A stretch of DNA of 26,039 nt from a virus: the IMG/VR virus record IMGVR_UViG_3300030451_003662, positions 1 to 26,039 of that record; one strand, given 5' to 3'. Position 1 is the stretch's first letter, and each line of letters opens with the position of its first letter. Shown here piece by piece: positions 1-26,039 of the stretch. The notes beneath the pieces were generated by a model. It worked only from the letters and a program-made list of their open reading frames with translations, did not search any database and was not told where the DNA came from. The position numbers were made by a program, and so were the translations under genes.

Positions 1-40
1 ATTGTCAGCTATATAGGTTTTAAGATCTCGACACGCCCTC

Positions 41-202
41 CTATGTTGTTGCATCTAATCTGTCTAATAATGCCTTAAAATGCTTTATTTCGCCTCCTGC
101 CTGCATATAGTACTTTATATTATCAATGATAAATTTTTTATGCTTTTCGATGTTATATTTTTTTTGATCTCTCTTATAATAATATTTTGATTTCTCTGTC
201 AT
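41..202 (-). CDS. Small unknown protein, 53 aa
   Basis: I do not recognise this protein. It starts with an ATG whose bases overlap the TGA of the HNH gene (ATGA, 199-202), the same junction used by many neighbouring genes here, which is the main reason to believe it is real. The product is lysine- and tyrosine-rich, begins MTEKSKYYYKRD and looks fully helical, with no membrane segment or cysteine. It ends with ...LLDRLDATT. It is the last gene I can support on the left side of the window. The 40 bases beyond its stop are open but hold no gene start I trust. A small DNA- or protein-binding accessory role is possible, but nothing in the sequence shows it. Confidence 0.55.
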   Translation of the reverse strand: MTEKSKYYYKRDQKKYNIEKHKKFIIDNIKYYMQAGGEIKHFKALLDRLDATT

Positions 203-522
203 CTGAGCTTTATATTACGTCTGTATTCAACTCCTTCTCTCGAGCTTTTCTTAGCATGACAAGGATTGCATAAACTTTGTAGGTTGCTTGTATCAGTCTT
301 ATGTCCGCCTTGTGAAATTGGTTTTATATGATCTACACATTGTGCCGCAGTAACTTTGTTAGATCTGTTACAACTCTCGCATAATGGATTAGATTGTATA
401 TAAAAGTTTCTTATCGTCCGCCATAACTTCGACTGATAAAAGTTTGAATTATCGTATTGCCTTTTAGCTATATTTTTTTTTGGGATCCAATATCTTTTTG
501 GAGCTTTAGGTAATGTCGGCAT
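199..522 (-). CDS. HNH endonuclease
   Basis: A 107-residue HNH nuclease with a basic N-terminus. A CxxC pair (C48, C51) and a second pair (C85, C88) are placed to bind a structural zinc. The catalytic signature is D64-H65 in VDHIKP, N80 in SNLQSLC and H89 in NPCHAKK, giving the H-N-H triad in the usual order and spacing. Phage HNH proteins of this size act either as free-standing nucleases in DNA metabolism or as partners of the terminase in HK97-like cos packaging. Here it lies at the end of the early module with NinB-like and VRR-NUC genes, far from terL, so a recombination or DNA-processing role fits the context better. It overlaps the upstream gene by 17 bases and the downstream small gene by ATGA. 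Confidence 0.88.
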   Translation of the reverse strand: MPTLPKAPKRYWIPKKNIAKRQYDNSNFYQSKLWRTIRNFYIQSNPLCESCNRSNKVTAAQCVDHIKPISQGGHKTDTSNLQSLCNPCHAKKSSREGVEYRRNIKLR

Positions 523-781
523 CGTTCAATATTCTTTTTACTTGTGCAATTAATAAATCTTCTTCTCTTAGCTCTTCGCCTAAGGTTTTAAAAAATTTTA
601 AGATCTCTTCTCTTCTCCAATCATTTGAATTAGAGAAGCCAAGAAAAGTTAATAAATACATTGAGGTTAAAAATTCTTTTTCCTTACGCCATTCAAATTT
701 ATCAGAGAGCTCATCCATTGAATCTAAAACCTCATTTAACAATGTACAAAAAGCAAATCTAATTCTTTCGTCTTGATTCAT
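506..781 (-). CDS. Hypothetical protein, 91 aa
   Basis: I do not recognise this family. The protein is short, helical and acidic in its second half (EELREEDLLIAQ), with a hydrophobic middle (LTSMYLLTFLGF) that is too polar around it to be a convincing membrane segment. The ATG start overlaps the stop of the VRR-NUC gene as ATGA (778-781), and its end overlaps the HNH gene by 17 bases, so it is translated as part of the early operon between two nuclease genes. The position suggests an accessory role in DNA metabolism, but no motif supports a specific one. Confidence 0.7.
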   Translation of the reverse strand: MNQDERIRFAFCTLLNEVLDSMDELSDKFEWRKEKEFLTSMYLLTFLGFSNSNDWRREEILKFFKTLGEELREEDLLIAQVKRILNDADIT

Positions 782-1122
782 TTTCTTCTCTTTAAATATT
801 TATCTATCTCTCGTACAGTATTATCAAAACCCTTAGTAATTACGGCCCTATAACCTCTTTCGTTGAGATCTTCTATCCATTGCTTTTGATCTTTCGTAGC
901 ATATCCTTTTTCAGTCTTAATCTCTAAAAATAAGCCGTGATATTCTTTATTAGGCTCGCAGATCTGTATATCCGGAAAACCTTTTACGTATCCGGTACGT
1001 TTGCCTTTCACGGCCTGTTTAAAGCCTGTTCTTATGCCACCGAGTGAGGCACAATATCTAATATTGGGGTATTTCAGTTTAATGTAGTTAACTATCATTA
1101 TTTGTAATCGCTCCTCATTCAT
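778..1122 (-). CDS. VRR-NUC domain nuclease
   Basis: A 114-residue stand-alone VRR-NUC protein of the PD-(D/E)xK superfamily. The active-site residues are visible in order: an N-terminal glutamate (E3 or E4), P50-D51 in KGFPDIQI, E67-x-K69 in FLEIKTEKG, then Q79 in TKDQKQW, followed by the typical end of the fold (RGYRAVITKGFD). Phage VRR-NUC proteins are Mg-dependent nucleases linked to branched or junction DNA processing, and are about this length. It sits between the NinB-like gene (8-base overlap) and an unknown gene (ATGA overlap), so replication or recombination intermediates are the likely substrate. The family call is firm; the exact substrate is inferred. Confidence 0.9.
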   Translation of the reverse strand: MNEERLQIMIVNYIKLKYPNIRYCASLGGIRTGFKQAVKGKRTGYVKGFPDIQICEPNKEYHGLFLEIKTEKGYATKDQKQWIEDLNERGYRAVITKGFDNTVREIDKYLKRRK

Positions 1123-1498
1123 TTTTAGGTAACACTATATTGAATGTATCATTTGACCAAAAATATATATTTTCCATCAGTTGAGAAAATTCTTTTTTGC
1201 TAAGAGTTGTTGTACTCATCAACCTTACTTCTTTTTGGCCTTTTTCGTTTACTACGTCTTTTTTTAAGAATTTATATTTTATAAGCTGATTCATTTCATT
1301 TTTTTGGTATCCAAGCTCTGAAGAAAGTATATCGATCCAAACCCAATATAATGAATTTTGCTCAATAGTACGTTGCATTTCAACTTCACGGATCTTTAAA
1401 ACTATATTTTTGCCCTCAAAGTATTGTAGGCTTTTATTAAATTTTTCCTCGTTTTCAAGAATCAATTTTCCGTTTTCAATCTTGCCATAATTCTTCAT
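1115..1498 (-). CDS. NinB-like recombination protein (tentative)
   Basis: A 127-residue protein. The centre, RTIEQNSLYWVWIDILSSEL followed by GYQKNEMNQ (about residues 43-71), and the later TTTLSKKEFSQLMENIYFW resemble phage proteins annotated as NinB or recombination-mediator-like, which bind single-stranded DNA and help load recombinases. The N-terminal 40 residues form a short beta-rich lead-in (GKIENGKLILEN). It lies just before the VRR-NUC and HNH genes, a normal setting for this family. I assign it from the pattern around RTxxQNxLYWxW and from context. A generic early protein of unknown function is the alternative. Its first 23 bases overlap the end of the 36-residue membrane protein gene. 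Confidence 0.6.
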   Translation of the reverse strand: MKNYGKIENGKLILENEEKFNKSLQYFEGKNIVLKIREVEMQRTIEQNSLYWVWIDILSSELGYQKNEMNQLIKYKFLKKDVVNEKGQKEVRLMSTTTLSKKEFSQLMENIYFWSNDTFNIVLPKNE

Positions 1499-1586
1499 GC
1501 AGAAAATAAATTATAAAGCCGATTATCATCAATAAAACTATTGGAAAAAAGCATAGAGTGATAAATATGCGGCCTATTTCAATCAT
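1476..1586 (-). CDS. Single-pass membrane microprotein, 36 aa
   Basis: A very small reading frame whose ATG shares one base with the TAA stop of the upstream gene (TAATG at 1584-1588). This is a translation-coupled junction of the type used elsewhere in the genome. The product starts MIEIGRIF, has one long hydrophobic helix (about residues 7-29, including PIVLLMIIGFIIYF) and a short polar tail (HEELWQD). That is a clean single-pass membrane protein. It fills what would otherwise be an 87-base gap and overlaps the start of the NinB-like gene by 23 bases. Its role is unknown; small membrane proteins in early phage modules include superinfection-exclusion and host-takeover factors, but nothing here identifies one. 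Confidence 0.6.
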   Translation of the reverse strand: MIEIGRIFITLCFFPIVLLMIIGFIIYFLHEELWQD

Positions 1587-1996
1587 TATTCTATAAATTT
1601 AAGGATTTTTTTATTGTTCGTGAAAAGTGCTTTATTTTCTATTAACAAAGATTTGTTAGAAATTATATTTTTGATCTCCGGAGTTATCATATGATAATTT
1701 TCATCATTAAGATTATATAAAGCAAGATTAATAATTTGTTTCATTTCATTTAACCAACGGCCCCACGTGTGGGCATTAATAAATCCATCATGCTTATTTA
1801 TTCCGTTTTCAAAAGCCAATTCAACGGCCTCCCAAGTTAATTTATGGTAGCGGGTTTTTAGATCTTTCGCAAGCTTTTTTGCGAGTAACATAGTAGTCTC
1901 AGCCTCGTAATTATGCTGACCTAACGATATATATGAAGTGCTGAGGAGATCTATACATTTAATTTCTAAATCTTTTAATGATGAGTTTTTTATCAT
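1586..1996 (-). CDS. Hypothetical early protein, 136 aa
   Basis: I do not recognise this protein with confidence. The middle (WEAVELAFENGINKHDGFINAHTWGRWLNEMKQ, split here as WEAVELAFENGINK at about 55-68 and HTWGRWLNEMKQ at about 76-87) looks like a helical domain that often follows replisome-organizer genes in phages of Bacteroidota. The remaining C-terminal third is helical and lysine-rich. It overlaps the replisome-organizer-like gene by ATGA (1993-1996), which fits a partner in replication initiation such as a helicase loader. There is no Walker A motif, so it is not an AAA+ loader. Function is inferred from position only. Confidence 0.65.
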   Translation of the reverse strand: MIKNSSLKDLEIKCIDLLSTSYISLGQHNYEAETTMLLAKKLAKDLKTRYHKLTWEAVELAFENGINKHDGFINAHTWGRWLNEMKQIINLALYNLNDENYHMITPEIKNIISNKSLLIENKALFTNNKKILKFIE

Positions 1997-2634
1997 TTTC
2001 TTGATTTTTTTAATAGTTCCTTCGCTTTTAGATTTGTTGATATATGCTTATGTATTTGGCTTTTCGAGGCCTTTTTTGATTCTCTTAATTCCCAAGTTCT
2101 TATTGCGGCCTTATAATCTTTCATTTTTGTTTTGCCGATTAACCAACCTTTAGATTCATAATAATTAAAAAAAGCTTCCGGATCTACGTTATTAGATCTT
2201 TCATTACAATAATCTCTAATTTCTTCAATTTTCGGTTTTTTGAATCTAATATTATCTATTGATATTTTATTGTTTGATACTTTATTATTTATAGTATTAT
2301 ATTGTTTTAGGTTTTCCGTATTCGGGTTTTCGGTTAACGGCTTTTGCGGATCCTCAAAAACTATATATTGATAGCCGGCAAACTGAGTACCATTTCTTAA
2401 TAATTCTCGTTTTATATACCCTTGCTCGATCAGTTCAATAATCGTTGATGAAATTGAGGTTTTACCCTCTTTACATATTTTTGAGAGGCCACTTATCGAT
2501 AATTGCCAATGAGTAGATAAAGATAAGATCAAGCTCAGAAGCCCCTTCGCTTTTAAACTAAGATTCTTATTTTTATAGATCCTATTACATATAGTCGTGT
2601 AATCTTGAGATTTTATTACTCTTATTACTTCCAT
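1993..2634 (-). CDS. Winged-helix replisome organizer-like protein
   Basis: About 213 residues in two parts joined by a polar, asparagine-rich linker (about 105-125). The N-terminal part (DYTTICNRIYKNKNLSLKAK then LLSLILSLSTHWQLSISGLS) is the winged-helix domain found in phage and plasmid replication initiators. The C-terminal part (KKPKIEEIRDYCNER, AFFNYYESKGWLIGKTKMKD, YKAAIRTWE) is the small domain seen at the end of many phage replisome organizers. The likely role is origin binding and helicase loading. I prefer the ATG at 2634, giving a TGATG junction with the upstream stop; a GTG three bases earlier (2637) is also possible. No helicase or primase gene is visible in the window. Confidence 0.75.
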   Translation of the reverse strand: MEVIRVIKSQDYTTICNRIYKNKNLSLKAKGLLSLILSLSTHWQLSISGLSKICKEGKTSISSTIIELIEQGYIKRELLRNGTQFAGYQYIVFEDPQKPLTENPNTENLKQYNTINNKVSNNKISIDNIRFKKPKIEEIRDYCNERSNNVDPEAFFNYYESKGWLIGKTKMKDYKAAIRTWELRESKKASKSQIHKHISTNLKAKELLKKSRK

Positions 2635-3005
2635 CACTCAAATAAAGTTGTTTGACCTGTACCTCCAAACATTATGGATTGCTGCTCTAAAGCGTTTAAT
2701 ACTTTAACTTGAGTGTATATTCTTTGTTTTAGGCTAATAATACACTCCTCAAGCTCTTTTAGATCTTTTGCTATATAATATCCGTTTTTTGCCGAACAAA
2801 CGCCGAAGATCAAATTATTAACTCTTATGTGGCTAATAATTTTTCTTACTCGTGGAGCTGAAAGATCTAAGGCCTCACAAATTTTATCAGACTTTACGGC
2901 CTGTTGTTTGCCCTTTTTTGTATTCAACCCCTTTATTATAATTGGTAATAACTCTTTTTCTTGATCTGTCAATTCAAAAGTTATTTCTTCAAAGTTTTTT
3001 AACAT
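2634..3005 (-). CDS. Winged-helix protein with clamp-binding-like tail
   Basis: A 123-residue protein. Residues about 10-80 form a small winged-helix domain (ELTDQEKELLPIIIKGLNTK, then KSDKICEALDLSAPRVRKII as the probable recognition helix, then a GYYIAKD wing). Next comes a helix that may form a coiled coil (about 84-108). The last residues are GQTTLFE; QTTLF fits the QxxLF pattern of bacterial sliding-clamp binding peptides, which usually lie at an exposed terminus as here. A clamp-recruited DNA-binding factor of the replication module is therefore possible, but that is inference from a five-residue motif. It starts 3 bases after the stop of the SSB-like gene. Confidence 0.72.
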   Translation of the reverse strand: MLKNFEEITFELTDQEKELLPIIIKGLNTKKGKQQAVKSDKICEALDLSAPRVRKIISHIRVNNLIFGVCSAKNGYYIAKDLKELEECIISLKQRIYTQVKVLNALEQQSIMFGGTGQTTLFE

Positions 3006-3008
3006 AAA

Positions 3009-3407
3009 TTAAAATGGTAAATTTTCGCTTGAATCGATCCTTTGAATATATTTATCGTGCATAACAAAAGCAACAAATTTCTCTGCAAGCTTTATAACAT
3101 CATTCGAATCTCCGCCATTTGCTATTATAAAGTCTGTAGCACATTTTAAAGAAGATTGACGACATATTAACTCCTCTTTGTCAGATCCTCTATTATTGCT
3201 TTTTGCATAAGATTTTTCATAATTTGTTATAATCTTCAAACTGCCTTTTTCATTTATATTATAATCTATCTCTTGACCTATCGATAAACCGGAATCATCC
3301 CTCTTTTTATATAGTTTTCCAATATCTCCGTTATCTAATTCGATCTCAAATTTATAAAGATCATTCCAAGTACCATCACCGGTAATTTTTTTTACTTTTG
3401 ATTTCAT
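3009..3407 (-). CDS. Possible single-stranded DNA-binding protein
   Basis: A 132-residue protein. The first about 60 residues look like a small beta barrel (KKITGDGTWNDLYKFEIELD, then GKLYKKRDDSGLSIGQEIDY), compatible with an OB fold. After a polar linker comes a helical segment (RQSSLKCATDFIIANGG then VIKLAEKFVAFV), and the protein ends in a polar tail finishing ENLPF. Bacterial and phage SSBs end in an acidic tip with a terminal proline and phenylalanine (for example DDDIPF), so this terminus is suggestive. The position in the replication module agrees. I cannot confirm the fold from sequence alone; an unknown early protein remains possible. It overlaps the upstream gene by ATGA. Confidence 0.6.
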   Translation of the reverse strand: MKSKVKKITGDGTWNDLYKFEIELDNGDIGKLYKKRDDSGLSIGQEIDYNINEKGSLKIITNYEKSYAKSNNRGSDKEELICRQSSLKCATDFIIANGGDSNDVIKLAEKFVAFVMHDKYIQRIDSSENLPF

Positions 3408-3772
3408 CCTCTTATTTCTATAATTAATACTTCATTTTTTTTCTCTTGATATAGATCTAAATAGTAATCTTTTTTTTCGCTCTTTTGCAGATCAAACTCA
3501 TAGCATTCGTCAAAATGCCACCCGATTTTATTTTTTTCGGCCTTGAAGTCTTTAAGCTGCTTTTCAGTTCCTATTAATCTATAATATCCCTCTGATTCTG
3601 CAACGTCAAAATATTGCAAACCCGATATTGGATCTATCATACTTGTAGATTTTTGAGAAGCATTTTTAATTGTCCAATCCTCTGCAATAATCAAAAGATC
3701 ATCATCACTAATATTTATATGCTTATCGCCTAATGCTTTATCAAGCTTATTTTTAAGTTTCTTTTTTTTCAT
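3404..3772 (-). CDS. Hypothetical early protein, 122 aa
   Basis: Not recognised. The N-terminus is strongly basic (MKKKKLKNKLDKALGDK). The rest is mixed alpha/beta with many acidic and aromatic residues (EGYYRLIGTEKQLKDFKAEK, WHFDECYEFD, YYLDLYQEKK). It has no membrane segment, no zinc-type cysteine pair and no catalytic motif I can name. Its start and stop both overlap neighbours as ATGA, so it is part of the same early transcription and translation unit. Confidence 0.7.
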   Translation of the reverse strand: MKKKKLKNKLDKALGDKHINISDDDLLIIAEDWTIKNASQKSTSMIDPISGLQYFDVAESEGYYRLIGTEKQLKDFKAEKNKIGWHFDECYEFDLQKSEKKDYYLDLYQEKKNEVLIIEIRG

Positions 3773-4047
3773 ATTATTAAATCGTTAATTATTTTATACA
3801 TTAAATAACCCAATAGAAAAGACAAAGTGCACATGACAAAATAAAATTGAATCGAGTCGATCCATTTCCATATGCGGTTTTTGTAATAAGTTTCTATTTT
3901 ATATTTATTTGTGGGTTGATTGAAGTTTGAGGGACACCGAAAAAAAGTATTCAGCTCCCTCTCTGTTAATTTATCAGCAACTATTTGGCCGGTAAAATCG
4001 TTTATCACTTTATGATATTTTTTTTGACTGAGAAGATCTGATTTCAT
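3769..4047 (-). CDS. Hypothetical protein with C-terminal membrane anchor
   Basis: A 92-residue protein of unknown function. About two thirds is polar and basic (QKKYHKVINDFTGQ, NKYKIETYYKNRIWKW). One strong hydrophobic helix follows near the C-terminus (about residues 66-90, including FYFVMCTLSFLLGYLMY), giving a tail-anchored topology with the N-terminal domain probably in the cytoplasm. It lies second in the early operon, with ATGA overlaps on both sides. Early tail-anchored phage proteins sometimes interfere with host envelope functions or superinfection, but nothing here points to one target. Confidence 0.7.
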   Translation of the reverse strand: MKSDLLSQKKYHKVINDFTGQIVADKLTERELNTFFRCPSNFNQPTNKYKIETYYKNRIWKWIDSIQFYFVMCTLSFLLGYLMYKIINDLII

Positions 4048-4367
4048 GATGCTAATTGTTTAGTTCTTAATTCATCTAATTTTTTCTCAGCCTCATCATA
4101 ATCATCAAAAAAATACTCTTCTCCTGTATCAAAATCAGTTACTAAACATTCGACCGATCGACCGAAACAAGAGCATATTTGTATATCATTTTCTAAAGCA
4201 ATATATACATATCCTGTATTTATGTTAAATCCTGTTGCGAATATATCGGGCATTTCTTGAGGAGACAAGTAAGATGTCAAGAAGCCATAAGCTTCTATTA
4301 CTTTAAACATTGATTTTTTATCTAACGATCCCATTTTATTAAGATCAAAGGTAATTGTGTTTTCCAT
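4044..4367 (-). CDS. First gene of the early operon, hypothetical, 107 aa
   Basis: Not recognised. The protein is acidic, with a C-terminal run DTGEEYFFDDYDEAEKKLDE. The middle has a cysteine pair (CSCFGRSVEC) inside what looks like a beta-rich fold. It is the first gene after the 157-base intergenic region and so would be translated first from any promoter there. It overlaps the next gene by ATGA. Small acidic first genes in phage early operons are often host-takeover, anti-defence or regulatory proteins; that is only a positional argument. Confidence 0.7.
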   Translation of the reverse strand: MENTITFDLNKMGSLDKKSMFKVIEAYGFLTSYLSPQEMPDIFATGFNINTGYVYIALENDIQICSCFGRSVECLVTDFDTGEEYFFDDYDEAEKKLDELRTKQLAS

Positions 4368-4524
4368 TTGTTTGTGTGTTTTTGATTATAAAGCTAATAT
4401 CTAAAATATTTTTTAATTGACAAAAAAAAAGAGAGAAAAAGAGAGGAGAAAATAAGTATTACTAGAGTGATTATGAAAAGTGAGGACTCCTCCCTTCTTC
4501 TACAAAAACACAATATATGCAAAT
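4368..4524. other. Intergenic region between late and early modules
   Basis: The longest gene-free stretch of the window. Reading on the plus strand it holds an AT-rich segment next to the early operon, a 31-base polypurine run at 4422-4452 containing the mirror repeat GAGAGAAAAAGAGAG (4431-4445), and an imperfect hairpin at 4478-4496. A TAnnTTTG-type element on the minus strand (TAAATTTG) lies at 4520-4527, just inside the end of the phosphoesterase gene. It is the natural place for a promoter of the early operon, and possibly for a replication origin. I see no reading frame in it on either strand that I would call a gene. Confidence 0.6.
4478..4496 (-). terminator. Weak hairpin after the phosphoesterase gene
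   Basis: On the minus strand this reads AAGGGAGG, AGT, CCTCACTT: an 8-base stem with one mismatch and a 3-base loop, followed by a short T-rich run (TTTTC overlapping the stem end). It sits 28 bases after the stop of the metallophosphoesterase gene, where a terminator separating late from early transcription would be expected. The T-run is short, so termination would be weak. Confidence 0.3.
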
Positions 4525-4527
4525 TTA
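4520..4527 (-). promoter_or_regulatory. Possible Bacteroidota-type -7 element (TAAATTTG)
   Basis: On the minus strand the octamer TAAATTTG matches the Bacteroidota sigma-factor -7 consensus TAnnTTTG exactly. It overlaps the stop codon of the phosphoesterase gene and would start transcription near 4513, giving a leader of about 145 bases before the early operon. I see no TTTG-type -33 element at the right distance upstream, so the call is weak. Confidence 0.25.
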
Positions 4528-5751
4528 TATAATAATTTCGAAAATAGTCTGCTTTTTTTGGGTTTTCGATAAGCTTTTAGCATTATATGATGCTAACTCA
4601 AGATCTATATCATAACCCTCAAAATCACTATCTTGTAGATCTATCCGAATATCGTGCCTCCCTTCATTAGTCATAACATATATATTTTGTGAAGCCCTTG
4701 AGCTGAGATTAAGAGCGTTTTCGCTATAAGCATTAGCCCCAACAAGTGAACTGGATCGACTCCAAAAATCAGTTATACAAGCTTCGTGTAAGTGGCCGCA
4801 AATCATAAAATCTATATCTATTCCCTTACGGCTAAATTTAGAGATCATTTTAGCAATTATACTTCCGTTCATTTTTCCAAGTTGATGCCCATGAATCATT
4901 AAAACATTTCGGCCGGCTACTTTAATTACTAATTCATTTGGATTCCCATTAATAAAAGTGCAATCCGGTAAAATCAACTTTAAGATCTCAAATATTGTAA
5001 AATCATAATTATCACTAGCAACTATATCAACCCACCCTAATTCTTGAGTTACTCTTGATTCGTTTCCGGTAACACAAGCTATTGTTACATTTTTATTTCT
5101 TCCTATATCGTTTATAAAATGCTTTAATAGATGAACTGAGAGAAATGTAGCTTTAGCTCGGTTAGAACTCATAGCAAGCTTCTCATCAAGCCTGCGATCG
5201 CTATTCATTAAATCACCGGTTATTGCAACTAATATATTTTCAGCCTCATAAAATTCTATGTATCTCTTAATATGAAAAGCGAATTTTTGTAATCTCTGAG
5301 AGGCTATCCTAAAATCATATTTATTGGTATCAAGATCTACAAGCTCGTTAAAATGAGTATCAGATAAGTGAACAATAAGAGCTCCGTTTACATCATATTT
5401 AATATCTTTTGTAATCGTTTTTAAAGAGTTTTCTTTTAAAAGCATTACTAATTGCTTATTGTATTCCTCAACTGCATTTTCAACCCTAGCGTGCTCCCTA
5501 AAAGATTTGTTATGTATTCGGTTAAGATCTTGGTGCCTTTGCTTTTGCTTAGCTAATCTTACATTACTTTCAATGATTTCTTTATCAGCTAATTGATATT
5601 TAACTATCCTTGCAACCTCTTTTCTGAAATAGTCTTTTGTTACGTTTAGATCATATGTTTCAATCAGTTTCTGAGCTATTGTTGCATAACCATACCCCTC
5701 TTGCCATAGGCTATAAATATCATCAATATATTCTTTATATCTACTTATCAT
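4525..5751 (-). CDS. HTH-metallophosphoesterase (calcineurin-like)
   Basis: A 408-residue protein. Residues 1-50 look like a helix-turn-helix (LWQEGYGYATIAQKLIETYD), 55-105 like a charged coiled coil, and about 122-345 is a calcineurin-like phosphoesterase domain. Metal-binding motifs appear in order: D131-x-H133 (LSDTHFN), G179-D180 (TGDLMNS), G229-N230 (TGNESR), H287-G-H289 (MIHGHQ) and G319-H-L-H322 (ICGHLHE). The third motif has Glu where the canonical GNH has His. Such proteins occur in phages as nucleases or phosphodiesterases acting on DNA, RNA or nucleotides; the substrate is unknown here. It overlaps the holin-like gene by 11 bases and ends the late transcript. The DNA-binding N-terminus suggests action on nucleic acid. 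Confidence 0.85.
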   Translation of the reverse strand: MISRYKEYIDDIYSLWQEGYGYATIAQKLIETYDLNVTKDYFRKEVARIVKYQLADKEIIESNVRLAKQKQRHQDLNRIHNKSFREHARVENAVEEYNKQLVMLLKENSLKTITKDIKYDVNGALIVHLSDTHFNELVDLDTNKYDFRIASQRLQKFAFHIKRYIEFYEAENILVAITGDLMNSDRRLDEKLAMSSNRAKATFLSVHLLKHFINDIGRNKNVTIACVTGNESRVTQELGWVDIVASDNYDFTIFEILKLILPDCTFINGNPNELVIKVAGRNVLMIHGHQLGKMNGSIIAKMISKFSRKGIDIDFMICGHLHEACITDFWSRSSSLVGANAYSENALNLSSRASQNIYVMTNEGRHDIRIDLQDSDFEGYDIDLELASYNAKSLSKTQKKQTIFEIII

Positions 5752-6145
5752 TTAGCCTTTTTATCTTTTCGAAAGATCGGCCACCAAAATAAGCTCCAAT
5801 AATAGTAATTAAAATTATTTGTAATAGATCAATCCAATTTTGTTTTACCTCAAATTCAATAAAACCGGAGTCAATAAATATTAAAATTAAAGTGCAAAAA
5901 ACTAAAAAAATTAAGGTAAGAGGCCTTATATTTTTTGAAAGCCAAGAATCACTATTCATATCTTGCTCCCATCTTTTTGAAACTTCAATTTGTAAGCTTT
6001 TTTCGAAGTTTAATAAAAGATCTTCTAATTTTCTTTTAGCTTCTAATTTTTCTTCTTTTGTTGTAGTCAAATCGTCTACAACTGAGCCAACTTCTTTTAC
6101 AAGATCCGTTGCACCCTTACTAAATAATTTTGTGAATATGCTCAT
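5741..6145 (-). CDS. Holin-like membrane protein (gene-transfer-agent 3TM holin type)
   Basis: A 134-residue protein with a cytoplasmic-looking N-terminal half rich in charged helix (VDDLTTTKEEKLEAKRKLED). It is followed by W-x-K-x-x-R-P (residues SWLSKNIRPLT), a first membrane helix (LIFLVFCTLILIFIDS), a polar loop and a second membrane helix (LLQIILITIIGAYFGG) leading to a basic tail. This layout, including the SKNIRPL motif before the first membrane helix, is that of the phage holins related to gene-transfer-agent release proteins. It directly follows the M15 peptidase gene, as expected for a lysis cassette. It probably permits endolysin release through the inner membrane. Two other small membrane proteins nearby compete for the holin role. 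Confidence 0.72.
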   Translation of the reverse strand: MSIFTKLFSKGATDLVKEVGSVVDDLTTTKEEKLEAKRKLEDLLLNFEKSLQIEVSKRWEQDMNSDSWLSKNIRPLTLIFLVFCTLILIFIDSGFIEFEVKQNWIDLLQIILITIIGAYFGGRSFEKIKRLNDK

Positions 6146-6146
6146 T

Positions 6147-6494
6147 TTAATATAAAAAAATTACTCCCTCAACCTTTTTTGGATCGTTATCAGCGTGTAC
6201 AAATTTAGGATGTATTCCAATACGAGTAAAGCCGGCCTCCATCAATCCATATATTATTCTTGCTCTGTTACGGCTACTCTCACAAAATATATCGGCCGCA
6301 TAGCCTTTTAAGTGTGATGAGTTAAGTTTACCGCCCGCTTTTAGATTGCATTCTTCACACCTCGTACCGCTTGTAATCTTGTAAGCAATTCCACTATATC
6401 CCCTTGCATGATCTAACATCTTTAACGTATCTTCATTCATGTTATTTAAACCACAACAAGAGCAAGAAAACTCTTTTTTGTCAAAATATTTCAT
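6147..6494 (-). CDS. M15-family peptidase endolysin
   Basis: A 115-residue D,D- or L,D-carboxypeptidase-type enzyme (peptidase M15 group) that cleaves peptidoglycan peptide stems. The N-terminus has the common FSCSCCGLN cluster (C11, C13, C14). Zinc ligands are visible as H61 and D68 in SSHLKGYAADIF (the SxHxxGxAxD motif) and H100 in FVHADND, where D102 may also take part. The length matches single-domain phage enzymes of this family. There is no signal peptide, so it depends on a holin. It overlaps the upstream membrane protein gene by ATGA and is followed one base later by the holin-like gene, forming a compact lysis cassette. Confidence 0.92.
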   Translation of the reverse strand: MKYFDKKEFSCSCCGLNNMNEDTLKMLDHARGYSGIAYKITSGTRCEECNLKAGGKLNSSHLKGYAADIFCESSRNRARIIYGLMEAGFTRIGIHPKFVHADNDPKKVEGVIFLY

Positions 6495-6697
6495 TTTTTT
6501 CTAATATATTCTAATATTATATCAATCTTCTTTTTTATCTCTTCCATGTTTTCAGCATTCTTTTCGTGATGTTTAGAAAATGTATTCTTCACTTCGTGAA
6601 TACTAAAAAAGAAAAATCTATATAGAGCGTATAAGGCTCCAAGTAATAATACCAAAGGCAGCCCATAACCTTCTATTAATTCTAATATTTCATTCAT
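6491..6697 (-). CDS. Small membrane protein with coiled-coil tail
   Basis: A 68-residue protein. A short polar N-terminus is followed by one membrane helix (LPLVLLLGALYALYRFFFF, about residues 13-31) and a charged helical tail (KNTFSKHHEKNAENMEEIKK) that could form a coiled coil. This layout resembles small BhlA/UviB-like holin-associated proteins. It lies between a second tiny membrane protein and the M15 peptidase, overlapping the latter by ATGA. A holin, antiholin or spanin-like helper role is likely from context, but which one cannot be told. Confidence 0.68.
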   Translation of the reverse strand: MNEILELIEGYGLPLVLLLGALYALYRFFFFSIHEVKNTFSKHHEKNAENMEEIKKKIDIILEYIRKK

Positions 6698-6701
6698 ATT
6701 C

Positions 6702-6857
6702 TTATTTGTTAATCTTTATTATCTTTTGAATGGAGTAAATAAGAGAAGCAATCAAAATTGATGTACTTAAAACAGCATCAATCTGAGTTAAGCTAATTCC
6801 TATTGCCGAAATATTTACGCCCCAAAGTTCTAAAGTATCTTTTATTTCATTCTTCAT
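6702..6857 (-). CDS. Putative small holin, 51 aa
   Basis: A short reading frame that fills the gap between the fibre-associated gene and the lysis cassette. It begins with ATG at 6855-6857, inside the last 11 bases of the previous gene, and stops with TAA at 6702-6704, four bases before the next ATG. The product starts MKNEIKDTLELWGVN, has a hydrophobic segment from about residue 15 to 43 (including AVLSTSILIASLIYSI) and ends in a basic KIIKINK tail. The layout (amphipathic start, hydrophobic helix, lysine-rich end) matches small phage holins, and the position right before the other lysis genes supports that. Not recognised as a specific family. Confidence 0.65.
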   Translation of the reverse strand: MKNEIKDTLELWGVNISAIGISLTQIDAVLSTSILIASLIYSIQKIIKINK

Positions 6858-7179
6858 TATGCCAAGGTAACGGCAGAGTTTCCTCTACTGGATTAATTAA
6901 TAGGTTAATTTTATTCATTAAATTATTTTGGAGCTCAACTACATCAAGCCCATCTTCAAGCCATGTAATAACATCATTCTCAGTTAAGTTTTCATACAAT
7001 ATAAAATCATTTGGATTAGCACTATCTAAATCTAAAGCTCCATAAACTTCAGTTTCATATTCATCTAACTTTGCTTTGTATCTCCAATGAACTATATTTA
7101 CTACATTTTGTAATTCTTGGCCTTGTATTGTTTCTTTTATTTTACAGTCCATTTGACTGATTATCCATGTAAATTCCAT
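6847..7179 (-). CDS. Tail-fibre-associated hypothetical protein
   Basis: A 110-residue protein found right after the giant tail protein gene. The pattern W-I at the start (MEFTWIIS), VVNIVHWRYKAKLDEYETEV in the middle, then FILYENLTENDVITWLEDGL and a trailing helix is a family often seen beside tail-fibre genes of marine phages (a domain of unknown function of the DUF7936 type, from memory). The fold appears to be a small beta-rich head plus helices. It could be a minor virion protein or a fibre assembly factor; neither is shown. The ATG start lies 12 bases after the stop of the tail protein gene. Confidence 0.65.
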   Translation of the reverse strand: MEFTWIISQMDCKIKETIQGQELQNVVNIVHWRYKAKLDEYETEVYGALDLDSANPNDFILYENLTENDVITWLEDGLDVVELQNNLMNKINLLINPVEETLPLPWHNEE

Positions 7180-7191
7180 TTTTATTTAATT

Positions 7192-10100
7192 TTATTCAAT
7201 TTGTTTTATTATTAGATTAGTTCCTAATGTTACAGTTATCGAAGTCGTTGAAGAGTTGGAAGCCGATTCTTTCCAAAGTACCAATCTCCAATAATATTGT
7301 GTACTATCTTGAGCCACTATTGTTTGTGAGTGTGTTGAGCCTTGTCTTATACTGCCTGTACCTCTATCATAAATGAAAGATTTTGTAGGATTGTAATCAG
7401 TCCAAGTTAATGTTGTATCATCGACAACTACACCTCTTTGTAATTTTACACCGCTTAAGATCCTATTATTTACAATATTGGTATTTGTTGTTATAGTCCA
7501 TGAAAATTCATAATTACCGGCCGTAGTGAAATACCAAGCATTTGCTGAATTTTCAATATCGGCTATCCCTTCGTTACCTGTTAAATTAATTGTATTAGAT
7601 GTGCCGGAAACCACTTTTGTATTAAAAGGTATTACAACTGCATTAGATTCGCCATCTGTACTGCTTGAGGCTACTGTACTATCACTACAATCAATTAGAG
7701 CGTAATTCGTTAATGCTGAGCCTCCACTTACTGAGCCCCATTCTAAAGTTGATCCGCTACTCGGGTATTTTAAAACTTGGCCCGCAGATCCTGAGGCATT
7801 AGGAATTGTAAAATTATCATTTGCTATTGTGCCTTGAATTTTGGCGTTTCCATTGACATCGAGCTTTTCTGAGGGGCTTGATGTTCCTATCCCTACGTTG
7901 CCTCCAGTTGTTATTCTTAACCTTGTAGAGCCATTAGTTTTCAAATCTAAATTGTGATTTGTACTTGTTCCAACAACACCAGTAGCTGATTGAGATTGAA
8001 TAAATGTTGTTGCTCCGCTTGTTCTTGTTATATCTATTTGACCATTACCACTATTAACAAAACTTGCAGTACCAGAAACTTGTAATTTATTTGATCCATC
8101 ATCACTTGTCGTTCCAATGAGTACGTTTCCATCAGAAGTGATGTTCATTGCATCTGTGTTGCCACCACCACCAATTTCAAGTGTTCCTAAGTCATTTGTA
8201 ATTCCTCCTCGAGCCTTTATTGAGCCAGTTGAAAACATTCCATTAGAATGTTGAGCCCAAAAATATCCTGATGGTACTTGTACTACACCATCATTTCTTA
8301 CACTAAATAATATATTACCAATTGAATTTTTTATAATTAATCCAAAACTACTATTATCACTTGTTGTTCCTACAATATTTAATTTACCACCAAAATCAGT
8401 TGTAGTCCCAATGAGTAAGTTGCCTGAGGAATTAATTCGCATTACTTCAGAATTAACTAATTTAAAAACAAAAGCTTGAAAATCAGTAGAGTAAGTAGTA
8501 TCAAATCCTACTGTTCTTGAATTATCATTGAGAAAAAACTTACTTCTTATATTATTATTACCATCATTTACATATAATTGATAAGCAACTTCATCATCAT
8601 TAGTTGTGCTTGATACTGTTGTTGCCACATTTGGATCAATACCAAAAGATGGAGCTGAATCAGAATTCCCAATTTGTAGTTTGTCATAAGGACTTGTAGT
8701 TCCTATTCCTACGTTTCCTCCATTTAATATAATCATTTCAATTGTAGAACCATCATCAGTTGAAAATAAAATCCCCTCATCAGTTCCATTCGGATTCGCA
8801 AAAATTCCTAAATTGTTATTAATAGCACCTATAATATTCTTTTGGCTTCCATCTCCTAATTTTATATTACCATTTACCTCAAGCTTTTCTGAGGGACTTG
8901 TTGTTCCTATACCTACGTTTCCAGAGGAATCAATAAAAACTACATCTACACTATTTGTTCTAAATTTAACCCCACCAGATGAGCTTAAATTTGATAACAA
9001 TAAATGACCACTTGCTGATTGTATTTTTGTAAAAGTATCTCCAATAAACGTAGTTCCAGAGGTTAAAGTATTACCATTAACATCAAGAGTTTGTGTTGGA
9101 GTTGAAGAGCTTCCAATCATTATTGAATTAGTTGTTGTATTACCATTATCAGTTACCTCTTGTAAAGTATCATCTTGGTATTGCTTAATTAGATTCTTTT
9201 TGTTAAAGGTTACAATACTATTAATTGGTATAATTTCTTTAAGCTCGGTGCTTGTAATCGTTAATGTAGTATCACTCGCAGATTGATCACTATTAATTGT
9301 TAGATCAAAAACGCTGCCGGTTGCTAAGCTAATTAAAGAAAATTTATCACCGGTTTTAAATACGGCTTCGCCGATCGCATTAATATCAAATGAAGTTGTA
9401 CTTTGCAATTCATTGACTTGTAAAAATGATAGTGTTGTTGTTGTTGTTGCGTCTCCAGTAATCGTTAAAGCGGAATATTGAGCCGTAGTTGTGAAGTCAA
9501 ATACATGGCCTCCCGTCCCGTCTGATTCGGTAAATTCTTTTAATACCGAAGATCCATCTGTGATTTGTAAAGTCCCTGTAATAGCATCAATAATAATAAC
9601 TCCTCTATAATTTTTTGAAGCTGCTAAGGTATCTGATGACGGAGTTAAAGTTCTATCCCCTTCTCCTGTTACTAATACTGCCGTGTTATCCGTGATGCTC
9701 CAACCCGTTGTTAGGTTCCAATTACTTGAACTTGCAAAATATTGATCTGCTATTAGATCTGTTCCGATTGGCTCAATCGCTGATTTCGTAGTTGTAATTA
9801 CATTATTTAAACTTACAAGATCATTATTAATATTTGGTGGTTTTGTCATAAAAGCAATCACTCCATCGTCAGGAGCTTTTGGCCCCGCTCCTCCACTTAC
9901 TACGGTAGTGGTTGTAGTTGTGGTTAATGTAGCATTGTCTAATTCAAAACCTTCGTAATCCCATTCGCCTGCTAATAAATGAAAAGTACCTCTTATAAAA
10001 CCATATCTAATTGTAGGATCTTGAGGGGATTGTTGCTCTATTAATACAGTGATAGGATTAACAAATCTCAATCTACTTTTTGTACCATCGTTTTGCCTTA

Positions 10101-12132
10101 TCGCTTTTGTGCCGGTCGCTAGTCTAAATCTTCCTACCTTAAGCGGAATCGATTGGCCCGCTAAATATTCGTCCAATAATAAAGTAGAGAATGTAAAATT
10201 ACCTGATACAGTATCTACACCCCATTGTCCCGTAGCGTTTGTAAAGGTTGTTGTGCCGGATTGATCATCGACTTTTATAGCACTCTCAGAAACATTGTCG
10301 GGAGTATCTCCAAAAAGTAAAGTTCCAAAATCTTTATCTAAAGAGTTTCTTGTATTACCCGAACTAATTAAAATATTTTGTAATGAAAAGCTAATCCCCG
10401 CATTGCTATTTAACGCTAAGATCAAACCCGCAAAGGCATTGTTATTTACTAAGGCTAAATTAAATACTTGATTTGTTATACCGCCGGAAGGAGTGTTTGT
10501 GAAAGCTTGACTAATATTCGTTTGTGTTAATACGTTTAAATAAGATAAACCGATCTGAGATAAGTCTGATGTTGTTTGACCGGTTGTAAGGCACGTGAAA
10601 ACATAATCATTGTGAGGGGCACCGGAGGAGTTGAATTGCTTAAATATTTTTAGACTCCAAGTCCACGCCCCAACAAAATCGGGATCAGTTGGAATAAAAA
10701 TTGCATTACCATTATCAGGGCCACCCCCGATAGTTTGATAATATACTTGAGGATTTGCACCAAAGTTTAATTGATTGTATTCCCAACTTGGCCTACTATT
10801 AATTGATGTTGGTGCAGAAGTTACCCAAGAAAATCCACCCCCTTGATTCGGAGTATTTTTTCTTAAATATTTTGTGCTTGCTCCGTCTGTAGCACTTAAC
10901 TCAAAAAACATTTTTACAGACACAAACTGAAAAGCTCCATTGCTCAAAAGTGATAAACTCCCTGTACGATCTTGCTTAAATTGTAGAGGAATATTCAAAT
11001 AAAAATCACTCGCATTAGCTCCGTCAATTATCGTGCCTTGTGTTACTACGGTATCAGTTGAGTTAGGTGATGAAGGTATAGGAAAACCTCTGAAGAAATT
11101 TTCGTTATTACCTGTGCTATATGTTGCCTCAACCTCTTTAACAGGTGCCATAAAATCATAGATCGTGCCTTTTATTTTATCAACCGCTTTTCCGTTTGCA
11201 ATCGAAGTAAGAAAAGTCTCATATAATGTAGTCGCTTCGTTAAAGCCGTTTACCCTTGAGGTTGTAGTGATTTGATTGTAATTGTATATGCTTTGCCTTA
11301 CATTGACAGGATTCGCAAATGTACCTGTATCTAAAGTGTTAAATGAAGAAACTTGAGTAATCCAATATGTATGCCTCCAATAAGTAATTCGAGCCCCCCA
11401 ATGCTTTAATAAAGTTTTTAAGACATCGTAACAATTCATTACACTAAAATTGTTGTTTTCATCTTCATTATAAAACACGCTTGGCTTTACTTTTGTTTCT
11501 GCCATAGGATCTAAAGTAGAGCTTGGAGCTCCCGATCCGTGCCCCGCATTAAACCAATTTATTGCAGTTCGATACCTATAGTTAACACTCGCTCCCTCAG
11601 TCGTGAGAGCCGATCCGCTTTTTAATAAAATCTCTTTTATATAATAAGTAAAAGAATTATAATCCGTATAAATTTCTGAACTATCATAAGGGGCCGAAGA
11701 TCCCTCTTGAACAAAATCAATTTCTTTTAGTAAAGATAATCCGTCTGTAAAGCGTAATCTATATTCATAAGGGTAATATTCATCTACAGTAGATGCGAGT
11801 TCATGCAATAAAAAACCACTCCACAAAGGCCGAGCACTTGTATTACTAAAATAAATGTGTACATATACATCCCTCTCTTGATATGCCGAAGATCTAATAT
11901 CTAATAAAAATTCATCTAATAAAGCATTATCAATTACAAGCGGGATCTCGCAAGTTGATGATAAAATTTCAGTAAATCGGTCTTCGCTCTCTGATTCCCA
12001 TATCATTTTAGGGCCTCCTGATCCAAGAGTTATTTTAGTTGAGCTGCCTGTGTAATTTCTATCCCATATCTCAACATTATATATTAATCCATTATCTGAT
12101 AAAAATTGAGAAGTGAATCTTATTGCTGACAT
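7192..12132 (-). CDS. Giant tail tip and receptor-binding protein, 1646 aa
   Basis: One long protein follows the tape measure where separate tip and fibre genes usually occur. The first about 140 residues (MSAIRFTSQFLSDNGLIYNV, then LLHELASTVDEYYPYEYRLR) look like a baseplate/tip module that anchors to the tail. The middle (about 150-740) is beta-rich tail protein. A threonine-rich linker and the segment GGAGPKAPDDGV (about 734-755) lead to another beta sandwich (about 790-900). From about 1065 to 1425 there are five GNVGIGTTSP-type repeats, typical of trimeric phage fibres and adhesins. The last about 175 residues (from NYALIDCSDS) look like a C1q/TNF-like jelly roll, a likely receptor-binding head. 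No peptidase S74 chaperone is seen. The start shares one base with the tape measure stop (TAATG). Confidence 0.85.
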   Translation of the reverse strand: MSAIRFTSQFLSDNGLIYNVEIWDRNYTGSSTKITLGSGGPKMIWESESEDRFTEILSSTCEIPLVIDNALLDEFLLDIRSSAYQERDVYVHIYFSNTSARPLWSGFLLHELASTVDEYYPYEYRLRFTDGLSLLKEIDFVQEGSSAPYDSSEIYTDYNSFTYYIKEILLKSGSALTTEGASVNYRYRTAINWFNAGHGSGAPSSTLDPMAETKVKPSVFYNEDENNNFSVMNCYDVLKTLLKHWGARITYWRHTYWITQVSSFNTLDTGTFANPVNVRQSIYNYNQITTTSRVNGFNEATTLYETFLTSIANGKAVDKIKGTIYDFMAPVKEVEATYSTGNNENFFRGFPIPSSPNSTDTVVTQGTIIDGANASDFYLNIPLQFKQDRTGSLSLLSNGAFQFVSVKMFFELSATDGASTKYLRKNTPNQGGGFSWVTSAPTSINSRPSWEYNQLNFGANPQVYYQTIGGGPDNGNAIFIPTDPDFVGAWTWSLKIFKQFNSSGAPHNDYVFTCLTTGQTTSDLSQIGLSYLNVLTQTNISQAFTNTPSGGITNQVFNLALVNNNAFAGLILALNSNAGISFSLQNILISSGNTRNSLDKDFGTLLFGDTPDNVSESAIKVDDQSGTTTFTNATGQWGVDTVSGNFTFSTLLLDEYLAGQSIPLKVGRFRLATGTKAIRQNDGTKSRLRFVNPITVLIEQQSPQDPTIRYGFIRGTFHLLAGEWDYEGFELDNATLTTTTTTTVVSGGAGPKAPDDGVIAFMTKPPNINNDLVSLNNVITTTKSAIEPIGTDLIADQYFASSSNWNLTTGWSITDNTAVLVTGEGDRTLTPSSDTLAASKNYRGVIIIDAITGTLQITDGSSVLKEFTESDGTGGHVFDFTTTAQYSALTITGDATTTTTLSFLQVNELQSTTSFDINAIGEAVFKTGDKFSLISLATGSVFDLTINSDQSASDTTLTITSTELKEIIPINSIVTFNKKNLIKQYQDDTLQEVTDNGNTTTNSIMIGSSSTPTQTLDVNGNTLTSGTTFIGDTFTKIQSASGHLLLSNLSSSGGVKFRTNSVDVVFIDSSGNVGIGTTSPSEKLEVNGNIKLGDGSQKNIIGAINNNLGIFANPNGTDEGILFSTDDGSTIEMIILNGGNVGIGTTSPYDKLQIGNSDSAPSFGIDPNVATTVSSTTNDDEVAYQLYVNDGNNNIRSKFFLNDNSRTVGFDTTYSTDFQAFVFKLVNSEVMRINSSGNLLIGTTTDFGGKLNIVGTTSDNSSFGLIIKNSIGNILFSVRNDGVVQVPSGYFWAQHSNGMFSTGSIKARGGITNDLGTLEIGGGGNTDAMNITSDGNVLIGTTSDDGSNKLQVSGTASFVNSGNGQIDITRTSGATTFIQSQSATGVVGTSTNHNLDLKTNGSTRLRITTGGNVGIGTSSPSEKLDVNGNAKIQGTIANDNFTIPNASGSAGQVLKYPSSGSTLEWGSVSGGSALTNYALIDCSDSTVASSSTDGESNAVVIPFNTKVVSGTSNTINLTGNEGIADIENSANAWYFTTAGNYEFSWTITTNTNIVNNRILSGVKLQRGVVVDDTTLTWTDYNPTKSFIYDRGTGSIRQGSTHSQTIVAQDSTQYYWRLVLWKESASNSSTTSITVTLGTNLIIKQIE
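7850..8925 (-). repeat. GNVGIGTTSP-type fibre repeats
   Basis: Five recognisable copies of a repeat are encoded within the giant tail protein, of the form (S/G/D)GN(V/L)(G/L)IGT(T/S)(S/T)x...KLxVxG. They lie near 8870-8925, 8675-8725, 8380-8430, 8070-8131 and 7850-7905. Two of the copies (8870-8925 and 7850-7905) are close at the DNA level, sharing much of the stretch that encodes SPSEKL. A partial copy lies near 9050-9100. Spacing is irregular (about 65-110 residues), as in fibre shafts built from separate beta modules rather than a strict tandem array. Confidence 0.75.
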
Positions 12133-13988
12133 TATACCGCTCTTAATCTTTTATTAGTCATTCTTTCATTGCTTATAAAAATATCGGAGCCGCTTATCCT
12201 TCCGAATACTTCTACCTTTTGAGATCCTCCTCCGATCATTGTTTTTAATTTTGATAAAGGAGCTACTACTTCCGGATTAGATTTTACTCCTGAATATTCT
12301 CCCATCAATGCCATAGTTGGCCCGCTTATTATACCGCCTTCTGCTAACGTAACTCCTAACATACTACCAAGATTGTCTTTAATATTTACCATACTAAGAG
12401 CATCTTTAATATTTTTACCTCCTAATAAAACCTGTATTGCAAGCATTATAGCAAGCTGAATTAATAATCTTTTTATAACTTCTTTAATAGATCTAATAAA
12501 AGCTTGAGCAAATGACTCTGTGCCCTCAATAGCACTAGTCATAGAGTCTCTGATAACGTCTCCGAATAATGCCATTTTCAAAGTCATTTTATCCGTATTC
12601 TCTATAACCTTATCTGATAACATATTAAACTCATAAAAAGCTTCAGGCATCGGAAATATGTTCATTTGCCCACCGCCTCCGGTAGCAATTTCAGCCCCGC
12701 CGAAGCCTCCTAATTTTAAAGGATTCATTAAATCTTTTAAAGCATTCCCAATCTCTGCTGCTTGGCTTTTCATAGAATCCCCGAAAGATTTGAAATCATG
12801 TTCAAAGTCTTTTGTCTTATCCCTAAATCCATCTAATGTGGTTATTGCATCACTAAAATCAATAGGGATTGGATCTTTACCGATTAACTTCCTTAAGAAA
12901 TTTAATCTCTTTTCTATTTTTTCAAAAAAGTCTGTAATAAAAAATTCGGTAATATCTATTATAGCATTTCTAAAAGATCCAAAATCGCTTAACCTTTCCT
13001 TCAATGCCTCAAAGTTATCTCTAACATATAAAAAAGCTGCAACAAGTCCGCCTAATGCTACAATTAATAATCCGGTGCTGCTAAAAAGTAAAGCAAATTT
13101 TGATACTAATAATCCACCTATTGATATTAGCGGGCCTATTGCCGCTACAATTAGTGTGATATTCATCGCAGCCGTCTTAAACTCAGGAGATAAGTTTCTT
13201 AAAAATCCTAATAAATTTTGAAAAGCATCTACAAGTTTTTGAGCAATGGGTAATAACATATTACCAAATTCAGCTCCTAAGTCTGTTACGTCTCCTCTTA
13301 AAATTCTGACTTGATTCGCAAATTGATTTTGGGTACGTTGAAAATCCCCTACGGCTTTACCGCTTTGCCTTAATGCTAAATCAAAAGTTAATTGTGCCTT
13401 AGCAACCCTATCAAGTTCTTTGAATACTAATCCTTGTTCTTCTGCGAATCTTTTTAGATCGGCTTCCGTGATTGCTATTCCTAAAGATTTTATTGCCTCT
13501 CGTTCTCCAAGTAACGCTTTAGTCAAAGCTTCACTCGCTCCCTTAGATCCTCCGGCAAAGTTTGTAAAAGATGCAAGATCTACCGCTAATTCATTAACCT
13601 GTTTAGATAAATTTAAAGCCTCATCTTCTGTAAATCCAAAACCTACTAAAAGATCTCCAGTACTACCTAACATATCAAGAGCCGCTTGGCTTGATAATCC
13701 AAAACTCTCTTTAAAGGTTGATGCGGTTTTAGTTGCATCGTGTTGTATAGAACTGAATACAGTATTAAATTTAGATCGTGTTTCATTTAGATCTGAAGCT
13801 AATTTAATTGATGCTCCTCCCAATCCTAAAACAGGTAAAGTAACATTCCTTGTAATATTGCTACCTATGTTAGATAAGTTTTTACCGAATTTATTAACTC
13901 TTCTTTGAGCTTTTCGCATAGCTCGGTCAAAGCCTCTTAGATCGGCACCGAATGCCACTGTCAAAAATCCTACACTCTTATTTGCCAT
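12132..13988 (-). CDS. Tail tape measure protein
   Basis: A 618-residue protein. The N-terminus (VGFLTVAFGADLRGFDRAMR followed by KAQRRVNKFGKNLSNIG) is the typical start of phage tape measures. The region around 90-230 (ALDMLGSTGDLLVGFGFTED, LAVDLASFTNFAGG) is the conserved TMP domain. Hydrophobic segments near 275-320 (AAMNITLIVAAIGPLISIGG, LLIVALGGLVAAFLYV) and near 510-525 (LLIQLAIMLAIQVLLGG) could enter the host membrane during DNA delivery. By the usual rule of about 1.5 angstrom per residue, the tail would be near 90 nm, a siphovirus value. The gene follows the frameshifted chaperone gene (11-base overlap), the standard order in siphoviruses. Confidence 0.93.
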   Translation of the reverse strand: MANKSVGFLTVAFGADLRGFDRAMRKAQRRVNKFGKNLSNIGSNITRNVTLPVLGLGGASIKLASDLNETRSKFNTVFSSIQHDATKTASTFKESFGLSSQAALDMLGSTGDLLVGFGFTEDEALNLSKQVNELAVDLASFTNFAGGSKGASEALTKALLGEREAIKSLGIAITEADLKRFAEEQGLVFKELDRVAKAQLTFDLALRQSGKAVGDFQRTQNQFANQVRILRGDVTDLGAEFGNMLLPIAQKLVDAFQNLLGFLRNLSPEFKTAAMNITLIVAAIGPLISIGGLLVSKFALLFSSTGLLIVALGGLVAAFLYVRDNFEALKERLSDFGSFRNAIIDITEFFITDFFEKIEKRLNFLRKLIGKDPIPIDFSDAITTLDGFRDKTKDFEHDFKSFGDSMKSQAAEIGNALKDLMNPLKLGGFGGAEIATGGGGQMNIFPMPEAFYEFNMLSDKVIENTDKMTLKMALFGDVIRDSMTSAIEGTESFAQAFIRSIKEVIKRLLIQLAIMLAIQVLLGGKNIKDALSMVNIKDNLGSMLGVTLAEGGIISGPTMALMGEYSGVKSNPEVVAPLSKLKTMIGGGSQKVEVFGRISGSDIFISNERMTNKRLRAV

Positions 13989-14642
13989 TTTTAAAATCGT
14001 TTAATTTTTTCATGTACTCTGCTCTTTCTTTTAGCTTTTTCAAATCAATTTCTTTTTCTTCTTTTTCCCAATCAAATTGTATAAGATCAGTTGGCTTTAT
14101 ACGTTTACCCCTTTCGAGTTGTATATTAATCAGCAAAGTTGTTTGCCATCTTATTCTCTGCCAATCTGATTGCTCTTGATTATTTCTTACTTCTTGATAA
14201 CCTTCAAGCATATTAAAAAATTGTCGAGGAATCATATCATAAAATTCACTGACTGATAACCTTAACATACCAAAAGCGATTTGCTCTAATCTGTCCCAAG
14301 TCAGTTGTTCGCCTGCTTGGGTTTCTGCTTTTTTTCGCTTTTAGTCATTGAGCTCATCATTTCTCCTAAAGTCTCCATACATCTGCCTATAGCATCAAAA
14401 TCGCTATCTACTAAATCAGCTAATCCATCAACATCTAATTTCATTTCTTGCTTAGCGGCTCTATATCCATCTTCGATACCGCAATACATTAAAATTAAAG
14501 CGTTATCCAAAGTCATTTTTTCGCCAAGCTTATCCAACTCTTGCAATGTTGTGTTAGTTAATTTAGAGTACTTCCTCAAGGCATTAAAGCCAAATTTTAT
14601 AGGATGCTCCTCGTTTCCAATTTTTATTATTTTATAATTCAT
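13978..14642 (-). CDS. Tail assembly chaperone GT (-1 frameshift product)
   Basis: The fusion made when ribosomes slip -1 on the heptamer A AAA AAG at 14334-14328. The first 105 codons are those of protein G; re-reading from base 14328 then gives AETQAGEQLTWDRLEQIAFG and continues, in the same frame, into the reading frame that ends at 13978 (LRLSVSEFYDMIPRQFFNML and on). The expected product is 221 residues. The WDRLEQIAFGMLRLSVSEFY motif is the classic second half of phage tail assembly chaperones and is cut in two if the downstream frame is called as a separate gene from its internal ATG at 14268. GT is thought to bind the tape measure while G coats it until tail tube subunits assemble. 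Confidence 0.85.
14295..14334 (-). promoter_or_regulatory. Programmed -1 ribosomal frameshift site
   Basis: In the minus-strand mRNA, the codons GAA AAA AAG place the heptamer A AAA AAG (14334-14328) in the X XXY YYZ register, the most efficient bacterial -1 slippery sequence. After a 6-base spacer comes a stem-loop: CCCAAG (14321-14316) pairs with CTTGGG (14300-14295) and CAG (14315-14313) with CTG (14304-14302), with one bulged A and an 8-base loop. The G stop codon (TGA, 14303-14301) lies inside the hairpin. Spacer length and stem position are right for stimulation of frameshifting. Confidence 0.85.
14301..14642 (-). CDS. Tail assembly chaperone G
   Basis: The unshifted product, 113 residues, ending in a lysine- and glutamine-rich tail (KSEKKQKPKQANN). 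The fold is the helical chaperone type: a short beta start (NYKIIKIGNEEHPIKFGFNA), LRKYSKLTNTTLQELDKLGE, and a helix around IEDGYRAAKQ. It binds the tape measure during tail assembly and is absent or nearly absent from the virion. The ratio of G to GT is set by the frameshift site at its end. It starts with an ATG whose bases overlap a TGA in the frame of the tail tube gene (14639-14642). The gap to the tail tube gene holds a hairpin described separately. Confidence 0.85.
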   Translation of the reverse strand: MNYKIIKIGNEEHPIKFGFNALRKYSKLTNTTLQELDKLGEKMTLDNALILMYCGIEDGYRAAKQEMKLDVDGLADLVDSDFDAIGRCMETLGEMMSSMTKSEKKQKPKQANN

Positions 14643-14713
14643 TCGATAAATTTATTAAGGGTTTTAGTGCTCAGTAATCTACCGAAAGAATACCAAGCAC
14701 CGCCACCAAGTTA
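14639..14713 (-). other. Open in-frame extension after the tail tube stop
   Basis: Directly after the tail tube TAA there is a second TAA, then 23 sense codons in the same frame encoding LGGGAWYSFGRLLS and about nine more residues, ending in a TGA that overlaps the ATG of chaperone G (ATGA). The stretch has a richer, protein-like composition (Gly, Ala, Trp, Tyr) than intergenic DNA here, but no usual start codon. It may be the remnant of a longer tail tube C-terminus or of a lost small gene, or simply chance. Confidence 0.35.
14666..14701 (-). other. RNA hairpin between tail tube and chaperone genes
   Basis: On the minus-strand RNA, GGUGCUUGGUA (14701-14691) can pair with UACUGAGCACU (14676-14666) as an 11-base stem with three G-U pairs and a 14-base loop. 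The three departures from perfect complementarity are all G-U in the transcribed strand and A-C in the other, which favours a structure acting in the mRNA. It has no T-run, so it is not a simple terminator. It may tune chaperone G expression relative to the abundant tail tube protein, for example by RNA processing or stability. Confidence 0.4.
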
Positions 14714-15163
14714 TTAAGTGATTGTTAATGCTCCTGTCCCTTGTAAAGTTACTGAGTAAGTTGCATTATCTTCTGTACCCCCTGTTAAAGCTACAGAAGT
14801 TAAAAATGCTTTTCCGGAATAAAGCTTTTCACCAGTGTTAGTGCCTGCCGCACTAAATTCAAAGTCAAAAGATTGTCTTGCCGTTATTACATTTGTTTCT
14901 ATAAGATCGTCAACTCCATTTGTTAATGCTGCCGGAGTAGATGCTCCATCATTATAAGCATATAATCCTTCTACATCTAATGTAAAAGATCTAACGCCTT
15001 CAAGGTTTTCTTGGAATCCACTACTTGACTTATTTGTTATATCTCTAAGCTCTAAAGATACATTTAATGTGCAAGTCTGTGAAAACGCTATAAGCTCCGT
15101 AGAGCCACCCGCCGAGCTGAAGATCTTGAGATCTGTTCCGTTTATTGGGCCGTTTGCTGCCAT
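14714..15163 (-). CDS. Major tail tube protein
   Basis: A 149-residue tail tube subunit. The pattern NGTDLKIFSSAGGSTELIAF, then LNVSLELRDITNKSSSGFQE near residues 33-52 and GVRSFTLDVEGLYAY, is the typical beta-sandwich of the phage tail tube family related to Phage_tail_2. The C-terminal part (GKAFLTSVALTGGTEDNATY, SVTLQGTGALTIT) gives the last strands. It forms the stacked hexameric rings of the tail around the tape measure. The gene lies between the neck genes and the chaperone genes, the standard siphovirus position. It ends with two consecutive TAA codons, after which the frame stays open again as noted separately. Confidence 0.9.
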   Translation of the reverse strand: MAANGPINGTDLKIFSSAGGSTELIAFSQTCTLNVSLELRDITNKSSSGFQENLEGVRSFTLDVEGLYAYNDGASTPAALTNGVDDLIETNVITARQSFDFEFSAAGTNTGEKLYSGKAFLTSVALTGGTEDNATYSVTLQGTGALTIT

Positions 15164-15192
15164 AGTTATTTATTTATTTAGTTATTAATTAA

Positions 15193-15543
15193 TTAATTGC
15201 TTAATCTAAATCCTCCGATCGTTACACTCTCAGTTACATTATAAGAGATTTCGATCTGACTATTAGAGTTATTAAAAATGAAAGTAGGAAAAGGCCCTAT
15301 TATCCCTTCACTGCCCGAGCTTATAGACATTACAGTATTTGAAGCCGTTAGTTGCCCAAAGGCCTCTATATTCACCGTAGTAGTCTGAGCCGTAATAGTT
15401 ACTGATAAGGATTCTCCTGACGCATTTTTAACATATATAAAGCTCGCTCCGTCATTGCTCATTACATCGCCGCTCCCTGAGGCACTTGAAAATGTAGGAG
15501 TTATTCCGGATTGAGTTATGTTTTGTACTGATATTTCTGCCAT
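15193..15543 (-). CDS. Beta-rich virion protein, probable decoration or accessory
   Basis: A 116-residue protein lying between the tail completion and tail tube genes. The pattern SGITPTFSSASGSGDVMSND, GASFIYVKNASGESLSVTIT and EGIIGPFPTFIFNNSNSQIE occurs in a phage protein family whose members share xFIxVKN, TVTI and the GPFP turn. It looks like a small beta sandwich with no charged helix. I believe this family is a structural protein of the virion surface or neck, but I know of no assigned function. The gene starts 2 bases after the stop of the preceding gene and is followed by a 29-base AT-rich leader made of short repeats before the tail tube gene. Confidence 0.6.
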   Translation of the reverse strand: MAEISVQNITQSGITPTFSSASGSGDVMSNDGASFIYVKNASGESLSVTITAQTTTVNIEAFGQLTASNTVMSISSGSEGIIGPFPTFIFNNSNSQIEISYNVTESVTIGGFRLSN

Positions 15544-15545
15544 TA

Positions 15546-15941
15546 TTATAAGTTTTGCCTAATGTTAAAATCTAATGCTTTTCTATATATTCCTAATTCG
15601 TGATTATCATCAAATATCTCATTGAGTCCATCGAATTGAATTGATTGTATTCTTATTGTATTGTAAGTGCCGCTCACTCGATCTAAAGCCGTTCTTATTT
15701 TATCTGCTATATCGCAAGCCTCACTATAAGATTTGGCATAGCAACTTACTGTACTTTGTATTGTGTCGAGTTTAGATACTCCATCTTTTGTATCGCTCGG
15801 ATTATTCTCATCAACATCATATAAAATAAAAGGAAACTCAGTTGATTGAGGAGCTACCAAAGGAAAGATTCTCGTGCTCACTAAACTTGTAATATCTGAG
15901 TCATTACTTAAAATATTATATATTGCTAATCCTACTTTCAT
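15546..15941 (-). CDS. Tail completion protein (DUF3168 type)
   Basis: A 131-residue protein of the DUF3168 tail-terminator family. Typical features are LAIYNILSNDSDITSLVSTR, IFPLVAPQSTEFPFILYDVD and QSTVSCYAKSYSEACDIADK followed by IRTAL. These proteins form a ring at the end of the tail tube that stops polymerisation and joins the tail to the head. The length is normal. It overlaps the preceding gene by one base (TAATG), so translation is probably coupled within the neck cluster. Confidence 0.88.
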   Translation of the reverse strand: MKVGLAIYNILSNDSDITSLVSTRIFPLVAPQSTEFPFILYDVDENNPSDTKDGVSKLDTIQSTVSCYAKSYSEACDIADKIRTALDRVSGTYNTIRIQSIQFDGLNEIFDDNHELGIYRKALDFNIRQNL

Positions 15942-16447
15942 TACCTACCGAATACGCCGTATTTTTCTGTTCGTTTAGCGTGTTGCTTTATTAATTTCGC
16001 TATCGTCTTTTCAGCGTCTTTTATTGTATTGTTTAACATAACAAATTTAGTTGTTTGAAATGCGGGCTCAAAAAACGGCTTGGCCGCAGGCATAGGCCCC
16101 TTACCAAAAAATTTAACTTCATCACCATATTCAATGAACGGGCCGTAAAATCCTGTTTTATCACTACTTGCAAACCTTCCTTTTACTCTTGGCCCAACAA
16201 AACCGCCTAAATATTTTTTAGTTTTTTTAGTAGTGAAGTAGCCAATACTACGAGCTAATTGCCCTGTCTTATTTGCTTTTCTGTTAATATTTGCTTTTGC
16301 TTCTTTTATTAACGGCTTTGAGTTTTCTCTAAAAAATTTATTAAAGATCTTTTGATCGTTTAATTGTTTTGGAAGGGATTTGAACATCATTTGTAATTCT
16401 TTAATGCCTTGCACCTCGATTGAATTTCTATTCCTATATAATGCCAT
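15941..16447 (-). CDS. HK97 gp10-like neck or tail protein
   Basis: A 168-residue member of the HK97 gp10-like family. The pattern EVQGIKELQMMFKSLPKQLN, then FRENSKPLIKEAKANINRKA, NKTGQLARSIGYF, FYGPFIEYG and AKPFFEPAFQ is characteristic. The KTGxLxxSI and GPxxEYG motifs are the best signature. Proteins of this family help complete the tail or join it to the neck. The gene overlaps both neighbours by one base (TAATG junctions), in the order connector, head closure, gp10-like, tail completion, as in HK97-type phages. Confidence 0.9.
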   Translation of the reverse strand: MALYRNRNSIEVQGIKELQMMFKSLPKQLNDQKIFNKFFRENSKPLIKEAKANINRKANKTGQLARSIGYFTTKKTKKYLGGFVGPRVKGRFASSDKTGFYGPFIEYGDEVKFFGKGPMPAAKPFFEPAFQTTKFVMLNNTIKDAEKTIAKLIKQHAKRTEKYGVFGR

Positions 16448-16770
16448 TATTGTCTCTCTTCCGTTGTTATTTTTAAAAATCTTTCACGCCCTTCTATTTC
16501 ATTAATCGATTCAACAAAGTAAAATTTAGAATCGTAAGTAATCCTTGTTTTTTCGGTAAAATTATTGAGGCCGATATTTCTTATGTAAAAATGAACTTTA
16601 CTTATGGCAGTAATTCTATCGAACTCATCTTTTTGAGATCCTCCATCAAATTCAACTTTAGCCCATACTTCATTTGATTCACCATAATTTTCAATCAATT
16701 CTCCAAAGTCGTTTTTAGTTGTACCATAATTTTGATATACTATTCTCCTATCTAATTTACCTATCTGCAT
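16447..16770 (-). CDS. Head closure protein (SPP1 gp16-like)
   Basis: A 107-residue head-tail adaptor. The start QIGKLDRRIVYQNYGTTKND (residues 2-21), then EVWAKVEFDGGSQKDEFDRI and later FYIRNIGLNNFTEKTRITYD fits the small beta-barrel family of head completion or stopper proteins. The protein forms a ring below the connector and keeps DNA in the head until the tail joins. It overlaps the connector gene by 10 bases and the gp10-like gene by one base. Confidence 0.88.
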   Translation of the reverse strand: MQIGKLDRRIVYQNYGTTKNDFGELIENYGESNEVWAKVEFDGGSQKDEFDRITAISKVHFYIRNIGLNNFTEKTRITYDSKFYFVESINEIEGRERFLKITTEERQ

Positions 16771-17336
16771 ACTTGCACTCTATATTGATCTAAGAGAAAT
16801 TTAGCATTCATAGGAAGCTCGGTTGCGATTGTACCCGTTACAACGGCTTGCCTGTTTTCGTAATAATTACCAATCGTTAATAATACCGCTTGCTTTATTG
16901 CTTGATCCACATCAGAGGCCGAACTCACTCCTACTTTATATCTTACTTCGATTGCATTTTTTCTTTCGGAAAGCACCGGAAAAGTTTGATTTGGTTTCAA
17001 AAAAATTCTTGCCGGCATTGATACCATATCGAAAGCATATACACTTGTATCTAAAGTTTGTTGGTTATCATCTTGATCATAATATTTTATTGAATCTACT
17101 GAGGTAACCGGAGATTTTAAAAGTGTACTAATCTCTTTCCACTCGTCTGCAAACATATCTAAAGTAGTTTCAAGAAAAAACCTATTTGTATATTCTTGAG
17201 CTGAATTTGTGCAAGCCACTATTAAGGCCGCAATCAAATTATCGTCTGCCGTTGTATCAACTTTCAAATGAGTTTTGACTTCATTCGATGTTAATATATT
17301 ACCCGTTGCTGCCGTTACTACTTTATAATTTTTCAT
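16761..17336 (-). CDS. Head-tail connector (HK97 gp6-like)
   Basis: A 191-residue connector protein. The signature LTSNEVKTHLKVDTTADDNL (residues 15-34) followed by IAALIVACTNSAQEYTNRFF is the helical start of the gp6/gp15-like connector family. Later KSPVTSVDSIKYYDQDDNQQ and FPVLSERKNAIEVRYKVGV form the beta part, and QAVLLTIGNYYENRQAVV is the C-terminal helix. It forms the dodecameric ring below the portal. It is the first gene after the terminator that follows the capsid gene, so it is transcribed less than the capsid gene if that terminator works. Confidence 0.92.
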   Translation of the reverse strand: MKNYKVVTAATGNILTSNEVKTHLKVDTTADDNLIAALIVACTNSAQEYTNRFFLETTLDMFADEWKEISTLLKSPVTSVDSIKYYDQDDNQQTLDTSVYAFDMVSMPARIFLKPNQTFPVLSERKNAIEVRYKVGVSSASDVDQAIKQAVLLTIGNYYENRQAVVTGTIATELPMNAKFLLDQYRVQVCR

Positions 17337-17347
17337 ATTTCTTTTTT

Positions 17348-17381
17348 AAAAAAAAGGAGTGGAGATTAAGCCACCCCTTTT
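17348..17381 (-). terminator. Rho-independent terminator after the capsid gene
   Basis: On the minus strand AAAAGGGGTGG (17381-17371) pairs with CCACTCCTTTT (17362-17352) over 11 bases with one G-U pair and an 8-base loop, followed by a run of eight T (17355-17348). It lies 15 bases after the stop of the major capsid gene. It is the best terminator in the window. Partial termination here would make capsid transcripts more abundant than those of the connector and tail genes. Confidence 0.88.
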
Positions 17382-17395
17382 AATAATACTAATTA

Positions 17396-18634
17396 TTATG
17401 CTTCAATTAGGTTTCCAAATACGCCACCTGTTCCAAGTTGTACCGCTTGGCAGTCAACTAAAGAAGTGATAACTAATCTCGGTGCACCTGTTGCCGCTCC
17501 AGTATAAGGATCATATAAGAAGTCTAAGCCACCAAATTGAGCCATATGTACTTTCGAGAAGTCTCCGAAAAGAACATGAGCTTTTGTACCAAAGTTTGTA
17601 GCAGCATTTGCCACATTTGCTGAGTGAAATGCGAAATATCCGTTTACAGTTTTATCTCTCATATCATAAGCCGCACTTACGTTTGATACTTGCTGAGCTA
17701 CTTTAATTTGAGCATAAGCAGTAGGATTCATTAGATAAGCCAATCTTGCCCCTTCAACTTGTACTCCATTAGCTAAAATCGTAGCTTCTAAAGTTGATGC
17801 CGAAGATCCTGAAAATGCATCAGTAGATACTGCAATCGCATCTGTAAAGATAGACTGCGGACCTGCAGTAATGTCTGATCCTCCTGTCAATACTGCTTCT
17901 TCAAGAGTAGCCGCAATATTCTGAGCCATGTTTCTCCTTAACGCCGCCTCTAAAGAAGCATTCTGTACTAAAGACTCATTCGATACATTAACCACAGAAA
18001 TAATTTTCTTTGGAGATAATGTAATAGAAGTAGTTGTACCGCCGGGAGTAAGAGCTCCAGTTGTTCCATCTTCTGCGAAAAATTTAGAATTTACACCACT
18101 TATAACAGGAAACTTCATATTATTTATACCAGTGTAAACATTAGCACCCGCCTTAGCTAATACAAGATTAGCCTCTAATTGATCTGTAAAAGCCATAGTT
18201 TGTGAACTATTTTGAGCCGCCGTATCTACGTTAGCTCTCGTTAGAACGCTTGAAGGTATTCCAACGCCTCTATAGTTTTGGCCTGTATATCTTGCTTCGT
18301 TACGAGCCTCTTGATCCATTTCTTTTACAAGGCCGGATAAATGACCTGTCATAGCTTGCCTTGCAGCATCTTGAAAAGAATAATCTCTTATTTCTTTTTC
18401 AACTTTTGTTGCTTTAGTTCCTGAGATTACGGCACTATTTCTTTTTATAGTTTCCATTTTCTCAGATCTTTCAATCATAGCATCAAGATTATCAACCTCA
18501 GTTAATAATCCATCTACTTGATTGTTTTCGTCTGTAGTTAAGTCCCTCTTCTCAGTTGATGCAACATCTTTTATAGTCTCTAACTGTGAAATTATATCGG
18601 AGCGTAACTCTTTATATTCAATAGATGATTTCAT
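17396..18634 (-). CDS. Major capsid protein, HK97 fold
   Basis: A 412-residue HK97-type capsid protein. Residues 1-65 form a coiled coil (DLTTDENNQVDGLLTEVDNL, DAMIERSEKMETIKRN) and about 1-110 is the delta/scaffold region that the prohead protease is expected to remove. The mature fold starts near GVGIPSSVLTR (123-133). Core features include ITAGPQSIFTDAIAVS, ARLAYLMNPTAYAQIK and the end HVLFGDFSKVHMAQFGGLDF with FLYDPYTGAATGAPRLVITS. It forms the icosahedral shell. The leader is A/T-rich with no Shine-Dalgarno. The gene is followed by a strong terminator, in keeping with the need for many copies. Confidence 0.95.
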   Translation of the reverse strand: MKSSIEYKELRSDIISQLETIKDVASTEKRDLTTDENNQVDGLLTEVDNLDAMIERSEKMETIKRNSAVISGTKATKVEKEIRDYSFQDAARQAMTGHLSGLVKEMDQEARNEARYTGQNYRGVGIPSSVLTRANVDTAAQNSSQTMAFTDQLEANLVLAKAGANVYTGINNMKFPVISGVNSKFFAEDGTTGALTPGGTTTSITLSPKKIISVVNVSNESLVQNASLEAALRRNMAQNIAATLEEAVLTGGSDITAGPQSIFTDAIAVSTDAFSGSSASTLEATILANGVQVEGARLAYLMNPTAYAQIKVAQQVSNVSAAYDMRDKTVNGYFAFHSANVANAATNFGTKAHVLFGDFSKVHMAQFGGLDFLYDPYTGAATGAPRLVITSLVDCQAVQLGTGGVFGNLIEA

Positions 18635-18653
18635 ATATTTATTAATTTAATTA

Positions 18654-20405
18654 TTATTTTCTCTTTTTAATTTCTAATTTTAGTCCAAGAAGAGAATGCT
18701 TGACTAATTTCTTTGTTTCTTCAAATTCTTTGAGGCCTCTTTGAGCTACTATTACATCACTCTCAGCTTGACTATATGCCGGATATGTTACAACTGAAAT
18801 GTCATATAAAGAATCGATCTCCTCGATTGTTCTTACGTTGTTTCCATCATCGTCATTACTCCATGAATCTTTTTTTACTGTGAAAGCAAATGAACTTTGA
18901 TTAATATTATTATTTTTCATATTAACTAAAAGATCATTAGCATAAGTTGTATTTGGCATTTCGAACTCATATCTTAAACCCTTACTATCTGCCGTTAATT
19001 TTAAAGTGCCTTCTCCATATTTCGAACGGGCTAATATTAAATTAGGATCGTGATTGATCAGGGCCCTTGTGTCAGATCGATTGATTAGATCTTGTGTAAA
19101 AGCTCCTTCTTTAATATATTCATAAAAGTTACCTAAATTTTCACTTCTTGAATTATATACACTTCCGTAACCTACAACCACATTTCTTTTTTGTCCGTCA
19201 ATCTCTCGTGTTTCAATAGAACTATTAATACTAAAAGTTCTTTTTTCAATATTAGGATTGTCGTTTCTTTTCATTGGCTTTTCCTCATCTTCTTCGTGAG
19301 CTCCCGATTTCTCCGGCTTTTCTTCATCTTCCATATGGGCCCCTGATTTTTCGGGATCTTCTTCTTCCATATGAGCCCCTGACTTTTCCGGCTTTTTTTC
19401 CTCGTCTTTATGATAATGAGCTTCTTCCGTTTTTTCTTTACCATCTTCCATAGCACTTAATATATCATCGTGTGAATTGAAAGGCATATATACCTTCATA
19501 CCATCAAGCTCGTGCTCGTGGCTTCCGCTACCTCCCATATTTTTTGCTACATTTTCCGCCTCCTCTTTAGTTGAATAGAGAGGCATTTCGATACCATCAG
19601 TAATCATAGTACCTACTAATTGTCTATTTTCGTTTTCCATATAATATTTTTTTTCGTCTAATTTTTTTCTAACGGGGTGATTTTTTGGTAATAGATCTGT
19701 ATCGTGTTTACCTCTTCTAAACTTTCCATTTTTTAAAGCGTAAAGGAAAGAATTAGTACGGGCAAGGGCCCACTGCTCAGGTGATTTTACGCTTGGCCTG
19801 ACCGATTGAGGATTAGTATGATAAGCCCCTACTCCTCTATCAAAAACTTTTTCTAAAGTGTTTAAAGTAACAGAAGCATTGTAACCTAAATTTTTACCCT
19901 TAACTTCTTCATTATGATCGTCTCTTTTTTTCTCAAGAGATTTTTTAATTTTTGCTGATACTCTTTTTTCTTCTTCTTTTACGATCTCTTTCCTTTTTCT
20001 TTCACTAAAAGCAAATCCAAAATCCCCGCCCCATAATGCTATTGCAATCCTTCCATTTGACGGGTACCCCTTTTCACCGACCTCATAACCTTCAGCCTTT
20101 TTATCCACTTGGTGCCTTGAGTGAAAAGCAAACATTCTTGTAACTCTATCAGGAGTTAATGAATTATTAATAATCATTCTTGCCGTACTTACCCCAACAT
20201 TCGTACCGCCTCTACCAAATTCTTTACGCCACTCCAAACCTTTTTTTGCTTCGTCAATCATTCCTTGAGTTGGAGTTAGATCAATATCACTTACGGCTCT
20301 ATAATAATCTTTATTATCATTTTCGGCCTCAGCTTTTGAATCATATTTACACGATCCTGTTTGCCCAAACTTCCATTTACCATTGTTACATTTATAAGCC
20401 GGCAT
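18654..20405 (-). CDS. Multi-module prohead protease, 583 aa
   Basis: The protease domain (about 388-560) carries the HK97 prohead protease pattern: VVVGYGSVYNSRSENLGNFY, H452 in LINHDPNLILARS, S504-S505 in NINQSSFAFTV and LYDISVVTYPAY. It cleaves the capsid delta domain. Unusually, about 385 residues precede it: a short cysteine module (C6 and C19 in KCNNGKWKFG and GSCKYDSKAEAE), a module with FSRHQVDKKAEGYEV-like residues, AIALWGGDFGFAFSE and QWALARTNSFLYALKNGKFR (about 80-245), a module ending SGSHEHELDGMKVYMPF (about 265-310), and an acidic PEKSGAH repeat (339-370). Typical proteases of this family are about 200 residues. The start overlaps the portal gene by 14 bases. The N-terminal part may be an internal head or scaffold module. 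Confidence 0.9.
   Translation of the reverse strand: MPAYKCNNGKWKFGQTGSCKYDSKAEAENDNKDYYRAVSDIDLTPTQGMIDEAKKGLEWRKEFGRGGTNVGVSTARMIINNSLTPDRVTRMFAFHSRHQVDKKAEGYEVGEKGYPSNGRIAIALWGGDFGFAFSERKRKEIVKEEEKRVSAKIKKSLEKKRDDHNEEVKGKNLGYNASVTLNTLEKVFDRGVGAYHTNPQSVRPSVKSPEQWALARTNSFLYALKNGKFRRGKHDTDLLPKNHPVRKKLDEKKYYMENENRQLVGTMITDGIEMPLYSTKEEAENVAKNMGGSGSHEHELDGMKVYMPFNSHDDILSAMEDGKEKTEEAHYHKDEEKKPEKSGAHMEEEDPEKSGAHMEDEEKPEKSGAHEEDEEKPMKRNDNPNIEKRTFSINSSIETREIDGQKRNVVVGYGSVYNSRSENLGNFYEYIKEGAFTQDLINRSDTRALINHDPNLILARSKYGEGTLKLTADSKGLRYEFEMPNTTYANDLLVNMKNNNINQSSFAFTVKKDSWSNDDDGNNVRTIEEIDSLYDISVVTYPAYSQAESDVIVAQRGLKEFEETKKLVKHSLLGLKLEIKKRK
19290..19395 (-). repeat. Acidic PEKSGAH repeat in the protease
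   Basis: Three copies of PEKSGAH(M)E(E/D)(E/D)E, at residues 339-345, 351-357 and 364-370 of the protease protein, with spacing of 12 and 13 residues. The DNA copies are similar but not identical (synonymous changes such as CCGATTTCTCC versus CCTGATTTTTC on the plus strand), so the duplication is not very recent. The segment is highly acidic and probably disordered, a flexible linker between the N-terminal modules and the protease. Confidence 0.8.
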
Positions 20406-21576
20406 CCCCTACTTTATCTATAGTTGTCATATTCATTGGTATAAAATGCTTATCACCACCTTCGATAGCATTTAAATTTTCTTTTCTTCTTACTTCGTTA
20501 ATACTCATATAGCCGTTTTGTATTGCGGTTTTATAAGCTTCGTTTCTTGTTTTAACGTCTCCTCTTAATAATCCATTTACATTAAACTCAACAAAAGAGT
20601 TACCTAATTCATTTGTTCTAAATAATTTAAGATTCATTTCGTGCTCAATCCTTGTGAGATAAGGCATCAAAGAATAAGTAACAAATTCTTGAGACTGCAT
20701 TTCTATATTATTAAAGCTTGACTTTGTAAGATCTTTTAACATATGAGGAGGTAAATTAAATATTCTTGCAATCTCCTCTACTCCGAATTGTCTTGAAGCA
20801 AGAAATTGAGCTTGCTCCGGAGATATAGATATAGGCTTGAATGTCAATCCTTCTTCTAAGATAATTGTTGAATTACTATTTTTTAATTTAGCATAAGCAT
20901 TATTAAACGATTCTTTTAATCGCATTATTGCGGTTTCAGATAAAGCTCTATCGGTGCTTAAAACAGAGCTCGGCTTTGCTCCGTTTGTAAAAAAAGTTTT
21001 ACCGAACTCCTCCATTGAAAGAGACCAATTTATTGCTTTAGCACATTGATCTATTGGAGATAGTCCTTCTACTCCATCATCTGATATTAGTTTCACGTGT
21101 AACACATCTTTTGAGTCAAGAACTCCGGCCCCTTGAGTTTGGTAAAAAATCTCTCGATCTTTAACATAAATAGTTACAAGCTCCGGATTTAACGGAACAA
21201 GCTCTACAGGATTAGAGTTATTATCTCTAACGATATGCACATAAGAATTACCATCAGTTAATACTGAATACATTATGTACTCAAAAAATGTTATTTTATT
21301 TTGATACGAGTTCGGTTTAAATTTTATTAGATTGTAAATTCTATTATTTACATCTTCAATTTTATCTCCGTTAGCCTCTTTTTTATATACTGATATTGGA
21401 AGTGAAGAAACACTTTCAGACAATAACCTTATTGCATTCCATACTGAGGTTAATGTCATTGCTTTGTCAGAGTCGAAAGGCTCCGCACTTGGAAAAATAC
21501 TATCGAGGCTTATGCCTCTTTTTTGTGTGTTCGAACTTCCTAAAAAGAAAGTTCTTATATTATCTATTAAGCTCAA
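20392..21576 (-). CDS. Portal protein, HK97 type
   Basis: A 394-residue portal. Typical features are LTSVWNAIRLLSESVSSLPI near residue 42, NGDKIEDVNNRIYNLIKFKP, FFEYIMYSVLTDGNSYVHIV, ELVPLNPELVTIY, DGVEGLSPIDQCAKAINWSL and EEIARIFNLPPHMLKDLTKS. It forms the dodecameric DNA channel at one capsid vertex and docks the terminase. The start codon is TTG (21576-21574): an in-frame TAA lies 12 bases upstream and no ATG occurs between, and residues following the TTG (SLIDNIRTFF) match portal N-termini. It ends inside the protease gene (14-base overlap). Confidence 0.94.
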   Translation of the reverse strand: MSLIDNIRTFFLGSSNTQKRGISLDSIFPSAEPFDSDKAMTLTSVWNAIRLLSESVSSLPISVYKKEANGDKIEDVNNRIYNLIKFKPNSYQNKITFFEYIMYSVLTDGNSYVHIVRDNNSNPVELVPLNPELVTIYVKDREIFYQTQGAGVLDSKDVLHVKLISDDGVEGLSPIDQCAKAINWSLSMEEFGKTFFTNGAKPSSVLSTDRALSETAIMRLKESFNNAYAKLKNSNSTIILEEGLTFKPISISPEQAQFLASRQFGVEEIARIFNLPPHMLKDLTKSSFNNIEMQSQEFVTYSLMPYLTRIEHEMNLKLFRTNELGNSFVEFNVNGLLRGDVKTRNEAYKTAIQNGYMSINEVRRKENLNAIEGGDKHFIPMNMTTIDKVGDAGL

Positions 21577-21619
21577 TGAAAAATTTTATACAATAATAAT
21601 TAGAATTTAATAATTTAAG

Positions 21620-21634
21620 TGTAACTCAGTTACA
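21620..21634. other. Perfect 15-base palindrome
   Basis: TGTAACT-C-AGTTACA, two perfect 7-base arms around a single base, at the end of the small gene after terL; the stop codon of that gene forms its centre. The plus-strand flank is a run of seven T, so a weak terminator on the plus strand is possible, although the loop is short. As DNA it could also be an operator-like site before the portal gene. No protein is known to bind it. Confidence 0.45.
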
Positions 21635-21829
21635 TTTTTTTACTCTTCTATTGCGACATACTCGAAAGCTATTATAATCGGAATATCTCCTCTTACCAAA
21701 GTGTAATTCATATTCTTCCTCAAGCTTCTCATATGCCTCTTTATATGTTTTATATTTTGTTGTATTTTTCCAAAATCTTTTGTCAAATCCATCAGGATTC
21801 AATAAAGCTATGATTTCAGTATTTTTCAT
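21626..21829 (-). CDS. Small unknown protein between terL and portal
   Basis: A 67-residue basic protein, ATG start overlapping the terL stop as ATGA. Sequence features are TEIIALLNPDGFDKRFWKNT, YKTYKEAYEKLEEEYELHFG (helical) and a C-terminal basic stretch RRYSDYNSFRVCRNRRVKKC. I do not recognise it. Small genes between the large terminase and portal genes are common in phages of this type, and the C-terminal arginine-lysine cluster suggests binding to DNA or RNA. A packaging accessory role is a guess from position. Confidence 0.65.
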   Translation of the reverse strand: MKNTEIIALLNPDGFDKRFWKNTTKYKTYKEAYEKLEEEYELHFGKRRYSDYNSFRVCRNRRVKKCN

Positions 21830-23373
21830 AAGATCAATAAGCCACGATTATCATATACGCTATCTACTCCGTCAGCCGTCATATATTCACCAAGTGCCAT
21901 TATGGTAGCAACTATACCATCAACCTTTTCTCTAGACTTGTTTTTAGCTACCTTGATATTACCGGCCGGATCTTCTTGGATTGCAACATTAGATAGCATC
22001 CAATTCATTACCGGATTGTTATTATGCATTAATTGTTTGCTTAATACCAATTTTTCAAATTCTTTTGTAGGGGCTGACATACTAACAAAACCTTGACCGA
22101 AAGGGCTCATATTTACACCTTCATTGTTCATAAGATCAATCACAAGTTGCGAGGCATTCCACCGATCGTAAGCTATAGATTGTATTCTATATTTGGATCC
22201 TAACTCTCTTATTTTTTGCTTGATAAATTCATAGTCTTGTACGTCTCCTTCGGTTGGTATTATATGATCTTGATTGATCCAAGTTAAATAATCAACCTTA
22301 TCTCTATTGCTTCTTTTTTTTGCATTTTCTCTTGGCACAAACAAATGCGGAAGAATAAAAAACTTTTCTTTTAATTTAAAAATCAATACTAAAGCTGATA
22401 TATCTCTTGTAGAGGCTAAGTCTAATCCGCCCCAACATTCAAGGCCGTTTAGATCTTCAAGATTAATATTGTAATTACATTTCATCCAATCTTCATTTGG
22501 TATGAATACTGATAAGGAATCCGTCCATAAATTTAACATCAGTCTTTTAAAAGTATTTAGATACGAGGGTACGTCTTTAGCTCTTTGCGATTCCCTAATC
22601 ATATATTCTTTCCTTAAACTCACGCCGTAATTGGGATTGCATTTTTTCCATACCTTCTCACAATCTATATTATCATTATCTTTAGCTTCATAAATTACAG
22701 GATAAAAACTTTCATCCTCAATAGATCCGTCTCTTACTTTACAAGCATAATCATAAAGCTCATAACAAATAGATTGCTTATCATAACCGGCCGTAGTAAT
22801 CGCTATGCAAAGCGGCTCCCTTCGGGCCCCTGTCGAGGTTAAAAGAGTATCCCATAAGTCTCTATTTTTCTGTACGTGCATTTCATCCATCAATATACAA
22901 CTTGCATTGAAGCCGTGTTTAGTAGAACTATCAGAGCTAATAGCTTTAAAGAAATTGCCTTTTGATTCATTGATTATTGAGTTACGAAATACCTTACCCC
23001 TTTTTGATAACTCGGGATTATTCAAAATCATTTGCTTAGCAATATCAAATATTATGTTAGCTTGATTTCTATCACCGGCCGAAGCGTAGATTTCTCCTCC
23101 TCTTTCACGATCTGCGAAAAGCATATACAAACCTATAGCGGCACATAATGTTGTTTTACCATTCTTTCGGGGCACTTGGATATAACAAGTACGATATTTT
23201 CTTAATCCATTCTCTTTGATTTTCATACCAAAAAGATTGCTAATTATTTTCTTTTGCCAATCCTCTAAGATCAAAGATTCTCCGGCCTTTTCACCTTTTG
23301 TATGAGTAATGAAAGTTTCAATAAAGCCAATAGCTTTATCACTCGCTTTTTTATCAAAATAATATTTACTCAA
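21826..23373 (-). CDS. terL: Terminase large subunit
   Basis: A 515-residue packaging motor of the HK97-type Terminase_1 family. The ATPase domain has Walker A VPRKNGKT (67-74), Walker B ILMDEMH (160-166) and a coupling motif region (CIAITTAGYD, 189-198). The nuclease domain has D318 in GLDLASTRD, a second acidic site near AYDRW (401-405) and D485 in KVDGIVATIM. It drives ATP-dependent DNA translocation through the portal and cuts the DNA concatemer. The start codon is TTG (23373-23371); an in-frame TAA lies 12 bases upstream and the next Met is residue 50, so TTG is the best start. It overlaps terS by 8 bases. Confidence 0.96.
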   Translation of the reverse strand: MSKYYFDKKASDKAIGFIETFITHTKGEKAGESLILEDWQKKIISNLFGMKIKENGLRKYRTCYIQVPRKNGKTTLCAAIGLYMLFADRERGGEIYASAGDRNQANIIFDIAKQMILNNPELSKRGKVFRNSIINESKGNFFKAISSDSSTKHGFNASCILMDEMHVQKNRDLWDTLLTSTGARREPLCIAITTAGYDKQSICYELYDYACKVRDGSIEDESFYPVIYEAKDNDNIDCEKVWKKCNPNYGVSLRKEYMIRESQRAKDVPSYLNTFKRLMLNLWTDSLSVFIPNEDWMKCNYNINLEDLNGLECWGGLDLASTRDISALVLIFKLKEKFFILPHLFVPRENAKKRSNRDKVDYLTWINQDHIIPTEGDVQDYEFIKQKIRELGSKYRIQSIAYDRWNASQLVIDLMNNEGVNMSPFGQGFVSMSAPTKEFEKLVLSKQLMHNNNPVMNWMLSNVAIQEDPAGNIKVAKNKSREKVDGIVATIMALGEYMTADGVDSVYDNRGLLIL

Positions 23374-23842
23374 AATAATTATTTATTTGCGTGTTATTAG
23401 TTACGTTCGGAGCTGATATTGAAGCTCTAGCAACCGGAGTTATACCAAATTGTGCTGCTAATTTTAATGCAGAGTTCAAAGCGTCTTTAGATATTTTTTG
23501 ATAGGGCACCGCTTGAGTGTGTTTTAAAGTACCATCAGGGTTTTTAAAAGCTTGGATTCTACCTTTATTTCTTAAGAGTTGCTCAGTCTCTATATATAAA
23601 CTAATCTCATTACAATAAGCTTCTATCAATCTTAGATCTATTTTATGTAGCATATTTAGATTGTGTAATTGTAAAGTGATTTTTTTCCATTCCTGTTTAC
23701 CGATTTTACTGAGCCAAGACGGAGGAGAAGGAACTTCAGAGCATAGATCAACTTGCATTTCATTATCAATTACTCTTGATTTTTCTAATGTACCTTGCAT
23801 TTTTTTTAATGCGGTGGGTAATTTCTTTCGGCCTTTTGACAT
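23366..23842 (-). CDS. terS: Terminase small subunit, P27 family
   Basis: A 158-residue protein of the P27 (Terminase_4) family. The basic start KGRKKLPTALKKMQGTLEKS, then PSPPSWLSKIGKQEWKKIT, the LIEAYCNEISLYIETEQLL helix and the end YQKISKDALNSALKLAAQFG followed by ITPVARAS are all typical. The protein recognises phage DNA to start packaging and regulates the large subunit. The leader (ACAAATATAAAAAAAATG) is A-rich without a Shine-Dalgarno, a common Bacteroidota form. It is the first gene after the hairpin that separates the head genes from the ParB cassette. Confidence 0.92.
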   Translation of the reverse strand: MSKGRKKLPTALKKMQGTLEKSRVIDNEMQVDLCSEVPSPPSWLSKIGKQEWKKITLQLHNLNMLHKIDLRLIEAYCNEISLYIETEQLLRNKGRIQAFKNPDGTLKHTQAVPYQKISKDALNSALKLAAQFGITPVARASISAPNVTNNTQINNYFE

Positions 23843-23862
23843 TTTTTTTATATTTGTTTTGG

Positions 23863-23870
23863 CAAATTGA
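23863..23870 (-). promoter_or_regulatory. Possible -7 element before terS
   Basis: On the minus strand TCAATTTG differs from the Bacteroidota TAnnTTTG consensus at one fixed position and lies about 20 bases before the terS ATG, after a hairpin. A short A-rich leader would follow. No clear -33 element is visible, so this is a weak candidate for the start of late transcription. Confidence 0.22.
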
Positions 23871-23896
23871 AAATTTGTTTTTTTTGGTAAGTAAAG

Positions 23897-23925
23897 AAAA
23901 CCGGTAATTTTATGTTATCGGTTTT
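23897..23925. terminator. Hairpin terminator between accessory cassette and terS
   Basis: Plus strand AAAACCGGTAA (23897-23907) and TTATCGGTTTT (23915-23925) flank a 7-base loop. On plus-strand RNA the single difference is a G-U pair and a run of nine T follows (23922-23930), a good terminator. On minus-strand RNA the same position is an A-C mismatch and the T-run is TTTTCTTT, a weaker one. It lies right after the stop of the dioxygenase gene, so it can end the cassette transcript and may also block antisense transcription. Confidence 0.7.
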
Positions 23926-23928
23926 TTT

Positions 23929-24708
23929 TTAACAATTTAAAAAAGCATTTAATGGATAAAAAATTAAACTATTTCTGTAGCCCCCTTTTCTTGTTTCTAT
24001 TATTGGGGTAACTCCGTGTAAGTTTCTCCATGCCGGATAAACTAACATAGAGTTGTCAGCCTGTTCAAATGTAGCATCATAATCAGGAACATGTAACGAA
24101 CCGCCTTTTGAATTGTTCCTTTTAGTCAAGATAATATTAACAGTGCCTTTTATGTTTCCTGTATCTCGATGAAAAGGAGCCGAAATATTAAAATTAGATA
24201 TACTGCTTGTAAACAAGTTACCAAATCTCCATTCGTTTTTGATACCTTGAAAAATTTCTTTTTGTCTTTCGTAAATTTTAGGAGTTAATTGTTTAATTAT
24301 TTTTTCTCCTTCAATACAAGCTAACCACATAGCTTTAATAAAAGTTTGTGCGGCTTTATTTCTGTGTACGCTTGATATGTTCGGGTAAGCTCTTTTCATA
24401 CGTGCTTTTGGAGGTATAGAACCGATTATTGTACTATATTGCTCAACGCCTTCTCCTCGCTTTACATCAAGTGCTGATGCACGAGTCATCATAGATTTGG
24501 GTACTCTTTCAGATCTAAATTCTTTGTTTGCTATATTCAAATATGATATTAAATCTTTGCTATATTCTTTGACGTCTTTAATATAAAATCCTATAATCTC
24601 TCCATTGTTTTCTAATAAACAATTTTCAGTAACATTGGGATCAATGTATTTACATTTATTACCGACTTTAATTGTATGTTCTTTTTCTTTTAATTTTAAT
24701 ATTTTCAT
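23929..24708 (-). CDS. Fe(II)/2-oxoglutarate dioxygenase, possibly TET/JBP-like
   Basis: A 259-residue protein. The C-terminal half holds the iron and 2-oxoglutarate site: H180-x-D182 in APFHRDTGN, H231 in NLHGVTP and R245 in GGYRNSLIFY, with KGGSLHVPDYDATF between them. This HRDxGN ... GGxLxVPxY ... LHGVxP ... YRxSL pattern resembles the TET/JBP group of phage oxygenases that hydroxylate pyrimidines in DNA. The N-terminal half (RSERVPKSMMTRASALDVKR, IIGSIPPKARMKRAYPNISS) is family-specific and basic. I chose the ATG at 24708 because it forms a TAA-A-ATG junction with the FkbM gene; the longer form at 24732 would need a GTG. The oxygenase class is fairly sure; DNA as substrate is inference from neighbours. 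Confidence 0.75.
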   Translation of the reverse strand: MKILKLKEKEHTIKVGNKCKYIDPNVTENCLLENNGEIIGFYIKDVKEYSKDLISYLNIANKEFRSERVPKSMMTRASALDVKRGEGVEQYSTIIGSIPPKARMKRAYPNISSVHRNKAAQTFIKAMWLACIEGEKIIKQLTPKIYERQKEIFQGIKNEWRFGNLFTSSISNFNISAPFHRDTGNIKGTVNIILTKRNNSKGGSLHVPDYDATFEQADNSMLVYPAWRNLHGVTPIIETRKGGYRNSLIFYPLNAFLNC

Positions 24709-24709
24709 T

Positions 24710-25390
24710 TTAATAATTATATACGTTAGCACAAGGAGGAAACCATGATTTTTGCCACATTACGTAATCATGCGAAAAGCTTGGAGCCTTCACATTTTTG
24801 TAATGCTTCTTCATTTTGTTTACTATTTTGCGATATCTATTTATACTTTCATCTACATCAAAACTCCATTCGAAAACTAATTTTTTTGGAAAGATTTGTA
24901 AGCCCTCTAAAATTGACATTTCTGCACCTTCAATATCCATTTTACAACAAAGTTTTTTTGAATTTAAAACCTCGCTGAAGTGAATCGTATCTACATTAAA
25001 AACTTCATTGCCCCAATCTTTATATAGAGAGTTTCTCCAAACTTGTTTATTATTACCGACATACATCCGCATCTTTTTTTGATCAGAAGATACTACTGCT
25101 TTTTGAATTATATCAGCATCAAAATTATTGAGCTTTAAATTTTTTTCAATCATTCTACAAGAAAAAGGATCGGGCTCATATATTTTTACTTTAGCGTTAT
25201 TCTTTAAAACCATTAAAGCGAAGGCCCCTACATTGCCACCTAAATCAATCCACTCTTCACCGGATTCGATTTGAAAGTATTTTCTTTGATATGAGTTTTT
25301 TTCTATGACTTCTCTAAAAGCTTTTTCATCACTCGTACCCTCTCTAACATAAAATTTAAGATCGTCATGCTCTAATATTTTTAATCGCAT
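24710..25390 (-). CDS. FkbM-family methyltransferase
   Basis: A 226-residue SAM-dependent methyltransferase. The SAM-binding loop is EEWIDLGGNVGAFAL (45-59, D49 and the GGNVG loop), the acidic residue after strand 2 is E72 in YEPDP, and the FkbM hallmark is CKMDIEGAEMSILEGL (149-164). FkbM enzymes methylate hydroxyl groups, often on sugars or secondary metabolites. Here the gene sits between a ParB-domain gene (10-base overlap) and a dioxygenase gene (one base apart). O-methylation of a hydroxyl made by the dioxygenase is an attractive reading, but alternative substrates such as glycans or a virion protein are not excluded. Confidence 0.88.
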   Translation of the reverse strand: MRLKILEHDDLKFYVREGTSDEKAFREVIEKNSYQRKYFQIESGEEWIDLGGNVGAFALMVLKNNAKVKIYEPDPFSCRMIEKNLKLNNFDADIIQKAVVSSDQKKMRMYVGNNKQVWRNSLYKDWGNEVFNVDTIHFSEVLNSKKLCCKMDIEGAEMSILEGLQIFPKKLVFEWSFDVDESINRYRKIVNKMKKHYKNVKAPSFSHDYVMWQKSWFPPCANVYNY

Positions 25391-25968
25391 TTCTCACATC
25401 TTAATTTATCTAAAACTAAAGCCCCTACGTTAACGCCTTTATTACGAAGCTTAGATATTCTCTCATAGGCCTCATCATATGTATCAAGATCGAACTCGAT
25501 TTGAATAGCTTTTTTTGAACTTGATTTTTTTTGTTCTAAGACTTGATCGATCTCTACATTATCTAAAATAGAATAATCTAATTCTTGATCGTCCGGCTCG
25601 AAGATCTCTGAAGCGTGGAAACCCCAATCAATTAATTCCTCATATTCAAAATATTTAACTAATAAATCATCGTCAAAAGATCCTCCATTTTTATTTAATC
25701 TGATATTTAATTCCTTTTCTTTTTCTAAAGTCAAATTCAATTCATTACAAGGGATCTCATCATTGCCAAGCTCTTGCCATATTTTAAGTCGTTGATGCCC
25801 GCCAATTACAATATTTTTTCTTTCGGTATTTACATTAATAATTATTGGATCTACAACGCCGAATTTTTCCAAAGAATTTTTTAAATCTTCTTGTTGTACT
25901 TTTGTTATTTTTCTTGGATTATATTCAGATTGAATTAACTCGTTTATTTTTCTATTTGTTATTTTCAT
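25381..25968 (-). CDS. ParB/Srx-domain protein without methylase domain
   Basis: A 195-residue protein. Residues 5-75 are the ParB/sulfiredoxin-like domain: SEYNPRKITKVQQEDLKNSL, FGVVDPIIIN and IVIGGHQRLKIWQELG with the GGHQR motif (56-60). Residues 85-118 (KELNIRLNKNGGSFDDDLLV then the DWGF motif) are the linker commonly joining this domain to a C-terminal N4/N6 DNA methylase in phages, but that methylase is absent. Instead a short domain follows (KKAIQIEFDLDTYDEAYERI to the end, with C191 and C194 in CEKC). Such phage ParB proteins can be DNA-binding nucleases or CTP-dependent switches. It heads the cassette upstream of the terminase genes. Confidence 0.88.
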   Translation of the reverse strand: MKITNRKINELIQSEYNPRKITKVQQEDLKNSLEKFGVVDPIIINVNTERKNIVIGGHQRLKIWQELGNDEIPCNELNLTLEKEKELNIRLNKNGGSFDDDLLVKYFEYEELIDWGFHASEIFEPDDQELDYSILDNVEIDQVLEQKKSSSKKAIQIEFDLDTYDEAYERISKLRNKGVNVGALVLDKLRCEKCD

Positions 25969-25969
25969 T

Positions 25970-26039
25970 TTAATTAATATTTATATTTAAATTTAGATCT
26001 ATACCCATATCTCCAATTTTGCGTGTAAAAAATTGAGAT
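25970..26039 (-). CDS. C-terminal end of an upstream gene (partial)
   Basis: Reading from the window edge, a frame from 26038 stays open for 22 codons and ends with TAA (25970-25972) one base before the ParB ATG, giving TAA-A-ATG, the same junction found between the FkbM and dioxygenase genes. The peptide contains RKIGDMGIDLN. A second frame, ending at 25974, is also open and gives a basic aromatic peptide (YTQNWRYGYRSKFKYKY), so the choice of frame is uncertain. The gene cannot be identified. Confidence 0.32.
   Translation of the reverse strand, partial: SQFFTRKIGDMGIDLNLNININ

Follow-up and report, generated by a model that had tools for sequence, protein, structure and literature searches.

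A conserved heptamer and a covarying hairpin point to programmed −1 frameshifting of the lambda G/GT kind in a phage related to those of Bacteroidota

The window, by which we mean the whole 26,039-nt stretch of DNA analysed here, is a 26-kb virus record in which the structural genes are read from the minus strand. The gene order is major tail protein, G, T, and tape measure protein, with G and T overlapping and T lying in the −1 frame (Table 1). The T part that would be read after a shift begins A E T Q A G E Q L T W D R L E Q I A F G, and it matches phrog_16333 (E 1e-20) and also phrog_7377. Matches to the named TAC families TIGR02216, Phage_TAC_6, and Phage_TAC_12 were below the cut-off only, those to TIGR02216 and Phage_TAC_6 being weak and located on T. 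Profile searches of the PDB gave no credible relative, and no close G homologue was found among the cultured phages searched. The assignment of G and T as tail-assembly chaperones is well supported by gene order, the PHROG tail matches, and the sub-threshold TAC matches, but falls short of proof by homology to a TAC that has been characterised. Elsewhere in the window, a 583-aa ORF (18654–20405, minus strand) has internal near-repeats (EEKPEKSGAHMEDEEKPEKSGAHEEDEEKP) between its N-terminal part and a prohead-protease-like region.

Table 1. Features of the G/T junction and its flanking genes (window coordinates)
Feature	Position	Strand	Basis
Major tail (tube) protein, upstream of G	14714..15163	−	phrog_1407, E 1.4e-24; PF06199 above cut-off
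G-like ORF, 113 aa; predicted product of unshifted ribosomes	14301..14642	−	ORF; phrog_2115 tail protein, E 8.6e-7; follows major tail protein
Slippery heptamer A_AAA_AAG, zero-frame gaA AAA AAG (E K K), in G register	14328..14334	−	Sequence and homologous loci
6-nt spacer CAGAAA	14322..14327	−	Sequence
Full hairpin arms, CCCAAG+CAG and CTG+A+CTTGGG	14321–14313 and 14304–14295	−	
Core helix, 5′ arm CCCAAG; covaries at pairs 1, 5, and 6	14316..14321	−	Sequence and covariation
Upper 3-bp helix, 5′ half CAG; lineage-specific	14313..14315	−	Fold; unpaired in part of the family
Upper helix, 3′ half CTG; overlaps the stop codon	14302..14304	−	Fold and family comparison
Bulged A	14301	−	Fold
G stop codon TGA, within the 3′ half of the hairpin	14301..14303	−	Sequence
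Core helix, 3′ arm CTTGGG; also codes, in the T domain, for Trp and for parts of the flanking Thr and Asp	14295..14300	−	Sequence
T part, read after the predicted shift; stop 13978–13980; 14328 is the re-read G	13978..14328	−	221-aa fusion
Tape measure protein, downstream	12132..13988	−	16 PHROG families, mostly annotated tape measure, best E 4e-23

The end of G reads ...gaA AAA AAG cag aaa CCC AAG cag gcg aac aac TGA. An initial annotation of this DNA had proposed a frameshift cassette at 14295–14334, coordinates which proved exact to the base. As it had described, A AAA AAG is correctly in register where G ends and is followed by a 6-base spacer, the stop codon of G falls inside the stem, and the −1 frame leads into a 221-residue product; the −1 reading across the G stop is open, and the fusion, ending at 13978, is exactly 221 residues long. 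The stem had been described as 9 bp (6 + 3, with a bulged A). A stem of that form does fold in the window, but the conserved helix comprises the lower 6 bp only; the upper 3 bp and the bulged A recur in several lineages and are unpaired in others. The predicted stability of the hairpin is −13.6 kcal/mol (z = −5.0), and none of 200 shuffled sequences was as stable. AAAAAAG is found 37 times on the two strands of the window, and at one of these only, the G/T site, is there a GC-rich 6-bp stem 4–9 nt downstream. The number of such heptamer-plus-stem combinations expected per shuffled window is 0.05 for spacers of 4–9 nt, falling to 0.015 if the spacer must be exactly 6 nt.

We compared the junction with relatives comprising viral contigs, fetched with G, T, and their alignments, one Flavobacteriales contig, and two cultured phages. 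The 168 loci retrieved include overlapping fetches and represent 96 distinct junctions; T is in the −1 frame relative to G in all of them (168/168 loci, 96/96 distinct junctions). All 167 close loci have either AAAAAAG or the lambda-type GGGAAAG, then 6 nt, then a complementary 6-bp stem of Watson–Crick and G-U pairs, which encloses a loop of 15, 18, 21, or 24 nt. Thus, when we looked for homologues that keep both frames and lack the heptamer, which the initial annotation had named as counter-evidence, every close homologue turned out to have a canonical heptamer. As the first stem search, of the 167 loci, had required a spacer of 6, we ran a control that scanned spacers of 0–15. A perfect GC-rich 6-bp stem was present at 6 nt in 66/66 distinct junctions, and there were none at 1–3 or 8–12 nt. 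The same control gave 16 stems at spacer 5 and 19 at spacer 7, which we interpret as the same helix in an extended or shifted register. Furthermore, the core helix is present in the minimum free energy fold of 55/55 distinct sequences, with a mean z of −3.6.

We also scanned a viral collection of 2.9 million contigs with the sequence pattern heptamer-N6-SCCAAS-N12..27-STTGGS, which gave at least 119 readable loci, at least 81 of them G–T junctions. Matches without G or T (36) were used as background, and two loci with T only were set aside. Among the matches listed, the two arms are complementary in 79 of the 81 G–T junctions versus 12 of the 36 others, where chance would give about 25%. When some of the remaining loci were read individually, L286, which had been counted in the background, turned out to be a distant G–T junction with the same cassette, and L275 also is a distant G–T pair with that cassette. 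Two other distant G–T loci, L242 and L285, keep five of the six core pairs and have one mismatch. No Rfam family matches the signal.

The variation in the heptamer itself bears on whether the two frames might be joined by RNA polymerase slipping on the A7 run, rather than by the ribosome. The coding strand does have a run of seven A residues, and relatives have six to eight, but runs of 6–7 are short for transcriptional slippage. On the tree, the heptamer switches a single time to the lambda type GGGAAAG, in one clade, and these relatives have just three A residues at the same place, with spacer and stem unchanged. The constraint acts on the register of the heptamer and on the stem, not on the length of the run, and transcriptional slippage is accordingly an explanation to which we give almost no credence.

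The arms of the core helix differ among relatives and yet remain complementary. The pairs of arms seen are CCCAAG/CTTGGG, GCCAAG/CTTGGC, GCCAAC/GTTGGC, GCCAGC/GCTGGC, and CCCAGG/CCTGGG, with GCCAAG/CTTGGT, containing a G-U pair, in one small clade. On a quick tree of 94 sequences, built without the junction, pair 1 changed three times, pair 5 twice, and pair 6 once, and an unpaired state was never seen. Compensatory evolution is therefore observed at three of the six core pairs, although the inferred pair changes are few (five to six). Pairs 2–4 are uninformative because they never vary, their 3′ side being held by the invariant Trp codon. The covariation score of 16 representatives was 0.334, versus 0.132 for shuffled and at most 0.104 for slid alignments. 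The encoded amino acids follow the pairing. The residue after the invariant Trp is Asp if the 5′ arm starts with C; it is Arg, Gln, or Pro if the arm starts with G, and Cys with the G-U pair. Likewise, the residue before the invariant Trp is either Thr/Ser(TCT) or Ser(AGT), in step with pair 6, whilst pair 5 is maintained through the synonymous changes ACT to ACC and AGT to AGC. Judging from these comparisons, the stem is kept by compensatory changes, and the protein gives way to RNA pairing at the start of the T domain. That a signal with matching hairpin changes recurs in dozens of related phages argues that it is real and, on evolutionary evidence, functional; in kind it is ordinary.

The T motif, W..LE.IAFG, is strongly conserved (W3, E7, and F11 are nearly invariant, and A10 and G12 are invariant), and 92 of the 96 junctions, including that of the window, have no ATG, GTG, or TTG in the T frame ahead of it. 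Separate initiation therefore cannot make the whole domain. It could nevertheless be supposed that ribosomes reinitiate once past the G stop, so that T is a separate gene which starts from an ATG at or near 14268, and that the overlap is ordinary operon packing. That ATG lies about 33 nt past the G stop and opens a 96-aa ORF; most homologues have an ATG 10–13 codons after the Trp codon, and Cellulophaga phage phi39:1 and Bacteroides phage F4 are both annotated with two genes. However, a start at 14268 would drop the conserved motif that lies upstream of it, the position of the ATG varies among homologues, and the absence of a T-frame start before the motif in 92/96 junctions, together with the fixed 6-nt spacer and the covarying stem, would be left unexplained. 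We therefore consider a separate T gene extremely improbable. The initial annotation had claimed that the chaperone motif is interrupted by the internal ATG, and the ATG at 14268 indeed falls within the conserved motif. In related phages, gene calls wrongly give T as a shorter gene or a hypothetical protein, and the heptamer-N6-stem pattern used for our scan is usable for correcting such annotations.

The hairpin could also belong to a larger structure, in that it might form an H-type pseudoknot or be enclosed by an outer helix resembling the HIV anchoring helix, and this would refine the frameshift reading rather than replace it. The outer helix would pair AAAAGCGA, just upstream of the heptamer, with TCGCTTTT downstream; an outer pairing of 11 bp is predicted in the window (111-nt fold, z −4.7), and some matches between the loop and downstream sequence occur. 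We examined both structures by a swap test in 16 divergent lineages. For loop–downstream pairing, 79% of swaps equalled or exceeded the native pairing, and for upstream–downstream pairing 48% of swaps were at least as good as native; moreover, the outer helix is strong in the window only. A larger structure is thus unlikely, and on the swap test we reject the pseudoknot, and likewise an outer helix around the heptamer, as features of the family. In the window itself (14255–14350, minus strand), a possible 11-bp helix would join ACUAAAAGCGA, upstream of the heptamer, to UCGCUUUUGGU, just before the internal ATG. We likewise rejected an internal Shine–Dalgarno stimulator for the window signal, as none is present at the distance found in dnaX: the window has no SD-like core 4–17 nt upstream of the heptamer. 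Among the family, GGAGG or AGGAG occurs in 14 of 56 distinct cores.

The relatives include phages of Cellulophaga and Bacteroides, and one homologue is in a Flavobacteriales MAG. Because of these relatives, the host is probably a member of the Bacteroidota. The phage is marine, and the phages that carry the signal probably infect marine Bacteroidota. In E. coli, slippage at A_AAA_AAG requires a tRNA-Lys with the anticodon UUU. The only tRNA-Lys found in the Flavobacteriales MAG with the homologue, which may be incomplete, has this anticodon.

Taken together, we conclude that the window signal is almost certainly one for programmed −1 ribosomal frameshifting of the same kind as lambda G/GT. The majority of ribosomes would end at the G stop. 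At A_AAA_AAG, the P- and A-site tRNA-Lys would re-pair one base back, with the hairpin 6 nt downstream positioned at the mRNA entry channel during the slip, and the shifted minority would read on into T to give the 221-aa G–T fusion. If lambda is taken as the model, G and G–T would act as tail-assembly chaperones at a fixed ratio, G coating the tape measure protein and T recruiting the major tail protein. The occurrence of the shift, its efficiency, and these chaperone roles are what we infer.

In lambda, G and G–T are produced by −1 frameshifting at a ratio of about 30:1; the tape measure protein is the partner of G, and the tail tube protein that of T (PMC5009743). The frameshift in tail genes is conserved in dsDNA phages (Xu, Hendrix and Duda 2004, reviewed in PMC5009743), and in an HK97-like cluster the tail-chaperone frameshifts were measured at 6–7% (PMC3711429). 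Each sequence feature of the lambda G/GT class that we tested was found in the window, namely the gene placement, the −1 frame, an X XXY YYZ heptamer, and a T that is not separately initiated. The likeness extends to the order major tail protein, G, T, tape measure protein, with a −1 overlap and a canonical heptamer near the G stop, and some relatives of the window use lambda's own heptamer, G_GGA_AAG. In contrast to lambda, the window has A_AAA_AAG and, exactly 6 nt beyond it, a hairpin that is conserved and covaries, and the protein sequences are just remotely related. To our knowledge, no such hairpin stimulator has been established for lambda.

Another comparison is offered by E. coli dnaX, which also has A_AAA_AAG followed at a short distance by a simple stem–loop (PMC5009743). 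The usual spacer range is 5–9 nt (PMC5009743), within which the stem of the window falls, and a C adjacent on the 3′ side is reported to favour shifting at A_AAA_AAG (PMC5009743); a C adjoins the 3′ end of the heptamer in the window and in most relatives. However, dnaX has an internal Shine–Dalgarno sequence 10 nt upstream and an 11-bp stem, whereas the window has no SD-like core and a stem of 6 + 3 bp, and gene and function differ. Homologous T domains in the same gene order occur in Bacteroides phage F4 and Cellulophaga phage phi39:1, each of which is annotated with a pair of hypothetical proteins. In F4, a run of A9 precedes the G stop and T is in the −1 frame, but the SCCAAS/STTGGS stem is missing.

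The window signal is thus a new and unusually well-supported member of the lambda G/GT type. A downstream stimulator in tail-chaperone frameshifts rarely has comparative backing; here it does, in that the spacer is fixed, changes in the stem are compensatory, and the amino acids track the RNA pairing. What our analysis adds is the strength of this comparative proof and a hairpin-free sister architecture, whilst the mechanism itself is textbook. The literature that we searched, coverage of which is incomplete, nowhere describes this signal for Bacteroidota phages.

The sister lineage was found by a scan led by the T domain of phi39:1. In its 24 distinct junctions (L323–L397), G_GGA_AAG directly abuts a TAG or TAA stop and the −1 relation is kept. 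The flanks are strongly conserved (e.g., L329 around 2950–3010; signal GAGGGAAAGTAG), but the 24 distinct sequences gave no consensus hairpin (RNAalifold −2.2 kcal/mol). Three members of the window family (L100, L157, and L166) have G_GGA_AAG followed immediately by TAA, with the hairpin still 6 nt downstream; since the TAA adjoins the heptamer and the hairpin starts at 6 nt, their stop codon lies within the spacer. A relative of phi39:1 (L322) combines G_GGA_AAG and a 6-nt spacer with a stem of unrelated sequence, CCCCG/CGGGG; the spacer is thus retained and the stem sequence replaced. Based on these loci, we suggest, at about even odds, that homologous chaperone genes use two interchangeable −1 stimulators, one being the covarying hairpin at a 6-nt spacing and the other a stop that abuts G_GGA_AAG, with conserved flanks, in the absence of a hairpin; on this reading, the three loci with both a TAA and a hairpin would be intermediates carrying both stimulators. 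Such a family would be a natural experiment in which the stimulators are exchanged and the product ratio is kept, and the hairpin-free sister lineage makes the exchange of stimulators directly testable.

The one apparent exception that we found to the −1 relation is Cellulophaga phage phi39:1 itself (L170 3930–3962, KC821626.1). As deposited, its T is +1/−2 to G at a run of A8, which is either a real variant or an error in homopolymer length, and its gp20 is annotated from an ATG lying inside the T motif.

Follow-up and report, generated by a model that had tools for sequence, protein, structure and literature searches.

A ParB-FkbM-TET/JBP cassette beside phage terminase genes with a predicted role in hydroxylation and O-methylation of a DNA base

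The viral DNA studied here (the window, i.e. the whole stretch of 26,039 nucleotides that was analysed, from IMG/VR record IMGVR_UViG_3300030451_003662) carries on its minus strand, directly upstream of terS-terL, a cassette of three genes which overlap or abut and encode a ParB-domain protein, an FkbM-family methyltransferase and a TET/JBP dioxygenase (Table 1). The TET/JBP identity of the dioxygenase and the natural exchange of the FkbM gene for other tailoring genes make it somewhat probable that the cassette is a compact system for DNA-base hypermodification, in which hydroxylation by the TET enzyme would be followed by O-methylation by FkbM.

Results

The first-pass annotation of the window had described adjoining or overlapping genes for ParB, FkbM and a dioxygenase, and all three were confirmed as open reading frames with the corresponding Pfam matches. 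The two terminase subunits alongside them also score far above the cut-offs of their profiles. The ParB and FkbM genes overlap by 10 bases. For the TET gene, a GTG start at 24732 is listed, which is probably too long since the relatives begin at the residue matching the ATG at 24708; from this preferred ATG the gene begins 1 base past the FkbM stop codon. The hairpin previously noticed between the cassette and terS does exist (arms 23893-23907 and 23915-23929). Its fold is strong only for the plus-strand transcript (z -4.8); for the minus strand, which is the coding one, it is weak (z -1.3), and a terminator scan returned none, so that it is no clear terminator of the cassette. The repeat contains a long T run, the neighbouring genes being on the minus strand.

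Table 1. Features of the cassette (25968-23929, minus strand) and of the adjacent terminase region.
Feature	Position	Strand	Evidence
ParB_N-domain protein, 195 aa, cassette gene 1	25381..25968	-	Pfam PF02195 (ParB_N), 9.4e-8; PHROG families of ParB-like and DNA methyltransferase-associated type
FkbM-family SAM-dependent methyltransferase, 226 aa, exchangeable tailoring slot	24710..25390	-	Pfam PF05050, 3.2e-10; TIGR01444
TET/JBP 2OG-Fe(II) nucleobase dioxygenase, 259 aa	23929..24708	-	Pfam PF12851 (Tet_JBP), 3.7e-9
Inverted repeat between TET and terS, 15-nt arms, 7-nt loop	23893..23929	.	Folding
Terminase small subunit, conserved neighbour downstream of the cassette	23366..23842	-	PF05119, 3.3e-18
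Terminase large subunit	21826..23373	-	PF20441, 7.5e-49; PF03354, 1.6e-28

The dioxygenase belongs to the TET/JBP family. A profile search and a structural comparison, both proposed in the first-pass annotation, agree on this point: the protein scores 36.5-36.6 bits against Tet_JBP (PF12851), above the curated Pfam cut-off of 34.9, all 38 aligned relatives also match this profile, and its AlphaFold model (pLDDT 92.9), a double-stranded beta-helix, is closest to TET-type enzymes, with CcTet, TET2, NgTet1 and CMD1 filling ranks 1-26 of a Foldseek comparison with the PDB and FTO, AlkB and the small-molecule enzyme ACO ranking below them. Residues H180, D182, N185, H231, R245 and Y251 are invariant in the 38 aligned relatives; they include the HxD...H iron triad (H180, D182, H231) and the 2OG-binding arginine (R245), the pattern that had been recognized from the sequence at the outset. 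Placement in another 2OG-Fe family, which had been named as a finding that would speak against base modification, is ruled out by both Pfam and Foldseek. Based on family and fold, the enzyme very probably oxidises a base in phage DNA. In phrog_6059 and in RefSeq records (MED4-117, MED4-184 and mycobacteriophages) the phage TET/JBP family is labelled 'queuine tRNA-ribosyltransferase', a label which is contradicted by the TET profile and fold and is apparently a propagated error; the TET protein of HTVC112P is labelled 'DnaJ chaperone/SNF2 DNA repair'.

The FkbM protein scores 40.8 bits against PF05050 (Methyltransf_21/FkbM; cut-off 22.7) and 60.2 bits against TIGR01444 (cut-off 37.7), and PF05050 was matched in 38 of 38 FkbM members scanned. 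Its SAM motifs, earlier described as intact, are conserved as DxGGNxGAF and KMDIEGAE. The model (pLDDT 92.5) has a class I methyltransferase fold, the closest structures found by Foldseek being nucleic-acid and other class I methyltransferases at a TM of about 0.5; as these are general members of the class, the acceptor is not readable from the structure. The loop W118-R119-N120-S121 is invariant in 38 aligned FkbM relatives and might, judged from this conservation, be the substrate site. Neither TET-associated glycosyltransferase (TAGT, PF20691) nor kinase profiles matched in the window or in the examined portions of MED4-117, HTVC112P and MED4-184 (for the last of these, the whole record). 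FkbM is thus the sole tailoring enzyme found beside TET, and the window cassette itself is no TAGT system, in line with the initial statement that the window holds no glycosyltransferase.

The combination of ParB, FkbM and TET is conserved far beyond chance. Among 82 distinct FkbM relatives (about 80 from IMG/VR, the remainder belonging to the window and to cultured phages), 79 immediately adjoin a profile-detected TET gene, mostly with overlapping reading frames (median -13 nt), and ParB lies at most three genes away in 75. A neighbourhood survey had been suggested at the outset, and the pairing evidently recurs. As many as 81 of the 82 belong to TET cassettes, including locus L126, in which TET is two genes from FkbM, and HTVC112P, in which a divergent Tet_JBP gene (1.1e-29) stands beside FkbM; the only relative lacking TET is a weakly related Rhodococcus phage protein. 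All three genes occur in the cultured phages MED4-117 and MED4-184/P-HS2 (Prochlorococcus) and HTVC112P (Pelagibacter), with the order ParB-FkbM-TET-(small gene)-terL in MED4-117 and MED4-184 (P-HS2, host Prochlorococcus MED4). When 84,980 bacterial and archaeal genomes were scanned with a sequence pattern, no relative turned up, either as a bacterial homologue or in a prophage. At loci L101, L124, L256 and L268 a divergent TET gene is followed by FkbM, with no ParB ahead.

Across the TET relatives the order ParB-X-TET-terminase is constant while X varies, being FkbM, a TAGT, a P-loop kinase, or a combination of kinase, ADDT and PLP genes. Of 181 distinct TETs, 73 have FkbM and no other gene in the slot behind ParB, 6 have a kinase alone, and 66 have TAGT-type genes (GT9, GT23 and GT29 plus one double), GT29 having no Pfam match and being called glycosyltransferase-like by appearance only. 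As TET and FkbM served as the queries for collecting this set, its proportions are not natural frequencies. The remaining slots include kinase with ADDT, GATase or PLP genes, or genes read as putative GT-B enzymes, the latter at two loci and with no Pfam match. When the slot label was placed on a tree of 119 TETs, at least 34 changes were counted, the long-branch L101 group, L134 and L162 being placed unsurely. The clearest case is the pair of sister phages L261 (FkbM) and L212 (TAGT), in which conserved flanking blocks are 91-96% identical and the homology breaks off with the final base of ParB and returns where TET begins, i.e. a natural and clean one-gene swap of tailoring enzymes. It is chiefly because FkbM alternates in this way with TAGT and kinase that we regard the TET product as the most likely target of FkbM.

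Several loci differ in the composition of the slot. Between ParB and TET, loci L214, L215 and L216 carry genes for a glutamine amidotransferase and an ADDT (PF18724) alongside a P-loop kinase gene, which suggests an amine-bearing base, and locus L070 (8599-10004) has two different TAGT-like genes in tandem, suggesting a two-sugar modification. A PLP-dependent enzyme (PF00291, just below the cut-off) and a kinase lie beside TET in L196 (3574-4509). The cassette of L126 (7822-11980) comprises six genes, for ParB, ADDT, an FAD enzyme, FkbM, a P-loop kinase and TET, and is the only one in which FkbM occurs together with kinase and ADDT; the methyltransferase is thereby joined to a pathway of thymidine hypermodification.

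Discussion

We propose that a pyrimidine of the phage DNA, thymine being the likeliest one, would be hydroxylated at its 5-methyl group by the TET/JBP protein in a reaction with Fe(II), O2 and 2-oxoglutarate, so that 5-hydroxymethyluracil would form. FkbM would then use SAM to O-methylate the newly made hydroxyl, yielding 5-(methoxymethyl)uracil, as both the enzyme family and the exchange in the slot suggest; this methylation would replace the glycosylation or phosphorylation expected of TAGT or kinase at the same position in sister phages. ParB would probably attach to DNA and recruit the two enzymes there. It is present in nearly all relatives, whichever enzyme fills the slot, and is thus a general component which is not specific to methylation. 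Packaging of the modified DNA would fall to the adjacent terminase, and this DNA would probably escape host nucleases. The first-pass annotation had already proposed a base hydroxyl made by the dioxygenase and methylated by FkbM; the Tet_JBP identity and the slot swap now stand behind this proposal, the enzymatic steps being deduced by comparison.

Which pyrimidine is modified is indicated by several observations. Neither the window (an incomplete record), as had been stated before, nor any of the complete MED4-117, MED4-184 and HTVC112P records contains a C5-cytosine methyltransferase gene; over 50 records, most of them fragmentary, one was found in 4. In view of these counts the earlier suggestion that such a gene could lie beyond the right edge of the window has become less likely, and yet, for the window phage, 5mC may be supplied by the host or a C5-methyltransferase may be encoded past the edge. 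None of the 50 records showed a synthase or hydroxymethylase of the ThyA type. Kinase and ADDT, which are enzymes of thymidine pathways, co-occur with relatives of the window TET. In addition, the histidine with which TET2 reads cytosine is aligned with a leucine in the window TET and its clade, and leucine is also found there in actinophage TETs beside kinase and glycosylase/aGPT-Pplase genes. Taken together, the missing C5-methyltransferase in the window and the cultured relatives, the thymidine-pathway partners and the leucine make thymine a likelier substrate of TET than cytosine.

In a cytosine version of the pathway, a phage or host C5-methyltransferase would make 5mC, TET would convert it to 5hmC and FkbM would form 5-(methoxymethyl)cytosine. 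Characterised eukaryotic TETs do act on 5mC, Burke et al. in 2021 reportedly described phage TETs together with C5-methyltransferases, a few FkbM-TET records carry such a gene, and N185 aligns with the base-contacting asparagine of TET2; however, the rarity of the methyltransferase, the leucine and the thymidine-pathway partners described above all argue for the thymine route, and we consider cytosine unlikely, if a serious candidate. With a still smaller probability FkbM might methylate another group, namely a carboxyl formed by further oxidation (giving the methyl ester of 5-carboxyuracil) or a moiety already on the base. TETs can oxidise past the hydroxymethyl stage, and in L126, in which FkbM coexists with a kinase, an ADDT and an FAD enzyme, FkbM may indeed have an acceptor that is not the hydroxymethyl oxygen. 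However, no tailoring enzyme apart from FkbM was found next to TET in the window or in P-HS2, FkbM takes the very place of TAGT, an enzyme that should require a hydroxyl, and the namesake FkbM is an O-methyltransferase.

That FkbM acts before TET, providing a methylated base which TET then oxidises, is very unlikely. The gene order ParB-FkbM-TET would fit this sequence of events, a methyltransferase followed by TET is the logic of cytosine systems, and RNA uracil-C5 methyltransferases are among the best Foldseek matches of the FkbM model; but PF05050/TIGR01444 is a family of the O-methyltransferase type, and many relatives have only TAGT or kinase in the slot, so TET evidently needs no FkbM to obtain its substrate. 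Glycans and natural products are the substrates of most FkbM proteins, and one might imagine a cassette without any role in DNA modification, the target of FkbM being a glycan or small molecule and its position beside TET incidental. It is hardly credible in the light of the near-constant adjacency to TET, the lack of any relative in the bacterial genomes scanned (84,980 species) and the slot swap with TAGT. Hydroxylation by TET followed by O-methylation of the resulting hydroxyl accordingly stays our preferred, if provisional, reading.

The cassette shares features with several known systems. It resembles phage TET + TAGT cassettes in the order ParB, slot gene, TET and terminase and in its homologous TETs and ParBs, sister phages differing only in the slot gene; here, in contrast, FkbM occupies the slot and a methyl group is predicted instead of a sugar. 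In the hypermodification of thymidine that TET initiates in actinophages (mycobacteriophage Prince and Rhodococcus phage Tonitrus), ParB and TET are likewise located near the terminase and thymine is the proposed substrate (PMC11955845), whereas the accompanying genes encode an aGPT-PPlase/DNA glycosylase-like protein and a kinase rather than a methyltransferase. The window, with no kinase profile match, does not fall into this 5hmdU kinase/aGPT-PPlase pathway; its architecture is TET beside ParB and a slot enzyme, next to the terminase, with FkbM as the putative tailoring enzyme of the hydroxyl. The 5-hydroxymethylcytosine carbamoyltransferase (PMC8670742) also represents a transferase family unexpected for DNA which targets a base hydroxymethyl, but there the base is cytosine, the hydroxymethyl is premade by dCMP hydroxymethylase, and a carbamoyl group is added. 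Compared to known FkbM O-methyltransferases (PF05050, TIGR01444), the cassette enzymes share fold and motifs but form a clade that is found only in phages and is linked to TET.

Hypermodification systems that pair TET with a TAGT or a kinase are already known. In the searchable literature we found no report of FkbM with TET or a dioxygenase in phages and, in the literature searched, no mention of a 'methoxymethyl' DNA base; the novelty of the FkbM-TET link is not fully certain, as central older papers on phage TET neighbourhoods lie outside that literature. We give about an even chance to the joint proposal that 5-(methoxymethyl)uracil, or its cytosine counterpart, is a widespread new DNA base made in situ by TET and then FkbM, and that FkbM is a DNA hydroxymethylpyrimidine O-methyltransferase. 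If so, phages would cap the TET-made hydroxymethyl with a methyl group, the smallest possible cap, creating a natural base absent from the literature searched, and the new activity could be useful in epigenetic sequencing chemistry. For the tailoring step, phages swap just one gene; thus, a single recombination would alter the predicted chemistry of their DNA and leave ParB, TET and terminase in place. The presence of the cassette in the cultured phages P-HS2 and HTVC112P makes the prediction directly testable.

A role of the cassette as a defence system was considered and rejected, PADLOC returning a weak generic 2OG match and a type II methyltransferase match on the ParB N-terminus and nothing else. 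Elsewhere in the window (18654-20405), a long open reading frame upstream of the predicted major capsid gene contains an acidic repeat region (EKSGAHMEEED...) and is, judged by its position, perhaps a prohead protease fusion.
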